This document shows positions 1-64,000 of a stretch of 64,000 nt of DNA, in pieces. The notes beneath the pieces are model-generated. The model was given only the letters and a program-made list of their open reading frames with translations. It had not been told where the DNA came from and ran no database searches. The stretch's first letter is position 1, and each line of letters opens with the position of its first letter. A program made the translations under genes and the position numbers. The DNA comes from Methyloprofundus sp. (GTDB lineage Bacteria > Pseudomonadota > Gammaproteobacteria > Methylococcales > Methylomonadaceae): the NCBI GenBank assembly GCA_016592635.1, contig AP023240.1:3389630-3453629 (forward strand), read 5' to 3'.

Positions 1-391
1 CAATAACTTTTTGCTGTGCAGGTGCAAGTGTTGAATATGCAGCACTAGCCGCTATCGCTTTATAAGCATTACAAAGCCCCGCATGCTGCCCCATTGCAGT
101 TGAATAAGCACTTAACTTAGGCAAGCAAGCATTATAAGCATCGCGCAACTCGTCATTATTCACCACTGAATTCATATGACTAACAGGCGACCAAGCTTTA
201 TTAATTTGATCCTCAGCTGCATCCAGTGGTGCAATCAGGTTTTCCCAAGTGTAGGTACTATTGTCGGCAAGTAGCTGTTCTACCAATGCCTGTGCAGCAT
301 TTAATAATTGCTCTATAGCGGGCTCTACATGTTCTGGCTTAATTTGTGAAAAGGCAGGTAGTTCGGTGGTACTTAATAAAGGGTTGGTCAT
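1..391 (-). CDS. prlC: Oligopeptidase A (M3 metallopeptidase), N-terminal part
   Basis: Partial gene; the start codon is at 391 and the gene runs off the left edge after about 130 residues. The visible N-terminus (MTNPLL, then LPAFSQIKPEHVEPAIE and W-N-L-I-A-P-L) is characteristic of M3-family oligopeptidase A, a cytoplasmic zinc peptidase that degrades signal peptides and short peptides. The catalytic HExxH motif lies outside the window, so activity cannot be judged. It is on the same strand as the HDOD genes and about 100 bp downstream of them, so it may be co-transcribed or have its own promoter. Family assignment rests on N-terminal similarity only. Confidence 0.85.
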   Translation of the reverse strand, partial: MTNPLLSTTELPAFSQIKPEHVEPAIEQLLNAAQALVEQLLADNSTYTWENLIAPLDAAEDQINKAWSPVSHMNSVVNNDELRDAYNACLPKLSAYSTAMGQHAGLCNAYKAIAASAAYSTLAPAQQKVI

Positions 392-495
392 GAAAATAAA
401 GAATATCAGTTAGGTTAATCAAAAAAGTCATGGTTGTTGGGATCCGCAAACTCACCCCAACCTACGAAATGTGTCTCTTTAGCCTGCTGCAACTT

Positions 496-1857
496 TTATG
501 CAAGAACACTCATTGCATCTTTAATACGCTGATTGGCTTTTTGCAACACATGCAGGGAAAATTCAGGGGTTAGCTTATCATCTTTAAGTTTTGCATAAGC
601 AGGAATTGAGTTGATATATGGCAGTTTATTCGCTTGTTTGGTGCCAAAATAACTGTGTAATTTGGCTAACATCACTATATCCACCAAGCTAACCTCTTCA
701 CCACTATCATAATGCCAATCTTCGGAGTGATGTGGAATTCGCATTAAAGATTCATCAAAGCCCAAAGTATGTAATACCAAGGTACCAATAGGCCCACGCA
801 AGTGAGGAATTGCCGCTTCGAGCTCAGCTATATCCGGATATTCATCAGGAAATTTCTCTGCAAAATGCAGCAAAGGAATAATACCAATATCACTAACCAG
901 ACCTGCCAATAAAGCATCATCCGGATTGATCCCGCCCGTTTCTTCAGCCAAGACAAAACTTAAGCTAGAGACATATAAACTACGTAGCCATAAATTATGC
1001 ATTAGCTCAGAAAGCTTTGGATCTTTACAGGTAAAAAGCTGCTTTAAGCTAATACTCATCACTAAATTACGAGTTGCAGCAAGACCTAAGCGCGTGACTG
1101 CGTCTTGACAATTGGTTATCGGTGCGACTGGCGCATAAAATGGACTATTAACGACTTGAATCAATTTGCTCACAATCGCCGAATCTATTTGAATAATGTC
1201 GACCGCTTCAGGCACCCCAATATCATTATTCATTGCTTTTGTTAATTTATAGGCTATATCTGGCAACGAGGGTAATAGTAAGTTATTTTCTCGATAAGCC
1301 TCAGCAAAACTTTGAAAAAATCGACTATTATTCAATTCCTCAGGCAAGCTTAAATCCATTAATTCAACACAGGAAAGCTCCCCTTTACTTTTCGCCGTCC
1401 AGAGCTTAGTCAAGTCACTCGCCACTGCCAAGATTTTCACCTCACCCTTTGCAATAGCCGTCGCACCAAACAACTTACCACTGTTAATGGGAAAGTGTGC
1501 ACGTAATGACTCAACATTTATTTCATAGCTATGTTGCGCATTGGGTTGTAAAGTAACCTCTCCTTCCATTAAATAATAAATATAATCAGCTGTGTGACCG
1601 TAAATATAAATAACAGCTTGATCAGCATAGGTTAATACCTTATGCCCCAAAAATGCCACTTGGCGTTCTTCTAAGTAACGTATTGGAATAAAATGCTGTA
1701 TCTTTTGATATAGCAACTTATCAACATCCTCAGCAATCGGCGGCGTGCACTCTTGATACTCAATCGCTTCTGGTACTAAGCCAATGGTATTGACGCCTTC
1801 TTTAGTCGAAGCAGCTTCACCGTTATTTGGTGAGAAAATATTTGTAAACCAGTTCAT
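496..1857 (-). CDS. cNMP-like plus HDOD domain signalling protein, copy 1
   Basis: The 453-residue protein has a cyclic-nucleotide-binding-like beta-roll at about residues 65-155 and an HDOD domain at about 190-395 (LPSLPDIA, then a conserved helical core). HDOD proteins are HD-related but usually lack the metal-binding HD pair; they act in signalling or regulation rather than as phosphodiesterases. The start is supported by GAGG upstream of ATG 1857. It is the third gene of a tandem trio (2710-4017, the broken 1868-2580, and this one) transcribed leftwards with a 10-nt gap from the broken copy. Its C-terminal half aligns along its length with the other intact copy, so the trio arose by duplication. 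Ligand and target are unknown. Confidence 0.85.
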   Translation of the reverse strand: MNWFTNIFSPNNGEAASTKEGVNTIGLVPEAIEYQECTPPIAEDVDKLLYQKIQHFIPIRYLEERQVAFLGHKVLTYADQAVIYIYGHTADYIYYLMEGEVTLQPNAQHSYEINVESLRAHFPINSGKLFGATAIAKGEVKILAVASDLTKLWTAKSKGELSCVELMDLSLPEELNNSRFFQSFAEAYRENNLLLPSLPDIAYKLTKAMNNDIGVPEAVDIIQIDSAIVSKLIQVVNSPFYAPVAPITNCQDAVTRLGLAATRNLVMSISLKQLFTCKDPKLSELMHNLWLRSLYVSSLSFVLAEETGGINPDDALLAGLVSDIGIIPLLHFAEKFPDEYPDIAELEAAIPHLRGPIGTLVLHTLGFDESLMRIPHHSEDWHYDSGEEVSLVDIVMLAKLHSYFGTKQANKLPYINSIPAYAKLKDDKLTPEFSLHVLQKANQRIKDAMSVLA

Positions 1858-1867
1858 AAATTACACC

Positions 1868-2580
1868 TCAAAAAAGACTCATTGCCTCAGCAACCTGTTG
1901 CTTGGCATCATGCAATATTAATAGCGACATATCAGGCGTAAGTCCCTTATCACCCAGCTTTTGAAAAGCGGGCAAGTCATGTAAAGCAGGCAAGAATGGC
2001 ATATAATCCGTACCTAACAAACTATGATATTTAGCTAAAATGACCACATCAATCAAGCCAAAGTCAGTACCACTTTCATAAAACCAATTATCAATTAAAT
2101 AGGGGATTTTTACTAAATTTTCAGCAAAACCCCATTGGCTTAAAACACACTGTCCAATATACGCCCCTGAAATTTTAATGCACTGTTCCAATTCTTCGAG
2201 GGAACAGCTTGCCTGCTGATCAGCAAGTCTAATAATGGGTATAAAGCCTTAAAGGTATTAGCAACCACATCATACTGCGCCCCTTCACTGCTTTCACAAT
2301 AAACTTCGCCCGCAACAACATACGCTAAATAGGCTAACGTTTCACTTTCCTTATAGATAACTTCTCCAGCAGCAAACTCTGCAAGCAAAACCTCAACTTG
2401 CCTTAACTCTGCCTCTGCTAACAGCCCAATCGGCTGTAACTTTTGCAAAAAACCAACAGACACTTTCACTTTTTTTGCTTTAAGCTCTCTAGCTGTCGCT
2501 TTCGGCTCATGTGTTTTTTGCTTACTTCCGTGTGTATCCTCCGATTTATGCTTATTAGTAAAAATCTTTTTCCAGAACAC
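1868..2580 (-). pseudogene. Broken cNMP-like/HDOD copy 2 with the HDOD core deleted
   Basis: Between two intact paralogs lies a third copy in two frames. The upstream piece starts at GTG 2580, with GGAG seven bases before it, and encodes the basic N-terminal tail and part of the cNMP-like domain. The downstream piece, in a different frame, encodes only the last third of the protein (...WGFAENLVKIPYL... to ...AKQQVAEAMSLF), matching the C-terminus of both neighbours. About 200 residues covering the HDOD core are missing and the frame changes at about 2230-2250. The N-terminal fragment could still be translated as a protein of about 145 residues, but it could not carry an HDOD domain. Confidence 0.8.
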
Positions 2581-2709
2581 GCTTACTCCCAAAAACCGAC
2601 ACACAAAGTATATAATTTACCTCTGCAGACTACTAGGTGGCTCCTCTTAATAAAGCCAACATATGCAACTCCCTTCCCTCCTACTACAGAGCAAAAAATT
2701 CAACTAACA

Positions 2710-4017
2710 TTACACAAAAGCGCGCAATGCAGCACTTACCTTATCCTTTGCATCATGTAAAATGGTCAACGAATAGATTGGGGATAAGGTTGCATTATCT
2801 AACTTACTTGCTGCAGGAATGGATGAAATCACCGGGTATTCCTTCCTATCTTTCTGCCCTATTTTACTGTGTAGCTCTGCCAAGACGACAATATCTAATA
2901 ATGTAATTTCATCAGACTGGCGCTGATACCAGTCATTTGCATAATATGGAATGTCTATAATTTCTTTTGGGAAATCCCATTTTTGCAAAACACTGCGCCC
3001 AGCGGCTCCCCTAATAAAATACATCGCTTCTTTGAGTTCCACTTCAGTATAAAAATCTTCAGGCAAATTATCGACAAAACTTAAAAAAGGAACGATGCCA
3101 ATATCGACAATCAACCCTGCTAGTAAAGCCTCTTCCGGATCTACTTTTTTGGTTTCTTTCGCTAAGACATAACAAAGGCAGGAAATATAAACACTACGCT
3201 TCCATAATTGCGTCATATAATTATTCAGTAACGGTTTTTCACTTTGAAAAATATGTTTTAAACAGATACTGGTCACCAAACTACGCACCCCAAGCAATCC
3301 AATACGATTAACTGCTTCTAAACATGACTTTGCAGGGTTTAACGAAACATATAAAGGACAATTAGCGACTTGTATTAACTTCCCGGAAACCACAGGGTCT
3401 AACTGAATAATCGCTACCGCTTCTTGAATCCCAATATCTGATTCCATAGCCCTACGTAACTTCAAGGCAGTGTCTGGTAAAGAAGGGATTGCTACTTCAT
3501 CAGCAGCAAAATGCTGCACAAATAATTGTAATAAACGATTATTTTCATATTTAGCTGGAATATTCAAATGCTCAAGTTTCTTTGCCTGATTCATTTTCAT
3601 GATGCTTTGTGAAACTTCCAAAACACTAACTTCAGTATTAGCTACAGCTGTTGTGGTGTGTATTCGCCCCGCAGAAAGAGCAAAGCGAGATTTGGCATCA
3701 TCGGTGTTAATAACATATTTCCGCCCTTGCTCATCCACTAAGCCTATTTCACCACGCAATAAAAAGTAAATACTATCTGCAGGATTACCCACAGCAAACA
3801 AAGTGGTCCCGGCTGCAAATACTTTGGCCTTACTTTCTAAAGCAAATGCCTCAAGAAACTCAGCATCAAGCTGCCTAATTGGAATTAATTTTTTTAACTC
3901 CTGAAGAGTAATGGGCTCCTCAGTAATTGCTTCAGTCTCAGTCTGACTGGAGTTAGTACTTTTTTTCGCGGGTAAGTCATTTTTTTTTGAATTAAAAAGT
4001 TTTTTAAATAAGGCCAT
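2710..4017 (-). CDS. cNMP-like plus HDOD domain signalling protein, copy 3
   Basis: The 435-residue protein has a short basic, Ser/Thr-rich N-terminus, a cNMP-binding-like domain at about 45-150 and an HDOD domain at about 180-380 (IPSLPDTALKLRRAM, ...EEALLAGLIVDIG...). ATG 4017 follows AGAGGGAAAAAGGC, a good ribosome site. It is the first gene of the tandem trio and resembles the 453-residue copy throughout. The HD metal pair is not evident, as is usual for HDOD. The role is probably regulatory (motility, biofilm or second-messenger signalling in other bacteria); nothing here identifies the partner. Confidence 0.85.
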   Translation of the reverse strand: MALFKKLFNSKKNDLPAKKSTNSSQTETEAITEEPITLQELKKLIPIRQLDAEFLEAFALESKAKVFAAGTTLFAVGNPADSIYFLLRGEIGLVDEQGRKYVINTDDAKSRFALSAGRIHTTTAVANTEVSVLEVSQSIMKMNQAKKLEHLNIPAKYENNRLLQLFVQHFAADEVAIPSLPDTALKLRRAMESDIGIQEAVAIIQLDPVVSGKLIQVANCPLYVSLNPAKSCLEAVNRIGLLGVRSLVTSICLKHIFQSEKPLLNNYMTQLWKRSVYISCLCYVLAKETKKVDPEEALLAGLIVDIGIVPFLSFVDNLPEDFYTEVELKEAMYFIRGAAGRSVLQKWDFPKEIIDIPYYANDWYQRQSDEITLLDIVVLAELHSKIGQKDRKEYPVISSIPAASKLDNATLSPIYSLTILHDAKDKVSAALRAFV

Positions 4018-4263
4018 ATGCCTTTTTCCCTCTAAAAATAGTTATCTGCTAAGTATAACGCAAAAAACGCCCAAAAAACTATTGTATTAGCTGTTAGCCA
4101 AACATAGAAAATTGAGTGACATATGAATACTCATGCAAGATTTTTTTTGCACAAGATAACCAAAGTCATTACCCAGAAAATAACCGTACTGCTGAAAAAT
4201 AGTAATCATTATAATCAGCAACATACACAACAAATACGCGAAAAATATTAAGGTATAATAAAG

Positions 4264-4926
4264 CTAAAATATTTTTCCAGCAACAAAAGCCAAGACATCC
4301 AATAAATTAGTTTCTAAATCGACACCCTCTTGCCTGGCCGCTCCCTGCAAAGTACCACCTAAACTATTATCAATATCAGTCTTACGAGGCTTTTTGGCCT
4401 GCTGTTGCTCATGTTCATGCAATAATTGCCCACCCACTCGCTTCCATTCCATTAAGTGCTGCAATTCACCATTATCCAGCCACAGCCCATGGTGACGGCA
4501 ACTATCAATAATAACCCCACTCTTTCTTGCAAAATTAGTACGCCGCATAAACGCCTGACAAATAGGACACTTAATATACTTAACAACCTGCTTTGTTTGA
4601 TAATAATCAGAGTTAATATTATTCAAATATGCGTGATTGATGCTCCCAACTTCAGTGACTGAATAATCCAATAAAGACTCCAATTCACCTAAATCAAAAA
4701 ATAAACCAAAACAGGTTTTACAGCGCTCCACCACTAAAGGCTGCTCCAACTGCAACTGTATGGCTTCTAATGCTATGGCACAATGCGGACAGGTACGCTC
4801 TGAAGCAACACTGTGTGCACTATAGTCATGCTGTCCATGAAAATCCATATCGTTACGCACACCACAATAGCGACAGTGGTTAGAATTTACCTGTAAAGGT
4901 GCCGAACAACTACTACACCTAGCCAT
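4264..4926 (-). CDS. Zinc-ribbon (TFIIB-type) protein
   Basis: The 220-residue protein has at least three CxxC pairs or quartets: CSSC...CRYCG near the N-terminus, CPHC...CKTCFG at about residues 46-73 and CPIC...C at about 120-145. The last two resemble zf-TFIIB domains (C-P-x-C ... F/W-x-D-x-G-E-L). The C-terminus is acidic/basic and of low similarity. The start codon overlaps the stop of the SPFH gene by one base (TAATG), so the pair is translationally coupled and probably works together. A role in membrane or protein quality control is possible but not shown. Confidence 0.75.
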   Translation of the reverse strand: MARCSSCSAPLQVNSNHCRYCGVRNDMDFHGQHDYSAHSVASERTCPHCAIALEAIQLQLEQPLVVERCKTCFGLFFDLGELESLLDYSVTEVGSINHAYLNNINSDYYQTKQVVKYIKCPICQAFMRRTNFARKSGVIIDSCRHHGLWLDNGELQHLMEWKRVGGQLLHEHEQQQAKKPRKTDIDNSLGGTLQGAARQEGVDLETNLLDVLAFVAGKIF

Positions 4927-5939
4927 TACAAAGTATCCAAAATTTCTTTTTTCTTAGCCGCATACTCTGCTTCAGAAATTAATTCTGCTTGAAACATTGT
5001 TTTTAACTGTGCCAATTTTTGCATGGGATCATCACTAACTTGTTGCGTTTGCGTACCAAAACCTGCACTCATGGTATTTGCCATAGATTGCCCCATTCCC
5101 ATGCCCGCTCCTAGCCCCATGCCTAAGCCGGCGCCACCACCTTCATTCCTGGCTGCTTCACGCATCGCTTCAAGTTGTTGCATACTGGCATAGTCCATAC
5201 CCACTGCTTTCGCGGCATGCGCCTCAGCCGTTAAATCTGCAATTCTATTAATACGTTTTAAAGTATCACTATCAAAATTGGTGCCCTCTATCCGAAAATC
5301 AGTAATGGCAAAGCCTAATTTCAAGAATTCTTCTTGCAGAACCTTATCCATGCCCTGAGCAATTTCTTCACGATTAGCATCAATTTCAGCGTAAGAAAAA
5401 CGACTTTCTGCCAAAAAATCTGTTAACGGGTGTAGCAAACGATTTGACATGATTTTTCGAAAATCATCGACATAAAAATCATTTTCACCACCAACAACAT
5501 CAACAAAGAAAGATTTAGCATCGACAATGCGATAACTATAATTACCATAGGCTTGCAAACCGACAGGAAATTTATATTTTGGGTCTTCATACTTAATGGG
5601 CGAGCTAGTCCCCCATTTCTGATCCAGTATTTTGGTTCTTTTAAAAAAATACAGTTGTGCTTTATGCTCACTTTCAAAAAACTGCATAAACTTGGAAACT
5701 GTGGTCCAAAAAGGAATATTATCTGTTTCCAAATTAAGTAAGCACTCTTTTTCCAGTACCGCCTTCACTTTGCCTTGATAAACAAAAATACAACCTTGAC
5801 CAGGCCCAACAATAAGCTTTGAAGCATTTTTTAGTTCATCACCATTACCACGCCATTGCTGAAATAAAACATCCGTACCAGATGATTCCCATTGAATAAC
5901 TGACCGTAACTGCCGTTTAACGCCATCAAAAAGTGCCAT
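4926..5939 (-). CDS. SPFH/band-7 domain protein with C-terminal SHOCT motif
   Basis: From the chosen start the protein has about 337 residues: MALFDGVKRQLRSVIQWE, an SPFH-type domain of the YdjI/virion-core-like group, a Gly/Met-rich linker (GLGMGLGAGMGMG) and a C-terminal short helix pair (DDPMQKLAQLKTMF...ISEAEYAAKKKEIL) typical of SHOCT. The start at 5939 is chosen over an upstream ATG because GGAG lies nine bases before it and the family begins at M-x-L-F-D. These proteins form membrane-associated oligomers. Coupling to the zinc-ribbon gene is a common arrangement for this subfamily. Confidence 0.8.
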   Translation of the reverse strand: MALFDGVKRQLRSVIQWESSGTDVLFQQWRGNGDELKNASKLIVGPGQGCIFVYQGKVKAVLEKECLLNLETDNIPFWTTVSKFMQFFESEHKAQLYFFKRTKILDQKWGTSSPIKYEDPKYKFPVGLQAYGNYSYRIVDAKSFFVDVVGGENDFYVDDFRKIMSNRLLHPLTDFLAESRFSYAEIDANREEIAQGMDKVLQEEFLKLGFAITDFRIEGTNFDSDTLKRINRIADLTAEAHAAKAVGMDYASMQQLEAMREAARNEGGGAGLGMGLGAGMGMGQSMANTMSAGFGTQTQQVSDDPMQKLAQLKTMFQAELISEAEYAAKKKEILDTL

Positions 5940-6081
5940 AACAACTCCATGCAAAATTTATACTGAAATTTATACTGATAATGTTAGTCCAAAAACCATA
6001 AAATATCGCCTTCTAGCACTTTATATTTAAAGCTGAATATTAGCCAGATTAACAGTATTTACAAAAACAAAAGGATTCATC

Positions 6082-6621
6082 ATGACATTGCGAACATTTA
6101 ACAATACCCAACCAAAAATAGGAAATGCTTGCTATATTGATGCCAGCGCGGTAATCATTGGTGATGTAACCATAGCCAAGCATGTCTCAATTTGGCCAAT
6201 GGTTGTTATTCGAGGTGATGTCGCCAGTATAGAAATTGGCGAACAAACTAATATTCAAGATGGTTCTGTTTTGCATGTATCTCATGCAGGAAAATACACC
6301 CCTAAAAGTGCACCACTAAAGATAGGTAAGGGAGTTACTATTGGTCATCGTGCAGTCGTACATGCCTGCACAGTAGGAGATTACTGCTTAGTCGGAATCG
6401 GTGCAATTATTATGGATAATGCAGTTTTAGAAGATTATGTAATGCTAGGCGCAGGAGCTTTGGTACCGCCAGGAAAAACCCTACAAAGTGGTTATCTTTA
6501 TAAAGGCTCTCCAGCAAAACAAGCCCGCCTGCTAACGGATACAGAAAAAGAATTTTTAGAATACTCAGCGCAAAATTATGCACAATTAAAGGATGAGTAT
6601 TTAGCAATGAGCAGCAAATAA
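6082..6621 (+). CDS. Gamma-class carbonic anhydrase family protein (YrdA/PaaY-like)
   Basis: The 179-residue protein has the repeated hexapeptide pattern of a left-handed beta-helix. The presumed zinc histidines are visible in HVSHAG and IGHRAVVHAC. The family includes true carbonic anhydrases and thioesterase-like or orphan members, so the metal site is supported but carbonic anhydrase activity is not proven. AAAGGA precedes ATG 6082. It converges with fdxA, with a hairpin between the stops. Confidence 0.85.
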   Translation: MTLRTFNNTQPKIGNACYIDASAVIIGDVTIAKHVSIWPMVVIRGDVASIEIGEQTNIQDGSVLHVSHAGKYTPKSAPLKIGKGVTIGHRAVVHACTVGDYCLVGIGAIIMDNAVLEDYVMLGAGALVPPGKTLQSGYLYKGSPAKQARLLTDTEKEFLEYSAQNYAQLKDEYLAMSSK

Positions 6622-6630
6622 GCTCCTTTA

Positions 6631-6664
6631 TTGTAGAGCAAGCAAGAGTTTGCCTGCTCTACAA
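6631..6664. terminator. Hairpin between convergent genes, possible bidirectional terminator
   Basis: TTGTAGAGCA (6631-6640) pairs perfectly with TGCTCTACAA (6655-6664), and the stem extends four more pairs past one mismatch. It sits exactly between the stops of the carbonic anhydrase and ferredoxin genes. A T-rich stretch follows only loosely, so termination strength is uncertain. Confidence 0.55.
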
Positions 6665-6673
6665 ACTAAAGTA

Positions 6674-6997
6674 TTATTTTTCTAGCATTGCCAATTTACC
6701 TGGCTTACCATCCCACTCCTCAGCATCTGGTAATGCGTCGACAACATCGGTAATAACAGGCCAGCTTTGTGACAATTCTGCATTAATTTCAATAAATTGC
6801 TCTTGACCTTCCGGTAATTCATCTTCAGAAAAAATTGCTTCGGCAGGGCACTCAGGCTCACACAAAGTACAATCAATACATTCATCAGGATCGATAACCA
6901 AAAAGTTTGGGCCTTCATGAAAACAATCTACAGGGCATACATCAACGCAATCTGTAAATTTACATTTAATGCAATTTTCTGTAACGACAAAAGTCAT
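6674..6997 (-). CDS. fdxA: 7Fe-8S ferredoxin FdxA
   Basis: The 107-residue protein has the two-cluster motif pattern of the Azotobacter FdI/FdxA type: [11 protein letters not shown] for the N-terminal cluster (3Fe-4S plus shared Cys) and [12 protein letters not shown] for the 4Fe-4S cluster, followed by the usual acidic C-terminal extension (WPVI...A-x-x-W-D-G). It is a cytoplasmic low-potential electron carrier. Length and motif spacing match the family, and it is monocistronic. Confidence 0.92.
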
Positions 6998-7259
6998 ACT
7001 AAATACCTAATTTTATATGTTTATTAAAATATATTTGTCATATGTATGCCTTATGCACCCCATAACAAATACTAACTCAAGGATAATTCTGAGTCAGCGA
7101 AATATTGGCTTTTCTTAAAGCCAACTTATTACATAATGGTAACTTTTCCACTCTCACTCATATCTGACCCGCTATTTTATCAGAAACAGCAGCATAAATG
7201 CATCCTATTGTCACTTAGCATTTTCCACAAAATATCCAGTGGATAGTAACAAAACCAGT

Positions 7260-8093
7260 TTATGCTACAGCCAGCTTAACCCCCATGGCAAATAACAATA
7301 AAGCAATAGTCACCCGTAACCAATTATCTGGAATATGTCTACCCACCAAACTTCCCAAATAAATTGCAGGTATACCACCCAGCAGCAAACCAATCAGCAA
7401 ATCAAAATCAACCGCACCAAAGTGCAGATGCCCCATGCCAGCAATAGCAGTTAAGGGCACTGCATGGGCAATATCAGTCCCAACAATGGCAATCGGTTTT
7501 TTATGAGGATACAACAAAAATAAAATAGCTGAGCCAATAGCTCCCGCGCCGACTGAAGAAATAGTCACCAATATTCCTAAAGCAACGCCAGACAACACCG
7601 TGATATGTGGGCGAAATCTTTTTACGAAGGTCACGAAAGCTGATTCACCATGTCGATGGCTGACATAAGACAGCAAGCGACCTTTAATAAGCACGATAAT
7701 CGAAGTCAACACCAGCATAACACTTAAAGTCAGCATCATTAAGCGATCCGAATTGAGACCTGCTGCTTTTAGCTGTTCCAGCAAGAGTACGGTAATGATT
7801 GAGCTTGGCACACTACCCATCCCTAATAAACCGACAATTTTCCAATCAACTGTTTTATGCCGATGATGAAAAAAGACGCCACTGCATTTTGTTAATGCCG
7901 CATATAACAAGTCAGTACCCACAGCAATGGCTGGCGAAATGCCAAAGCCCAGCACTAATATTGGGGTCATTAAAGAACCACCGCCAACACCTGTCAATCC
8001 AATGACAAAGCCAACTAAACTGCCTGCTGCAATATGAATTAACTCAAAAGGAAATGAATCAAATGGAATTGATTCAAAAGAAAAATATTCCAT
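7260..8093 (-). CDS. TauE/SafE-family sulfite/anion exporter
   Basis: The 277-residue membrane protein has about eight hydrophobic helices and the TauE/SafE signature near the N-terminus (GFVIGLTGVGGGSLMTPIL, repeated later as VTISSVGAGAIGSA). The family moves sulfite, sulfonates or related anions across the inner membrane. It is the last gene of a three-gene group with two YeeE-type sulfur-transport proteins; only six bases separate it from the previous stop, so coupling is likely. Direction and substrate are inferred from context. Confidence 0.82.
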   Translation of the reverse strand: MEYFSFESIPFDSFPFELIHIAAGSLVGFVIGLTGVGGGSLMTPILVLGFGISPAIAVGTDLLYAALTKCSGVFFHHRHKTVDWKIVGLLGMGSVPSSIITVLLLEQLKAAGLNSDRLMMLTLSVMLVLTSIIVLIKGRLLSYVSHRHGESAFVTFVKRFRPHITVLSGVALGILVTISSVGAGAIGSAILFLLYPHKKPIAIVGTDIAHAVPLTAIAGMGHLHFGAVDFDLLIGLLLGGIPAIYLGSLVGRHIPDNWLRVTIALLLFAMGVKLAVA

Positions 8094-8099
8094 TGTGAT

Positions 8100-8516
8100 T
8101 TATTTTCTTTGTGCTAACCAACGCTGACTAAAAAAACCTGCATAAATAGCAACAACCATCACTGTACCTTCTACAGAAAACAAACCCAAACTTGCTACAG
8201 CAGGCCCTGGACAATACCCTGACATCCCCCAGCCAATACCAAAAATAGCTGAACCTAAGATTAAAGGTTTATTAATAACCGTTTGTTTAGAAACATGAAA
8301 GCCAGTTTCAAAAATAGGCGTTGGACGCTTCAAAATAAAACGAAAACTAATCATAGAAACAGCTAATGCTCCCATCATGACAAAAGCCAAACTAGGATCC
8401 CAATTACCTGCTACATCCAGAAAATTCAATACTTTATTTGGATCGATCATTTGCGATAAAGCCAAACCCAAGCCAAAAATAACCCCAGCAAGTAAGGCAA
8501 CTAAATTATTTTTCAC
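8100..8516 (-). CDS. YeeE/YedE-type sulfur transport half-protein (DUF6691)
   Basis: The 138-residue protein has about four transmembrane segments and the motif SGYCPGPAVASL, the cysteine signature of one half of the YeeE/YedE thiosulfate-transport family. It starts at GTG 8516, overlapping the stop of the upstream gene (GTGA). It forms a split pair with 8513-8944; the two halves correspond to the N- and C-terminal halves of a full-length YeeE. The probable role is uptake of a reduced sulfur anion. Confidence 0.82.
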   Translation of the reverse strand: MKNNLVALLAGVIFGLGLALSQMIDPNKVLNFLDVAGNWDPSLAFVMMGALAVSMISFRFILKRPTPIFETGFHVSKQTVINKPLILGSAIFGIGWGMSGYCPGPAVASLGLFSVEGTVMVVAIYAGFFSQRWLAQRK

Positions 8517-8944
8517 CCTGTCACTCCCAATAAATGTTTCAAGATAAAGACAGTAACACCACCACTTACCATAAAAGTGATCGTTGCAGTAATGGATCTA
8601 ACTGAAAAATTTGCGATGCCACAAATACCATGCCCACTGGTACAGCCACTTCCCATCCGAGTACCAAACCCCACCAAAAAACCACCAATAATAATAAGTA
8701 ATACTGGGTAGTTTTCACGCAACTGTAAGCTATCATTAGTGATCAGCTGAAAAATAACAGCACCGAGTATCAAGCCTACCAGAAAGATAGCTCGCCACAT
8801 TTCTTCTTTTTTGGGGGCACTAAATACACCGTTCATAATGCCACTAATACCTGCCATACGCCCATTTAATAGCAGTAACAAACTAACACTCAAACCAATC
8901 AATGCTCCACCTAATAAAGCGGATACAGGAGTAAAGTTTTCCAA
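8513..8944 (-). CDS. YeeE/YedE-type sulfur transport half-protein
   Basis: The 143-residue protein has four to five membrane helices and the motif MGSGCTSGHGICG, the conserved cysteine/histidine signature of YeeE. The start appears to be TTG 8944, with GGTGA nearby; no better start is visible. It is first in the YeeE-YeeE-TauE operon. Two half-size YeeE proteins of this kind (PmpA/PmpB-like) are known from sulfur-oxidising bacteria. Confidence 0.82.
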   Translation of the reverse strand: MENFTPVSALLGGALIGLSVSLLLLLNGRMAGISGIMNGVFSAPKKEEMWRAIFLVGLILGAVIFQLITNDSLQLRENYPVLLIIIGGFLVGFGTRMGSGCTSGHGICGIANFSVRSITATITFMVSGGVTVFILKHLLGVTG

Positions 8945-9140
8945 GAATTCACCATTGAGATTAACTTAAAATTGCCTCATTATAAGGGCTAATAGCAAGC
9001 TAGCAAAATTTACCTGACCAAAACCATATTATAAAAATTAGTCTACCCTAATATGACATATGACTTATAAAATAAACAAGCACGTTATAAACTATAGTTA
9101 ATGTATAAAGCCATTCTTTAATCAACACAACCACACCATT

Positions 9141-10628
9141 ATGTTTGAAATTGCAGAATTAGGTCACACCGTCTCCAAAGCCGACTACAACGATAAAGTG
9201 CCCACCTTGAGGACACAGCTATTAACCATTCAACAAGCACTTAGTCAGTTAGATTTCTCTGTTATCATTTTAATCTCTGGAGTAGATGGCGGCGGCAAAG
9301 GCGAGGTTATTAATATCCTCAACGAATGGCTAGACCCACGTTTTATGCGCACTAATGCCTATGACTCTCCGAGTGATGAAGAACAAGAACGCCCAAAATT
9401 CTGGCGATTTTGGCGCACCATGCCGGCAAAAGGCACCGTAGGCATTTATGTTGGTTCATGGTATAGCGAACCCATAGCTCAACATGTACACCAGAAAATT
9501 GATGCAGCCAAATTACAGGCACAGCTCACTCAGATCAACGAATTAGAGCAAGAACTGGCTGACGACGGTACGTTAATTATCAAGTGCTGGCTGCACTTAA
9601 AACAAGAGCAGCAAAAGAAACGTTTAAAACAGCTGGAGAAAAACCCGGAAACCGCATGGCAAGTGACCAAACGCGATAAAGCACATTTAAAAATGTATGC
9701 CAGCTTTGTCAATACTGCGGAAAATGTATTACAAGAAACCAGTACCAGTCAGAATCCTTGGCTTATTATTGAAGGCAGTGATATTCGTTATAGCAGCCTC
9801 ACGGTAGGTCAGCATATACTCGATAAAATAAACCAACATATTCAAGCACGCGAGTTAACTGCCAATACTCCTGCCCCTACCCCAGTAGCACGTATCATTC
9901 ATGGTAACCAACCTATTTTACTGGATGCTATGGATCTAAGCTTGGAACTAGGCAAGAAACAGTACAACGAACAATTAAACCACTACCAAGGTAAACTCAA
10001 TAAACTGGCTCGGCAAGCGCACCAGAAAAAAATATCCAGTGTTCTCGTATTTGAGGGCTGGGATGCGGGTGGCAAAGGTGGTGCAATCAGAAGACTTACC
10101 CACGCAATTGATGCACGTAGCTATCAAGTCATTCCCATCGCAGCACCAACTGATGAAGAACAACAGCAGCATTATTTATGGCGCTTCTGGCGACATATGC
10201 CGCGAGCTGGTCGGGTCACTATTTATGATCGCAGTTGGTATGGTCGAGTATTAGTTGAACGCGTGGAAGGCTTTGCACAAGAGCATGAATGGCAACGCGC
10301 TTATCCAGAAATCCGCAACTTTGAAGAGGCACTTACCGATCATGGCATTGTATTAGTCAAATTTTGGCTACATATAGACCAAGACGAACAACTACGTCGT
10401 TTTAAAGAGCGCGAAAAAATCAGCTATAAACAACATAAAATTACCGAAGAAGACTACCGTAATCGAGAAAAATGGGATGATTATGCGCTGGCCGTCAATG
10501 ATATGGTTGCACGTACCAGTACCCAGTCCGCTTTATGGACTTTGGTTGAAGCCAATAATAAACGCTATGCGCGTATTAAGGTACTGAAAACCTACTGCGA
10601 CAAACTGGAACAACAGCTAGATACATAA
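9141..10628 (+). CDS. pap: Polyphosphate:AMP phosphotransferase (tandem PPK2)
   Basis: The 495-residue protein has two PPK2 domains: residues ~1-240 with Walker A GVDGGGKGE and residues ~270-495 with GWDAGGKGG, each followed by the family's D-x-R and lid motifs (RFWRTMP, RFWRHMP, YDRSWYGRVLVERVE). Two-domain class II PPK2 enzymes phosphorylate AMP to ADP from polyphosphate. In this class the C-terminal domain usually carries activity; here it keeps the YDRSWY motif while the first domain has VGSWYSEP instead. ATG 9141 has no strong ribosome site. The downstream gene begins five bases after the stop. Confidence 0.93.
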   Translation: MFEIAELGHTVSKADYNDKVPTLRTQLLTIQQALSQLDFSVIILISGVDGGGKGEVINILNEWLDPRFMRTNAYDSPSDEEQERPKFWRFWRTMPAKGTVGIYVGSWYSEPIAQHVHQKIDAAKLQAQLTQINELEQELADDGTLIIKCWLHLKQEQQKKRLKQLEKNPETAWQVTKRDKAHLKMYASFVNTAENVLQETSTSQNPWLIIEGSDIRYSSLTVGQHILDKINQHIQARELTANTPAPTPVARIIHGNQPILLDAMDLSLELGKKQYNEQLNHYQGKLNKLARQAHQKKISSVLVFEGWDAGGKGGAIRRLTHAIDARSYQVIPIAAPTDEEQQQHYLWRFWRHMPRAGRVTIYDRSWYGRVLVERVEGFAQEHEWQRAYPEIRNFEEALTDHGIVLVKFWLHIDQDEQLRRFKEREKISYKQHKITEEDYRNREKWDDYALAVNDMVARTSTQSALWTLVEANNKRYARIKVLKTYCDKLEQQLDT

Positions 10629-10633
10629 GCAAA

Positions 10634-11206
10634 ATGAAGAATCAGTTAAACTGGCAAGCTACCGTTAAACCAGCTTGTCAGCAAACCTACCTCTATGCAC
10701 TGCCTATTGGGCAATTGAAAATAACGATACAAGCAAACTGTTTACTCAACATGACATGGGTGACCACCAATAGTGTATGCAGTACCCATGATGAGTTTCG
10801 CTACATACCTTTGCAAGGCATTTCACTCTACTCATTCGATTCCATAAATTATTTTGCACCTATACAAGTATTGCTTAAGCATTTGTGGTGGCAACAACCA
10901 CCCACCACTATAGATATTCCATTACTACTCCAAGGTACAAATTTTCAGCGGCAAGTTTGGCAAGCACTTAGCGATATTCCTAGCGGCCAAACCAGAACAT
11001 ATGGCAAGCTGGCTGACAATTTAAGTACCAGTCCCAGAGCGTTAGCTAATGCCTGTCGCAAAAACCCATTTCCTTTTATTATTCCCTGCCATCGGGTACT
11101 CGCCAAAAGTGGTATTGGTGGCTATGCAGGACAAACGACAGGCCCATTAATTGCTATTAAAAGCGCACTACTACAACACGAACAAGATTTAAAGCATGAG
11201 CTCTAA
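10634..11206 (+). CDS. ogt: Methylated-DNA--protein-cysteine methyltransferase
   Basis: The 190-residue protein has the active-site motif IIPCHRV, whose Cys accepts the alkyl group from O6-alkylguanine, and the helix-turn-helix DNA-binding region (GQTRTYGKLAD...SPRALANACRKNPFPF). The N-terminal ~90 residues are poorly conserved, as in other Ogt proteins. It is five bases downstream of pap and overlaps the start of xerD by 11 bases, so all three are probably transcribed together. Confidence 0.9.
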   Translation: MKNQLNWQATVKPACQQTYLYALPIGQLKITIQANCLLNMTWVTTNSVCSTHDEFRYIPLQGISLYSFDSINYFAPIQVLLKHLWWQQPPTTIDIPLLLQGTNFQRQVWQALSDIPSGQTRTYGKLADNLSTSPRALANACRKNPFPFIIPCHRVLAKSGIGGYAGQTTGPLIAIKSALLQHEQDLKHEL

Positions 11207-12080
11207 GCAGTTAATCGACACCTTTATTGATGCGCTTTGGCTGGAAAATGGTTTAAGCAAAAATACTTTAAGTGCTTATGCCAGCGACTTACGCCTGTTC
11301 AATAAAAGCTTGGCTACCACAACCTTAGTTGAGGCCAGCAATACCGACATCAGCACGTTCTTAAATCTGCGTTATCAACAAGGCATCAGCGCCCGTTCCA
11401 CTGCACGCATTTTATCCAGTCTACGCCGCTTTTATACTTACCTTATTCGCGAAAAGCATATAAGTACTGACCCCACCGCCTTAATTGACCTGCCCCGTAT
11501 TAGCCGCTCCTTACCTGATTCTTTATCTGAACATGATATCGAGCAACTGTTAGCAGCTCCAGAACCTAGCTCCATTCTAGGCGAACGTGATAAAGCGATG
11601 CTGGAAATGCTGTATGCCACTGGCTTACGCGTCTCCGAGCTAGTCACCTTAAACACCGACCAAATCAACCTGCACCGTGGTGTTATTCGTGTCACCGGCA
11701 AAGGCAATAAGGAACGCTTAGTACCATTGGGTGAACATGCGCAAGACTGTATCGAACAATACATTAAACACAGCCGGGTAGCACTGCTGTCTGAGCGTCC
11801 TTGCAGCACATTGTTTGTCACAAATCGCGCCGCAGGTATGACACGCCAAGCTTTTTGGCATATCATTAAACGTTATGCAAAAAAAGCAGGCATTACCAAA
11901 CATTTATCACCGCACACTTTACGCCATGCCTTTGCCACCCATTTATTAAATCATGGGGCAGACCTGCGCGTTATTCAGCTATTACTAGGACATAGCGACT
12001 TATCTACCACCCAAATATACACCCATATCGCTAACGAACGCTTAAAAGAGTTGCACGCTAAATTTCACCCACGAGGCTAA
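11196..12080 (+). CDS. xerD: Site-specific tyrosine recombinase XerD
   Basis: The 294-residue protein has an N-terminal SAM-like core-binding domain and a C-terminal catalytic domain with the tyrosine recombinase residues in place: R in ATGLRVSEL, H-x-x-R in PHTLRHAFATH, H in LGHSDLSTTQ and the nucleophile Y in IYTHIAN. Length, the sequence around SLRRFYTYLIRE and the C-terminal HPRG fit XerD (dimer resolution at dif with XerC and FtsK) better than a mobile-element integrase. It is in an operon with ogt and lpxA. Confidence 0.92.
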   Translation: MSSKQLIDTFIDALWLENGLSKNTLSAYASDLRLFNKSLATTTLVEASNTDISTFLNLRYQQGISARSTARILSSLRRFYTYLIREKHISTDPTALIDLPRISRSLPDSLSEHDIEQLLAAPEPSSILGERDKAMLEMLYATGLRVSELVTLNTDQINLHRGVIRVTGKGNKERLVPLGEHAQDCIEQYIKHSRVALLSERPCSTLFVTNRAAGMTRQAFWHIIKRYAKKAGITKHLSPHTLRHAFATHLLNHGADLRVIQLLLGHSDLSTTQIYTHIANERLKELHAKFHPRG

Positions 12081-12087
12081 CAAACAC

Positions 12088-12864
12088 ATGACCCAAAATA
12101 TCCACCCAACTGCTTATATAGCCGACCCGGCCAGTTTAGGTGCTAACGTCAGCATCGGTCCATTTGCAGTCATTGAAGCCAATACCAAAATTGGTGATCA
12201 CTGCAAAATTGGCGCACATGCAGTGGTACGTCCCTATACAAAAATGGGCACCGGCAATGTATTACACGCGCATGTGGTACTCGGCGACACTCCGCAAGAT
12301 ACCAGCTTTGACGAAACCACCATCACCTGGCTAGAAATCGGTAACGACAATACTTTTAGAGAAGGCTTCACCGCACACCGTGGTTCAACCGAAAATGCTG
12401 TTACCCGTATCGGCTCCAACTGTTTTTTTATGAATAACAGCCATGTGGCACATGATTGCCAAATCGGCAACCACACCATCTTTGCCAATAATGTTGCTAT
12501 CGGCGGCTTTGTGCAAATTGATGACCATGTATTTATGGGCGGCACCGTAGTCGCACATCAATTCTGCCGTATTGGCTCTTATGTCATAGTGCAAGGCACA
12601 ACAGGGTTAAATAAAGATGTGATTCCTTTTTGTTTGATTGCTGGCTACCCTGCCAAACATTATCGTTTGAATACAATTGGTTTAAAACGCGCGGGGATTA
12701 CTGGAGATCGCTATAAAGTCATTGCCACTGCGTTTCGGTTATTACGTAAAAATGAGAGTATTGAGCATTTGGAAGAGACTGAGGAAATAAAGTATTTAAA
12801 GGAATGGCTGGCGGTTAAATCTAAGCGTGGGGTGCATGGATTTGTGGAGCTTGGTGGGCGGTAG
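12088..12864 (+). CDS. lpxA: Acyl-ACP--UDP-N-acetylglucosamine O-acyltransferase
   Basis: The 258-residue protein has an N-terminal left-handed beta-helix of hexapeptide repeats and a C-terminal helical domain (NTIGLKRAGI...). The catalytic His lies in NNSHVAHDCQIGN, and HQFCRIGSYVIVQG matches the LpxA active-site wall. It catalyses the first step of lipid A synthesis. It lies seven bases after xerD, not in the usual lpxD-fabZ-lpxA-lpxB cluster, and the sequence is rather divergent, so it may be a second paralog. GAGG occurs upstream of ATG 12088. Confidence 0.85.
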   Translation: MTQNIHPTAYIADPASLGANVSIGPFAVIEANTKIGDHCKIGAHAVVRPYTKMGTGNVLHAHVVLGDTPQDTSFDETTITWLEIGNDNTFREGFTAHRGSTENAVTRIGSNCFFMNNSHVAHDCQIGNHTIFANNVAIGGFVQIDDHVFMGGTVVAHQFCRIGSYVIVQGTTGLNKDVIPFCLIAGYPAKHYRLNTIGLKRAGITGDRYKVIATAFRLLRKNESIEHLEETEEIKYLKEWLAVKSKRGVHGFVELGGR

Positions 12865-13051
12865 GTGCCATGAGCTGTCTTCTGCGTGTTATCTGGGGCT
12901 GGTTATCATGCGTAAAATGGGTGTTATCTCGTTTAGGGCTATTGGGGTTTCAGTCTTTATTTTGACGTAGGTAAAATACTAGAGTATAAGATATGCAGGT
13001 CTAGATAATAACTTGTTTCCCCGTAACACCATGAAATAATAGGAGAATATA

Positions 13052-14974
13052 ATGTTAATAAAGCCGATGGTATTAATTTTATTAGCAATGTTGCTAGGTT
13101 GCAGCAATGCTATACAAACTAATATGAAAAATAAAGAAAATGCTACTTCCATGAACGTACAGCAAACCATTTATTATGGTGGTGACATTATCACCATGGA
13201 GGGTGATAAGCCAAGCTATGTAGAGGCTGTAATGGAGCGGGATGGAAAAATCATTTACATCGGTAATAAATCTGGAGCGGTCAATAAATTTGCAGGTAAA
13301 ACGATAGAGGTGGACTTGCATGGAAAAACGATGATGCCTGGTTTTATCGAGCCACATGCCCATCCTGTATCCATTGGAGGATTTATTTTAGCCAACGACA
13401 TAGTGGCACCTCATGAATGGCGAATGCCACATAAAACTTATCCGGGTGTTTCGGGTAAAGAAAACTACCTAAAGGCAGTTAAGGACATTATCGATTCCAA
13501 AAAAGACAGAACCAAAACAGTGATGATTTGGGGCTATCACAAATCATGGCATGGTGATATTACCCTGGAAGATATTGATAAGGTTACTGGTGATGTCCCG
13601 ACAATCATCTGGCAACGCTCAACCCACGAAGTATATTTAAACTCAGCCTGCGTTAAAAAATACGGGATCCAAAAGGGTGACCTGTCGGATGCAGATAATG
13701 AACAGGCAGATTGGGACAATTATCATTTCTGGGAAAGAGCGTATCAAATGATGAAAGGAACGAAGCTTTCACCCTTTTTTGGTGATCAGCAAATGCTGAA
13801 ATTGGGTATGGAGCGTATCTCGCAGCTGATGTTGCAAAATGGACTGACTGCTATGACGGAGCCCAGTTTCCCAAACTCCACATTTGAAGATGAATATGCC
13901 GTACTCCTGGATGGTACCGAAAAAGCACAAGCCTATACTATTTACCTTATTGCAGGTTTTCCAGAACAGTTTGTAAAAAAGATAGGCAATGATGCCTATG
14001 CAGATCATATCGCCTCTCTTCCTGGAAAATACAATACTGAATATATAAAATTTCTTCCCAATCAATACAAAACCTTTGGTGATGGAGCCATCTATTCATT
14101 GGCCTTGCAATTAAGAGAGCCTTTCTATCAGTGTGATAACTGCAAATCGGAATGGATTATTCCACCCGAGCCTGCTCAGGAGATTTTTGACTACTGGTGG
14201 GATAAAAACTACAAAATTCATATTCACATAACGGGTGATCTGGCTTTTGAAAAATATTTGGACTTTACAGAAGCGGCTCTGAAACGCAATCCGCGAGCAA
14301 ATCACCGTACCACCTTTCATCATATTGGTTTATTTGATGCGCAGCAGGCACAAAGAATGGCTGATATGAATATTGAAGCCTCTGCAAATCCTTATTATTT
14401 ATGGGCGTTGGCAGATAAATACAGCGAAACAGGAATGGGATCTGACAGAGCTGCTAATATGGTTGCCATGAAAGAGCTGACGACAAGAAACATTCCACTT
14501 TCATTGCACTCTGATTTTGCCATGGCTCCCGCTGATCCATTATTGCTTGTCTGGGTAGCAGCAAACCGAATTGTTGCCAGTGGAAAAGTGATGAATCCAG
14601 AGCAAAAAATATCAGTTTACGATGCAATGAAGGGGATAACCATAACCGCAGCCCGTACTTTTGAAATGGAAGATGAAATTGGCTCCATAAAAGTAGGCAA
14701 ACAAGCAACGTTTACTCTTTTAGAGCAAAACCCCTTTAAAATTGCCCCTGAGAAATTAAAGGACATTCCTGTGACTGGTGTTGTGTACAAGGGAAATATG
14801 AAACTTAATAAAGGAAAATTTATTGGAGGGGATCATGATGCACATGGCTGCATTGGATCGGCAGGGTATTCCTGGTGTGAGCGCACGGGACGATGTGAAC
14901 GTCCCTGGGAACTTGCTAAAAAACAAGGATTTTCTAATACAAAAATAGCTTTTGATAAATTTTGTAAAAATTGA
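13052..14974 (+). CDS. Lipoprotein amidohydrolase (amidohydrolase 3/YtcJ family)
   Basis: The 640-residue protein has a lipoprotein signal (LLAMLLGC, Cys17) and an amidohydrolase-3 domain: the beta-sandwich start YYGGDIITMEGDKPSYVEAV, the metal motif PGFIEPHAHP, later ITGD and SLHSDFAMAPADPL. The Glu before P-H-A-H replaces the more usual Asp. The last ~45 residues form a Cys-rich tail (CIGSAGYSWCE...C) found on some exported proteins. AGGAG precedes ATG 13052. It forms an operon with the outer-membrane protein and a second amidohydrolase. Substrate unknown. Confidence 0.82.
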   Translation: MLIKPMVLILLAMLLGCSNAIQTNMKNKENATSMNVQQTIYYGGDIITMEGDKPSYVEAVMERDGKIIYIGNKSGAVNKFAGKTIEVDLHGKTMMPGFIEPHAHPVSIGGFILANDIVAPHEWRMPHKTYPGVSGKENYLKAVKDIIDSKKDRTKTVMIWGYHKSWHGDITLEDIDKVTGDVPTIIWQRSTHEVYLNSACVKKYGIQKGDLSDADNEQADWDNYHFWERAYQMMKGTKLSPFFGDQQMLKLGMERISQLMLQNGLTAMTEPSFPNSTFEDEYAVLLDGTEKAQAYTIYLIAGFPEQFVKKIGNDAYADHIASLPGKYNTEYIKFLPNQYKTFGDGAIYSLALQLREPFYQCDNCKSEWIIPPEPAQEIFDYWWDKNYKIHIHITGDLAFEKYLDFTEAALKRNPRANHRTTFHHIGLFDAQQAQRMADMNIEASANPYYLWALADKYSETGMGSDRAANMVAMKELTTRNIPLSLHSDFAMAPADPLLLVWVAANRIVASGKVMNPEQKISVYDAMKGITITAARTFEMEDEIGSIKVGKQATFTLLEQNPFKIAPEKLKDIPVTGVVYKGNMKLNKGKFIGGDHDAHGCIGSAGYSWCERTGRCERPWELAKKQGFSNTKIAFDKFCKN

Positions 14975-14989
14975 TAACAGGAAAAAGAA

Positions 14990-15898
14990 ATGAAAGGAAT
15001 TAGTTTACTGCTGACATTGCTGATAGTGAGTCTATTTAAAATAGAGCTATGGGCTGATGAAACACAGGAAAAAAGCATGGAAGAATTAAGCAAGGAAATA
15101 GCCAATCCTTTGGCTCAAATCTGGAATCTTTCTTTTCAATATAATTTTACCTCAATAAGTGGTGATAAAGTGGGTGGTGATGAGCACCTAAATACCTTAC
15201 TTTTTCAGCCTGTATTACCCATTCCAGTGGGTGATAAATATACTTTTTTTATCCGCCCAGTACTTGCCATGGTGGAAGGACCGTCAGAAATTGGTATTAC
15301 AGGAGGCACACCATCACTACCTCTTGCACATGGTACAACAAGAAGCACTGAATTTGGCGATCTAATCTTACCTATCGGTTTCGGCGAAGCCAAACAAATA
15401 GGCTGGTCTTGGGGCTTAGGTGCTACATTTATCTTTCCGACAGCGAGCAATAAACTATTGGGTTCTCACCAATATCAGGCAGGACCAACAGCGTTGGCGT
15501 TATGGGCAAATGAAGACTGGATGATAGGTGGGCATCTACAGCAATGGTGGGGGTACGCTAATGATGGGGCTTCTGATAACGATCCCGTTATTAAAGCTGC
15601 CCATGATAGAGACTTGAATCATGCCGACCTTCAGTATTTCATCATTTATCATTTACCTGATGCCTGGCAAATTCGAACTAGCCCACACATCACAGTTGAC
15701 TGGTCAGCAGAGAGTGGTAATAAACTGACCTTGCCACTTGGCATTGGCGTAGGAAAGATGATCAAACTAGGGCCCATGCCAGTTATGTTAATGCTAGAGT
15801 ATCAACACACTGTTGTTGCGCCTGATGATATTGGTACTGACTGGACAGTTATGCTACAAGCTAACTTTATTATTAAAAATCCTTTTGGGGATTTATGA
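14990..15898 (+). CDS. Outer-membrane beta-barrel protein (MetA-type, 'neuromedin U'-annotated family)
   Basis: The 302-residue protein has a Sec signal peptide at 1-22 (ending ELWADE), a short helical linker (N-P-L-A-Q-I-W-N) and alternating amphipathic strands to the C-terminus (FQYNFT..., TSPHITVDW, MLMLEYQHT, VMLQANFII). This fits small transporter-like barrels often annotated as phenol-degradation MetA or neuromedin U. AGGA precedes ATG 14990, 15 bases after the first amidohydrolase. A role in import or export of the amidohydrolase substrates is inference from position. Confidence 0.7.
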   Translation: MKGISLLLTLLIVSLFKIELWADETQEKSMEELSKEIANPLAQIWNLSFQYNFTSISGDKVGGDEHLNTLLFQPVLPIPVGDKYTFFIRPVLAMVEGPSEIGITGGTPSLPLAHGTTRSTEFGDLILPIGFGEAKQIGWSWGLGATFIFPTASNKLLGSHQYQAGPTALALWANEDWMIGGHLQQWWGYANDGASDNDPVIKAAHDRDLNHADLQYFIIYHLPDAWQIRTSPHITVDWSAESGNKLTLPLGIGVGKMIKLGPMPVMLMLEYQHTVVAPDDIGTDWTVMLQANFIIKNPFGDL

Positions 15899-15952
15899 AA
15901 ATCTAGAACCACCAGAATTTGAAATAACAACACTGCATTTAAAGGATATTTT

Positions 15953-18070
15953 ATGTTTAAAATAACGATAATATTTATTTTCACGACAGTACTATTAGCG
16001 TGTACTCATTTTAAAGATACCAACTCCAACAAGGTGAATAAAACGACCGCCAATAAACTACAACAGACACTTTATTATGGCGGCGATATTCTTACCATGG
16101 AGGGCGATAAACCCACATATGTTGAAGCAGTTATTGTACATGATGGAAAAATCATTTATACCGGCGACAAAGCCAGTGCGGTCAATAACTTTGCCGGAGA
16201 AACTATTGAGGTTGACCTAAAAGGTAAAACTATGTTGCCAGGTTTTATTGATCCACACAGTCATTTTATGTCGGCAGTGTTAATGACAACGCAAGTCAAT
16301 GTTGCCTCCCCTCCAATGGGAACAGTCACCGATATTGCTTCCATGATCAAAAAACTTCAGGATTTTAAAACAGAAAAAGGAATTAAAGAGGGCGAATGGA
16401 TTGTTGGCTGGGGTTATGACCAGGATTTACTAGCTGAAAAACGCCACATCACAAAACTGGATTTAGACAAAGCTTTTCCAAACAATAAGGTATTGATCAT
16501 TCACATTTCTATGCATGGGGGAGTTCTAAATTCCAAAGCATTAGAGTGGGCAGGATTAGATGAAAACTCAGTCACTCCAAAAGGGGGGATTATTGCACGT
16601 TTGCCTGGTAGTAACGAACCCGCTGGATTAGTCATGGAAATGGCCTATATGCCTGTATTCGACAAGTTACCGCAACCATCAGAAAATGAAATGATGGAAT
16701 TAATGAAGCCGGCGCAAATGATGTATGCCCGTAATGGTTATACCCATGCTATTGAGGGATTTACTCATATAAAAGATATGAACACCCTGAAAAGAGCAGC
16801 AAAAGAAAACAGACTATTCATTGATGTAGCCTCTCTTCCTGGTTTTAATGAAATGGATAAGTGGTTAAATAACCCAGAATATAAATTTGGAGAATACCAT
16901 AATCGCTTAAAATTCCAAGGCGGTAAATTTACACTGGATGGTTCACCTCAAGGGTTGACTGCTTATATGGCAAGCCCTTATCTAGTTCCTGGGCCAAATG
17001 GAGAAAAAGACTGGGTAGGAAATACATCTATACCGAGAGATACATTAGCTAAAATGGCTAAAACTATGGTTGATAATAATGTACAGATTAATTTCCATGC
17101 CAATGGAGATGGTGCAATTGAAGATGCCATTTTCGCAATTGAACAAGCGGGGATTACAGCAGAGCAAGATAAGAGACCCATTATCATTCACTCTCAATTT
17201 CAAAAACTGGAACATTTACCAAAATATGTAGCAATTGGTATTACACCAAGCTATTTTACCAACCATGTTTTTTATTGGGGCGATGTACATATTAAGAATG
17301 TAGGCGAAAAGAAAGCTTCATTTATTAGCCCTATCAAAGCGGCAAATGAGCTTGGGATTGTTACCTCAAACCATACAGACTATAACGTTACACTGCTTGA
17401 TCCGTTCTTTGTTATGTGGACATCCATGAAACGAGAAACCAGAAGTGGCAAAATTCTTGGGCCGGATCAAAGAATTGATGCGTATACTGCACTTCAGAAT
17501 ATTACCACAGGCCCTGCTTATCAGTTTTTTGAAGAAGATAGAAAGGGCATGATCAAAAAGGGAATGCTTGCCGACTTTGTCATACTCGACAAAAATCCTT
17601 TAAAAGTAAGTGATGTTAATGCTATTCGAGAAATCACGATTTTGGAAACCATTAAAGAAGGAAACACAATTTACCAAAAAAAGACCGTTGAAAAACTGGA
17701 TGGATATTTTATAAAAAACACTGTCAAGTTTGATGACAACAATAACTTCATGCATGTTGTGGTTGAAAATAAAAAGGACTTCAATAAATATTTTGGCGTT
17801 GCCAAAACCATGAAAAACAAAGTAGATAAGGTAAATTTTGAGGAAAACTCAGTTATTGCCATCATGACAAAGGCTTCGAATGTTCCGAAAAAAATAGAGG
17901 TGGTTTATTACGAGTTTGGTGGTGATGAATTACTTATTAAATACCACATTAGAGAAGGAGAAAAAAACACCTTCGAGTCAACCGGGTTATACCTAGCGGC
18001 TATTCCAAAGGACGTCACAAGCATTAAATTCAAATCGAGATATAACGTAGGAGTAGTTAACATAAAGTAA
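15953..18070 (+). CDS. Lipoprotein amidohydrolase, paralog with extra C-terminal region
   Basis: The 705-residue protein has lipobox TVLLAC (Cys17) and an amidohydrolase-3 domain closely similar to 13052-14974 (YYGGDILTMEGDKPTYVEAV; PGFIDPHSHFMSA). Here the metal motif is the usual D-P-H-S-H, unlike the first copy. After ~residue 555 it has about 150 residues of beta-rich sequence absent from the first copy. AGGA precedes ATG 15953. The two copies probably arose by duplication and divergence and may process different amides or cyclic compounds in the periplasm. Confidence 0.82.
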   Translation: MFKITIIFIFTTVLLACTHFKDTNSNKVNKTTANKLQQTLYYGGDILTMEGDKPTYVEAVIVHDGKIIYTGDKASAVNNFAGETIEVDLKGKTMLPGFIDPHSHFMSAVLMTTQVNVASPPMGTVTDIASMIKKLQDFKTEKGIKEGEWIVGWGYDQDLLAEKRHITKLDLDKAFPNNKVLIIHISMHGGVLNSKALEWAGLDENSVTPKGGIIARLPGSNEPAGLVMEMAYMPVFDKLPQPSENEMMELMKPAQMMYARNGYTHAIEGFTHIKDMNTLKRAAKENRLFIDVASLPGFNEMDKWLNNPEYKFGEYHNRLKFQGGKFTLDGSPQGLTAYMASPYLVPGPNGEKDWVGNTSIPRDTLAKMAKTMVDNNVQINFHANGDGAIEDAIFAIEQAGITAEQDKRPIIIHSQFQKLEHLPKYVAIGITPSYFTNHVFYWGDVHIKNVGEKKASFISPIKAANELGIVTSNHTDYNVTLLDPFFVMWTSMKRETRSGKILGPDQRIDAYTALQNITTGPAYQFFEEDRKGMIKKGMLADFVILDKNPLKVSDVNAIREITILETIKEGNTIYQKKTVEKLDGYFIKNTVKFDDNNNFMHVVVENKKDFNKYFGVAKTMKNKVDKVNFEENSVIAIMTKASNVPKKIEVVYYEFGGDELLIKYHIREGEKNTFESTGLYLAAIPKDVTSIKFKSRYNVGVVNIK

Positions 18071-18132
18071 GCTAATGAACAAAAATGAGGTCAAGTCTTT
18101 GATTTGTGATCTTACGCCCGCAAGAGAATCAA

Positions 18133-18498
18133 TTAACTTTTATAGTCCCAAAGCGAAGATTTAATAAACTTGCCTTTATGTGGTAATACAATAATTGAAA
18201 AAACAATCAACAATACACCAAAATATGTCACACGAATAATAGTGGTGACTGAATGACCTTCAAACCCCATAAGAATGGGTAAAGGAATAATGGTCCATAT
18301 TGCATAAAATAATGGGATAGACCACGTTTTCATATTCCATAAGCCATAGTAACAATAAAGTCCACTGAGACTGATTGCAAGCATGACAAAGGTGTAAACA
18401 CTAGGAAATAAAAATAATTGGCTGATTGAGCGTATAAATAAAGAAATGCCAATTCCAAACAAGATGATACAAAGTGTAGTAATAGATAGCGGCCTCAT
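18133..18498 (-). CDS. Small four-helix membrane protein, unknown
   Basis: The 121-residue protein is almost wholly hydrophobic, with four predicted membrane helices (starting at ~residues 7, 33, 58 and 84) and short polar loops. AAGGAG seven bases before ATG 18498 supports translation. It converges with the amidohydrolase gene. I recognise no family. Expression seems likely from the ribosome site, but its role cannot be stated. Confidence 0.6.
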   Translation of the reverse strand: MRPLSITTLCIILFGIGISLFIRSISQLFLFPSVYTFVMLAISLSGLYCYYGLWNMKTWSIPLFYAIWTIIPLPILMGFEGHSVTTIIRVTYFGVLLIVFSIIVLPHKGKFIKSSLWDYKS

Positions 18499-18577
18499 AA
18501 TTTCTCCTTCCTTTAACTTAAAGTAACTCTATGAGGGTCAGAACCTACCATGACCGAATATAATGTTCAAGCTTATT

Positions 18578-18599
18578 ATTTCCCTAAAAAATGGGAAAT
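18578..18599. other. Short hairpin in intergenic region
   Basis: ATTTCCC (18578-18584) pairs with GGGAAAT (18593-18599) over an eight-base loop and is followed rightwards by TTTTATTTAT. It lies in the 230-bp gap upstream of the membrane protein and before the HMA-like gene. It could be a weak terminator, but no gene ends just before it on that strand. Confidence 0.3.
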
Positions 18600-18810
18600 T
18601 TTATTTATAATTGCATTTCCGATAGTTATCAAGGAGCCAGCTTGATGCATCAGCACCCGGTCTTCAAAATACATATCAAGTAGGCCAAAACTTTAAAAAC
18701 AACAAATCCCATATGATTTAAGCATATAGAAATTGCCCTACTGTCAACAATGTGAGATATTCGCTTATTACAGAGGTAAGTATCATCAACAGCCTATCCA
18801 ACCATCAAAA

Positions 18811-19272
18811 ATGCAAGCAAACAAAATGAGCAGGATTAAATCTTCAGTGCCTGGCCGGATAAGACTTCGCAATAACAGTTTGCGCGACCCTGGCAAACTA
18901 AATGAATTACAAAATAAGCTATCTAAAATAAGCGTTATTTGCTCAATACAAAGTAACATCCGCACCGGCAGCCTTTTATTGCATTTCGACAGAAAGACTT
19001 CACTTGCAAATATAGAGGTGGACATTGACTCTGTTGTTGAGCAAATAATTGGCAAAGTTCCGAAGCCAACAATGCTACTGTCAAAAAGGAATCTTAACCG
19101 TTATAACAAAATGGCAATGCTGGGGAACTTAGGCACTTCGTTACTCGCTCTTGGCATAAAGCGTCGAAAACCTCGGCTACGCTGGCATACACTAACAGGT
19201 TACTTGTTTATCGCAAACCTGGGCGCTCATTTGTTTTTCTATCGCAAAGCTTTACGTCGTACTTTTCGTTGA
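18811..19272 (+). CDS. HMA_2-like protein (metal-site-less heavy-metal-associated domain)
   Basis: From ATG 18811 the protein has 153 residues. Residues ~8-85 (SRIKSSVPGRIRLR ... GSLLLHFD) look like the HMA-type alpha/beta fold seen at the N-terminus of some P-type ATPases and as stand-alone HMA_2 proteins, without the CxxC metal motif. A hydrophobic stretch near residues 125-145 may be a membrane helix. The frame is open upstream to a TTG at 18733; neither start has a clear ribosome site, and the domain begins after 18811. Function unknown. Confidence 0.5.
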   Translation: MQANKMSRIKSSVPGRIRLRNNSLRDPGKLNELQNKLSKISVICSIQSNIRTGSLLLHFDRKTSLANIEVDIDSVVEQIIGKVPKPTMLLSKRNLNRYNKMAMLGNLGTSLLALGIKRRKPRLRWHTLTGYLFIANLGAHLFFYRKALRRTFR

Positions 19273-19291
19273 GCACACATAAGGACATAAC

Positions 19292-19384
19292 ATGAGTGAA
19301 GATACACTAAAAATTGAATTCAAATCACTGAGCAAAAGCATGCTGCAGGTAACGTTAACTACACTACCCCTGCCACTAGCTTAA
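19292..19384 (+). CDS. Possible 30-residue peptide
   Basis: ATG 19292 follows AAGGACATAAC, a fair ribosome site, 19 bases after the HMA-like gene. The 30-codon frame (MSEDTLKIEFKSLSK...) starts like a normal cytoplasmic protein and ends at TAA 19382-19384. It may be the stub of a longer truncated gene that followed in the operon. The remaining ~330 bases to 19712 show no coding pattern I can support. Confidence 0.3.
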   Translation: MSEDTLKIEFKSLSKSMLQVTLTTLPLPLA

Positions 19385-19712
19385 GAATGATGCAGCGCGC
19401 AAGACCAGCCCTATTTATGCCACTGAAAATTTAAGTGGCAAACTTTTTACTAGAATTCTGTCCGAAATCATCTAAACTTTAATTAATTTACAACACCTGC
19501 GTACGACAATTAAGTTATAACAAGACGAGCACTTTCAGTGATTGCTCATAAAAACTGCCGCATCAAGACTTTATTTGTCATTTTGATAATCGCTGCATAG
19601 TTAGCCATGCTAACGATTTCACAAGACAAAAGAAAGGCAAAAAAATAAGGAAACTGGTAGACTCTTTGCGTACAATCACTTTAACAGCGTGACTATAAAT
19701 CAGGAAACAAAC

Positions 19713-20747
19713 ATGGCTTATCGCATTTTTATCGGACTTATTTTCAATTTCCTAATTAGCCTTTCCTGCTGGGCTGATGTTATTGAATTTAAGCCTTCTC
19801 AGCCCTCACGTCATGTCGTTGTTAAAGGCGATACCTTATGGGACATTTCAGCAAAATTTTTAAAAGATCCTTGGCAATGGCCCAATGTTTGGCGGCACAA
19901 TGGTCAAATAAAAGATCCACATCTAATCTACCCTGGAGATATCATCACCCTATGCTTTATTGATGATAAACCCATGCTTTGTGTCAATAGTAATGATGAG
20001 CGCGTTTTATACCCTCATATGCGTCCTGATGGTACAGATGATGCCATTGCCATGATTCCTTTCGAAGCCATTGCACCTTATCTCAGCTCACCTAAAATCG
20101 TCACTAAAGATGAATTAGAAAATGCCCCTTATATTATTGACTTTGCAGGAGAGCACCTGATTGCAGGAGCCGGCACTAAATTTTATGTGCGCTCCATTTT
20201 AAAGCCCGATTATTTGGCTTATACGACTTACCGTCCTGGAAAAACACTCCAAGACCCTGATACCGATGAAATCCTAGGCTATGAAGCTATCTATGTAGCG
20301 AGCAATATCATCCTGAACCTTGGCGACCCCGCCACTTTGCGCATTATCAATGCTGACCGTGAGGTGCGTCGTGGCGACCGCCTTATGCCAACCTCCGAAA
20401 ATACCGGGGCATTCAACTTCTTCCCAACTCCGCCAAGCAAACAAATAAACGGTACCATTATTAGCGTCCTTAATGGCGTACAAGAACTGGGGCAATACGA
20501 CGTTATTGTCTTAAATAAAGGTGAAAAAGATGGTTTAAAAAAAGGGCATATTCTTAGCATCATTCAAAAAGGAAAATTAATCTCTGACCCTTTTCATATC
20601 AATAAAAACGAACTCGTTAAACTACCCGACGAGGAGGCAGGCATTGTTTTAGTTTTTCGTACTTTTGAGCGAGTAAGCTATGCATTAATTATGCATACAT
20701 CACGCAACATACGTATTTTGGACTTGGTACAAACACCTGAAAAATAA
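19713..20747 (+). CDS. LysM domain exported protein
   Basis: From ATG 19713 (AGGA eight bases upstream) the protein has 344 residues: a Sec signal peptide ending at SCWAD, then a LysM domain (VVKGDTLWDISAKFLKDPWQWPNVW ... YPGDII) at about residues 30-85 and a long C-terminal region. This protein commonly precedes dprA in gammaproteobacteria and is expected in the periplasm, binding peptidoglycan. An upstream GTG at 19689 is rejected because it would put eight polar residues before the signal peptide. Confidence 0.85.
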   Translation: MAYRIFIGLIFNFLISLSCWADVIEFKPSQPSRHVVVKGDTLWDISAKFLKDPWQWPNVWRHNGQIKDPHLIYPGDIITLCFIDDKPMLCVNSNDERVLYPHMRPDGTDDAIAMIPFEAIAPYLSSPKIVTKDELENAPYIIDFAGEHLIAGAGTKFYVRSILKPDYLAYTTYRPGKTLQDPDTDEILGYEAIYVASNIILNLGDPATLRIINADREVRRGDRLMPTSENTGAFNFFPTPPSKQINGTIISVLNGVQELGQYDVIVLNKGEKDGLKKGHILSIIQKGKLISDPFHINKNELVKLPDEEAGIVLVFRTFERVSYALIMHTSRNIRILDLVQTPEK

Positions 20748-20790
20748 GGATCAACATCGAGATGAATCATTAAAATACTGGCTTGCGCTT

Positions 20791-21858
20791 TTGCGCACGC
20801 CAGGCGTGGGCAGCAAAACTTTTTTAAAATGCTTAGACTATTGCCCTCCTGAACAATTATTTGCAGAATCACACGCCACCCTGCGCAAATTAGCACTGCG
20901 TGATCCCAGCATTACTGCCATAAAAAATCCAGACTGGCATGCTGTTGAACAAGATTTATTATGGCTCGCTCAAACTGACAATCATCTATTACTCTATAGT
21001 GATGCAGATTACCCAAGGCAACTGCAAGAAATAGCAGACCCTCCACCTATACTATTTGCTCGTGGTGATATTGATTTAGTCCATTTCCCACAAATATCTA
21101 TCGTCGGTAGCCGCAACCCTTCTTCTTCAGGCAAGCAAATTGCGACTGATTTTGCTCATAGCTTAAGCACTTCTGGCTTTACCATTACCAGCGGTTTAGC
21201 ACTCGGCATTGATGCCGCCAGTCATCGTGGTGCGCTTGCGGCAAAAGGAACAACCATTGCCGTAACAGGAACAGGCTTAGACCGGGTTTACCCTGCCACA
21301 CACAAGGGCTTGGCTATCGACATAGTCAAACACGGTGTACTCATCTCTGAATTTCCGCCAGGAACTGCAGCTAGAGCGAATCATTTTCCACGGCGTAATC
21401 GTATTATTAGTGGCTTATGTATGGGTCTTTTAGTTGTAGAGGCTGCCAAACAAAGCGGCTCACTTATTAGCGCACGTATGGCACTAGAACAAGGTAGAGA
21501 AGTATTTGCCATTCCGGGTTCCATCTATAACCCGCTTGCTCGTGGTTGCAACTCACTTATCCGTGAAGGTGCAAAATTAGTGGAAACAACACAAGATATA
21601 TTAGATGAGCTTAGTCATTTATTTCAGCATGCAAAGACGACTGCAACGGCAACCATGGCACAAACAGCGCAAGCAACCGAACTTAACCAAGAACAACTAA
21701 AGCTATTGAATTATATTAATTACAGCCCCACCTCTATGGATACTTTGTGCAATGAAACAGGCGAAAGCATAGAAAATATTGCAGCACACTTGCTCATTCT
21801 AGAGCTACAAGGGTATATTAGCGACACTAACGGTGGTTGCTACACACGTATAAAATAG
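20791..21858 (+). CDS. dprA: DNA processing protein A (DprA/Smf); start codon unclear
   Basis: The Rossmann-like DprA domain is complete: SIVGSRNPSSSGKQIA, ITSGLALGIDAASHRGAL, GTGLDRVYPATHKGLA, FPRRNRIISGL and EQGREVFAIPGS. A C-terminal winged-helix-like region is at ~285-355. DprA loads RecA on incoming DNA during natural transformation. The conserved N-terminal stretch DESLKYWLALLRTPGVG lies mostly upstream of TTG 20791 in the same frame. No ATG, GTG or TTG precedes it there; the only near-start is CTG 20737, with no ribosome site. The true start is unresolved, and a start-codon lesion or an unusual start is possible. Confidence 0.85.
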   Translation: MRTPGVGSKTFLKCLDYCPPEQLFAESHATLRKLALRDPSITAIKNPDWHAVEQDLLWLAQTDNHLLLYSDADYPRQLQEIADPPPILFARGDIDLVHFPQISIVGSRNPSSSGKQIATDFAHSLSTSGFTITSGLALGIDAASHRGALAAKGTTIAVTGTGLDRVYPATHKGLAIDIVKHGVLISEFPPGTAARANHFPRRNRIISGLCMGLLVVEAAKQSGSLISARMALEQGREVFAIPGSIYNPLARGCNSLIREGAKLVETTQDILDELSHLFQHAKTTATATMAQTAQATELNQEQLKLLNYINYSPTSMDTLCNETGESIENIAAHLLILELQGYISDTNGGCYTRIK

Positions 21859-21896
21859 CTTTCCTGACGGAAGCAAGCCAACAAATAGGCATATTA

Positions 21897-22364
21897 ATGA
21901 ATGAAGATATTTTCGATGTACTAATCTATCTCTTTGAAAACTATATAGATAGTGAAGTTGACGTCATCCCCGATACTGATCTGTTAAAAACAGAGCTTAA
22001 AGCAGCAGGCTTTAATAACAAAAATATTCTTAAAGCCTTTGAGTGGTTAGATACGCTTGCATTACAGGAAGAGCCACTCTTTAAATCTACTGAAAATTTT
22101 CGTATTTTCTGTTCAGAAGAAATACAAAAACTAGATATGGAATGTCGTGGTTTTATTTTATTTTTGGAACACCTAAATATCTTAACACCCACTAGTCGTG
22201 AATTAGTCATAGACCGCGCTATGGCCATCGAAAACCAAGCAATATCGATAGAAGAGCTAAAATGGATTGCTTTGATTGTTCTATTAAGTCAACCCGATGA
22301 AGAGCTTGCTATCGCACATATGGAAAATATTATTTATCACGAAACACCCACTCTTTTAAATTAG
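21897..22364 (+). CDS. smg: Smg protein (DUF494)
   Basis: From ATG 21897 the protein has 155 residues, close to the usual ~157, starting MNEDIFDVLIYLFENYID, which is the family's conserved N-terminus. It is mostly helical and cytoplasmic. The order dprA-smg-topA is typical of gammaproteobacteria. An in-frame upstream extension to 21837 would overlap dprA and lacks similarity. The molecular function of Smg is not established. Confidence 0.88.
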   Translation: MNEDIFDVLIYLFENYIDSEVDVIPDTDLLKTELKAAGFNNKNILKAFEWLDTLALQEEPLFKSTENFRIFCSEEIQKLDMECRGFILFLEHLNILTPTSRELVIDRAMAIENQAISIEELKWIALIVLLSQPDEELAIAHMENIIYHETPTLLN

Positions 22365-22389
22365 GATATAGGTTAAATTAGGAACAGGC

Positions 22390-24705
22390 ATGAGCAAGAA
22401 TTTAATCATCGTAGAATCACCAGCAAAATCTAAAACCATCGAAAAGTATTTAGGTAAAGATTTTCAAGTACTCGCTTCTTATGGACACTTACGCGATCTA
22501 ATCCCCAAAGAAGGCGCAGTCGACCCTGACAATGATTTTGCCATGAAATTTCAAGTGCAAGAACGCAACCAACGTCATGTCCAGGCTATTACCAAAGCAC
22601 TTAAAGGTGCAGATACTTTGTATCTTGCAACTGATCCTGATAGGGAAGGCGAGGCTATTTCATGGCATTTATTAGAATTACTCAAAGCTAAAAAACTCCT
22701 CAAAAATAAAACAGTACATCGCGTCGTTTTCCACGAAATCACCAAAAAAGCAGTGACGCATGCCATTGCCAATCCAGGAGAAATTGCGACTAACTTAGTT
22801 GATGCCCAGCAAGCACGCCGCGCACTTGATTATCTGGTAGGCTTTAATTTATCGCCCCTATTGTGGAAAAAAATACGCAGAGGTCTCTCAGCGGGGCGAG
22901 TACAAAGTCCTGCCTTACGTATGATCGTCGAGCGCGAACTGGAGATAGAAGCCTTTAAAACGCGTGAGTATTGGAGTATAGATGCAAAACTCAACCATGC
23001 TGAACAAAATTTCAAAGCAAAACTGACCTATTACAATGGCGAAAAACTAAGCCAATTCAGTATCGAAAAAGATGAGCCTGCACAAGCAGCCAAACAAGCA
23101 CTGCTTGCTGCTGCAGACGGTCATCTTAATGTTTTAAAATTAGAGAAAAAACAACGCAAACGCAACCCAGCAGCTCCTTTTACCACCTCAACTCTGCAAC
23201 AAGAAGCTGCACGTAAGCTAGGGTTTACCACTAAGCGCACCATGATGGTTTCCCAGCAACTCTATGAAGGAATCGATATTGGCGGTGAAACCTCTGGTTT
23301 AATTACTTATATGCGTACTGACTCGGTTAATTTAGCCGATGAAGCATTGGAAAATATTCGGGAGTTAATTGCAGAAAAATATGGCGCCGAAAATGTACCA
23401 AAGTCACCGCGCAAATTTAAAACCAAATCAAAAAATGCACAAGAAGCGCATGAAGCAGTGCGCCCAACGCTAGCCCACCAAACGCCTGCAAATTTAAAAT
23501 CACATTTAAGTAGCGATCAGTTTAAGTTATATGACCTAATCTGGAAGCGGACTATTGCCTGTCAAATGGTTCATGCAACCATCAATACGGTATCTGTCGA
23601 CTTAGAGTGTGGCGATGGCAAACATATTTTCCGTGCCACAGGATCCGTTATCGCCAAGCCTGGCTTTATGGCAGTGTATATGGAAGGCAAAGATGACGGC
23701 AAGGAGGGTGACGATAAAGAAACCTTTTTACCCCCCATGAAGGAAGGCGAGCCCATACAATTAAACGAGATTGCCACCAACCAGCATTTCACTGAACCAC
23801 CACCACGATACAGTGAAGCAAGCTTAGTTAAATCTCTCGAAGAATACGGCATTGGCCGCCCTTCCACGTATGCATCAATTATCTCGACATTACAAAATCG
23901 CGAATATGTCACTTTAGACAAAAAACGCTTTTACCCGACCGATGTGGGTCGTATTGTTATCAAGTTCCTAACCGAACACTTCACTAAATATGTAGATTAT
24001 GACTTTACTGCTAATTTAGAGGATAACTTAGATGCCGTTTCTCGCGGTGAAAAAAACTGGATTCCACTACTACGTGATTTTTGGTCTCCTTTTACGACAT
24101 TGATTCATGAAAAAGAAGAATCAGTACAACGCAAAGATGTCACTCAAGAAGCAATTGATGAAAAGTGCCCAGAATGCGGCAAACAACTTTCTATACGTTT
24201 AGGGCGCAATGGTCGTTTTATAGGCTGCACGGATTATCCGGAATGTTCTTATACTCGCAATTTAAATGATGATGGCACTGAGTCTAATGAACCTGAAATT
24301 ATTGCTGATCGTAAATGTCCTAGTTGTGAATCAGACTTAGTCATTAAAACAGGTCGTTACGGTAAATTTATTGGCTGTAGCAGCTATCCAAAATGTAAGT
24401 TTATTGAACCTTTAGAAAAGCCACTAGATACAGGAGTTGCCTGCCCTAAATGCAAAGATGGCAGCATTCTGAAACGTAAATCGCGTAATGGAAAAGTATT
24501 CTATTCATGCTCGGGCTACCCTAAGTGTGATTATGCCCTCTGGAATGTTCCTGTAAACGAGCCTTGTCCAGCCTGCGAATGGCCAATATTAACGCTAAAA
24601 ACCACAAAGCGCCGCGGCCCTGAAAAAGTTTGCCCACAAAAAGACTGTAAATACGCAACACCTTATGAGGGAGACCCTGAAGATATTAATGGGCCAACTA
24701 GCTAA
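22390..24705 (+). CDS. topA: DNA topoisomerase I
   Basis: The 771-residue type IA topoisomerase begins with the Toprim domain (IVESPAKSKTIEKYLG, D-P-D-R-E-G-E). The active-site tyrosine is in TYMRTDSVNLA. The C-terminus carries three or four C4 zinc ribbons starting at ~residue 595 (CPECGKQ...CTDYPEC; CPSCES...CSSYPKC; CPKCKDG...CSGYPKC; CPACEW). It relaxes negative supercoils. ATG 22390 is 25 bases after smg. A long-loop hairpin with a T-tract follows the stop. Confidence 0.95.
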   Translation: MSKNLIIVESPAKSKTIEKYLGKDFQVLASYGHLRDLIPKEGAVDPDNDFAMKFQVQERNQRHVQAITKALKGADTLYLATDPDREGEAISWHLLELLKAKKLLKNKTVHRVVFHEITKKAVTHAIANPGEIATNLVDAQQARRALDYLVGFNLSPLLWKKIRRGLSAGRVQSPALRMIVERELEIEAFKTREYWSIDAKLNHAEQNFKAKLTYYNGEKLSQFSIEKDEPAQAAKQALLAAADGHLNVLKLEKKQRKRNPAAPFTTSTLQQEAARKLGFTTKRTMMVSQQLYEGIDIGGETSGLITYMRTDSVNLADEALENIRELIAEKYGAENVPKSPRKFKTKSKNAQEAHEAVRPTLAHQTPANLKSHLSSDQFKLYDLIWKRTIACQMVHATINTVSVDLECGDGKHIFRATGSVIAKPGFMAVYMEGKDDGKEGDDKETFLPPMKEGEPIQLNEIATNQHFTEPPPRYSEASLVKSLEEYGIGRPSTYASIISTLQNREYVTLDKKRFYPTDVGRIVIKFLTEHFTKYVDYDFTANLEDNLDAVSRGEKNWIPLLRDFWSPFTTLIHEKEESVQRKDVTQEAIDEKCPECGKQLSIRLGRNGRFIGCTDYPECSYTRNLNDDGTESNEPEIIADRKCPSCESDLVIKTGRYGKFIGCSSYPKCKFIEPLEKPLDTGVACPKCKDGSILKRKSRNGKVFYSCSGYPKCDYALWNVPVNEPCPACEWPILTLKTTKRRGPEKVCPQKDCKYATPYEGDPEDINGPTS

Positions 24706-24723
24706 GAACATACTTTAAACTGT

Positions 24724-24797
24724 AAAAACTGACATAAAACACTCTAGGGCTGCAAGTAAGCACCCAAGTCTTGTCTTATTATGTCAGTTTTTTTTAC
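24724..24797 (+). terminator. Terminator after topA
   Basis: AAAAACTGACATAA (24724-24737) pairs perfectly with TTATGTCAGTTTTT (24779-24792), which runs into a T-tract. The 41-base loop is long, but the 14-bp stem and T-tract just after the topA stop fit an intrinsic terminator. From here to the promoter at 25180 the DNA is very AT-rich with no gene I can support. Confidence 0.7.
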
Positions 24798-25179
24798 ACG
24801 CTAAAGTCAATATTACACACGCCCTAACTATAACCATCTCCCTCTATTACTATAGCTCTCAATACATTCCCTCCCCACTGAAAACAAAACCTATAAAAAA
24901 GCACCCCATCCAACTTAAATATAACCAAAAAATCAAGCTTACAATTCATATAAATTAAGTACTTATAATAAAAATATTATAAACATAATTAGTCATCTTT
25001 TAATTTTCACAAAAGAATTAATGAAAGTCCTTTAATTATTTTTGCCCCCAATTAAAAAAACTAGCGCAAAATAACATTTATGTCAACTTTCTTTACATAG
25101 CATAATTATCAAAAATTACAAATATTTTTACGCAAGTACAACCTACTGAATTAATAGCCTTATCTTAATATCTACTTTA

Positions 25180-25196
25180 TTGGCACGCTATCTGCC
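25180..25196 (+). promoter_or_regulatory. sigma54 (-24/-12) promoter
   Basis: TTGGCACG-CTAT-CTGCC fits the RpoN consensus TTGGCACG-N4-TTGCW at all -24 positions and the -12 GC, with correct GG-GC spacing. It lies about 40 bases upstream of the exported PEP-CTERM-like gene at 25238. Such genes are known to be RpoN-dependent in several bacteria with exosortase systems. Confidence 0.75.
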
Positions 25197-25237
25197 TTTC
25201 TTTATTGTGCATTCAACAAAAATTTAAGGAGAACAAC

Positions 25238-25966
25238 ATGCTCAATAAAACCCTTATAGGCTCCATGCTTATTGCCTTATCAACTGCCACTTCAGCTGCC
25301 CCGGTTGATTTATCATCATGGCTTGAGAACGGCTCTGGCACTTGGGCCGTAGCTGGAGACAACAATTCAGTTTTCCAATCTATAAACACACCTGACCCCG
25401 CAGTTTTTTTTAATAATTCCAATAGCCAAGGCCTAGCTCTTTCTGGTCAGATCACCGTCGAAACAACTGGTGACAATGATTTTATAGGCTTTGTATTAGG
25501 GTACAACGATGGCGACAGCTCAAATGCTAGTGCCGATTATTTACTAATTGACTGGAAACAGGGCGACCAAAGTCCAGCTGTTGACGGCCTTACAATTTCA
25601 CAAGTTTCAGGAGCATTTAATGGCGCTGATTTCTGGGCACATACTGGCGTAGTAACTGAACTACAACGTGCAACTAACCTCAGTAGCACGGGCTGGAATG
25701 ACAACCAGACATATGATTTTGATCTTATATTCACCGCTACCAATGTACAGGTCAGTGTCGACGGAGTAACAGAATTAAATATCAATGGCACCTTTGCCAA
25801 TGGCAGCTTTGGCTTTTACAATTATTCACAATCAGCTGTGCGGTATGCAGGCATTGAACAAGATATTGCTCCACCAACACAAGCACCAGCACCAGAAACC
25901 TTTTTACTTCTGTTAGCAGGCTTAAGCGCTATGCGATACTCCCACTTGCGCAATCAAAAAGTATAA
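25238..25966 (+). CDS. Exported PEP-CTERM-like protein with thrombospondin-C/lectin-like domain
   Basis: From ATG 25238 (AAGGAG 7-8 bases upstream) the protein has 242 residues: signal peptide 1-21 (ending TSAAP), a beta-sandwich domain at ~25-205 like thrombospondin C-terminal or concanavalin-like domains (DFIGFVLGYNDGDSS..., SFGFYNYSQSAVRY) and a C-terminus A-P-E-T-F-L-L-L-L-A-G-L followed by basic residues. The tail resembles the PEP-CTERM exosortase signal but has Pro-Ala-Pro-Glu in place of Pro-Glu-Pro. It is probably surface-bound or secreted, with a role in matrix or floc formation by analogy. It has a sigma54 promoter. Confidence 0.75.
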   Translation: MLNKTLIGSMLIALSTATSAAPVDLSSWLENGSGTWAVAGDNNSVFQSINTPDPAVFFNNSNSQGLALSGQITVETTGDNDFIGFVLGYNDGDSSNASADYLLIDWKQGDQSPAVDGLTISQVSGAFNGADFWAHTGVVTELQRATNLSSTGWNDNQTYDFDLIFTATNVQVSVDGVTELNINGTFANGSFGFYNYSQSAVRYAGIEQDIAPPTQAPAPETFLLLLAGLSAMRYSHLRNQKV

Positions 25967-26026
25967 CCTCAGATCATTAACTTCATTGACAAGCAGGTAG
26001 TCACTTCAAATCTAGGCTAGCTGCTC

Positions 26027-26089
26027 TCAATATGATTAAGCCCCTCCAACTAATAAGTCTATTTAGTTGGAGGGGCTTAATCATATTGA
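26027..26089. repeat. Perfect 27-bp inverted repeat with 9-bp loop
   Basis: The arms at 26027-26053 and 26063-26089 (cores CCCCTCCAACTAA and TTAGTTGGAGGGG) match without error around TAAGTCTAT. It lies between the ends of two convergent genes, so it may terminate both, but no T-tract follows on either strand. One similar half-site (TTGGAGGAGCCTAATCA) occurs near 35005. The rest of 25967-26280 shows no supported gene. Confidence 0.75.
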
Positions 26090-26280
26090 ACTGTACTGCA
26101 CAAAAACAAAAGTCATTGGCATTTTCACTAAGAAACGTACATGGAATAACATCCCGAAGTTATAACACAATAGTTTGTATCAGCAGAGATGGCTCCATGA
26201 GGCGCATAGTTATTCTACACAACAAATGAGACCATCCTTGCTGGTGCAAAAAGGCTAATTAGGTTGTTTCATGTACATTC

Positions 26281-27957
26281 CTAAATACCCTTAGAACCCA
26301 CCATTTCCCAGCTATGGAACCATTCAACAAAACCATCAACTGGCATAGGCTTGGCAATAAAATATCCCTGCGCCACATCACAACCTAATGCTTTCAATTT
26401 ATCCCAAATAACTTGCGTTTCTATACCCTCGGCAACCGTTTGCATTTTCAATTCTTTAGCCAGCAAAATACAAATTCTAACAATCGCATCGGCATCCTTA
26501 TCATTAGCAATACGCATAACAAAATGCTGGTCTATTTTCAGTTCAGAAAATGGAGACTGATATAGCTTAATTAAAGACGACTCACCTGTACCAAAATCAT
26601 CTATTGATAACGAGAACCCCTTCATCCTTAAGCGATTGAGAATATCTAATGCAGCGGAAGTATCTGACAGCACTGCCGACTCAGTTAACTCCAGCATAAA
26701 AGCCTCAGGCCTGATCCCATGACTTGTTAATAATGCCCCTAATTTTTCAGGTAATTCTAGATCATTAATATTTTGTGCTGATAGATTAATAGCGACAGTA
26801 ATACTTATATCTGCCACCTTAAATTGCTGGTATGCTTTTATCGCTTCTAAAATAACGGCATCAGTTAATTCGCTCATTAGCTGATGCTCCTCAGCCAAAG
26901 GAATAAATTGATCTGGAAAAACCAAGCCACGATCAGGGTGCTGCCAACGTACTAGCACCTCCACCCCTGTTACCTGCCGATTGCTAAAGTTAACTTGCGG
27001 CTGTACATATATAATAAACTCATGTTGTTGTAGCGCCTGCCTTAATTCATCAACAGAAATACCATCAGGGGCTATCTTAATAGCATGGTTTTGTTTAATT
27101 TCCTTTTTTGTACGTGCTAATTTACATTCAATATAAACCCGAATTAATACTTCAATAAATACTTCGGTATCTATTGGTTTGCTTAAAATCTCCGCAACCA
27201 CTAAATGCTTAGCTTCCGCCAATTGCTTTGCGGAATGCAGCACTCTTTCGTCAAAGCCACTGACCAAAATAAAGGTTGGCCGCACATTTTTATCTGCCAG
27301 TTCACGCATCACTTCAATACCGTCCTTCCCTGGCATATTCAAGTCCAAAACAACCAAATCATCTTCCGTAATCGAAGCTGATAAGAATTCATCCCCTGAA
27401 GTATATGCAATACTTTTTAAATTTGCCGCTTCAGTCATAGCTTGCATTAATTCAACATAATTCTCATCATCATCCACCAGATAAATATGCGTATATTCTG
27501 GCAATGCCAAAGGCTCCACTTCTTGCAATGCCTCTTCAATAGCAAGCTCGTGCCCTTCAACATAAGCAGCCATTCGCTGATCAGTCCCTAGAATATGATC
27601 ACAAAGCCAATTCCGCAAAAAAATCACAAAATCAACGACTGTTTGCTGACCAGATGTAACAAGTACACATTGCTGCCTTGCTTGTTTGAGTAACTGCTCA
27701 TGAATAGCAAAGTGGTTTTTACAAAATGGATAAGCAGATGCTGACATAATAGCCTCTTCACGCCGAAAGTGTGCTTCAGCATAATCAATAAGCTCCACAG
27801 CAAAACAGCACAGTTGGCCAGCATCAGGATTTGTTTGAGAAAGCAAATAAGCCTCATGAAAAAGTTGAAACATCACTTTATGATCAGCATCGATCTCATC
27901 AATCCCAACACTCAATTTATCTGTCCACTGCATACCGCTATTCAAGAAATCATTCAT
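26281..27957 (-). CDS. Bacteriohemerythrin-REC-EAL protein (O2-responsive c-di-GMP phosphodiesterase candidate)
   Basis: The 558-residue protein has three domains. A hemerythrin at 8-130 carries the full diiron ligand set: His26, His63, Glu67, His82, His86, His121, Asp126. A receiver at ~160-280 has the phospho-Asp motif VVLDLNMPGKDG. An EAL domain at ~310-550 has E-V-L for EAL, N-L-S, E-L-T-E, DDFGTG and AEGIET motifs, all expected for an active c-di-GMP phosphodiesterase. GGAGG seven bases before ATG 27957 supports the start. It overlaps the hybrid kinase gene by eight bases, so the two are coupled and likely form one signalling pathway. Confidence 0.88.
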   Translation of the reverse strand: MNDFLNSGMQWTDKLSVGIDEIDADHKVMFQLFHEAYLLSQTNPDAGQLCCFAVELIDYAEAHFRREEAIMSASAYPFCKNHFAIHEQLLKQARQQCVLVTSGQQTVVDFVIFLRNWLCDHILGTDQRMAAYVEGHELAIEEALQEVEPLALPEYTHIYLVDDDENYVELMQAMTEAANLKSIAYTSGDEFLSASITEDDLVVLDLNMPGKDGIEVMRELADKNVRPTFILVSGFDERVLHSAKQLAEAKHLVVAEILSKPIDTEVFIEVLIRVYIECKLARTKKEIKQNHAIKIAPDGISVDELRQALQQHEFIIYVQPQVNFSNRQVTGVEVLVRWQHPDRGLVFPDQFIPLAEEHQLMSELTDAVILEAIKAYQQFKVADISITVAINLSAQNINDLELPEKLGALLTSHGIRPEAFMLELTESAVLSDTSAALDILNRLRMKGFSLSIDDFGTGESSLIKLYQSPFSELKIDQHFVMRIANDKDADAIVRICILLAKELKMQTVAEGIETQVIWDKLKALGCDVAQGYFIAKPMPVDGFVEWFHSWEMVGSKGI

Positions 27958-30925
27958 CCCTTACCTCCTTTTTTGGTAGAATATAATCATCCAATAACAA
28001 ACGCATCCGAGTAAGTAACTCATGCGCCTCATAAGGCTTATCCAGCAAATTCTGCCGTAACGGAGAATCCTGCATATCACCTGCTTGCCCACCGCTAAAG
28101 CCACTGGTTAATTGAATTTTTACATGCGGATATTGATCCGCGACCTGCTTGGCTAACTGATATCCTCCCATATTAGGCATAATGACATCACTTAAAACCA
28201 AGTCAACTGGTTGGTTAAGCATAATATCAAGTGCCTCTTGTCCATCCCCCGCAGTCAAAATATGGTACCCAGCATCTAATAATATCTGCCTAGCCAACTC
28301 ACGCAATGCTGGCTCATCATCAACCACTAAAATCGTTTCATGACCCGATAGATGCGGAGTAAGCTCCACATGAGAAATACCTTTCTCCTCATTATTATGT
28401 TGGAGATACCGCGGAAAATACAGGCTAAACTGAGTACCTTGGCCTACTTGAGAGTATAGATTAATTACACCTCCTGAGCGTTCCATAAATCCAAAAACCT
28501 GACTCAAGCCCAACCCATTACCTGCCTCACCCTTAGTGGTAAAAAAAGGATCGAACACCTTATCTTGTATTGCCTTCTCTATCCCTGCCCCTGTATCCAT
28601 CAAAGTTAATTTAAGATAATCATTAGGAGCCAAGCCTAAAAAACTTGCTTCTTTTTCAGCAAGACTTATATTATGCGTAGTGATAGATAGTACGCCGCCT
28701 TCAGGCATAGCATATTTAGCATTGATCGCAAGATTCAAAATAGAATCTTCCAGCTCAGCCACATCCACCCACACCAACCAGTCGTCATCAACCAAATGAA
28801 ATTGCACTTGTACCACAGCAGTTAGTGACTTTGCCAACATGTCAGAAAAGTGCTTCAGGGTCTCATTTATATTACAAACTTCAGCATGACTGCTTTCAGG
28901 CCGTGAAAAATTAAGCATTTTTTGCGTCAGTACTTTACCGCGATCACTGGCACGAATAATTTCATCCAAGAACTTCTCCGCCCCTTCAACTCCCTGATAT
29001 TTACGTTTAAGCAAGCCTGTATAACCAGTAATAACACCGAGCATATTATTGTAATCATGCGCAAGACCACCCACAATTTTGCTTAGTGCATCCATCTTTT
29101 GGCTGCGGCGCAATTTCTGCTCCATATCATTACGTTCGGTAATGTCTTGCACAACACCAATAGAACGTACCGGCTCTCCAGCTTCATCATAATAAGTCTT
29201 ACCCCGCTCATGCACATATTTAATACGCCCATCAGCCATAAGCAAGCGATGTTCAATATTATAAAGTGTTTTATTTTTCACCGAATCCAGATAAGCAGTA
29301 TTTACTTTTTCTCGATCTTCAGGGTGAATACGCTCTAAAAATGCATCATAATCAACATTAGATGTCTGAGGATCCAACTCAAAAATACGATAAATTTCAT
29401 CTGACCATATAAGTTGATTGCTAGGTAATTGTAATTCCCAATCGCCAATATGGGCTATTACCTGAGCATCAGCCAATCGCTGAGCACTGTCTATAATATC
29501 TTGTTCTGCTTGCTTCCTCTGGGTAATATCTGTAGAAATACCACATACCGCATAGGTATTTTTTTTATTATCTGACAGCGGAAACTTAGTGGAAACGTAG
29601 TGGTGCAAGCCATCATCCTGAGGCACCAATTCTTCTGATTCAATAGCGTGTCCTGCCTCCAACACAGCCTTATCATTACGCTGAAATTCCGTGGCAAATT
29701 TTTGCGGAAATATTTCGTAATCCGTTTTCCCCACCAGCTCTTCACGTTGCAAATGAAATAAGGTTTCAAATTTCTGATTGACAAAACTATAGCGCCCCTC
29801 AACATCTTTCACATAAATAACTGCTGGTGAATGATCCATAATCGCTTGCAAATTACGTCGACTTTCGGCCAAAGTTGCTCGCAACCTATATTGTTCAGTA
29901 ACATCATTAAAGACCAGTACCATGCCTAAAATATTGTTATCTGCATCGCGTATTGGCGCAGCAGAATCAGCAATTTGATACTCAGTACCATCCTTAGCAA
30001 CCAAAGTCGTATGATTACTCAAAAATACCGTTTCCCCTATAGAAATAACTTTTTCAACTGGATTATCAATTGCCTCACGCGTGGAGGCATCTATAATGGG
30101 AAAACAGGTTTTTAATGTCTTTCCCTTTGCTTCAGAAAGCAACCAACCCGTTAGCAACTCAGCAACTGGGTTCATCCGAGTAATACGACCTTCAACATCG
30201 GTAGTAATAACCCCATCTCCCATGCTATTCATAGTAATATTCAGCCACTGCTCATTTTTCTCAGCCCTATACCTAGCTGCATTTAGTTCAGTTAATGCTT
30301 TTATCTGTTTACGGTCATACCTATATTGAATAAAAAAACTCAAAATACTTAATAAAATAATCGCTATTATCAAACCTACTTGAATAATTTTATATTGATT
30401 AAAATCCTCAACAATTTTATGTTGTAATCGTGTTCCAACTTCATCTATCTGGCTTATCAGTAATTTAAATAAGCTATCGTATTCCTGCTCCATTACTGAC
30501 CCGACACCAGACACATCAATAGCTGCATATCTTTTTAAAGTTATACTTTCAAACACCTTCAATTGATCAAGCACCACAATGACTTTTTTTCTAAGCTCTT
30601 GGTCACTTAAAGGCAAAAAAACACCTTCCTGATTTTCACCTCCTTCAAGCATAGCCCAAGCATACCAATGAGCATGCTGAATATGTTCCGTTATATCTGC
30701 AAAACTTTCATAACGATTACCCGATATAATTTCCTCAAACCATAGGTGAGCAGTGGTCACCTCTAGTTTAATTTCCATCGTGGCATCAATGAGCGGGTGA
30801 TACCTGCTTAGCATCCTATGACTGGAATAAAGAGAGTAACTCATCGCAGTAACAATAATTACTGCCAAACATCCCATAAAGAAATAACGACTAAACCTGT
30901 TCTTGATTGAAATATCATTACCCAT
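27950..30925 (-). CDS. Membrane-anchored hybrid histidine kinase with three PAS domains
   Basis: The 991-residue protein has a transmembrane helix at ~13-33, a helical sensor region of ~140 residues, a second membrane helix at ~178-200, PAS domains at ~225-345, ~355-475 and ~485-605, HisKA with the phospho-His in GGLAHDYNNML (~628), HATPase_c at ~720-840 (NAKYAMPEGG, DTGAGI, GNGLGLS) and a receiver at ~865-980 (VVDDEPALREL, DLVLSDVIMP). AAGGAG precedes ATG 30925. The REC-EAL partner overlaps its 3' end and is the evident output. The signal sensed is unknown. Confidence 0.9.
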   Translation of the reverse strand: MGNDISIKNRFSRYFFMGCLAVIIVTAMSYSLYSSHRMLSRYHPLIDATMEIKLEVTTAHLWFEEIISGNRYESFADITEHIQHAHWYAWAMLEGGENQEGVFLPLSDQELRKKVIVVLDQLKVFESITLKRYAAIDVSGVGSVMEQEYDSLFKLLISQIDEVGTRLQHKIVEDFNQYKIIQVGLIIAIILLSILSFFIQYRYDRKQIKALTELNAARYRAEKNEQWLNITMNSMGDGVITTDVEGRITRMNPVAELLTGWLLSEAKGKTLKTCFPIIDASTREAIDNPVEKVISIGETVFLSNHTTLVAKDGTEYQIADSAAPIRDADNNILGMVLVFNDVTEQYRLRATLAESRRNLQAIMDHSPAVIYVKDVEGRYSFVNQKFETLFHLQREELVGKTDYEIFPQKFATEFQRNDKAVLEAGHAIESEELVPQDDGLHHYVSTKFPLSDNKKNTYAVCGISTDITQRKQAEQDIIDSAQRLADAQVIAHIGDWELQLPSNQLIWSDEIYRIFELDPQTSNVDYDAFLERIHPEDREKVNTAYLDSVKNKTLYNIEHRLLMADGRIKYVHERGKTYYDEAGEPVRSIGVVQDITERNDMEQKLRRSQKMDALSKIVGGLAHDYNNMLGVITGYTGLLKRKYQGVEGAEKFLDEIIRASDRGKVLTQKMLNFSRPESSHAEVCNINETLKHFSDMLAKSLTAVVQVQFHLVDDDWLVWVDVAELEDSILNLAINAKYAMPEGGVLSITTHNISLAEKEASFLGLAPNDYLKLTLMDTGAGIEKAIQDKVFDPFFTTKGEAGNGLGLSQVFGFMERSGGVINLYSQVGQGTQFSLYFPRYLQHNNEEKGISHVELTPHLSGHETILVVDDEPALRELARQILLDAGYHILTAGDGQEALDIMLNQPVDLVLSDVIMPNMGGYQLAKQVADQYPHVKIQLTSGFSGGQAGDMQDSPLRQNLLDKPYEAHELLTRMRLLLDDYILPKKEVRDE

Positions 30926-31331
30926 ATAATTCTCCTTATCAGCAATTGCTAATTTTACTAGATAAACTTAATTTTATTGAGATTATTTATAATAGCTACT
31001 ATACAGTCGAGAAAAACCAGAATAAAAATCTCTGATCAATAATTAAAGGCATGGGAACACAGACAGGTACGTATGCGCATATTCAAACAATGATACTAAA
31101 TCGCCGGGGACAACTTTGGGGCATTAGCCATGCTCATAGCAAACATATAAATATGCTTTATAAGCAGCGTATTCTCTGGCTGATTGTGCATATCCTGACG
31201 ATTAGAGAAAAAATGGGCGAACTACCGACTGATAAAATCAGAGGCTATACAAATTAGTTTTAAAAAAATAAGCCACCACAGCAGAAGCATTTATTCGTCA
31301 GCTTTAGTGTGTGTTTTAAAAGCCCCACGAA
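30926..31331. other. Intergenic region, no supported gene
   Basis: About 400 bp upstream of the hybrid kinase. A 68-codon frame (31051-31257, +) is open but lacks a ribosome site and any recognisable motif; it could be mobile-element debris since it abuts an IS5 remnant. I see no RNA gene here. Confidence 0.5.
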
Positions 31332-31682
31332 TCAGTTTTCAAGCCGCCCCAGCATTAAATTGATCATTGCAATATGAATAAACGCCGTACTAGAATTGGT
31401 CAGAACCTCGTAATCTTTGCTCAATCGACGATAGCGATAAAGCCAAGCAAATGTTCTTTCAACAACCCAGCGGCGTGGTAACAACTTAAATCCTTGAGTA
31501 TCATCTGAGCGTAAAATGGCTTGTAAAACAATGTGGAATCGTTGAGCTACCCATCCCATCATATTGGCACCACGATAACTTTCCTCGGCCCAATTAAATA
31601 GTTTATTTGAATCACTCAGATTATTAGAAAAAACGGGCAATGAATACGTTAAGAATAGTACTAATGTTAATATTTTTTGCAT
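31332..31682 (-). pseudogene. Exported-protein stub fused in frame to a C-terminal IS5-family transposase fragment
   Basis: The first ~36 residues start with a signal peptide ([19 protein letters not shown]) and FNWAEESY, a motif found at the mature N-terminus of exported proteins that continue PQYF; AAAGGAA precedes ATG 31682. The remaining ~80 residues ([35 protein letters not shown]...) are the C-terminus of an IS5/IS427-type transposase, including the catalytic Glu region RRWVVERTF. The original gene and most of the IS are gone. The chimera is in frame and could be translated and exported. Confidence 0.75.
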
Positions 31683-31920
31683 GTTATTCCTTTAGGTAAA
31701 AAATCCTTTGGCAAGGCAGGTAAGTAGAAATCCAAGAGTAGTAACCCTAAATAGCCACTCAGTGATTTTTGATTTTATCATCATTCCTTCTTTTTTCACT
31801 AACATCAAATATATTCCGCACTCATTTAAAATATCGGACAGGAAACAATAATATGCTTAGGGCTCAACTGATCCTTTAAATACGCCCAATCAATACCGCA
31901 CTTATTCTCACTGCTTCTAA

Positions 31921-31947
31921 TTGACAGAGTACTTACATTCTTATAGT
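31921..31947 (+). promoter_or_regulatory. sigma70-like promoter, copy A
   Basis: TTGACA (31921-31926) and TATAGT (31942-31947) are 15 bp apart, about 180 bp upstream of the first SH3/CsgG lipoprotein gene. The same boxes in the same context recur before the second copy, which strengthens the call. The rest of 31683-32127 shows no gene. Confidence 0.5.
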
Positions 31948-32127
31948 CTGCGTAGACAAGAGTACACACAAATATTAGGTTGGTTATACTTTCTCGACAA
32001 GAAACAGTTAAAACAAACTTATATATATTTCTTTACCTTGCCTTAATTCGGCCAACCTACTCACTGTGTATATTTACCTTAGATAAGCCATTACGATAAG
32101 CCATTACTAACGAACGGTAAAAATACC

Positions 32128-33393
32128 ATGTACCAAATAATACGCTTTCTATTTGTTATTTCTACAATTTTGGCACTTACTGGCTGCCAAACGGTACCTA
32201 TGTATAACGTTGAAAATTTGCATTTTACACGTTCAACATCCACACCTTACTCAAAAATTAAAACATCCATTTTAAAAGGTTGTAAAAACGCAGGCTGGCA
32301 AGCAAAGTCATCACGTTATGGCAAAATACTTGCAACGCATTCTTTTCAAAAATTTAGAGCAACTATCATTATTGATTTTGATGTAAATTCATACTCCATT
32401 CATTATTATGAAGGAGAAAATCTTGAATACGCTAAAAACCAGCCTGATTCGCTAGGAAATTACAATCAGAACTTTTTCGCAAAACTAATTGAAAACAAAG
32501 ATGGTACCAAACAGCCTGAAACCATTAATAGAGTGTATAACTCGTGGATAAAAACATTAGAAGGAAGTATTAATCACGAATTAAGTAGTCTCAATTTAGG
32601 CCTACCTTATACCAGAGACCAATCAAGCTTAGCTGCCTTACCTAATAAAACTTTACAACTTAATAGCAAGTGTTCCAATAAGCCGAGCACGATTTTAGCA
32701 GGACATGCTCAAATCAAAACTTCAAAGGCAAACCTACGTGCTGGTGCTAGCACTAAATGTCCTATTATTGGTACTCTCTCGGCTGGAACTCAGGTTACTT
32801 TGCTTGGCCAACTAGGGAAGTGGCACTACATTCAACAAACTAATGGAACAAATGCCTGGATATATAGTTCCCTAATAAGCTTGAGTCTCTCCTCCACTAT
32901 CCATACTCAAAACCCCATACCCAAGCAATCCAACAAATGGACACCTCCTCCATTACTCCCTTCAAAAAAAATATCTATTGCAGTCATTCGCTTTAAAACA
33001 CTCAATAAAGAAGCCAAGGACATTGCTCTAGGGGATCTTGTTTCAGAATCATTTACCACGTCTCTGGTTAACTCCAATAATTTTAAAATTATTGAGCGCG
33101 AGCAATTAGATAAGGTTGTGAAAGAAATGGAAATGACACAAACAGGTTTTATTGAAGCAACTAATGCTGTGGAAATTGGAAAAATGTTACATGCAGATGC
33201 CATCATTACTGGCAGTGTCGCATTGCTAAATACTCAAATACACATCAATGCACGTATCATTGAAATAGAAAGTACCTATGTAATTAGTGCCGAGTCAGCC
33301 ACTACACGTTACTCATTAAGTAGCATTAACCAAGCAATTAATACTATAGTCAATAACCTTTCATACAAACTTATGACCTCAAAGGAAAAGTAA
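32128..33393 (+). CDS. Lipoprotein with bacterial SH3 and CsgG-like domains, copy A
   Basis: The 421-residue protein has lipobox LALTGC (Cys20), an N-terminal domain of ~150 residues, a type-3 bacterial SH3 domain at ~190-250 (KANLRAGASTKCPIIGTLSAG...WAYI-type core) and a CsgG-like domain at ~280-415 (IAVIRFKTLNKEAKDIALGDLVSESF..., FKIIEREQLDKVVKEMEM, ADAIITGSVAL). CsgG-like lipoproteins form or support outer-membrane secretion channels. It is the upstream half of a tandem duplication with 33659-34951; the C-terminal 140 residues are nearly identical. Confidence 0.82.
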   Translation: MYQIIRFLFVISTILALTGCQTVPMYNVENLHFTRSTSTPYSKIKTSILKGCKNAGWQAKSSRYGKILATHSFQKFRATIIIDFDVNSYSIHYYEGENLEYAKNQPDSLGNYNQNFFAKLIENKDGTKQPETINRVYNSWIKTLEGSINHELSSLNLGLPYTRDQSSLAALPNKTLQLNSKCSNKPSTILAGHAQIKTSKANLRAGASTKCPIIGTLSAGTQVTLLGQLGKWHYIQQTNGTNAWIYSSLISLSLSSTIHTQNPIPKQSNKWTPPPLLPSKKISIAVIRFKTLNKEAKDIALGDLVSESFTTSLVNSNNFKIIEREQLDKVVKEMEMTQTGFIEATNAVEIGKMLHADAIITGSVALLNTQIHINARIIEIESTYVISAESATTRYSLSSINQAINTIVNNLSYKLMTSKEK

Positions 33394-33497
33394 CATTCCA
33401 GCTCCTATCCCCCCCTACTAATTGCATTTTTCAAAGCAGTAACCATTACAAAATTGATATTCCTACACTACGAATGCAGGCAACAGCCTGTTTCTAT

Positions 33498-33524
33498 TTG
33501 ACAGCCTACTAACATTCTTATAAT
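33498..33524 (+). promoter_or_regulatory. sigma70-like promoter, copy B
   Basis: Consensus TTGACA (33498-33503) and TATAAT (33519-33524), with a 15-bp spacer. The surrounding sequence (CTAACATTCTTATAATCTGC) matches copy A, showing that the duplication included the promoter. Confidence 0.55.
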
Positions 33525-33658
33525 CTGCTTAGTAAGGAACCAACACAGCAATTAGGCTCGCATACAGCTCACAGGAGATACCTGAAACCAGAAATTATGT
33601 CTTTTTAGCTTATGCATATACCTAGATAATCTATTGCTAACAAACGCCAATAAATACC

Positions 33659-34951
33659 ATGCATCGAATAATACATTTTCTATTTATCATTTCTGTAACT
33701 TTGATTATCAATGGTTGTAAAATAGCACCAGTCTATAACATTGAAGACTCTCAATTTACAACCTCAACTAAAGTAACTTATTCCAAAGTTAAGCAGGCTA
33801 TTTTAAAAGGCAGTAATAATGCAGGCTGGCAAGCTAAAAACTTAAGCCGTGGAAAAGCCCTTGCAACCTACTCTACTCGTAATAATAAATTTAGTGCTGC
33901 TGTCATTATTGATTATGATAAAAACTCATATTCCATTCATTATTTGAAAAGCTCCAACCTAAAATACAAGCAAAACCTTCCAAACTCTCAGGAAAATACT
34001 GAGCACAATTTTTTCGAAAGCTTAACATCAGGCCAAAGCGGTACAAAACCAGAAACTATCCACAAAGTCTATAATTCATGGATTAAAAAACTGCAAAGAA
34101 GTATTAATCATCAATTGAGCACTATTCATTTAGGCAAAGCATACAGCAGCACGCAAACAACCAACCATTACTCTGCAACTCCCACAGTACGCCAAACTGA
34201 TAGGGCATTACACCTTAAAACAACATGCTCTACCAAGCCTGGTACAATCCTGTCGGGAAATGCAATCATTAAGAGTTCAAGGGCAAACCTACGCGCTGGA
34301 GCCAGTACCAAATGCTCTATTGTGGGTACTTTATCGACCGGAGCCAAAGTGTCTCTACTTGGCAAACAAGGAAAATGGTATTACATCCAACAAGAAAATG
34401 GCTCAAATGCTTGGGTTTACAACACACTGATAAGTTCAAACAATGCCTCAAGCAATGACGCTGACAAAGTTACTGCGAGCACTACCAGCCAACCCGTACC
34501 ACGTCCACCAACTCCACCATCGAAAAGAGTATCTATTGCGGTCATCCAATTTAAGACCCTTAACAAAGAAGCCAGGGATATTTCTTTAGGTGATCTTGTC
34601 TCAGAATCATTCACTACTGCCTTAGTCAATTCTAATAATTTTAAAATTATTGAACGCGAGCAATTAGATAAAGTCGTAAAAGAAATGGAAATGACCCAAA
34701 CGGGTTTTATTGAGACCACCAACGCAGTGGAAATAGGAAAAATGTTACATGCAGATGCCATCATTACTGGCAGTGTCGCATTATTAAACAATCAAATACA
34801 GTTAAACGCCCGTATTATTGAAATTGAAAGTGCCTATGTTATTAGCGCCGAGTCGGCAACTACACGCTACTCATTAAGCAGCATCAACCAAGCAATTAAT
34901 ACTATCGTTAAAAACCTGTCTTATAAACTCACGACGTCCAAAAGCAAGTAA
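33659..34951 (+). CDS. Lipoprotein with bacterial SH3 and CsgG-like domains, copy B
   Basis: The 430-residue protein has the same domain order as copy A: lipobox LIINGC (Cys20), N-terminal domain, SH3 at ~200-260 (RANLRAGASTKCSIVGTLSTG) and CsgG-like at ~290-425 (FKIIEREQLDKVVKEMEM, ADAIITGSVALL). Most divergence lies in the N-terminal domain and the linker (here SNNASSNDADKVTAS...PRPPTPPSK). It converges on the metacaspase gene. An outer-membrane location is inferred from the lipobox. Confidence 0.82.
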   Translation: MHRIIHFLFIISVTLIINGCKIAPVYNIEDSQFTTSTKVTYSKVKQAILKGSNNAGWQAKNLSRGKALATYSTRNNKFSAAVIIDYDKNSYSIHYLKSSNLKYKQNLPNSQENTEHNFFESLTSGQSGTKPETIHKVYNSWIKKLQRSINHQLSTIHLGKAYSSTQTTNHYSATPTVRQTDRALHLKTTCSTKPGTILSGNAIIKSSRANLRAGASTKCSIVGTLSTGAKVSLLGKQGKWYYIQQENGSNAWVYNTLISSNNASSNDADKVTASTTSQPVPRPPTPPSKRVSIAVIQFKTLNKEARDISLGDLVSESFTTALVNSNNFKIIEREQLDKVVKEMEMTQTGFIETTNAVEIGKMLHADAIITGSVALLNNQIQLNARIIEIESAYVISAESATTRYSLSSINQAINTIVKNLSYKLTTSKSK

Positions 34952-35036
34952 TAGGCCATTAACCAGATACATCTAAAAATTACAGCTAAGTACTTGCTTC
35001 AATTGGAGGAGCCTAATCAGTCATGCAACAAAGTTT

Positions 35037-36473
35037 TTATTCACATACCTGCGCTAAAAAACTTCGCATGACAGGCACCATATTGTTACGTAACACTTTT
35101 TGAAACACCTCATCAGCACTACTACCTGCCTTTCTGTATACTTTGCTGAGCTGCGATAAGGTCTTGCCGGTATCTCTATCCATTAATTCCAAAACAATAC
35201 TTATATCAACTGTCTTAAAGCTGGTCTTAATTTGCGTTATAGGCAGTACATTAATGGTAATGTAAGCTTGCACATCATAGTCAGCACGCTCTTTATATCT
35301 TGGAGCTAGTACCTCTATTTGGTTCTGTGTTAAAGCATTACTAATAAATGACTGTAATTGCCGCCTATGCACAGGCCTTAATTTTTTCTTCTTGGTGCCC
35401 AATAACTCAACTTGCATAGCTAAAGCAACTTTCTTGTCTACATAACACTGTTTCTCTGCACGCTTTAAGGTTGCATAGACTTGTTGCCATTGATTAGGGA
35501 TAATTTCGATATTGCGTGCATAGGCAAGGTAACCAGGAGACGACACCGATATTGCAGCACTTTTACCCTGTATTTGACTTATATTTAATACACCATCCGC
35601 ATCCACTTTACCTTTAGCTTGGTTATTAATAGTGACACTTGCCCATGGGATATTACTAATAACTTGTACATGTCCTACAGAAACAGGCTGTACAGGAGGG
35701 GCATTTAATACAGGCGGAGTATATCTTGCCCCCTCACCCGAAAAAACAAACTCACCCATCAACGAAGAGGATTCCCAAGGCGTTTGCTTACCGCTGGTAT
35801 CACTGACTACTTGGTTACGCACTTGTTTAAAAACTTGTTCGATACTCAAGCCTGGCTGCCCCATAGCTTCCAGTAAATATTGAGTATACAAGCCATTACG
35901 GCCATCACCATCAGCCGCAACAGCACCAGGCGAGGTTGCATAAGCAATAAAAGAACCTACTGGGCCATCCATACGCGCCAAACCACGATTCAAGCTGCGA
36001 AAGCTAGAAGCAAACGGGTTATTACGGCAAGCATCTAAAATAACTATATTGACCTTATTACCCGCTGTCTCCATTTTCCGCAGCACCGAGCCAGCCTCAA
36101 TACTTTCATCTTGCACTTCGTCGGCGGAATTTATGTCGGCACGCAATGGCACTAAATAGTTAACACCCTTAATTTGCACTCCATGGCCTGCATAATAAAA
36201 CAAGCCAACATCAACATCTTTAAGTCTGTTACCAAAATCACGTATCGCCATACGCATGCCTTGGCGATCTACATTGGTCTGCTTAATCACCTCAAAACCT
36301 AAGGCTGATAATTTGCTTGCCATATCAGTCGCATCATTGACAGGGTTTATCAAGGGCGCATCCGCGTAATTTGAGTTACCAATAACTAAGGCAAGCCGAC
36401 CACCGCTAGCCATACATACTGAGCTCCATAGGCCAAATATGCAAAGCATCAATTTTACAAAGTTAACTACCAC
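35037..36473 (-). CDS. Exported metacaspase-like protein (peptidase C14) with PEGA-like domain
   Basis: The 478-residue protein starts at GTG 36473, six bases after AAGGAG, with a signal peptide ending CMASGG. The caspase-like domain at ~24-245 has His in FYYAGHGVQ and Cys in VILDACRNNPF. A PEGA-like beta domain follows at ~270-340 (VQVISNIPWASVTINNQ), then ~130 residues of unknown fold with a C-terminal Cys. Bacterial metacaspases of this type usually cleave after Arg/Lys. It may act with the convergent CsgG lipoproteins at the envelope, but that is only positional inference. Confidence 0.85.
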   Translation of the reverse strand: MVVNFVKLMLCIFGLWSSVCMASGGRLALVIGNSNYADAPLINPVNDATDMASKLSALGFEVIKQTNVDRQGMRMAIRDFGNRLKDVDVGLFYYAGHGVQIKGVNYLVPLRADINSADEVQDESIEAGSVLRKMETAGNKVNIVILDACRNNPFASSFRSLNRGLARMDGPVGSFIAYATSPGAVAADGDGRNGLYTQYLLEAMGQPGLSIEQVFKQVRNQVVSDTSGKQTPWESSSLMGEFVFSGEGARYTPPVLNAPPVQPVSVGHVQVISNIPWASVTINNQAKGKVDADGVLNISQIQGKSAAISVSSPGYLAYARNIEIIPNQWQQVYATLKRAEKQCYVDKKVALAMQVELLGTKKKKLRPVHRRQLQSFISNALTQNQIEVLAPRYKERADYDVQAYITINVLPITQIKTSFKTVDISIVLELMDRDTGKTLSQLSKVYRKAGSSADEVFQKVLRNNMVPVMRSFLAQVCE

Positions 36474-36550
36474 CTAGCACTCCTTAATATTAGGATCATG
36501 AAGCAAGATACTGCACCAAACCTTCGAGTATCATTAAATGCCCTCTCACC

Positions 36551-37396
36551 CTACTCACTCGCAATCAAATCCTGCATAAAATTGCGCAACTTTTGCTGAA
36601 TAATTTGTGTATTTTCAGGCCCCATGCGCAACATTTGTTTATCTAAAGCACTTAACTTTTCAAGTTTGGGGTCTGCAAATTTATAGCGAACCGAAGGACG
36701 AACAACAGCTACTTTCCCTTTTACAATAGGTGCTTGTAATATTTTACCGACCGCTGCTCTAATAATATCCAATACTTGATAATTTTTTGGATAAGAGAGC
36801 TCATTAAAAACAGTCTGAAAAAGAGATTCATATTTCCTATACAAAGCAACAGCAGCTTGATTATCAATCGAATTCACAGCTTGAGCGAGTGCATCATAAC
36901 GATGGTAAGACCGCTCAGAGATATACATTTTATCCCCAAACTGAGTAACTGAAAATGGCTCGCTAAAGGGCAACTCACGCAATACCTTAGCAGAAGGACG
37001 CAGACCTTGTGACATGGCGTTGCTAGCAAAAACATACTTCCTAATCAATTGCTTCTTAAATAGCCAAGGGGTTAATTGTTCCGAAACAGTCAACACATCT
37101 TGAAAAAACACCCCATCACTTGCATTCAGCTCAGGCAAATTCTCTGCTATAAACTCAATACCCTGAGGCTCTAATAAAGCTAATTCTTCTACCATAGGGC
37201 TTGCAGGATCAGGTAAAAGCGGCTTAATCTCAGTTTCTTCAGGTATTAATAAAGCCTGCTCAGCGCTGTCAACAGCTATATCTTTGACCTTATCACCTGG
37301 CAATAACAACATAGCGCCAACAAGCAAAACCACTAATGCGATAACGATTAACCAAAGATTTAATTTCCCTAACGAACTATCATTTTGTTGCTGCAT
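36551..37396 (-). CDS. DUF3014 family membrane-anchored protein
   Basis: From ATG 37396 (GGGAG eight bases upstream) the protein has 281 residues: a cytoplasmic N-terminus, one membrane helix at ~15-37, a Pro/Glu-rich linker and a ~200-residue periplasmic domain (TPWLFKKQLIRKYVFASNAMSQG..., YHRYDALAQAV) matching DUF3014. An upstream TTG at 37411 overlaps the ribosome site and is rejected. Function unknown; same strand as the metacaspase, which lies about 75 bp downstream. Confidence 0.78.
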   Translation of the reverse strand: MQQQNDSSLGKLNLWLIVIALVVLLVGAMLLLPGDKVKDIAVDSAEQALLIPEETEIKPLLPDPASPMVEELALLEPQGIEFIAENLPELNASDGVFFQDVLTVSEQLTPWLFKKQLIRKYVFASNAMSQGLRPSAKVLRELPFSEPFSVTQFGDKMYISERSYHRYDALAQAVNSIDNQAAVALYRKYESLFQTVFNELSYPKNYQVLDIIRAAVGKILQAPIVKGKVAVVRPSVRYKFADPKLEKLSALDKQMLRMGPENTQIIQQKLRNFMQDLIASE

Positions 37397-37537
37397 AGAC
37401 AAAACTCCCAATATGTTTGTTCAAACCAAGTGCTTAGTAACTCAACTTACTCTCATATAACAAGAAAACACCTTACTACGTCTTATTAAGCTTTATAATA
37501 TGCCTAACTAATTACTTATTCAATCAAAGGAACCATC

Positions 37538-37981
37538 ATGTCTTATACTATTTATTTATCAGGTGAAATTCACAGTGACTGGCGCGAGCAAATCAAACAA
37601 GGAATTCAAGAAAATGGCTTAAATATTGAAGTACTTAGCCCTATAACTAACCACGATAGTAGCGATAATGTCGGTGAACAAATTTTAGGCGTGGAAGAAA
37701 ATAATTTCTGGAAAGACCACAAAGCCGCTAAGATTAACGCCTTACGTACTCAAAATTATATCAGTCGCTCTGATATAGTCGTAGTCAGATTTGGTGACAA
37801 ATACCGACAATGGAATGCGGCCTTTGACGCTGGCACAGCTTATGGCCTAGGTATCCCTGTTATTGTTATGCACTCGGCAGAATTAACCCACCCACTAAAA
37901 GAAGTCGATGCAGCGGCATTAGCTGTCACTGAAACACCGCAACAAGTAGTGGAAATATTGCAGTATATTTCGCAAAGTTAA
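37538..37981 (+). CDS. YtoQ family protein
   Basis: The 147-residue protein matches the YtoQ family throughout (MSYTIYLSGEIHSDWR, CDS-wide NFWKDHKAAKINALRT, ISRSDIVVVRFGDKYRQWNAAFDAG), which has a nucleoside 2-deoxyribosyltransferase-like fold. The catalytic reaction is not established. AAGGA precedes ATG 37538. It appears to be a single-gene unit. Confidence 0.85.
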   Translation: MSYTIYLSGEIHSDWREQIKQGIQENGLNIEVLSPITNHDSSDNVGEQILGVEENNFWKDHKAAKINALRTQNYISRSDIVVVRFGDKYRQWNAAFDAGTAYGLGIPVIVMHSAELTHPLKEVDAAALAVTETPQQVVEILQYISQS

Positions 37982-38037
37982 TACATAAATCAAACACCTG
38001 CTTCTGCCCTTATTCCCGATTATGTTATTCTAGTCTC

Positions 38038-39012
38038 ATGAAATACCTTAACCCTTTTACCGACTTTGGTTTTAAAAAGCTATTTGGCGATGAGTCCAAT
38101 AAAGATATTTTAATCGACTTTTTAAATGAATTATTGCGCGATGAGCAATCTACAATTGTTGATTTAACGTTTATCAAAAATGAGCAGCTAGGTGACCAAG
38201 AATTAGACAGGCGAGCTATTTTTGATCTTTATTGTGAAAATGAGCAAGGCGAAAAGTTTATTGTTGAATTACAAAAAACCAAACAAAACTTTTTTAAAGA
38301 CCGTAGCGTTTATTACTCCACTTTTCCCATCAGGGAGCAAGCCAAAAAAGGCGAATGGAATTATCAACTTGAAGCCGTCTATACCATTGGCATATTGGAC
38401 TTTGTTTTTGATGAAGACAAAGATGATCCTGATAAACTACTTTATAAAATCAAGCTAACAGATATTGAGACGCAAAAGATTTTCTACGACAAGTTAACGT
38501 TTGTTTATTTAGAAATGCCTAAATTTACAAAATCAATTGATGAATTAGAAAATCACTTTGACCGCTGGCTTTACGTCATACGCAACCTATCTCGCTTAGA
38601 AACCTACCCAGATCAATTACAAGAAAAGATATTTAAAAAATTTTTTAAAGTTGCTGAAATTGCACAATTAAATCAAGCAGCCCGAGCTGACTATGATCGT
38701 AGTTTGAAGTATTATTGGGATATGAATAATACCATTGACTCTGCTAAAAATGATGCCTATACCGAGGGCAGACAAGCCGGCATTGAAGATGGCTTAAAAG
38801 AAGGCAGAAAGGAGGGTAGGAAAGAAGGAATGGAGGAAGGAATCAAAGAAGGCATAAAAGAAGGAATCAAAGAAGGAATCGAGACGGGTATACGCAAAAA
38901 TGCAATAGAAACAGCCAATAAACTAAGGAATATACATTTACCAATTGAGCAGATAGCAACTGCAACCAATTTAACAATTGCAGAGCTAGAAGTATTATTT
39001 AAAAACAACTAA
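38038..39012 (+). CDS. Rpn-family PD-(D/E)XK nuclease/transposase-like protein
   Basis: The 324-residue protein begins MKYLNPFTDFGFKKLFG, the signature of Rpn recombination-promoting nucleases (often annotated PD-(D/E)XK nuclease family transposase). Nuclease residues are plausibly the D and E-x-Q of RRAIFDLYCENEQGEKFIVELQK. The C-terminus has a low-complexity run of K-E-G repeats (residues ~251-282) then a helical end. Such genes are often multicopy and horizontally moved. No terminal repeats are visible. Confidence 0.82.
   Translation: MKYLNPFTDFGFKKLFGDESNKDILIDFLNELLRDEQSTIVDLTFIKNEQLGDQELDRRAIFDLYCENEQGEKFIVELQKTKQNFFKDRSVYYSTFPIREQAKKGEWNYQLEAVYTIGILDFVFDEDKDDPDKLLYKIKLTDIETQKIFYDKLTFVYLEMPKFTKSIDELENHFDRWLYVIRNLSRLETYPDQLQEKIFKKFFKVAEIAQLNQAARADYDRSLKYYWDMNNTIDSAKNDAYTEGRQAGIEDGLKEGRKEGRKEGMEEGIKEGIKEGIKEGIETGIRKNAIETANKLRNIHLPIEQIATATNLTIAELEVLFKNN
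38794..38880 (+). repeat. In-frame GAAGGAATCAAA-type tandem repeats inside the Rpn gene
   Basis: About seven imperfect 12-base units encode K-E-G-x repeats. The length is a multiple of three, so changes in copy number would alter protein length without frameshift. This tract is common in the family. Confidence 0.6.
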
Positions 39013-39034
39013 TTACTGTTGCCCCTACCCAATC

Positions 39035-39784
39035 ATGCCCATTACCTATCGCCCTGCAATATTGGCCACACTCTCCATTGCTGCTTTCTTATTGCTCTGG
39101 CAAGGACTAGCCCACTATTTAAATACAGCAACCTTACCGACTCCCATGGTGGTTATCAACGTACTTATGCAAGAAATAAGTACAGGACAGTTGCCGCACC
39201 ATTTAGGCATAACCCTCTATCGCTTGCTGCTCAGCTTTAGTATTGCCATGTCCCTTGGCTGTGTTATCGGTATTATTTTAGGGCGACACAAACAATTAGA
39301 TTATTTTTTCGATAATTGGCTGGTCATTTTCCTCAACATCCCTGCTCTTGTGACGATTATTTTATGCTATGTTTGGTTTGGACTAGTGGAATCAGCGGCT
39401 ATTCTTGCAGTAATCATTAACAAGCTACCCAATGTTATTGTCACTATTCGTGAAGGGACTCGCGCCCTAGATCCCGAATTATTAAACATGGCAAAATGTT
39501 ACCGTTTTGGTCGTATTAAAACCTTACGCCATGTTATTTGGCCGCAGCTCCACCCCTTTGTCATGGCAGCAACACGCTCAGGCTTGGCTCTCATATGGAA
39601 AATTGTCTTAGTCGTAGAGATGCTGGGACGTAGTGACGGCATGGGCTATCAATTACACCTATTTTTTCAGTTATTTGATGTGACTAGCATCCTAGCCTAC
39701 ACAGTTGCTTTTATTACCGTAATTCAAGGTATTGAGTTATTAATACTCAAACCTATGGATAAACACGCACAAAGGTGGCGCTAA
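39035..39784 (+). CDS. ABC transporter permease (nitrate/sulfonate/taurine type)
   Basis: The 249-residue protein has six predicted membrane helices and the cytoplasmic EAA-like loop REGTRALDPELLNMAKCYRFGRIKTL, fitting SsuC/TauC/NrtB permeases. It is coupled to the ATPase gene (stop 39784, start 39786). No substrate-binding protein gene is adjacent. The substrate is unknown. Confidence 0.85.
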   Translation: MPITYRPAILATLSIAAFLLLWQGLAHYLNTATLPTPMVVINVLMQEISTGQLPHHLGITLYRLLLSFSIAMSLGCVIGIILGRHKQLDYFFDNWLVIFLNIPALVTIILCYVWFGLVESAAILAVIINKLPNVIVTIREGTRALDPELLNMAKCYRFGRIKTLRHVIWPQLHPFVMAATRSGLALIWKIVLVVEMLGRSDGMGYQLHLFFQLFDVTSILAYTVAFITVIQGIELLILKPMDKHAQRWR

Positions 39785-39785
39785 A

Positions 39786-40520
39786 ATGAGTAATATTATT
39801 ATTCATATAGAGGATAAGTCTTACTCAACCACAGCGGATAATAGCCGCAAACAAGTGATTAAAGACTTACAGTTAACACTACAAAAACATGAATTTGTCT
39901 GTTTAGTTGGTGCTTCTGGTTGTGGCAAGACCACCCTATTAAATATTTTGGCTGGTTTAGACACTGAGTATTCTGGTTCAGTTACATTCAGCAATCAACA
40001 AGTCAACCCCAAAGTTGGCTATGTATTTCAAAATCCTCGCCTACTACCTTGGCGTACTGTTCAGGAAAATATAGAACTTGCCGCCAACCCTAGCAAAGAG
40101 GCCACAGAATTTTTATTAGATAGTATGGGGCTAGCCACAGAAAAAGACACTTACCCTGCACACTTATCTTTAGGCATGAGCCGTCGGGTATCCATTATAA
40201 GAGCCTTTGCTGCTGACCCTGATTTATTATTAATGGATGAACCCTTTGTTTCACTTGATCCGCCAACAGCACGTCAAGTGCGCCAGTTACTAATGGAGTT
40301 ATGGCTAAAACGCCCCCACAAAGTTTTATTCGTTACCCATGATTTAAGGGAGGCAATTGCTATTGCAGATCATATTGTTTTTCTTGATAAGGAACCAATG
40401 TCCATTATTACCGAGGTCCCAGTGTCACTATCCAGAGAAGCAAGAAATGATACTGCTCGTATCGCACAGTTCAAACAACAGTTATTTATTGATTATCCTG
40501 AAATAACTACGTTATTATAA
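39786..40520 (+). CDS. ABC transporter ATP-binding protein
   Basis: The 244-residue protein has Walker A GASGCGKTT, Q-loop (VFQNPRLLPWRTV), Walker B LLLMDEPFVSLD and switch His (VTHDLREA). The signature motif reads LSLGMSRR instead of LSGGQ, an uncommon change in this family. It works with the preceding permease as an anion importer of the SsuB/TauB/NrtD group. Activity is likely, though the altered signature deserves note. Confidence 0.87.
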   Translation: MSNIIIHIEDKSYSTTADNSRKQVIKDLQLTLQKHEFVCLVGASGCGKTTLLNILAGLDTEYSGSVTFSNQQVNPKVGYVFQNPRLLPWRTVQENIELAANPSKEATEFLLDSMGLATEKDTYPAHLSLGMSRRVSIIRAFAADPDLLLMDEPFVSLDPPTARQVRQLLMELWLKRPHKVLFVTHDLREAIAIADHIVFLDKEPMSIITEVPVSLSREARNDTARIAQFKQQLFIDYPEITTLL

Positions 40521-40569
40521 GCACTCTGTTGCAGAACAATTTATAACAATACACGGAGAACGAGGTTAT

Positions 40570-40800
40570 ATGAAATCACCATTTATTAGCAGCGCACTAA
40601 TAGCAGCCATCACATTAATCCCTAGCATCAGTATGGCTAATCGTGACGATGCAAAATACCCAGCTGCAAACTTTCAACCTAAAGTCATTTACTTGGATAA
40701 AGAAGCTGCTGCCGCATCGAAACAAACTTTCGGTAAAAAGTCTGTTTATGACCCAAAATACCCTGCAGCAAATTTTGAGCCTAAGGTCATTTATCCATAG
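40570..40800 (+). CDS. Small exported protein with a duplicated 15-residue motif
   Basis: The 76-residue protein has a signal peptide 1-23 (cleavage after SMA) followed by a mature part of ~53 residues holding two near-identical units, DAKYPAANFQPKVIY (27-41) and DPKYPAANFEPKVIY (61-75), joined by an Ala/Lys linker. GAGG precedes ATG 40570. It follows the ABC genes by 49 bp and precedes a terminator, so it is probably in the same operon. I recognise no family; a small periplasmic partner of the transporter is a guess. Confidence 0.7.
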   Translation: MKSPFISSALIAAITLIPSISMANRDDAKYPAANFQPKVIYLDKEAAAASKQTFGKKSVYDPKYPAANFEPKVIYP

Positions 40801-40818
40801 TTCAAACAGTAATGTTCC

Positions 40819-40869
40819 CTACCTACTATATTTTTCATTTTGTTAAGGCTAGGTAGGTAGATAAATTTT
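40819..40869 (+). terminator. Terminator of the ABC transporter operon
   Basis: CTACCTAC (40819-40826) pairs with GTAGGTAG (40853-40860), followed by ATAAATTTTTTT. It lies 20 bases after the small exported gene. Confidence 0.65.
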
Positions 40870-40872
40870 TTT

Positions 40873-40921
40873 AAATAACGTTATCCTGACAATGAGATTT
40901 TTCTAACTGATAGCGTTATTT
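40873..40921. terminator. Hairpin downstream of flgK
   Basis: AAATAACGTTATC (40873-40885) pairs with GATAGCGTTATTT (40909-40921) with one mismatch. It lies 20 bases past the flgK stop on the minus strand and probably ends the flagellar transcript. The leftward T-rich flank is shared with the opposing terminator. Confidence 0.55.
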
Positions 40922-40941
40922 AATAACGCGTAATAATAAAC

Positions 40942-42672
40942 TTATCTTACCGCACCTATTAGAGAATCAAATAACGTACTAGCGGTAGAAATAGCTTGCG
41001 CAGCCGCTTGATAAGACTGTTGAAATTTAATCAAGTTAGCCGCTTCCTCATCTAAATTTACACCTGATATATTCTCCCGTGCCTCAGTTGCTCTGTATAA
41101 CAAACTCTCTTGCGCAGAAGCACTAATATTAGCTGCATGTGTTGCACCACCTACTTTAGAGACTACTTGCCCGAATGCCTCTTGAAAGCTAGCCGTACCA
41201 CCAAACATACTTGAGTTGCTTGCCAAGGCAGCCAAACTTAATGCATTTCTATTATCACCAGGCATCGCGCCAACAAAGACACTAACAACGCCTGTTACAG
41301 GGTCTGTTTCCACATTGGTTGCTGCTGCTATTTGCCGTGGATCCGTAATATTCATAGCAATGTCTTTTGCGGCCTGAAAGGTGGGACGAATAAAAAACTG
41401 GTCATCTACGGCAGGTGTCGCATCAAGCTCCAAAGTAATCCCGGGCAAAACATCAGGTGGTGTTGCGGTTAATGTAATCGGTGCAGGACCTGCTGAGGCG
41501 GTTAAGGTAATCACTGAATCATCACTCATGCGCATCAATGTATACGCACCATCATAAGTCAGTAAATAATCACTGGTATCAATATCAGTACTGGTAATAT
41601 CAAACGCGGCAGTAGCCGTTGCCACGCCTGTGTTAGTCGTCAACGCCATCACAGGTACTTCCGCAACCCCTGTAAATTTAAAGAAATCTTGCCCTGGATT
41701 ACCATTACCATCTAAGTCATAGCCTGCCGCATGCACACTATTAACCTCTATGGCAATCGCTGCTGCTACCGCCCCTACTTTTTGTTGCGCAGGATCCAAT
41801 ATTTCATCACGAAAACGTAAGGTACCAGCAAGTTTGCCACCCTTGATTTGGCTAGTAATCAATAGCGGTCCACCCTTTTCAGGGCGCAAAGTAATATCAA
41901 GTTTGGTTGGATCAAATTCATTGCCTTGCACACCCAACTTAGAAGCTTTCCCATCAATAACCAAAGGTTGCCCATTACTTAGCAACACTGTCATCATGCC
42001 ATTGGCCTGTGGCACCACGGAAATATCAACCAACTCGGCCAATTGATTTAAAACATGGTCACGCTCATCCAATAAATCATTAGGTTGCTGCTGTCCATTT
42101 GCTCGACCAAGGTCAGCACTTATTCTTTTATTTAAATCGGCAAGCGTTTCAGTATAAGTATTAATCGTATTGGTCATCGTGCTTATATCAGAGTTAACTT
42201 GATTACGTAACTCCTCAAAGCGCGCATTAGTCAAACCAAAGCGCTGTGTTAAACTATCACCCTCAATTAACATCACTTCTCTGGCAGCAATATCACTGGG
42301 ATCATTTGCCACATCGTTGACTGCATTAAAGAAACTTTGAATTGCTGGATCCATCCCTGTACTCGGGTCAGCCAATAAATTATCTACTTGTGCAGCAAAG
42401 CTTTTAAATGCTTCCACTTCGCCAAAAGCCGAATTACTGGAGCGTAGTTGCCCTGTAATAAACTGGTCATAGCTTCTGGCAATATTAGTGACTTTAACAC
42501 CCGTACCGACATAACCGCCGCCCGTACGCTCAGGTAAGTTAGCCACCAACTCAACCCGCTGCCGACTATAGCCCTCAGTATTAACATTAGCTATATTATT
42601 ACTAGTCGTTTCAATAGATCGTTGAAACGCCATTAAGCCCGATACTGCTGTACCTAAAATACCACTTGCCAT
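40942..42672 (-). CDS. flgK: Flagellar hook-associated protein 1
   Basis: The 576-residue protein has the FlgK N-terminus (LGTAVSGLMAFQRSIETTSNNIANVNTEGYSRQRVE) and C-terminus (NLDEEAANLIKFQQSYQAAAQAISTASTLFDSLI) that pack as the coiled-coil core of the hook-filament junction. The middle is variable and somewhat Asp/Thr-rich. It is last of the rod/hook run, four bases after flgJ. Confidence 0.95.
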   Translation of the reverse strand: MASGILGTAVSGLMAFQRSIETTSNNIANVNTEGYSRQRVELVANLPERTGGGYVGTGVKVTNIARSYDQFITGQLRSSNSAFGEVEAFKSFAAQVDNLLADPSTGMDPAIQSFFNAVNDVANDPSDIAAREVMLIEGDSLTQRFGLTNARFEELRNQVNSDISTMTNTINTYTETLADLNKRISADLGRANGQQQPNDLLDERDHVLNQLAELVDISVVPQANGMMTVLLSNGQPLVIDGKASKLGVQGNEFDPTKLDITLRPEKGGPLLITSQIKGGKLAGTLRFRDEILDPAQQKVGAVAAAIAIEVNSVHAAGYDLDGNGNPGQDFFKFTGVAEVPVMALTTNTGVATATAAFDITSTDIDTSDYLLTYDGAYTLMRMSDDSVITLTASAGPAPITLTATPPDVLPGITLELDATPAVDDQFFIRPTFQAAKDIAMNITDPRQIAAATNVETDPVTGVVSVFVGAMPGDNRNALSLAALASNSSMFGGTASFQEAFGQVVSKVGGATHAANISASAQESLLYRATEARENISGVNLDEEAANLIKFQQSYQAAAQAISTASTLFDSLIGAVR

Positions 42673-42676
42673 CTCG

Positions 42677-43639
42677 CTACTCCTTCACGCCTTCAGCCAT
42701 AGCAATCAACTTATCCAAACTCGACAAAGCCTCACTATGATAAATACGCATTACTTTATTTGCATACACAGGGTCAGTTGCATAACCTGCTGCTTGTAAT
42801 TCATGCATATATTGTTCCGGTTCGCCATGTTGTTTTAGGGCTTGCTGATAACGCGGATTTTCTTTGATAAAACGCACATAATCATTAAAACTATCTTGAT
42901 AACTATCATAGGCTCTAAAGCGTGCTTTCTCTTGCCTGGCAACGCCTCCTTTATCATATTCCAAAGTATTGATAGCTGCTTGTTTACCCGTCCAATTATT
43001 ATGTGCTTTGATATTAAATAGATTAAAGCTGCTTTGCCCATCTGTCATTTTTATGACACTCTTTCCCCAACCTGTTTCCAATGCAGCTTGTGCCAATAAG
43101 ACTTTAGCATCAACACCTAAATCTTTAGCTGCTTGCGTAGCCGCAGCTTTTAACTCCCTGACAAAATCTTGTGGTGAATTAATTTCAGATAATTTAATAC
43201 CTCTAGCAATAGCAGGCGCTATCGGTTGAGCTTTATCAACCTTAACGTCAACAGGTTTTGCTTTGATTGGCTCAGCAAGCATTACCGGCCTTGCCTGATA
43301 ATCAGCAAGCCCTAATTTATCCTGTACATTATATTGTTGAGGGCTTAATTGACGCTCAATTAAAGCAGCCAAGCCGATACCAGGCTCACCCGCCAAATGG
43401 ACAGACAACTGTTGATCATGCATTTCCTGATAAAATTTACTTTGATCATTATCTAAAATACCGCCTTCAGAACCACCCGCCTCACGCATACTTTTCAAGA
43501 CCATGCCGATAAACACCGACTCAAATTGGCGCGCTACTTCTTTAATCGCTGCAGGTGTTTGCTGCTTTGCTTCCAACTTTAACTTGGCAAGACCATTAAA
43601 ATCAGTATAAACATCAGCAGAAGCTACATTATCTAACAT
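42677..43639 (-). CDS. flgJ: Flagellar rod assembly muramidase FlgJ
   Basis: The 320-residue protein has an N-terminal rod-binding domain at ~25-105 (ARQFESVFIGMVLKSMREA) and a C-terminal glucosaminidase domain at ~165-315 (LLAQAALETGWGKSVIK, NLFNIKAHNNWTG) that opens peptidoglycan for the rod. The dual-domain architecture is typical of beta- and gammaproteobacteria. It lies between flgI and flgK with short gaps. Confidence 0.94.
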   Translation of the reverse strand: MLDNVASADVYTDFNGLAKLKLEAKQQTPAAIKEVARQFESVFIGMVLKSMREAGGSEGGILDNDQSKFYQEMHDQQLSVHLAGEPGIGLAALIERQLSPQQYNVQDKLGLADYQARPVMLAEPIKAKPVDVKVDKAQPIAPAIARGIKLSEINSPQDFVRELKAAATQAAKDLGVDAKVLLAQAALETGWGKSVIKMTDGQSSFNLFNIKAHNNWTGKQAAINTLEYDKGGVARQEKARFRAYDSYQDSFNDYVRFIKENPRYQQALKQHGEPEQYMHELQAAGYATDPVYANKVMRIYHSEALSSLDKLIAMAEGVKE

Positions 43640-43656
43640 CAGCCTTCCTCCAACCC

Positions 43657-44772
43657 TTAAATAATAATCAACTCAGCACGTAAGGCACCAGCGGCCTTTA
43701 ATGCTTCTAAAATAGCGACTAAATCACTAGGAGCTGCCCCCACATTGTTGACTGCACGTACAATCTCATCAAGTGATACACCTGGGTTAAACAAAAACAT
43801 ACGATTATTTTCTTCAGTCACATCAACCTCAGACTGTGGCGTCACTACAGTCGCACCAGCAGCACCGCCTATGACTGGCGCATTAGGTTGACTCACTTGC
43901 AAATTCTCACTCACCGTTACTGTCAAACTACCATGCGATACCGCAACTGGTTGTACCCGCACCATATTATTAATAACGACGGTACCCGTACGGGAGTTAA
44001 CAATAATTCTGGCAGGTGCATCATCAGGATGCACCATGATATTTTCCAGCATAGAGACAAAAGTCACCCGCTGGCCAATATCTAAAGGCGCACTTACCCT
44101 TACAGATGCAGCATCTGCTGCTTTTGCGGTGCCCTCACCCAATAGGCGATTAATGGCCTGTACCATACGGTTCGCAGTGGTAAAGTCTGCATTATGTAAA
44201 TTGAACACCACTTCTTTTCCCGAAGAAAACGGGTTGGGCACACTACGTTCCACCGTAGCACCATTAGCAATACGGCCAACAGCAGGATTATTAACCGTGA
44301 TTCTCGAACCATCCTGGCCAGAAGCGGATAAACCTCCCACCACCAAATTGCCTTGTGCCATGGCATAAACTTGCCCATCCGCCCCTTTTAAGGGTGACAT
44401 TAACAATGATCCGCCCCGTAAACTTTTCGCATCCCCAATAGAAGAGACAGTCACATCAATTTTCTGTCCTGGTTTAATAAAAGCTGGCAATTCAGCATGT
44501 ATTGCCACAGCGGCAATATTTTTTGCTTTCGGATCAACCCCAGCAGGGAAGTTGATACCTAACCTAGCCAACATTGCCCGTAAAGATTGCCCTGTAAACT
44601 TGGTTTTATCACCTGTCGTATTAAGTCCAACCACTAAGCCATAGCCTACTAACTGGTTACTTCTGACACCACTTATATCGGCTAAATCTTTCACTCTTTC
44701 CGCATAGGCAGCATTAATATTGGCCAGCAACACACAACTCAATAGTAATATTTTTATCATCACTTTGTTCAT
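43657..44772 (-). CDS. flgI: Flagellar P-ring protein
   Basis: From ATG 44772, with GGAGG five bases upstream, the protein has 371 residues: signal peptide (ending NAAYAER), then [29 protein letters not shown], the family signature, through to the conserved C-terminus ([30 protein letters not shown]). It forms the periplasmic P-ring around the rod. An upstream start at 44790 would overlap flgH and is rejected. Confidence 0.94.
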
Positions 44773-44786
44773 TTCAGCCTCCGCCA

Positions 44787-45458
44787 TCAAAATGGAAATA
44801 ACCAGTGCATAAAGGTACGACTAAACCAGCCTGGACGACTAGCATCGGCAATCACGCCATCACCTGTATACATAATGGTTGCATCCGCTAATTGGCTGGA
44901 CTGAATCTGATTAGAGGCATCAATATCGATAGAGCGAATGATGCCTGAAACTCGAATATATTCATTACCTTGATTCAATGACACCCGTTTTTCACCACGT
45001 ACTTTTAAATTACCATTCGGCAAAACATCTACCACACTAACGGTAATACTGCCTGTCAAACTATTGCTTTGATTCGACTGACCATTACCCAATAAATTAC
45101 GCTTTGCAGTTACCTGATTATCTAGGGCTCCACCCATAAATACACTGGGATCCATACCATAAAGCTTGGGGACAGTAACTGAAATATCGGTATCCTTATT
45201 GACATTAATATCGGCAGCCTTTTTTGCCTGCATCCGCTCATCAAACAAAATAGTAATAATATCGCCTACGCGGCGTGCAATCTGATCTTCAAATAAACGC
45301 ATATCATAATTTGCCTGATAGATAGAGCCTGAGTTATGCATTGGTGGCCGTAAAGCTTCTGGCCGAACTGGAGCAAACTCAGGATCACGGTCAGGCAGGG
45401 TTTCACACCCCACCAACCCTATACACATCAATAATAAACTCATTTTTAAGTATTTCAT
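44787..45458 (-). CDS. flgH: Flagellar L-ring lipoprotein
   Basis: The protein has lipobox CIGLVGC, a short linker and the FlgH core ([27 protein letters not shown]..., [50 protein letters not shown]). It forms the outer-membrane L-ring. The start is uncertain: ATG 45458 is chosen; a TTG at 45470 adds four residues. Confidence 0.92.
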
Positions 45459-45472
45459 GACCTTACCCAAGC

Positions 45473-46261
45473 TTAAAGTTGTTGCGTCACATAAGAAAGC
45501 ATCTCATCAGTAGTCGAAATAGCTTTGGAATTCATCTCATAAGCCCGTTGAGTCTCAATCATATTGACTAACTCTTCCACCACATTCACATTCGAAGTTT
45601 CCAATGCTCCTTGGTTAAGCGTACCCAGTTCATTTTGACCTGGTGTACCAATTGTTGGTGCCCCACTCGCAATTGACTCACGATACATATTCTCTCCAAT
45701 CGGTTCCAACCCTGCCGGATTGACAAAACTGACTGTCTGAATTTGACCAACTTGAGCTAATGTCGGGCTGCCAGGTTGCAATACCGATACCGTACCATCC
45801 CGACCAATGGTAATACTGATTGCATCTTCAGGAATGGTAATGGCAGGCTCCAAAGTCATACCATTAGCATTCACCATTTCGCCAGTAGAGCTTAATTTAA
45901 ACGAACCGTCCCGAGTATAATTAATATCACCATTAGGCATCAAAATCTGCAAAAAACCACGCCCTTGAATAGCAACATCTAAAGAATTATCAGTCTGCTG
46001 AATATTACCTTGAGTATGCATTTTTTCAGTTGCTACAACCTTAACCCCAGTACCTAATTGTAAACCTGTCGGCAACTCAGTGTCCTGTGAAGAATTAGCC
46101 CCTACTTGCCGTACATTTTGATACAACAAATCCTCAAAGACAGGCCGGCTCTTTTTAAACCCAGTGGTATTTACATTAGCCAAGTTATTGGAAATAACAG
46201 CCATTCGTGTTTGCTGGGCATCCAAACCTGTTTTTGCCACCCATAGTGATCGCTCAGTCAT
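45473..46261 (-). CDS. flgG: Flagellar distal rod protein
   Basis: The 262-residue protein has N-terminus [36 protein letters not shown] and C-terminus [40 protein letters not shown], diagnostic of FlgG. GAGGAG precedes ATG 46261. It is separated from flgF by ~1 kb of mobile-element debris, and a sigma54-like site lies 37 bases upstream, so it may be transcribed separately. Confidence 0.95.
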
Positions 46262-46297
46262 GATAAGCTCCTCTTTTTTGACGCTTACATAAATTAA

Positions 46298-46314
46298 TGC
46301 ATGTTTTATGCCAT
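46298..46314 (-). promoter_or_regulatory. Candidate sigma54 promoter before flgG
   Basis: On the minus strand, ATGGCATA-AAAC-ATGCA matches the RpoN consensus at GG, CA, GC and flanking positions with correct spacing. It sits between flgG and the IS3 remnant and could drive flgGHIJK independently. Confidence 0.5.
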
Positions 46315-46344
46315 AAAATATTTTGTCAAAAAATACCTATTATC

Positions 46345-47103
46345 GATGCTTGGAATGAAAGTGCGTTATCCGAAGAAATTCAAAGTAACGACGGCTAGCC
46401 ACCCTCATGATGCCATCTCAACCAGCACGCTGGATCGTCAGTTTACTGTCGAATCACAAAATGAAAAAATGAAGCGCGAATAACCGATATAACTTATGTT
46501 TGGATTTTTGAAGGCTGGGTTTATGTGGTAGTGGCGATTGATTTGTGTTCACATCAAGTAGTCGGCTGGGCCATTAACGAGCATATGCTTACCACGCTTT
46601 GTGTAGAAACTATGCAAAAGCTTTCTGGTGCAGAAAACAGAACCTAGGTTGCTGCATCATTCCGACCGTAGCAGCCAATATGCAAGTATAGAATATCGCA
46701 ATCACTTGGAGAGCGTGAAAATGAAGCAAAGCATAAGCCAAAAAGGTAATTTCTGGGATAATGGCTCTACAAAACTATTTTTTCGAAGCTTTAAATACAA
46801 GCAATTAAATCATGAAACTGAAGTTTCCCAGTTTTTAGGGGGTATATAGGCGGATAGGGGTATTTTTTAATGGGTTTGCCACATTGCACGCAAGGCCTAA
46901 TTAAAATCATATAGCCCATATATCACTGAACTTGGTTTCTCAATAATTGGGAAACTTCAGTCATGAAAGATTCAGAACTAAAGAGGCAGAAAAACTAAGT
47001 ATTATTGATGTGTGACTTTTTATACTGGTAAACGTATGCACTCAACTCTGAGCGATAAATCACCATTCAGTATTAAAAAAATTTTTAATCATTACAGCTT
47101 AAC
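46345..47103 (+). pseudogene. IS3-family orfB remnant, interrupted by a MITE
   Basis: Fragments in several frames match an IS3-type transposase: RYPKKFKVTT...RQFTVESQNEK (46345-46475), ITDITYVWIFEGWVYVVVAIDLCSHQVVGWAI (from ~46484), LLHHSDRSSQYAS...KGNFWDN (46650-46770) and FYTGKRMHSTL (~47020-47060). Frameshifts separate the pieces, and the catalytic Glu of the last motif is replaced by Lys (NGSTKLFF). orfA is absent. The 143-bp MITE at 46818-46960 splits the 3' part. It cannot encode an active transposase. Confidence 0.75.
46818..46960. mobile_element. 143-bp MITE with 13-bp terminal inverted repeats
   Basis: The ends CTGAAGTTTCCCA (46818-46830) and TGGGAAACTTCAG (46948-46960) are perfect inverted repeats, flanked by the 8-bp direct repeat TCATGAAA (46810-46817 and 46961-46968). 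The first ~120 bp match, at roughly 90% by eye, the right end of the IS at 53803-55460, which has the same ends and also an 8-bp duplication. It encodes nothing and was presumably mobilised by that IS's transposase. Confidence 0.85.
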
Positions 47104-47302
47104 ATTGCTTGTCAATCCGTAATATCTAACGACACCCGAATCAGCAACTTATTAAACCCTTTTTTATACCTTTTCACTTGAGAATTCAATTCTGCCCAAA
47201 CCAACCTAGCCAGGAACTAGAAAAAACCTAGCTAATAACATTATTTAAAAATGCGATTCAAAGCAATCAACCCATACCTATCAATTACTTAATGAAAGCG
47301 CC

Positions 47303-48046
47303 TTAACTCATTTGCATTAACTTGGTCGCTGCACCACTCTTCTCGTCAGCAGCTTTCATTACCTTAACTTGTAATTCATAGTTTTTAGATAACTCAATCA
47401 TCTCCACCATTGCCGCAACCGCACCAACATTACTGCCTTCAACAGCTCCTTGCAACAAGCTAATACTAGCATCAACAACAGGTGGTTCAGCCCCTGCTTT
47501 TAAATGCAACAAACCATCGTTTTGCTTTTCCAAGTCCTTAAGATCAGGTTTAACCAAGCGAATTCTATCAACATTAAGTAAAGTAGTAGCGTCCTCGCCT
47601 AAAGGGATAATGGTAATCGTTCCATCACTACCAATGTCAATTTTATCAGCATCTGGGATAACAATCGGCCCTTCTTCTCCTAGTACTGCCTCCCCCGTAC
47701 CCGTTTGTAAAAAGCCTTCAGGGGTAACTCGTAAATCTCCCGCGCGAGTATAGGTTTCTTGGCCATCAGCTCCTTGTACAGCAATCCAGCCTTCACCATT
47801 AATAGCGACATCCAAATCTCGCCCAGTCGTTTGAATAGGGCCTGGAGTAAAATCTGTTCCTGGTTTTTCGGTCATCGCATAAACACGCGTAGGCTGCCCT
47901 GGACCAAAAACTGGCATACTGCGAAATTGCTCAAAATCTGACTTAAACCCCGTGGTCTGGGTATTAGCTAAATTATTAGCATTGGATGTTTGAGCCAACA
48001 TGGTCTGTTTCGCACCACTCATGGCAATATATAAGCTACGATCCAT
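47303..48046 (-). CDS. flgF: Flagellar proximal rod protein FlgF
   Basis: From ATG 48046 (AAGGAG upstream) the protein has 247 residues: MDRSLYIAMSGAKQTMLAQTSNANNLANTQTTGFKSDF..., with the FlgF C-terminus (SNVGAVAAMVEMIELSKNYELQVKVMKAADE). It is homologous to FlgG but shorter. It is followed by the mobile-element insertion before flgG. Confidence 0.93.
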   Translation of the reverse strand: MDRSLYIAMSGAKQTMLAQTSNANNLANTQTTGFKSDFEQFRSMPVFGPGQPTRVYAMTEKPGTDFTPGPIQTTGRDLDVAINGEGWIAVQGADGQETYTRAGDLRVTPEGFLQTGTGEAVLGEEGPIVIPDADKIDIGSDGTITIIPLGEDATTLLNVDRIRLVKPDLKDLEKQNDGLLHLKAGAEPPVVDASISLLQGAVEGSNVGAVAAMVEMIELSKNYELQVKVMKAADEKSGAATKLMQMS

Positions 48047-48078
48047 AATGACTCTCCTTTGCTTAATCAATAATATAC

Positions 48079-49404
48079 TTATGCATTCAAAATAGTCTGC
48101 ATAATGGTTTTTTCAGTGGTAATAGATTGCGCATTCGCCTGATAAGTCTGTTGTGCGACAATCAAGTGTACCAACTGTGCCGATAAATCAACATTAGAAC
48201 TTTCTAAAGCGCCAGATTGAATCATTCCAAAACTGCCAGTACCTGGCTGTCCAGGAACAGTTTCACCCGAAGCAGTGCTTTCACGCCATGAAGTATCACC
48301 CGCCTTAGTCAAGCCTTGTGGATTAGCAAACCGAGTTAAAGCAACCTTACCCAAAATATCAGAACCGCCATTACTAAACCTTGCTAAAACAACGCCTTCA
48401 TCACTAATATCTATGCCAATCAAATTACCTGCCGGCAAACCGTCTTGAGATAAATCCTGCACAGAAAAGTTAGTACTAAACTGAGTAGTCTCACCAAAGT
48501 CAAAGGTAAAATTTAAATCAGCAACATTTAGAGTAGGGTCAATATCGGTAGAGGCAATATTAGCAAATGATATTTTAGCTGGATCTGGAGCTGTTAGCGT
48601 ACCTGACGAATCAAATTCTAATTGCGTGGAGGCATGTGGTGTACCTGGATCAATCGCTTTAGTACCATCTACATTAAATGGCACTCCATCAATAAAAAAG
48701 TAAGACTGCCATTGGTTTGAGGTTCCCGTACCATCGCCTTTTTTATCAGTTGTATAATACATACTCGCAATATGTGAATTACCTTGTGAATCATAGATAG
48801 TAACTGAAGAACTATGGTTATAGGTTTTGGCATCAGCAGGGTCAACTGGAATAGCAAGGGCAGCATCAAAATTTACAGGCTCAATCTCGGTAGCATCCAG
48901 ATTAACGACAGCTAACACTTGACTGGTTGCTTGCGGCGCCCCTTGCGCAGCACTAATTTTTAAAGGTTGAAAAACACCCTCACTAAAGCCCTCATCAATT
49001 GTCGTGCCATTAGGCTTAAACGACATCAGAAAGTCGCCCTGATTATTGACCACAAAACCATCTTTATCTAATTTAAACTCCCCCGCCCGTGAAAATAATG
49101 TAGGTTTGGGTGATGCAGGGTCAGTCGCTAAGGAGAAAAAACCTTGCCCACTAACTGCTAAATCTAAATTATTATCAGTAAAGCTCAATACCCCCTGATT
49201 AAATTGCTGGGCCACATTCGCCACACGTACACCTGATCCCGCCTGAGTACTACTAACACCACTGACACTGGCTGCATAAACATCGGCAAATTCTGCTCTG
49301 GATTTTTTAAACCCAGTAGTATTAGCATTTGCAATATTATTGCCCGTCACCTGTAAATCTTTTGATGCGGCATTTAAGCCACTTAATGCAGTTGCAAAAC
49401 CCAT
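48079..49404 (-). CDS. flgE: Flagellar hook protein
   Basis: The 441-residue protein has N-terminus [37 protein letters not shown] and C-terminus SNVDLSAQLVHLIVAQQTYQANAQSITTEKTIMQTILNA, diagnostic of FlgE, with the central hook domains between. It lies 12 bases after flgD, in the usual order. Confidence 0.95.
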   Translation of the reverse strand: MGFATALSGLNAASKDLQVTGNNIANANTTGFKKSRAEFADVYAASVSGVSSTQAGSGVRVANVAQQFNQGVLSFTDNNLDLAVSGQGFFSLATDPASPKPTLFSRAGEFKLDKDGFVVNNQGDFLMSFKPNGTTIDEGFSEGVFQPLKISAAQGAPQATSQVLAVVNLDATEIEPVNFDAALAIPVDPADAKTYNHSSSVTIYDSQGNSHIASMYYTTDKKGDGTGTSNQWQSYFFIDGVPFNVDGTKAIDPGTPHASTQLEFDSSGTLTAPDPAKISFANIASTDIDPTLNVADLNFTFDFGETTQFSTNFSVQDLSQDGLPAGNLIGIDISDEGVVLARFSNGGSDILGKVALTRFANPQGLTKAGDTSWRESTASGETVPGQPGTGSFGMIQSGALESSNVDLSAQLVHLIVAQQTYQANAQSITTEKTIMQTILNA

Positions 49405-49416
49405 GACCGTTCCCCT

Positions 49417-50085
49417 TTAAAATACTTGTTTAACTTTACTAAATTCAACATTGCCTAGCTGCCCCAGATTTAATACCACACCTTTGGAAGCATCTCTTAA
49501 ATCGACACTTTCAACGTTAGCGCTGACAAATGTTTCCAAGGCGGTATTATCCCCATCAACCTTGGCCTCTGCGGCGATGCTATAGACTCCGGGAGTGGCA
49601 TAAGTTCCATCATCTTTTTGACCGTCCCACTCAAATTTTGCCATTCCTTCAGGCTGAGTCCCCAAACTAAGCGTTTTAACAACATTACCATTCTGGTTAC
49701 TTATTTTGACAGTCACCTCATTAGAGGCTGACTGAAGGTTAACATTACCTGCAAGTGTGCCACCAATATCCAATGCCCCCTTGTTACCAGAATAAGACAC
49801 TGAACGCCCAACGAGTCCCGATGCTTCTAAAGCTTGGCTAGAAGCCATCGACGTTGCAAAGGTTTCAAATGAGTCCTTTAAACTACCAATTCCTTCCACA
49901 GTACTAAACTGCGCCATCTGCGCTAAGAAATCACCATTTTCCATTGGTTTGGTTGGATCTTGATGGGTCAATTGCGTGGTCATCAACTTCAAAAACTGCT
50001 CCTGACCTAACTCCTGCTTTTTCGGAGCAATCGCCTCAGCAGCACTTAACCCTAATTGTTGAATGCTCTCTGTACTAAATGACAT
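49417..50085 (-). CDS. flgD: Flagellar hook cap/assembly protein
   Basis: The 222-residue protein has the conserved N-terminal signature QEQFLKLMTTQLTHQDPTKPMENGDFLAQMAQFSTVEGI, then a Ig-like FlgD domain (VKISNQNGNVVKTL...FEWDGQKDDG). It caps the growing hook. It lies between flgC and flgE. Confidence 0.95.
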   Translation of the reverse strand: MSFSTESIQQLGLSAAEAIAPKKQELGQEQFLKLMTTQLTHQDPTKPMENGDFLAQMAQFSTVEGIGSLKDSFETFATSMASSQALEASGLVGRSVSYSGNKGALDIGGTLAGNVNLQSASNEVTVKISNQNGNVVKTLSLGTQPEGMAKFEWDGQKDDGTYATPGVYSIAAEAKVDGDNTALETFVSANVESVDLRDASKGVVLNLGQLGNVEFSKVKQVF

Positions 50086-50095
50086 AATTTATCTC

Positions 50096-50509
50096 CTATT
50101 GCCCCATACGCAATGTCTGCAAAATTAATTGCTTGGAAGTATTTAAAACCTCCACATTGTTTTGATAAGATCTGGAAGCCGACATCATATTCGCCATTTC
50201 TTCAATCGTATTAACATTCGGCTTATAAATATAACCCTCCGCATCTGCCATGGGGTGGTTAGGGGAATACTCCATAACAGGTGGAGCCTGACTCTCTACA
50301 ACGCCTTTAACCTCCACACCTGTTGTTGAACTTTTATCCATTACATCTCTAAGCTGTGCGGCAAATACTGGCTGCCTAGATTTATACACTTCATCTAAGC
50401 TACTACTAACACTATTCGCATTAGAAATATTACTGGCTACTAAATTAAGTCGCAAAGATTGAGCATTCATGCCACTACCCGCGATATCAAAAACACTTAA
50501 TGCAGACAT
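50096..50509 (-). CDS. flgC: Flagellar proximal rod protein FlgC
   Basis: The 137-residue protein has N-terminus FDIAGSGMNAQSLRLNLVASNISNANS and C-terminus ANMMSASRSYQNNVEVLNTSKQLILQTLRMGQ, diagnostic of FlgC. It lies directly after flgB. Confidence 0.95.
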   Translation of the reverse strand: MSALSVFDIAGSGMNAQSLRLNLVASNISNANSVSSSLDEVYKSRQPVFAAQLRDVMDKSSTTGVEVKGVVESQAPPVMEYSPNHPMADAEGYIYKPNVNTIEEMANMMSASRSYQNNVEVLNTSKQLILQTLRMGQ

Positions 50510-50511
50510 GA

Positions 50512-50907
50512 TTACTCTCCCCTAATAGCGGACATCATTCCGGAAAATTTACCATTTAAAAAAGTCAAACTCGCTTGATATTGAACTGCATTTTCAGCAT
50601 ATTTGCCTTGCTCAATATGAGCTTCTACAGAATTACCATCTAATGAAGTTTGATGCGGATTACGAAATAATAATTGTGCGCCCAAGATTTCATTACTTGT
50701 TTGCAAATGACCTGCATTAGTTCTGTCTAAAGAATTACCTGCTGCTGGTATGGTTTTTTGCAAGACACTATGGAAGTCAAGATCCCGTGCTTTATATCCC
50801 GGCGTATCAGCATTAGCTAAATTTGAAGCCAATACTTCCGTACGCCGCTCACGCAATGCAAGGGCTTGAGGATGTATACCTAATGCATTTTCAAAACTAA
50901 TCGCCAT
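50512..50907 (-). CDS. flgB: Flagellar proximal rod protein FlgB
   Basis: From ATG 50907 (GAGGAAAG upstream) the protein has 131 residues: FENALGIHPQALALRERRTEVLASNLANADTPGYKARDLDF, diagnostic of FlgB, ending FLNGKFSGMMSAIRGE. A longer frame to 50949 lacks a ribosome site. First gene of the run; a sigma54 promoter lies 38 bases upstream. Confidence 0.95.
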   Translation of the reverse strand: MAISFENALGIHPQALALRERRTEVLASNLANADTPGYKARDLDFHSVLQKTIPAAGNSLDRTNAGHLQTSNEILGAQLLFRNPHQTSLDGNSVEAHIEQGKYAENAVQYQASLTFLNGKFSGMMSAIRGE

Positions 50908-50944
50908 GATCTTTCCTCTTTTATCAATATTTGTTAAAGATAAA

Positions 50945-50961
50945 AGCATACTTCATGCCAA
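50945..50961 (-). promoter_or_regulatory. sigma54 promoter of the flgB operon
   Basis: On the minus strand, TTGGCATG-AAGT-ATGCT matches the RpoN consensus at all key positions (GG and GC correctly spaced), about 38-54 bases upstream of flgB. RpoN-dependent flgB operons are usual in polar-flagellated gammaproteobacteria. Confidence 0.75.
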
Positions 50962-51137
50962 AAAATAATTAGCTTTAATATCAGAAGATTACAGAAGACG
51001 ATAGAAAAACCGTCAATTTTTTGCTTATTTTTGATAGAAGCGGCAATCATTTACCGCTTATACAATATTGAATTGCTCAGGAAGTGTGTACGATATATAG
51101 ACAATACCAACCCCAGCAAATAATTACCCTAATACCA

Positions 51138-51206
51138 TCATTCCCGAAGTCTTTTTATCGGGAATCCATTCGCGTAATAGATTCCTGCTAAAAGCATGCA
51201 GGAATG
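51138..51206. repeat. REP-like double hairpin
   Basis: TTCCCGA (51141-51147) pairs with TCGGGAA (51158-51164), and ATTCCTGC (51181-51188) with GCAGGAAT (51198-51205). The sequence resembles the dispersed TTCCCG...CGGGAATCC intergenic repeats of Proteobacteria. The rest of 50962-51311 shows no gene. Confidence 0.6.
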
Positions 51207-51311
51207 AACGGCATTTGTGAAGTTAAGGTATCAATAATATCGGGTTTGGTATAAATTGCGGCGGAGTCTATCTGAAAAACTGCCAGGCCAAGTGCCAACT
51301 GGATTCAGTGA

Positions 51312-51599
51312 CTAGACAACGACTAAGCTCTCTACTTCATCTAAATTTAAATGCTGCTTAGCTTGCCAAAGATTATAATTGCTCTGCATCGCCAGCCAAC
51401 TCTCAGGACTACGACCTAATGTTTTTGAAAGCCTTAATGCCATTTCAGAACTAATATTGCTCTGCCCTTTGATTAAACGGTTAAAGGTTGAAGGAGCCAC
51501 ATGCAATTTCAAAGCAACAGCCCTATAGCTGATACTTAATGGCTCAAGATAAACTTCACGAATAAAAATGCCAGGGTGTGGTGGGTTATACATACTCAT
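51312..51599 (-). CDS. higA: HigA-type antitoxin
   Basis: The 95-residue protein has N-terminus PPHPGIFIREVYLEPLSIS and a helix-turn-helix (AVALKLHVAPSTFNRLIKGQ) typical of HigA/VapI antitoxins. It should neutralise HigB and repress the operon. The start overlaps the toxin stop by one base. A second ATG two codons in is equally possible. Confidence 0.9.
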   Translation of the reverse strand: MSMYNPPHPGIFIREVYLEPLSISYRAVALKLHVAPSTFNRLIKGQSNISSEMALRLSKTLGRSPESWLAMQSNYNLWQAKQHLNLDEVESLVVV

Positions 51600-51877
51600 T
51601 AGTGATAATCCTCATAATCTAAAATATACGCATCACCGCCCCTAAACTCAAAAGTAATACGCCAATTTTTATTCACATCAATTGCCCAAAGTCCTTCCTT
51701 TGTCCCTTTTAATGAGTGCAAACGAAAACCTGGTAAGTTCATATCTTCAATAACATTTGCTGTATCTAATGCAAGCAACCTCATTATCAATTTAGATTTA
51801 TGAGCAGCATTAACTCCTGCAGTACTCCCTTTAACAAATAATAAATGCAGCCCTTTGTGCTTGAATGATTTAATCAT
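51599..51877 (-). CDS. higB: HigB-type toxin (RelE superfamily mRNA interferase)
   Basis: From ATG 51877 the protein has 92 residues: MIKSFKHKGLHLLFVKGS..., with the family's LHSLKGTKEGLWAIDVNKNWRITFEF core. It should cleave mRNA on the ribosome. A frame extension to 51916 runs through the promoter and operator and is rejected. Toxin-first order is normal for higBA. No ribosome site is visible; the promoter suggests a leaderless mRNA. Confidence 0.9.
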   Translation of the reverse strand: MIKSFKHKGLHLLFVKGSTAGVNAAHKSKLIMRLLALDTANVIEDMNLPGFRLHSLKGTKEGLWAIDVNKNWRITFEFRGGDAYILDYEDYH

Positions 51878-51883
51878 AAGTTG

Positions 51884-51914
51884 ATTATAACTATTTTTGC
51901 GTGTTGCGCAACAC
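51884..51914 (-). promoter_or_regulatory. higBA promoter with palindromic operator
   Basis: On the minus strand, TTGCGC (51910-51905) and TATAAT (51889-51884) are 16 bp apart; the -35 box lies inside the perfect palindrome GTGTTGCGCAACAC (51901-51914), the probable HigA operator. A start seven bases past TATAAT falls on the A of the higB ATG. Confidence 0.7.
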
Positions 51915-52024
51915 ATTAAGTATATTTATAGCCTACAAAACTGTATAAAAACCATAAAATATTCCCTCTTGAGTTAAAAAATAAAGCTTCTTGTTGCTTA
52001 ACTCACAATCAAACTGGCTGACCC

Positions 52025-53549
52025 TAATGCCGCTACCAGTCGTGCTAAGCCTTTTTATATCAACTAGTTGCATATTCACTTCTTGGTTTCGTCATTAATG
52101 GATATCCCTTCGGTCTTCGCTTAATAACTCTTGGTTGGTTTGGTCTGGATCGTTGCCCAATTTCCGATTAAGCTATGGCAACTAAGAGAGGGTGTATTAT
52201 TTTACCTAATGCTACTCCCGTTAGAGTGATACACAAACTGGCAGTGTTACGCATCAACTGAACAGCCGCCATAAAACTTAGGTGGCGGGGTTCTTTGTCA
52301 TTGAGACAGGCAGCTCTGGCAATGTTTGCGCGTATAAGGTTATAGGCCAAGAGATGTACTGCAATCTCTTTCTTAACCATCTCTGCTGTTTTGCATCGTA
52401 ACATCTCCATCCCCATATGTGTTTTTATTGTTCTAAAGTCCACCTCAATTTTCCAGCGCTGGTGATACAATTCAGCCAAGGATTTTTTGGGATAATTTTT
52501 AGCATTCATTAGCGTTGTAACATAGACTATTCCTTTGACTGAAAACTCACGAATCAAAAGCTCATCAGGTAACTCTGCCCATGCTGCATCGGATATCCAT
52601 ACAGTTTTTTTCTTCGGTTTTTTAACGATGATAATATGGTCTTTTGCGCCAAGGTACTGTCCTAGGCGAAAATCGTTTTTTACGGTACTCTGTTGTCTAA
52701 AAACCAGTGACGTTCCCTGTTTTGTCAGGAGAGCAATATTGGCGTAAGACGTGTAATAGCGGTCTCCGAGAAGTAAATCTTGCTTACAAAGAGACTGAAT
52801 CAAATCAGAAAATAGTGATGTTTCACCCGTTCTTTTGCCTTGGTAAGGGCCGATGGCATAATCAATGCAAGCTCCTGTTGCTAATGACACAAGACCTACC
52901 AATCGTACAATTGGGAATCCCAGCCCTTGCTTTTGTGCCTTTTGTTGAGGGTAGGTTTTCTGGTTACTGTCCGTATCGGGCATAAGCAAGGTCGTGCCAT
53001 CGACCAGCATAACTCGAAAACCATTCCACAACCAGTTACTTGATGCTTGGTTATGCAATACTTTACCCGAAGAGGTGACAGCTTCTTTTAAATGAGAGAG
53101 TTGCAGTCTTAGTCGGGATTTACAATAAGGCCCAGTGTTCATGGAGTTTGCATTATAATCCAAGCTAATTCGCTCGACTAAAACATGTGCAACTGCCTCC
53201 TTACAAGCCCCAGTTGAACTGAGCACTTGAAACAAAAAGGCTCTCAGTGTCACTAAAGGAGTAAAAACGGTGCTACGAACATTCCCTGATTGATGAATGG
53301 CTTCAATTAAACTATCAGGTATTAGTCCTTTAAAAGGAAGGTCATTGAGTTGAAAAAAGGTATTTTTAAAAGATCGGATTTGTAAGCGTAGGCTTAATCG
53401 GCTAGACTTTTTCATTAGTTAGGCTTTTTCTTAGGATTAATTGTTTTGTAGGAAATTCAATTATATCTAATAAGTAGTTAAAGCCTAACTTTAAACCTTA
53501 TAAAATCATTATTATTCAAGTACATGAGTTGCGACTGGTAGCGGCATTA
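52025..53549 (-). mobile_element. IS4-family insertion sequence, complete, with 11-bp target duplication
   Basis: The element (1525 bp) has terminal inverted repeats TAATGCCGCTACCAGTCG (52025-52042) and its complement (53532-53549). It is flanked by direct repeats CTGGCTGACCC (52014-52024 and 53550-53560), an 11-bp duplication as expected for IS4-type elements. It holds one intact transposase gene. It sits between higBA and a second IS. Confidence 0.85.
52168..53415 (-). CDS. IS4-family DDE transposase
   Basis: The 415-residue transposase has the DDE residues in VDGTTLLMPDTD, LLGDRYYTSYAN and YHQRWKIEVDFRTIKTHMGMEMLR (Y-R-E-K-like signature). The frame is intact and the element has good ends, so it could be active. 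Confidence 0.9.
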   Translation of the reverse strand: MKKSSRLSLRLQIRSFKNTFFQLNDLPFKGLIPDSLIEAIHQSGNVRSTVFTPLVTLRAFLFQVLSSTGACKEAVAHVLVERISLDYNANSMNTGPYCKSRLRLQLSHLKEAVTSSGKVLHNQASSNWLWNGFRVMLVDGTTLLMPDTDSNQKTYPQQKAQKQGLGFPIVRLVGLVSLATGACIDYAIGPYQGKRTGETSLFSDLIQSLCKQDLLLGDRYYTSYANIALLTKQGTSLVFRQQSTVKNDFRLGQYLGAKDHIIIVKKPKKKTVWISDAAWAELPDELLIREFSVKGIVYVTTLMNAKNYPKKSLAELYHQRWKIEVDFRTIKTHMGMEMLRCKTAEMVKKEIAVHLLAYNLIRANIARAACLNDKEPRHLSFMAAVQLMRNTASLCITLTGVALGKIIHPLLVAIA

Positions 53550-53560
53550 CTGGCTGACCC

Positions 53561-53680
53561 CTTGATTTTTAGAGATTCAATTATATCCAAATAGGGAGAA
53601 AGCTTAACTTTTATTTTTACCTTTTTTGCTTATATTCAATCACTTGTATTCTTACTGGTAGCGGTATTACTGGCTGCCCC
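53561..53680. mobile_element. Solo right end of an older related IS4 copy
   Basis: This stretch repeats the last ~110 bp of the intact IS in diverged form, ending ACTGGTAGCGGTATTACTGG as the intact copy ends GACTGGTAGCGGCATTACTGG, and is followed by CTGGCTGCCCC. An older element was probably inserted here first and later lost or replaced. Confidence 0.6.
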
Positions 53681-53687
53681 CCTTTCT

Positions 53688-53728
53688 AATCGGGTAAGAG
53701 CGAGAGAGAAACTCGCTCTTACCCGATT
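53688..53728. terminator. Perfect 17-bp hairpin at the original 3' end of the DUF4062 gene
   Basis: AATCGGGTAAGAGCGAG (53688-53704) pairs perfectly with CTCGCTCTTACCCGATT (53712-53728), loop of seven. It overlaps the reconstructed stop codon (53727-53729) of the DUF4062 gene and probably terminated it. Confidence 0.6.
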
Positions 53729-53794
53729 AAAATGGGATGTCATCATACTTTTCAAGAATTTTGGATCGTATTTCGATAGGTAAATTAATAAATA
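53727..53794 (-). pseudogene. Detached 3' end of the DUF4062 gene
   Basis: Twenty-two codons plus stop (starting V-F-I-N-L-P-I-E-I-R and ending Y-D-D-I-P-F) join in frame to codon 327 of the DUF4062 gene when the intervening IS and one 8-bp duplication are removed (982 + 68 = 1050 bases, 349 residues). Confidence 0.85.
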
Positions 53795-53802
53795 CTTTAT
53801 AA

Positions 53803-55460
53803 CTGAAGTTTCCAAAAAAATCATCAAGCCACCATGCGTAACAGTACGGCAATCAGTGGATTTATCGGGGAGTTGCTTGGTTTGGGGCAAACATGATTAA
53901 AATCCGGGTTCAATGCTGCCTCGGTAATGATGCGCCGCACGTCTGAAAAGGCAAAACTGGCGCGCCCTTTTACTTTGTGCCGACGCTCCGGATCCGCCTT
54001 TAAACGGTCGGCATAAATCCAGGTCAGCGTACTTGCCATCATACAAAAATTCAAATGATTGGTCACGGAATGCGCATTACGACACTGACTTTTTTGACTG
54101 CCGATGTCTTGTTTCAACTCCTTGAATCCTGATTCGATTTTCCATCTCGCACCATAAAACTCGATCATTTGCGTGACCGATAATGACAAGTCCGTGCTAA
54201 ACAGTGCGATCCATTGCGTTTTACGAAAAACCCACACGACGCGTACTTTGCATTTTAAACTTTTCAGCATGACAATGCGTTCATGGGCAAGTACCGTACG
54301 CTGTTTGCCATAAAGAGTCACCTGATATTCGGCGGCTTCGTGACGAATGCATTTTGCCATTTCTGTTGCCGAACCCAAGCGCTGGCCATATTTTCGAGGT
54401 CTCCCTCGCTGCCCAGATTGTCTTGTCTCGGGAAGATCATATAAAACACTATTACAGCGCAGGCGCGACAGAATATCAAACAGACTGCCTACCTCTTTGC
54501 GTACGGGCTTTAACAAACCTGCATTGCCAAACCAACTATCGGTCACCGCGAGTATTTGCTTGCCGGAAAAATGATTTGCAACCCCGATGATCATCTGTGC
54601 AGCTTGGCCGATCTTGGTTTCAAACGACTGCAATCGACCTTTGATCTTCGCTCGATCGGATTGTGCATCAATCGCTTTCTGTGGAAGGTAGTGGCGAAAA
54701 TCTAAAAACAAACAGGCCCAACGATTTTTTATTTGCTTGAGCAAACCGATGGCTACCACGTTTTGTGCCCATGGGTAGTCGCTTTGATTGGCTTTGGCCG
54801 CATGATCATAAATGGTTTCGCAACCAAAGATTTTTTTGCCCACTTTAGGGTTGATGAAATCATCCAGGGCAATTAATAATCGGTCGTCCGTTTCAGGGTT
54901 GTCGATCAGGTCCCAGGCTGTTTTCCATAAACCTTGCCACGGTAATTTGGTTGATGCCATGAATGTGTAAAATCGTTTCCGCTTGATATTGATACCGAAC
55001 AGCGTTTCAAGGCTACGCCATAAATTGGAACTAATGGAGGAAGTAAACGGGACAATGATCGACAGTAGCGTATAGGCAAATAACGAGGCTCTTTCTTTGC
55101 CGAGCGTGGTTTCTGAAAAATGTGATTGAAGAGGAGAAAGAAGATCGCGTAAAATGAACATGAATAAGGCTTTTTTGTTTGTATAATCAATTTGTTAGCA
55201 CTGTTTATTATACTACAAAATACAGCCTTATTCACTATCAACCTGTTGTTTTTAAAGTAATTTGTACTTAAATATTAGTAATTGCTAATATTTTTCGAAA
55301 ATTAGACTTTCCTAATATTTGGCTGACAAAAAACTGGGAAACCAAGCTCAGCGATATATGGACTGTATGATTTTAATTGGATCTTGCGTGCAATGTGGCA
55401 AACCCATTAATAAATGCCCCTATCCGCCTATATACCCCCCTAAAAACTGGGAAACTTCAG
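53803..55460 (-). mobile_element. IS element (IS4-like, 8-bp target duplication) inside the DUF4062 gene
   Basis: The 1658-bp element has inverted ends CTGAAGTTTCC (53803-53813) and GGAAACTTCAG (55450-55460) and is flanked by CTTTATAA (53795-53802 and 55461-55468). Its outermost ~120 bp at the right end are nearly the same as the MITE at 46818-46960. It carries one intact transposase gene. Confidence 0.85.
53824..55161 (-). CDS. DDE transposase of the 53803-55460 IS
   Basis: The 445-residue protein has DDE residues in LIALDDFINPKVGKKI, LAVTDSWFGNAGL and YGARWKIESGFKELKQDIG, an IS4-superfamily pattern (IS701- or related type; exact family not settled). Frame intact. Likely mobilises the 143-bp MITE. 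Confidence 0.85.
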   Translation of the reverse strand: MFILRDLLSPLQSHFSETTLGKERASLFAYTLLSIIVPFTSSISSNLWRSLETLFGINIKRKRFYTFMASTKLPWQGLWKTAWDLIDNPETDDRLLIALDDFINPKVGKKIFGCETIYDHAAKANQSDYPWAQNVVAIGLLKQIKNRWACLFLDFRHYLPQKAIDAQSDRAKIKGRLQSFETKIGQAAQMIIGVANHFSGKQILAVTDSWFGNAGLLKPVRKEVGSLFDILSRLRCNSVLYDLPETRQSGQRGRPRKYGQRLGSATEMAKCIRHEAAEYQVTLYGKQRTVLAHERIVMLKSLKCKVRVVWVFRKTQWIALFSTDLSLSVTQMIEFYGARWKIESGFKELKQDIGSQKSQCRNAHSVTNHLNFCMMASTLTWIYADRLKADPERRHKVKGRASFAFSDVRRIITEAALNPDFNHVCPKPSNSPINPLIAVLLRMVA

Positions 55461-56442
55461 CTTTATAACTTGCCTCAATTTTATCTTGGGATTTCTTTTC
55501 AGTATCATTAAGATTACCATCAATATCTGCAATCCAGTTATTTGAAGGATTGAAAAAAATACCTCTAGTTTCTCGACCATCTTCAGAAACTGCATGATCA
55601 ACAAGTTCAAACCCCTTTATTCTTAGAAGGAATTCCCACCATTTATCTGATATATTTTTCGAAAGTTCGCCTATTAAGTTATATGGTATGAAGTTAGAAT
55701 CATCAATTTGGCTACCTACAATAGCAAAAAATTTACTAGCATTACTTTCTGCATCAATTGCATGAATTGAGTCATCAGCCCCAGCATTATCAACTTGACG
55801 ATAAATGCCTTTTATTAGCTCTTCAATTTTCTTAGATGCAATGGAAAGATTGGCTATCGACTCATTAGTTGATTTTAAATGATTAGATACGCTTCTTTGT
55901 GATAAAAAATCAAAGAACATTCCAGCCCACTGCTTTCTTAAATTACAGTGAATATCTCTTGCATATTTGAAATCAAAAAAACCGTTATTTACATTTGCCC
56001 CTCTAACTAAATCTATAAAATCGAAAATGTTTACTGCATAATTTTGATTCTCTATTGATGGGAAATCAATACTTGAAACAAAGTCTTTTTCTCTATTTTT
56101 TTGATAAATATGATGATCAGCAAGCACTCCTTCTTTCACAAAAGTAAAAACAGGTATTCCAGCTTCTTTTGCAGCATTGTACTCAGCATTTGTGATCGAC
56201 TTTGTTGGATCTACTTTATACTTTCCTCCAAACCTACCTCCGACAATTAATATAAATAGTTGGCAATTTGATATTTCGGTAATACAACTCTCATGTGTAT
56301 GTAAATCAGGGTGATAAAAGACATCCCCTTTATCACTCATTACGACTTCAAACCCAAAACCCTGACAAAATGACATTAAACTATCTCTAACTTCAGCCAA
56401 GTCAAAACAGGTTGAACTTATAAATACTCTCGGTGATGCCAA
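55420..56442 (-). CDS. DUF4062 protein, 3' end replaced by IS sequence
   Basis: Starts at TTG 56442 with AGGAG six bases upstream. N-terminal DUF4062 domain at 1-115 (RVFISSTCFDLAEVRDSL, CQLFILIVGGRFGG, EYNAAKEAGIPVFTFV), a TIR-like fold often found as effector in STAND and other defence proteins, then a helical region and a C-terminal domain. Residues 1-327 are native; the last 13 (A-E-V-S-Q-F-L-G-G...) are read from the IS end. The full gene had 349 residues. The truncated product may still fold. It lies next to the integron-like cassette. Confidence 0.8.
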   Translation of the reverse strand: MASPRVFISSTCFDLAEVRDSLMSFCQGFGFEVVMSDKGDVFYHPDLHTHESCITEISNCQLFILIVGGRFGGKYKVDPTKSITNAEYNAAKEAGIPVFTFVKEGVLADHHIYQKNREKDFVSSIDFPSIENQNYAVNIFDFIDLVRGANVNNGFFDFKYARDIHCNLRKQWAGMFFDFLSQRSVSNHLKSTNESIANLSIASKKIEELIKGIYRQVDNAGADDSIHAIDAESNASKFFAIVGSQIDDSNFIPYNLIGELSKNISDKWWEFLLRIKGFELVDHAVSEDGRETRGIFFNPSNNWIADIDGNLNDTEKKSQDKIEASYKAEVSQFLGGYIGG

Positions 56443-56460
56443 CTTTTTCTCCTAACTTCT

Positions 56461-56521
56461 TCTAACGCCCGAATCAGCCGCGCGAGCGCAGCGAGCGTCG
56501 GGCTGGATAAGATTGTTATGT
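56461..56521 (+). other. attC-like recombination site 1
   Basis: TCTAACG...GTTATGT bracket an inverted repeat (AATCAGCC / GGCTGGAT) around a GC-rich centre (CGCGCGAGCGCAGCG). This fits a short integron attC site of about 60 bp. It lies between the DUF4062 start and the cassette gene. Confidence 0.6.
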
Positions 56522-56540
56522 TGTACAAACAAGAAGAGAC

Positions 56541-56852
56541 ATGAAAAATAAAAAAACATTAAATACATTTAACAACATAAATAATGAAATACCCCCAGGG
56601 TGTGAAATGACAATCCACCCTACGCTGGGAGGCGGCATAGACTCCTCAATAACAATAGGAAACCGGGGAACTCCGGTTGTAATTGTAGAAATAAACCATA
56701 AAAAAATTAACTTTTATATAGACGGGTCAATCTTGTCTTCGGGAGTTGAATTTGAAAGTGGTATTCAAGAGATTCAGAGATACCTAAATCAAGGTTATGG
56801 AGGAGATATGCTGGAAAAATACCTTGTATGGACTATTAATCATTACAAATAG
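56541..56852 (+). CDS. Cassette-type gene, unknown protein
   Basis: The 103-residue protein begins MKNKKTLNTFNNINNEIPPGCEM and has a Gly-rich beta-like middle (HPTLGGGIDSSITIGNRGTP) and a helical C-terminus. No family recognised. Start 20 bases after attC-like site 1, stop four bases before attC-like site 2: the compact packing of an integron gene cassette. AGAAGAGAC precedes ATG 56541. Confidence 0.6.
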   Translation: MKNKKTLNTFNNINNEIPPGCEMTIHPTLGGGIDSSITIGNRGTPVVIVEINHKKINFYIDGSILSSGVEFESGIQEIQRYLNQGYGGDMLEKYLVWTINHYK

Positions 56853-56856
56853 GCAA

Positions 56857-56985
56857 CATAACGACGTGGTCACCTGACGCGGGAAGATATACGATAACCT
56901 TCAATAACGCGATGAACCTTGATAAAAATCTGACCTTTAAAAACGAACTGCGCTTCCCGCGGTCAGGTGGAGCACATTGTTATAT
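56857..56985 (+). other. attC-like recombination site 2
   Basis: CATAACG at one end and GTTATAT at the other frame a long imperfect inverted repeat: CACCTGAC-GCGGGAAG (56871-56886) pairs with CTTCCCGC-G-GTCAGGTG (56953-56969), with one extrahelical G, as in attC folded structures. The length of ~130 bp fits long attC sites. Confidence 0.65.
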
Positions 56986-57367
56986 TTCGATACTCGATAA
57001 CCTTTATTTTAGGCTCTGGCACTCTGATCATCGATTTTTAAATGCTTTCACTGTATCAGGGCTTGCTCAAAAATGCTACTGACTTTTGATGTAGTCCTGT
57101 AGAGATAGGCGATTTTCAAACAAGACTCCAGCCCCAACAGAGTTTACCAATCACGATAAACTAGACAGGAGTACTAGCAAGGTCTGTCCAAGCACGAAAA
57201 ATCCTTGATATTCTTTAGCCCTGATACCTCACACTCAACCTTTTCAGGCTACTACAAGTGGTGGAAATATTAAGAAAGGAAACGTCGCAACCTTACCAGT
57301 TTTCTGGTGTGCCTGAGCAATACCAACCAGAAAACCTATTCAGGATTTTTGAAATGTAACACTGTTG

Positions 57368-57391
57368 ATATATGGAAAATTTTCCATATAT
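57368..57391. repeat. Perfect 24-bp AT-rich palindrome
   Basis: The two halves ATATATGGAAAA and TTTTCCATATAT meet without spacer. It lies in the ~500-bp gene-poor stretch between attC-like site 2 and the HicA remnant. Possible regulator site; no flanking gene fits. From 56990 to 57367 I see no supported gene. Confidence 0.6.
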
Positions 57392-57499
57392 TGCCCTTAT
57401 ACAATGCAATAATTTCTAGCCATTAAAACATGGAAAATATTATCACTTTATCAATAGGACTAATTAGCAGAGTGGAAAGAAACAATTTAGACTCACCCA

Positions 57500-57707
57500 C
57501 TACAACTCATGCTCCTCAATCTCCGCCACCTTCATCAACTGACTCTGCAAACCATGCTTTAGAGCCTTATTATCATGTACTGGCACAGATATATGCGTCC
57601 ACTACCCCTGCTTTTATATAAATATGATGACTGCCATGCTTTCTTTTTGCTTCCCAGCCTTTGCTTTCTAACAATTCACACAGCCTTTTACCACTAATCG
57701 CTTTCAA
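57500..57707 (-). pseudogene. Frameshifted HicA toxin remnant
   Basis: From TTG 57707, with GGAGG seven bases upstream, the frame reads KAISGKRLCELLESKGWEAKRKHGSHHIYIK..., a HicA (YcfA) toxin with its catalytic His in GSHHIY. After DAYI the frame shifts; the next frame continues VPVHDNKALKHGLQSQLMKVAEIEE to a stop at 57500, the expected HicA C-terminus. No hicB is visible downstream. The toxin is probably inactive. Confidence 0.82.
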
Positions 57708-57748
57708 GCTACCACCTCCACTTTTCTGGAATACGTTAAACCGCCCTA

Positions 57749-58246
57749 CTACTCCCGCAAAAACTCGCGCAATTCATCTTTGATCAACAATTTCAGCGGG
57801 TGTTCAAAATCACAAGATGAGGTGGGCATGGCCAGATAGTATTGCTGTAATTTATCCGCAACCAACTGTTGTTCATAGTCATACAAAGACTGAAAGCCAC
57901 GCCCATATCGCCAGCCATAGCCCCAGCGATACCAGGTAGGAAATACGGGTGAGCCTCCGACCGTCACGCCATAATACATGGCATCAGCTAATAACTTATT
58001 GTCGGTCTTTTCTAAAACACATTGACGTAATGCCTGGTCTGCCTGCTTTTTTTGCTTGCGATTGCCACCTTGCCAATAGGCAATATCATGGGTAATGCAA
58101 CAACCACACCAGAGGTCTTGTTGTGCCCAGGTGCCGTCAGGAAATTGCGAACAACCATCACTGCTAAAGTCTTGTAATGATTCTGCATTCGCCATGCCTG
58201 TTAATATGCTTAGCAATAATAGACCGCTCAATAATGAATACCGCAT
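57749..58246 (-). CDS. Secreted phospholipase A2-like protein
   Basis: The 165-residue protein has a signal peptide 1-21 (ending MANAES) and the motif CGCCITHDIAYWQGG at ~47-61, matching the C-C-x-x-H-D-x-x-Y active-site helix of phospholipase A2 (His/Asp pair), preceded by a DGCSQFPDG loop. GGGAAAGG precedes ATG 58246. It lies downstream of the PspA-like/membrane-protein genes on the same strand and may take part in envelope lipid turnover. Enzyme activity is inferred from the motif. Confidence 0.72.
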   Translation of the reverse strand: MRYSLLSGLLLLSILTGMANAESLQDFSSDGCSQFPDGTWAQQDLWCGCCITHDIAYWQGGNRKQKKQADQALRQCVLEKTDNKLLADAMYYGVTVGGSPVFPTWYRWGYGWRYGRGFQSLYDYEQQLVADKLQQYYLAMPTSSCDFEHPLKLLIKDELREFLRE

Positions 58247-58272
58247 CGACCTTTCCCTTTTGGTAGAAACAC

Positions 58273-58299
58273 GAAAACCGACACGACTGGCCGGTTTTC
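58273..58299. terminator. Hairpin between the membrane-protein and PLA2-like genes
   Basis: GAAAACCG (58273-58280) pairs with CGGTTTTC (58292-58299). No clear T-tract; may attenuate or shape the transcript before the PLA2-like gene. Confidence 0.4.
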
Positions 58300-58403
58300 A
58301 TATTTTAATGAACTTTACACTTTTGTCATTATAATCCTTAACAATGACTCTTTGGGGCTTTTAATATTTCAGGGTTAACACCTCCTTTATTTTTTAGGTT
58401 TAA

Positions 58404-59720
58404 TTAATTCCAGTTTTTTAATTCTTTAAAGTAATAACGTGATTTGGCCATAATTTGTTTATCTCTATTTTCAATATATGAGGCAAATAAGATCACCACT
58501 AAGCCTAATACTATCGAACTAATCCACGGTGCGTTTGAGTACATTCTTACTGCATATTCCCAGTAAAATAAGAAGCCGCCGACAACACATATATTGCCAA
58601 TAAAGAACGAAGTTTTCTCACGATATTTAAAGCCTGCGACGGTTAACAATATACCTGCTGCAATAGTCGCGATGGGGGCCATGGCTTGATCGCCTGACAT
58701 TGCATTGAAAGTAATGGCTAAAGTCAACAAGGCACTGATGATACGGTATAAGTGTGCGTGGTAAGTGACTTGACTAGATAAAACAAACAAGATCATCGTA
58801 ATGGGTAATAAGGCATTAAGATGATGAATGCTTACGCCAAACTCGGCCAATACGCTTGCCCAGATACCGACCGCTGCTAAAGTGCCGACCCATTGCAATA
58901 CATAAATTATAAAAGCAGACTGCGTATAACGCTTGATGTCGTAGATACAATAGACTGCCACCATTGCTGCAACCACTATCGTCAATATATAAGAAGTCTG
59001 GTGTAATAAACTACGCCCCACCATAATCCATAAAGGCAAACTGATTAATACGCGTGCTGCCATACCTTCTTTTAAGCGCATGCTGTTGTCAGTATGTAAA
59101 GTTTGTTCAACGCGTCTTAAGTAGATAAACAAACCGGCAATAATGATGGGAACCAAGTCTGCATCACGTATAGGTAACATGAGCAATACACTACCGACTA
59201 TGGCTGCAGTTAACAAGGTTTTAAGGTACTTACGCGCTAAGATAGAATAGCTGGCATAACTGACCAAGAATAATAACAAACCTGTAATAACCAAATCCAA
59301 AGCGATAACGGTCGGACTGACTCCCGTAAATTGCAACCAATCATATTCAGGCTGCAAGGCATGTTGCTTAAACAGGCCAGCATAAATCATGGAACTAACT
59401 TGTGATACCTGTACCGATAAAAAACCAGTACCTAAACCAAAGAATATCCGCGCGCCTTTGGTTTCATGAAATAAATAGGCACAGATCAAACCGCCTCCGC
59501 ACAGTAGCAAGGTCAGACCTAAGCCTATCCAATAGCGATAAGTGGGAGAAATCCCTGCATGCCCTTGCAGCATAAAGCTAATCGCAGACAAGACAATTAA
59601 GATGGAGCCAACCCAACGTAGGTAGGTGGTAATTTTGGCAGTCAAATTTTTTGCTGGTTTACCCTCCTCTGGTGATTCGACTGGGTGAATATGCATTTCT
59701 GTCGGTTCATTTGCGTACAT
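58404..59720 (-). CDS. Polytopic membrane protein in PspA-like operon, unknown
   Basis: The 438-residue protein has a ~30-residue cytoplasmic N-terminus and about 12 membrane helices. Loops are short and there is no recognised catalytic motif. AGGAG precedes ATG 59720, nine bases after the PspA-like gene: translated from the same mRNA. No family recognised; perhaps the membrane partner of the PspA-like protein. Confidence 0.72.
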   Translation of the reverse strand: MYANEPTEMHIHPVESPEEGKPAKNLTAKITTYLRWVGSILIVLSAISFMLQGHAGISPTYRYWIGLGLTLLLCGGGLICAYLFHETKGARIFFGLGTGFLSVQVSQVSSMIYAGLFKQHALQPEYDWLQFTGVSPTVIALDLVITGLLLFLVSYASYSILARKYLKTLLTAAIVGSVLLMLPIRDADLVPIIIAGLFIYLRRVEQTLHTDNSMRLKEGMAARVLISLPLWIMVGRSLLHQTSYILTIVVAAMVAVYCIYDIKRYTQSAFIIYVLQWVGTLAAVGIWASVLAEFGVSIHHLNALLPITMILFVLSSQVTYHAHLYRIISALLTLAITFNAMSGDQAMAPIATIAAGILLTVAGFKYREKTSFFIGNICVVGGFLFYWEYAVRMYSNAPWISSIVLGLVVILFASYIENRDKQIMAKSRYYFKELKNWN

Positions 59721-59729
59721 GATGCTCTC

Positions 59730-60395
59730 CTAGTTTTTATCTTCTGAAGTATTAGACTCTGCTGTTAATTCATCCAGCATCATTTTTAAGGCCAAATCAT
59801 CTTCTGCTTGCTCAAAGTCTTTTGCCAAAGTATCGATTTCAATCAATGTCTCTGGAGTATCAAACTCGGAGCTGACTACCGAACCCTCCCAACGGTCGAA
59901 GACATTTTGCACATCTTGCAAAGAATTGCCTTGTTTATCATATAAAGCGTCTTTAACACTGGCCCGATTTTGTCTAGCAGCCAAGATTTCCTTTTTGTTT
60001 TTTAAGTCTTGTAACTGCTCTTGAATCGCCTCTAAATCAGAGCGTATTTTTTCTTCTTGAGCAATACTTTGTTCAAGTTGTTGCTTCCGTACGGCAATTA
60101 GCTTTTGTACTTGGCGTAAGCGTTTCACACATTGTAGAGCGGTTTGTTCATCAGTCTCTCTGGCTTGAATAGCGCGTTCAGACCAAAGCTGGGCTTGTTC
60201 TTGTTGTTCTCCTAGTTGTTTTTGATATTGAGCCGACATTTTGCTAATGCGGTGTAAATGCAGATTGGTTTTGCCCGCGATAGCTTGCAGATCTTGAATG
60301 GCTGCTGCGGCAAGTGCTTCATGGTTTTCAAAATCATCAGCTACATGGTCGATTTGGCTTTTAATGCTGACGAAGATACGTTTTAAACTACTCAT
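59730..60395 (-). CDS. PspA/IM30-like coiled-coil protein
   Basis: From ATG 60395 (AAGGAT upstream) the protein has 221 residues: MSSLKRIFVSIKSQIDHVADDFENHEA..., then a long coiled coil (~30-150) and an acidic C-terminus. Length and helix pattern match PspA/Vipp1 proteins that bind stressed inner membrane. Divergent from, and probably controlled by, the sigma54 activator at 60647. Confidence 0.78.
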   Translation of the reverse strand: MSSLKRIFVSIKSQIDHVADDFENHEALAAAAIQDLQAIAGKTNLHLHRISKMSAQYQKQLGEQQEQAQLWSERAIQARETDEQTALQCVKRLRQVQKLIAVRKQQLEQSIAQEEKIRSDLEAIQEQLQDLKNKKEILAARQNRASVKDALYDKQGNSLQDVQNVFDRWEGSVVSSEFDTPETLIEIDTLAKDFEQAEDDLALKMMLDELTAESNTSEDKN

Positions 60396-60434
60396 GATGA
60401 TTATCCTTTTTTTGTGTAAAGTCATAATCACTAT

Positions 60435-60451
60435 TGCAATGGCTGTGCCAA
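60435..60451 (-). promoter_or_regulatory. sigma54 promoter of the PspA-like operon
   Basis: On the minus strand, TTGGCACA-GCCA-TTGCA is a near-perfect RpoN -24/-12 element, about 40 bases upstream of the PspA-like start. Confidence 0.85.
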
Positions 60452-60458
60452 GATTAAA

Positions 60459-60506
60459 TTTACTTTAAAATCAATAAGATAATAATTTTATTGATTTTAA
60501 AGTAAA
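60459..60506. promoter_or_regulatory. Perfect 19-bp inverted repeat upstream of the sigma54 promoter
   Basis: TTTACTTTAAAATCAATAA (60459-60477) and its complement (60488-60506) flank a 10-bp centre, eight bases upstream of the -24 box. Candidate activator-binding site; alternatively a hairpin for the leader on the other strand. Confidence 0.6.
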
Positions 60507-60578
60507 ACACATGAACATTTATTGCGTACAGGCTATACTTAAGATGAACAAGTATCCAAAAAATACTCCGTAATGCCT

Positions 60579-60631
60579 CATGACGCTGGAGCATCATTGG
60601 CTGCATTCCCACGCTGGAGCGTGTGGAACGA
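60579..60631. repeat. REP-like palindromic repeat
   Basis: Two related GACGCTGGAGC / CACGCTGGAGCGTG units, of the ATTCCCACGCTGGAGCGTG type, form a hairpin just upstream of the activator gene. Such repeats are dispersed in many gammaproteobacteria. Confidence 0.55.
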
Positions 60632-60646
60632 TAATAAAATAAAACC

Positions 60647-62110
60647 ATGCAAAAACTATTACCTGAACAACGTGATTTTTTTAAGCAAGTTGCCGAACTG
60701 GCTTTTGCCAACCCATTTAGTCGCCAGCGCGAACAAGCTGATTGTGCTTTATTAAATATTGCCATGGGTAGCATGGATATTTATGATCGTAGCGAGCAGA
60801 TTCAAGTTCATTTACTGGCACAATTAAGCAAACTACAGCCCTTAGATAAATTTCGCATTAGCGATTACCAAGGGTCTATAAAAGAAACCATAAAATTTGC
60901 TTGGCTGTTTTATCAATTCCATGAATTCCAGGCTGAGTTCAATCAATTTATTGATGCTCAACGTGCTGCAGGCGATAAACCCATTACACTTCCCTGCGCG
61001 CAAGCTTTGAGTCAACGTTTCTTACAGGCAAATTTCAGCCACGAGGAAACTGAAAAATTTATTGCCTTGTTTTATCAATTACACCGTGGCTTTTATTTTA
61101 TTATCTCTGCCATTTCAGGAGACTGCCCTGCCATTATCGAATTACGCATGCGTCTGTGGAACAATATTTTCACCTTTAATCCACAATGGTATATGGATTA
61201 TCTCTGCGGCAAAATGGAGGACTTTTCGACACTGCTATTAGGGGCAACAGGCACTGGGAAAACCTTAGTCGCACATACGATTGGCTGCTCAGGTTATATT
61301 CCTTTTGATATGGACAAAAATCGTTTTAAAGAAAGCTTTACCCGTTCTTTTCAAGCGATCAACTTATCGCAATACCCTGCATCGCTACTGGAATCAGAAC
61401 TATTCGGTCATAAAAAAGGCGCGTTTACAGGTGCTATCGACCATCATGAAGGTTTATTTTTCCGTTGCAGTGAACACGGTGCTATCTTTATCGATGAAAT
61501 TGGTGATATTGATATGCCCACGCAGGTGAAACTACTTAACGTCATTCAGGATCGGGTCTTTTGTCCGGTGGGTAGTCATGAAAAATTGCGTTTTTCTGGA
61601 CGGGTCATTAGTGCCACTAACCGTAATATTGACCAATTGCGGCAAACTGGAGATTTTAGAGATGACCTTTATTATCGCTTGTGCTCTGATGTTATTAAGG
61701 TACCTAGCTTACAACAGCGCTTACAAGAGAACCCGGCAGAACTAGGGCATTTAATCAATAGGCTCCTACAACGAGTCACCAATATTCCTGCACCACTATT
61801 GGCAGACAGCATCGAAAAGCATATAAGTAAAAATGTACCTGACTATTATGCTTGGCCTGGTAATGTACGCGAATTGGAGCAATGTATTCGCCGTATTTGC
61901 CTCACAGGTACTTGTAGCATTAATGCAGAAACTAATTTGAACGACCTGCATAATGGCTTTAACCTACCAGATAATGCGGGTGAAACCAGTAGTCAGATAT
62001 TATTACAGCGTTATTGTCGTTTTCTTTATGAACGCCATAATAGTTATGAAGCGGTAGCCAGAATTACCCAATTAGATCGGCGTACGGTTAGGAAGTATAT
62101 TGTTGATTAG
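60647..62110 (+). CDS. sigma54-dependent enhancer-binding protein (psp-like activator)
   Basis: The 487-residue protein has an N-terminal helical domain of ~185 residues unlike the usual receiver, GAF or PAS sensors, a central AAA+ domain at ~195-425 (Walker A GATGTGKT, GAFTGA loop, Walker B IFIDEIGD, R-finger region RDDLYYRL, WPGNVRELEQ) and a Fis-like helix-turn-helix at ~455-485 (YEAVARITQLDRRTVRKY). It is divergent from the PspA-like operon with its sigma54 promoter. PspF normally lacks an N-terminal sensor, so this is a distinct type. Confidence 0.88.
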   Translation: MQKLLPEQRDFFKQVAELAFANPFSRQREQADCALLNIAMGSMDIYDRSEQIQVHLLAQLSKLQPLDKFRISDYQGSIKETIKFAWLFYQFHEFQAEFNQFIDAQRAAGDKPITLPCAQALSQRFLQANFSHEETEKFIALFYQLHRGFYFIISAISGDCPAIIELRMRLWNNIFTFNPQWYMDYLCGKMEDFSTLLLGATGTGKTLVAHTIGCSGYIPFDMDKNRFKESFTRSFQAINLSQYPASLLESELFGHKKGAFTGAIDHHEGLFFRCSEHGAIFIDEIGDIDMPTQVKLLNVIQDRVFCPVGSHEKLRFSGRVISATNRNIDQLRQTGDFRDDLYYRLCSDVIKVPSLQQRLQENPAELGHLINRLLQRVTNIPAPLLADSIEKHISKNVPDYYAWPGNVRELEQCIRRICLTGTCSINAETNLNDLHNGFNLPDNAGETSSQILLQRYCRFLYERHNSYEAVARITQLDRRTVRKYIVD

Positions 62111-62270
62111 CGGGTAAAACAACCTGCTCATGATCGATAGCCCTACAAAATACCTTAAAACTATTGCGCTATAAAGACATAAAAACAGAGCTACAACACG
62201 CCCTGCCCGCCTCTGATACTTTCATGACGCTGAATCAAATAACAAAGTTAAGTAACATAAGTGTATTTAT

Positions 62271-62300
62271 TTGACTAGACCTTAATAAGTAACCTATGAT
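62271..62300 (+). promoter_or_regulatory. Candidate sigma70 promoter
   Basis: TTGACT and TATGAT are 18 bp apart, with a small hairpin (CCTGAAA-TTA-TTTCAGG, 62311-62327) just past the expected start. It is about 190 bp upstream of the gene at 62488. The 375-bp gap 62111-62487 otherwise holds nothing I can support. Confidence 0.4.
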
Positions 62301-62487
62301 CAACGAACCCTGAAATTATTTCAGGCTATAAATCAATCACTTCAGCATAAAAAGAGTTGCTGGTATTGTGGCTGTTTAGCCATAAACTTAAAGCAATCAC
62401 TGAATATCTATTCCATATAATACAGTTCAGGGCTACTTATATTTATATAGCACATACCTGGATATGTATCTCTAGAGGGGGCGTGAC

Positions 62488-63171
62488 ATGCAACAAATTT
62501 CTACTTTACTGGCAGGGACTGCACAGCGCAGCACCAATACTGCAACACCATCAACCAATCAACCAAACAATATCCACGGAAATGCCTATCTGGTTTCCAG
62601 CATCCGCAAATTTTTAGTCAATATACCACTACTAGTTTTAGCGGTTATATTATTAATGTTTATTTTACCCAATACAGCCAACGCCCATCGAGGCGCAAAA
62701 GGTGATGTCGATACCTGTCGCATATCCGTTGGTACAGAAGTTGTACATTTTTCTGCCTATACACCAAGGTCTTCAGGAGGAAGAAGCTTTTGTCATGCCA
62801 TCCCAAATGTCGAACTGACCCACTTAGTTATTGATTACGAAGGAAAAAAGTTACGTCACACCACCGTTGAGTTAGAAGTAACCAAAGAACCCGAAGGTAC
62901 CCGTATTTTTTACCAAAAGCCTGAAAAAATCAAAAAAGGTTCCATAGATGTTATTGTTGATTTTGCTCAACATGGTGCTGGCGACTACCTTACACACATA
63001 ACCATTATCAACCAAGGCGAAACAATTGATGCTCACTTACCTTTCTCAATAGGTGTTGATCCTGATGAAGATAAAATTCCCTATAAAATCATCATTCCAT
63101 TCTTTTTAGTGCTCTTCATTCTTATTGGCATGAAGTTTATGACCGTAAAAAAAGGTCCTGAAGCAGATTAA
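62488..63171 (+). CDS. Membrane-anchored periplasmic protein, candidate metal (copper) binder
   Basis: The 227-residue protein starts at ATG 62488 after GAGGGGG. Residues ~38-66 form a long signal peptide ending N-T-A-N-A, so the predicted mature N-terminus is His67. The periplasmic domain of ~130 residues has conserved-looking His/Cys (DTCRISVG, VVHFSAYTP, FCHAIP, QHGAGDY) and beta character; a membrane helix at ~199-217 anchors the C-terminus. No family recognised. An N-terminal His plus further His resembles the histidine-brace of copper proteins, but this is inference. Confidence 0.65.
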   Translation: MQQISTLLAGTAQRSTNTATPSTNQPNNIHGNAYLVSSIRKFLVNIPLLVLAVILLMFILPNTANAHRGAKGDVDTCRISVGTEVVHFSAYTPRSSGGRSFCHAIPNVELTHLVIDYEGKKLRHTTVELEVTKEPEGTRIFYQKPEKIKKGSIDVIVDFAQHGAGDYLTHITIINQGETIDAHLPFSIGVDPDEDKIPYKIIIPFFLVLFILIGMKFMTVKKGPEAD

Positions 63172-63172
63172 C

Positions 63173-63589
63173 CTATCTACTTCGTTCTTCAGTACTACCA
63201 GTACCTAATGGATATAGCTGCCACTTGGCAGCTATATTGGCAGTCAATAGTGCCAACACGACAAAAACCACAAGTCCCTGTAAAGTACGCACAACAATTG
63301 TGGACTTAAACCCTAATGTCGGCATAAATAAAGCAACCACCACACCTGATACAACTGCCAATCCTGTCGAAAGTATCCCCACAAACATCGAGGCACACCA
63401 AGGACATTTATGTTCTGCCTGTGGCTTATAATAATTGCAATGCGCATCCAAGCCTAACCACGGCCAATCACAACCACATTGAAATAAAAATCCGCATAAA
63501 GGCGTAATCGCTACCAGTGCAATAACAAAGGTTATCGCACCTGCAATAAGGTTTTTCTGCGGTAACCCTGCCAACTGTTTTAACATCAT
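63173..63589 (-). CDS. Cys-rich four-helix membrane protein, unknown
   Basis: From ATG 63589 the protein has 138 residues with about three or four membrane helices and a cysteine-rich loop (CGFLFQCGCDWPWLGLDAHC...CPWC) between the first two, a possible metal or redox site. An upstream GTG (63607) is possible. It converges with the previous gene with one base between stops. No family recognised. Confidence 0.6.
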   Translation of the reverse strand: MMLKQLAGLPQKNLIAGAITFVIALVAITPLCGFLFQCGCDWPWLGLDAHCNYYKPQAEHKCPWCASMFVGILSTGLAVVSGVVVALFMPTLGFKSTIVVRTLQGLVVFVVLALLTANIAAKWQLYPLGTGSTEERSR

Positions 63590-63615
63590 ATAAACTTCAA
63601 CGCCCACTTAAAATA

Positions 63616-64000
63616 TTATTTATACTGTCGATTAGCAACATAAAAGAACAACGCAAAAGCTAATAAAGCAGGCAATAAAAAGCGAGTTGCCAACCATTTC
63701 CAATTGGGTACTTACGTGGTAAAGCCCCAAAAGCGATCTTTATATTTTATATTAAAATCATTCGGTAAAAAGCATAAGCTGTAGGTATAAAAGCGACTAT
63801 CAAAAACATAGCACCTCGCTCGCTCACGTATATAAGCCTCAGTATATTGCTTATTAATTGAACTATCTTGATAGATTGATTGCAGCACATGATAACCAGC
63901 TTGTAGCTTAACAACACTATCATTTACAGGCTGTGCAAATTTAAAAGTGTAATTTTCACCCGTTTGCACAACTGTATACTGATAGTTCGCACCAGCCCTC
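63616..64000 (-). pseudogene. Partial exported protein with an in-frame stop before its C-terminal anchor
   Basis: The frame enters from the right edge (A-G-A-N-Y-Q-Y-T-V-V) and reads ~95 residues of a beta-rich extracytoplasmic-like domain to TAA 63712-63714. The same frame continues past it for 31 codons (VPNWKWLATRFLLPALLAFA then F-F-Y-V-A-N-R-Q-Y-K) to TAA 63616-63618, a typical single membrane anchor. The stop therefore seems to have removed the anchor, or is read through. Function unknown; the 5' end is outside the window. Confidence 0.6.

Follow-up and report, generated by a model that had tools for sequence, protein, structure and literature searches.

A probable sigma54-controlled pspA-like unit with its own sensor-bearing activator in methanotrophs

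Genes and features of the locus

The window, a stretch of 64,000 nucleotides from Methyloprofundus sp. (contig AP023240.1), contains a divergent locus of four open reading frames, all of which were confirmed in place (Table 1). On one side lies the gene of a sigma54 enhancer-binding protein (EBP), which faces a pspA-like gene, the membrane-protein gene mem and, last, a gene for a secreted protein resembling phospholipase A2 (PLA2). The score against PF04012 places the pspA-like product in the PspA/IM30 family, and the PspA proteins of the unit share 14-23% identity with E. coli PspA. Furthermore, the promoter at 60435-60451 sets the start of pspA at the ATG at 60395 rather than at the GTG at 60431.

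Table 1. Coordinates of the genes, protein domains and DNA elements of the locus within the window
Feature	Position	Strand	Remarks
PLA2-like gene	57749..58246	-	Fourth gene, optional; encodes a secreted PLA2-like protein carrying CCxxHD; C49, C50, H53 and D54 invariant in 8 loci
mem	58404..59720	-	438-aa polytopic membrane protein (MEM); 9 bp after pspA; in exactly the genomes bearing EBP-N
pspA-like gene	59730..60395	-	PspA/IM30 family, 221 aa; PF04012 42.8 bits (cut-off 33.9); adjoins EBP and mem in 27/27 module genomes
sigma54 promoter	60435..60451	-	-24/-12 promoter TTGGCACAGCCATTGCA; 39 nt upstream of pspA ATG; matches consensus
UAS2	60512..60528	.	17-bp dyad; pspA sense TACGCAATAAATGTTCA; 22 bp from UAS1, centre to centre
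UAS1	60534..60550	.	17-bp dyad, predicted EBP site; pspA sense TGTTCATCTTAAGTATA; conserved across loci
EBP gene	60647..62110	+	sigma54 enhancer-binding protein with own input domain; 487 aa; PF00158 E 6.8e-43; orthologues in 27/201 genomes of the order
EBP input domain (EBP-N)	60647..61216	+	Residues 1-190, no known family; AF2 model all-alpha, 9 helices, pLDDT 88.7, pTM 0.85
EBP AAA+ domain	61217..61912	+	sigma54 interaction; GAFTGA, Walker A, Walker B; family-specific longer loop replacing the PspF W56 loop
EBP helix-turn-helix	61994..62107	+	C-terminal, Fis-like (...YEAVARITQLDRRTVRKYIVD); C-terminus conserved in alignment; assigned by resemblance

The PLA2-like protein combines a signal-peptide-like N-terminus with a CCITHD motif, and the CCxxHD catalytic motif is invariant in 8 sequences; its score remains below the Pfam PLA2 cut-off (PF09056, 15.8 bits vs 29.4), and neither PF09056 nor PF00068 claims it as a family member. 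The secreted PLA2-like protein of the original prediction is present, as an optional gene (8 distinct close loci) outside the core. Core membership was considered and rejected, as the gene is missing from most loci.

A conserved accessory unit

EBP, pspA and mem constitute a conserved unit in many methanotrophs, the cultivated Methylobacter marinus A45 and Methylovulum miyakonense among them. Among 201 genomes of the order Methylococcales, EBP-N and MEM occur in an identical set of 27, with PspA encoded between them in 27/27, so that the predicted co-occurrence of membrane protein and activator N-terminus with PspA-like genes is borne out. The chance of such co-occurrence of EBP-N and MEM corresponds to log10 P = -33 with genomes taken as independent and to -12 at the genus level. 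Gene order is kept down to approximately 30% MEM identity, and distances between loci, computed separately for EBP, PspA and MEM, agree at r 0.93-0.94 (matrix correlation, 35 loci), as expected if the unit is inherited together. Since most genomes of the order lack the module, it is accessory. RpoN is encoded in 26 of the 27 module genomes, the source genome included. No earlier description of the unit was found in the open-access literature.

The absence of PspB/C genes, by which the locus had been distinguished from pspF-pspABC, extends to the whole source genome, where both PspB and PspC are missing. PspB was found in none of the 27 module genomes, and PspC in three, outside the module in each; PspC is not a travelling companion of the unit, and the classical arrangement, with PspB and PspC encoded together with PspA, does not apply.

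Promoter and paired operators

The near-consensus -24/-12 promoter predicted before the PspA/IM30-like gene holds up: it outscores 200 of 200 shuffles and matches the consensus, and in 37 of 38 loci a counterpart precedes the pspA ATG by 32-53 nt. A second cis-element consists of two 17-bp dyads (TATNCATNNNATGNATA), 22 bp apart, which precede pspA by approximately 125 and 147 bp. In the source locus the UAS1-UAS2 pair at this spacing reaches p=0.003, and the mean dyad-pair score across loci is 18.2 at 22 bp vs 14.7-15.7 at all other spacings from 17 to 44. The pair is confined to the gap beside EBP (24 loci) within 520 kb of loci; outside that gap, no pair scoring at least 18 was found in 520,656 bases. 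In 11 of 36 loci the pair is faint or escapes detection (p>0.01). In many loci an IHF-like site lies between the dyads and the promoter. A large perfect inverted repeat at 60459-60506 was also considered as part of the system and discarded, as it was not found in other loci.

These DNA elements bear on whether the genes adjoin by common descent alone, the PspA-like protein being a housekeeping coiled-coil protein outside EBP control. The unit belongs mostly to one bacterial order, so shared ancestry adds to the synteny. Such an account is nevertheless highly improbable in view of a patchy distribution in which the genes are always present or absent together, and of a promoter fixed in position together with paired operators. 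In addition, a Thiodiazotropha MAG carries the unit genes rearranged yet still linked, and it retains a sigma54-like site 38 nt from the pspA ATG.

The activator and its input domain

The activator was predicted to carry intact GAFTGA and Walker motifs behind a novel N-terminal domain of about 185 residues, and both parts of this description are upheld. Walker A (GATGTGKT), GAFTGA and Walker B (FIDEIGD) are all intact and are conserved over 14 aligned orthologues, with GAFSGA in one. The AAA+ region, an RpoN gene in the same genome and the -24/-12 promoter ahead of the target together identify the protein as a sigma54 enhancer-binding protein. The PF00158 match begins at residue 191, and residues 1-190 form a separate input domain. 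Against Pfam, EBP-N gave only scattered sub-threshold matches, with ACT and PAS models unmatched; a Foldseek search of its model against the PDB returned nothing at E<=0.001, and the best match of a PDB sequence search (E 0.025) was of no use. A nuclear-receptor-like fold, indicated by the top Foldseek matches, was discarded at TM-scores <0.2.

The EBP is not a PspF equivalog, as shown by scores of 138.7 bits vs a cut-off of 443.55 (TIGR02974) and 119.4 vs 529 (PRK11608), and by an N-terminal regulatory domain of 190 aa, which PspF lacks. The top NCBIfam match of its AAA+ region is RtcR, at 183.6 bits against a cut-off of 650, which does not make it an RtcR either. RtcR is a sigma54 activator with a CARF (Rossmann-like) N-domain (PMC4012209); this domain is similar in size to EBP-N, whereas EBP-N is all-alpha in the AF2 model and no rtc genes were recognised beside EBP. 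Gammaproteobacterial psp operons with ACT/PAS-bearing NtrC-like activators have also been reported (Ravi et al. 2024, PMC11237479). They share with EBP an N-terminal domain on an NtrC-like activator near psp genes; EBP differs from them in its all-alpha N-domain with no Pfam ACT/PAS match, and in the lack of PspB/C.

The membrane partner

The coupling of a membrane protein to pspA is confirmed in 27/27 genomes, although the approximately 12 helices first proposed are replaced by 14 long helices in the AF2 model (mean pLDDT 78.9). Matches of MEM to Pfam and NCBIfam are scattered and all below cut-off. In a family scan of 16 MEM members, one matched DUF2157 (E 0.005, below the score cut-off) and none matched DUF2339. 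Neither Foldseek against the PDB (nothing at E<=0.001) nor a PDB sequence search (nothing useful) yielded a relative, and no MEM relatives were found on plasmids. Like MEM, Arc3A/DUF2339 (PMC8926400) and DUF2157 (LiaF-type) proteins are many-helix membrane proteins, the known ones residing in the inner membrane and linked to envelope or lysophospholipid defence; by family-scan scores only, MEM is above cut-off in neither family. In many bacteria, aas genes adjoin arc3 (PMC8926400).

The same activator beside other targets

In three genomes outside the order (L071, L072 and L089; two related, one separate), EBP, dyads and sigma54 site adjoin a fused LplT-Aas lysophospholipid-recycling gene. LplT-Aas recycles lysophospholipids (PMC11416262), and a single-chain LplT/acylation-domain protein is known from Pseudomonas aeruginosa (PMC8926400). 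The L089 target scores as an acyl-[ACP]--phospholipid O-acyltransferase (1679.5 bits vs a cut-off of 1349), and that of L071 reaches 1133.5 bits, below the cut-off of 1221. In the Methylococcales loci examined, LplT-Aas was not recognised and the target is pspA-mem instead. Two other genomes carry the same elements beside VIT-vWA/rhomboid or lipoprotein/rhomboid genes, targets that give no clear pointer to phospholipids. Four held-out loci with other targets (the three lplT-aas loci and L074) show the same dyad pair (p<1/300 each), with the sigma54 site facing the target. This reuse of EBP and its DNA landing sites beside lysophospholipid-recycling genes suggests, at the sequence level, a membrane-damage switch that is portable. 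The originally proposed tie to phospholipid turnover gains better support from these three lplT-aas genomes.

The exchange of targets also weighs on how the activator may be held in check. The E. coli PspF-PspABC system likewise has a sigma54 activator gene transcribed away from a PspA/IM30 gene, a UAS and -24/-12 layout, and a membrane-partner gene beside pspA. By analogy, PspA could inhibit EBP in trans by docking on EBP-N, with MEM replacing PspB/C, drawing PspA to the stressed membrane and so freeing EBP; the divergent arrangement under sigma54 control and the company of pspA and mem throughout the order sample speak for this. Such trans-inhibition nonetheless appears unlikely. Beside lplT-aas, with no PspA in the examined flanks and MEM missing from the genome, EBP-N and the AAA+ loops are no less conserved. 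Furthermore, PspF needs its W56 loop to bind PspA (PMC6003685), whereas every aligned EBP-family member, PspA-linked or not, has a longer loop there that carries Phe/Tyr at the W56 position; a shared W56 route of control was accordingly rejected. The low identity of the PspA proteins to E. coli PspA, and a polytopic 438-aa partner in place of unit-linked PspB and PspC, likewise set the unit apart.

A proposed envelope-repair switch regulated in cis

The locus is best read as a variant of the Psp-type response in which EBP switches envelope repair and is itself regulated in cis, and it is probably a self-contained, sigma54-switched response to membrane damage; an envelope-stress function is what we infer for the module. 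At rest, the helical N-terminal domain would keep the AAA+ ring inactive, and a membrane-lipid damage signal would lift this inhibition. EBP, bound at the paired UAS dyads upstream of pspA, would then reach sigma54-RNA polymerase at the -24/-12 promoter through DNA looping and turn on pspA-mem and, in loci that have it, the PLA2-like gene. Of the predicted effectors at the inner membrane, PspA would scaffold the membrane and MEM would be the integral-membrane protein working with it. Elsewhere, the same switch may drive lysophospholipid re-acylation (lplT-aas) or surface-protein/rhomboid genes.

The lipid-damage signal is deduced solely from the neighbouring genes. EBP might instead sense general energy or envelope stress, such as loss of proton motive force, with useful envelope genes captured as targets by one regulator. 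The diversity of these targets (pspA-mem, lplT-aas, VIT-vWA/rhomboid and lipoprotein/rhomboid) fits this account, which is rather doubtful because a lipid theme recurs, in lplT-aas in the three genomes outside the order and in the PLA2-like operon gene in part of it. Returning to the lipid-responsive switch, a more far-reaching and tentative proposal is that EBP-N represents a new bacterial sensor-domain class for membrane-lipid damage (e.g., lysophospholipid), and that EBP, dyads and sigma54 promoter form a portable cassette for different envelope-repair genes (pspA-mem, lplT-aas and vWA/rhomboid).

Significance

PspA-type systems are widespread, and how they are switched on outside enterobacteria is mostly unknown. 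The present unit provides such a system together with a dedicated sigma54 activator that bears a putative sensor domain, a clear map of promoter and operators, and a membrane partner of no assigned family. The recurrence of activator and operators next to genes for lysophospholipid recycling in unrelated bacteria yields a concrete hypothesis for the EBP signal, which could be examined in methanotrophs in culture and with E. coli reporters. Lipid binding by EBP-N, if it occurs, would make this domain a sensor in the cytoplasm that couples membrane-lipid damage to transcription; bacterial lysophospholipid signalling has been proposed only recently (PMC13170283).

Gene content and conservation of the module

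The original gene calls held for the whole locus, which comprises a sigma54 enhancer-binding protein (EBP), pspA, the membrane-protein gene mem and an optional PLA2-like gene. RpoN is encoded in the Methyloprofundus sp. genome, whereas PspB and PspC are both absent, as first noted. A second PspA is encoded elsewhere in this genome (L094:3716-9548; own genome C1:1599715-1605547), where the neighbouring genes specify a vWA protein, a small membrane protein and a two-component system in divergent orientation.

Features of the locus and its surroundings in the window
Feature	Position	Strand	Description
EBP	60647-62110	+	Sigma54 activator; Walker A, GAFTGA and Walker B intact
Paired dyads	60512-60528 and 60534-60550		Predicted operators
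Inverted repeat	60459-60506		Perfect, 19 bp, 10-nt spacer; between operators and promoter
pspA	59730-60395	-	PspA/IM30; divergent from EBP
mem	58404-59720	-	438-aa polytopic membrane protein (MEM); 9 bp beyond pspA
PLA2-like gene	57749-58246	-	Secreted product
Two transposase-like genes	52168-55161		Upstream of the region

In a first search, MEM was detected in 17 of 61 relatives. Where the length of a locus permitted a judgement, EBP, pspA and mem were linked and their order was retained even at MEM identities of about 30%, the one exception being L023, with a displaced EBP. Furthermore, the proposed co-occurrence of the EBP input domain (EBP-N, residues 1-190), MEM and PspA-like genes was borne out across 201 Methylococcales genomes with a completeness of 90% or more: 27 genomes matched the MEM profile and exactly the same 27 the EBP-N profile, with PspA (Pfam PspA model) between the two in every case. 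One of these genomes is fragmented, its MEM being split over two contigs. The probability of such MEM/EBP-N co-occurrence by chance is about 10^-33 if genomes were independent, which they are not; at genus level it is about 10^-12.

The module is patchily distributed within Methylococcales and rare outside it. Phylum-wide, EBP-N was found in only one other genome among 397, and MEM in no other among 299. Degenerate patterns run against 84,980 species genomes, an approach that may miss distant relatives, yielded 39 loci, nearly all from Methylococcales methanotrophs or gammaproteobacterial MAGs with the same layout; the others belong to a Verrucomicrobia MAG, a Kiritimatiellae MAG, one further bacterium and a Thiodiazotropha MAG, where pspA, mem and EBP are linked in a different arrangement. 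One genome (G610) carries two copies, on contigs C57 and C147, and two close relatives contain a small two-gene, RelBE-type toxin-antitoxin-like insert between EBP and pspA (L021:5991-6520; L022:8723-9252). An Ifr-MOX MAG (G036; L030/L067) retains pspA and mem and has an in-frame TAG in EBP (L030:3090-3092). The RpoN DNA-binding domain was not found in this MAG. The activator and its sigma factor may thus have decayed together, but with an assembly in about 520 contigs this is only suggestive.

Sigma54 promoter and paired operators

With pspA starts set by homology, 37 of 38 distinct loci have the predicted -24/-12 promoter of pspA, at a distance of 32-53 nt from the ATG on its upstream side. 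GG-N10-GC is exact in 33 loci, and each of the 37 sites scores higher than 97% or more of 200 shuffles; the sole locus lacking a site, L020, has a shortened pspA ORF. In addition, the EBP-pspA gaps contain two imperfect dyads (consensus TATNCATNNNATGNATA) whose centres are 22 bp apart and which usually precede the pspA ATG by 125 and 147 bp. Best pair scores averaged 18.2 at this spacing versus 14.7-15.7 at all other spacings from 17 to 44, and 25 of 36 loci had a pair at p<=0.01 against Markov shuffles. Over the 520,656 bases of the 39 loci, 24 loci had pairs scoring at least 18. Every such pair lay in the gap adjoining EBP, with none outside it, and was followed by a sigma54-like site oriented towards the adjacent gene. 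Many of these loci also served to recognise the motif, the independent test being the held-out loci with other targets. Many loci share a similarly placed IHF-like site between the operators and the promoter (best scores averaging 7.8/9 versus 7.0 shuffled), which by itself is weak evidence. In several lineages one of the dyads extends over the EBP start codon, an arrangement that would allow autoregulation. The inverted repeat of the window apparently occurs only in the Methyloprofundus sp. genome among the loci read.

Input domain and comparison with known psp systems

The AAA+ domain of EBP starts at residue 191, and EBP-N has no Pfam family match. Its AF2 model is confident and all-helical (pLDDT 88.7, pTM 0.85) and is not CARF-like; searches of the PDB returned no fold match at E<=0.001 and a best sequence E of 0.025. 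Invariant columns numbered 20 over 13 sequences and 16 in a wider set including genomes with other targets, so conservation of EBP-N is independent of PspA as a neighbour.

The module resembles the Psp response in layout, but identification of EBP as PspF, and of the module as pspFABC, failed the defining tests of both. Alignment with E. coli PspF is confined to the AAA+ region, at about 27-32%, and the module PspA is 14-23% identical to that of E. coli. PspA inhibits PspF through the W56 loop (PMC6003685), whereas the EBP family has a longer loop with Phe or Tyr in place of W56. Ravi et al. described ACT/PAS-bearing NtrC-like activators in psp operons (PMC11237479); EBP-N matches neither domain.

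Alternative targets

For EBP relatives lacking pspA and mem in their vicinity, the whole locus was read. In three of them (L071, L072 and L089), EBP adjoins a gene for LplT-Aas, a protein of 1123-1145 aa in which an MFS transporter, an acyltransferase and an AMP-ligase are fused, named acyl-[ACP]--phospholipid O-acyltransferase in NCBIfam; the L089 protein scores above the cut-off (1679.5 vs 1349) and that of L071 just under it (1133.5 vs 1221). The paired dyads recur in the gaps of these loci (p<1/300), together with a sigma54 site pointing at the acyltransferase. EBP and operators also adjoin a VIT-vWA protein gene followed by a rhomboid protease (L074:2854-6000), and a lipoprotein gene followed by a rhomboid in a Methylococcaceae MAG (L060:3995-5700), where the EBP frame is broken into two pieces. 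The genomes behind L071, L072 and L074, as well as G161, lack MEM. EBP and its operators thus travel as a cassette whose regulated genes differ.

Proposed mechanism and signal

Altogether, the conserved unit, promoter, paired operators, RpoN and target swapping are established at the level of sequence. EBP would bind the paired dyads, EBP-N may hold the AAA+ ring inhibited until a signal comes, and PspA and MEM would act as effectors. The neighbouring genes suggest lipid damage as the signal, since lplT-aas is the alternative target in three genomes and the PLA2-like gene occurs at eight loci. Lysophospholipids are re-acylated by LplT and Aas (PMC11416262), and a role for them as envelope signals has been put forward for E. 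coli (PMC13170283), which makes this hypothesis plausible, not established. It is doubtful that a lysophospholipid is itself the EBP ligand; the module very probably constitutes an EBP-controlled sigma54 regulon, and its function is likely to be envelope or membrane repair.
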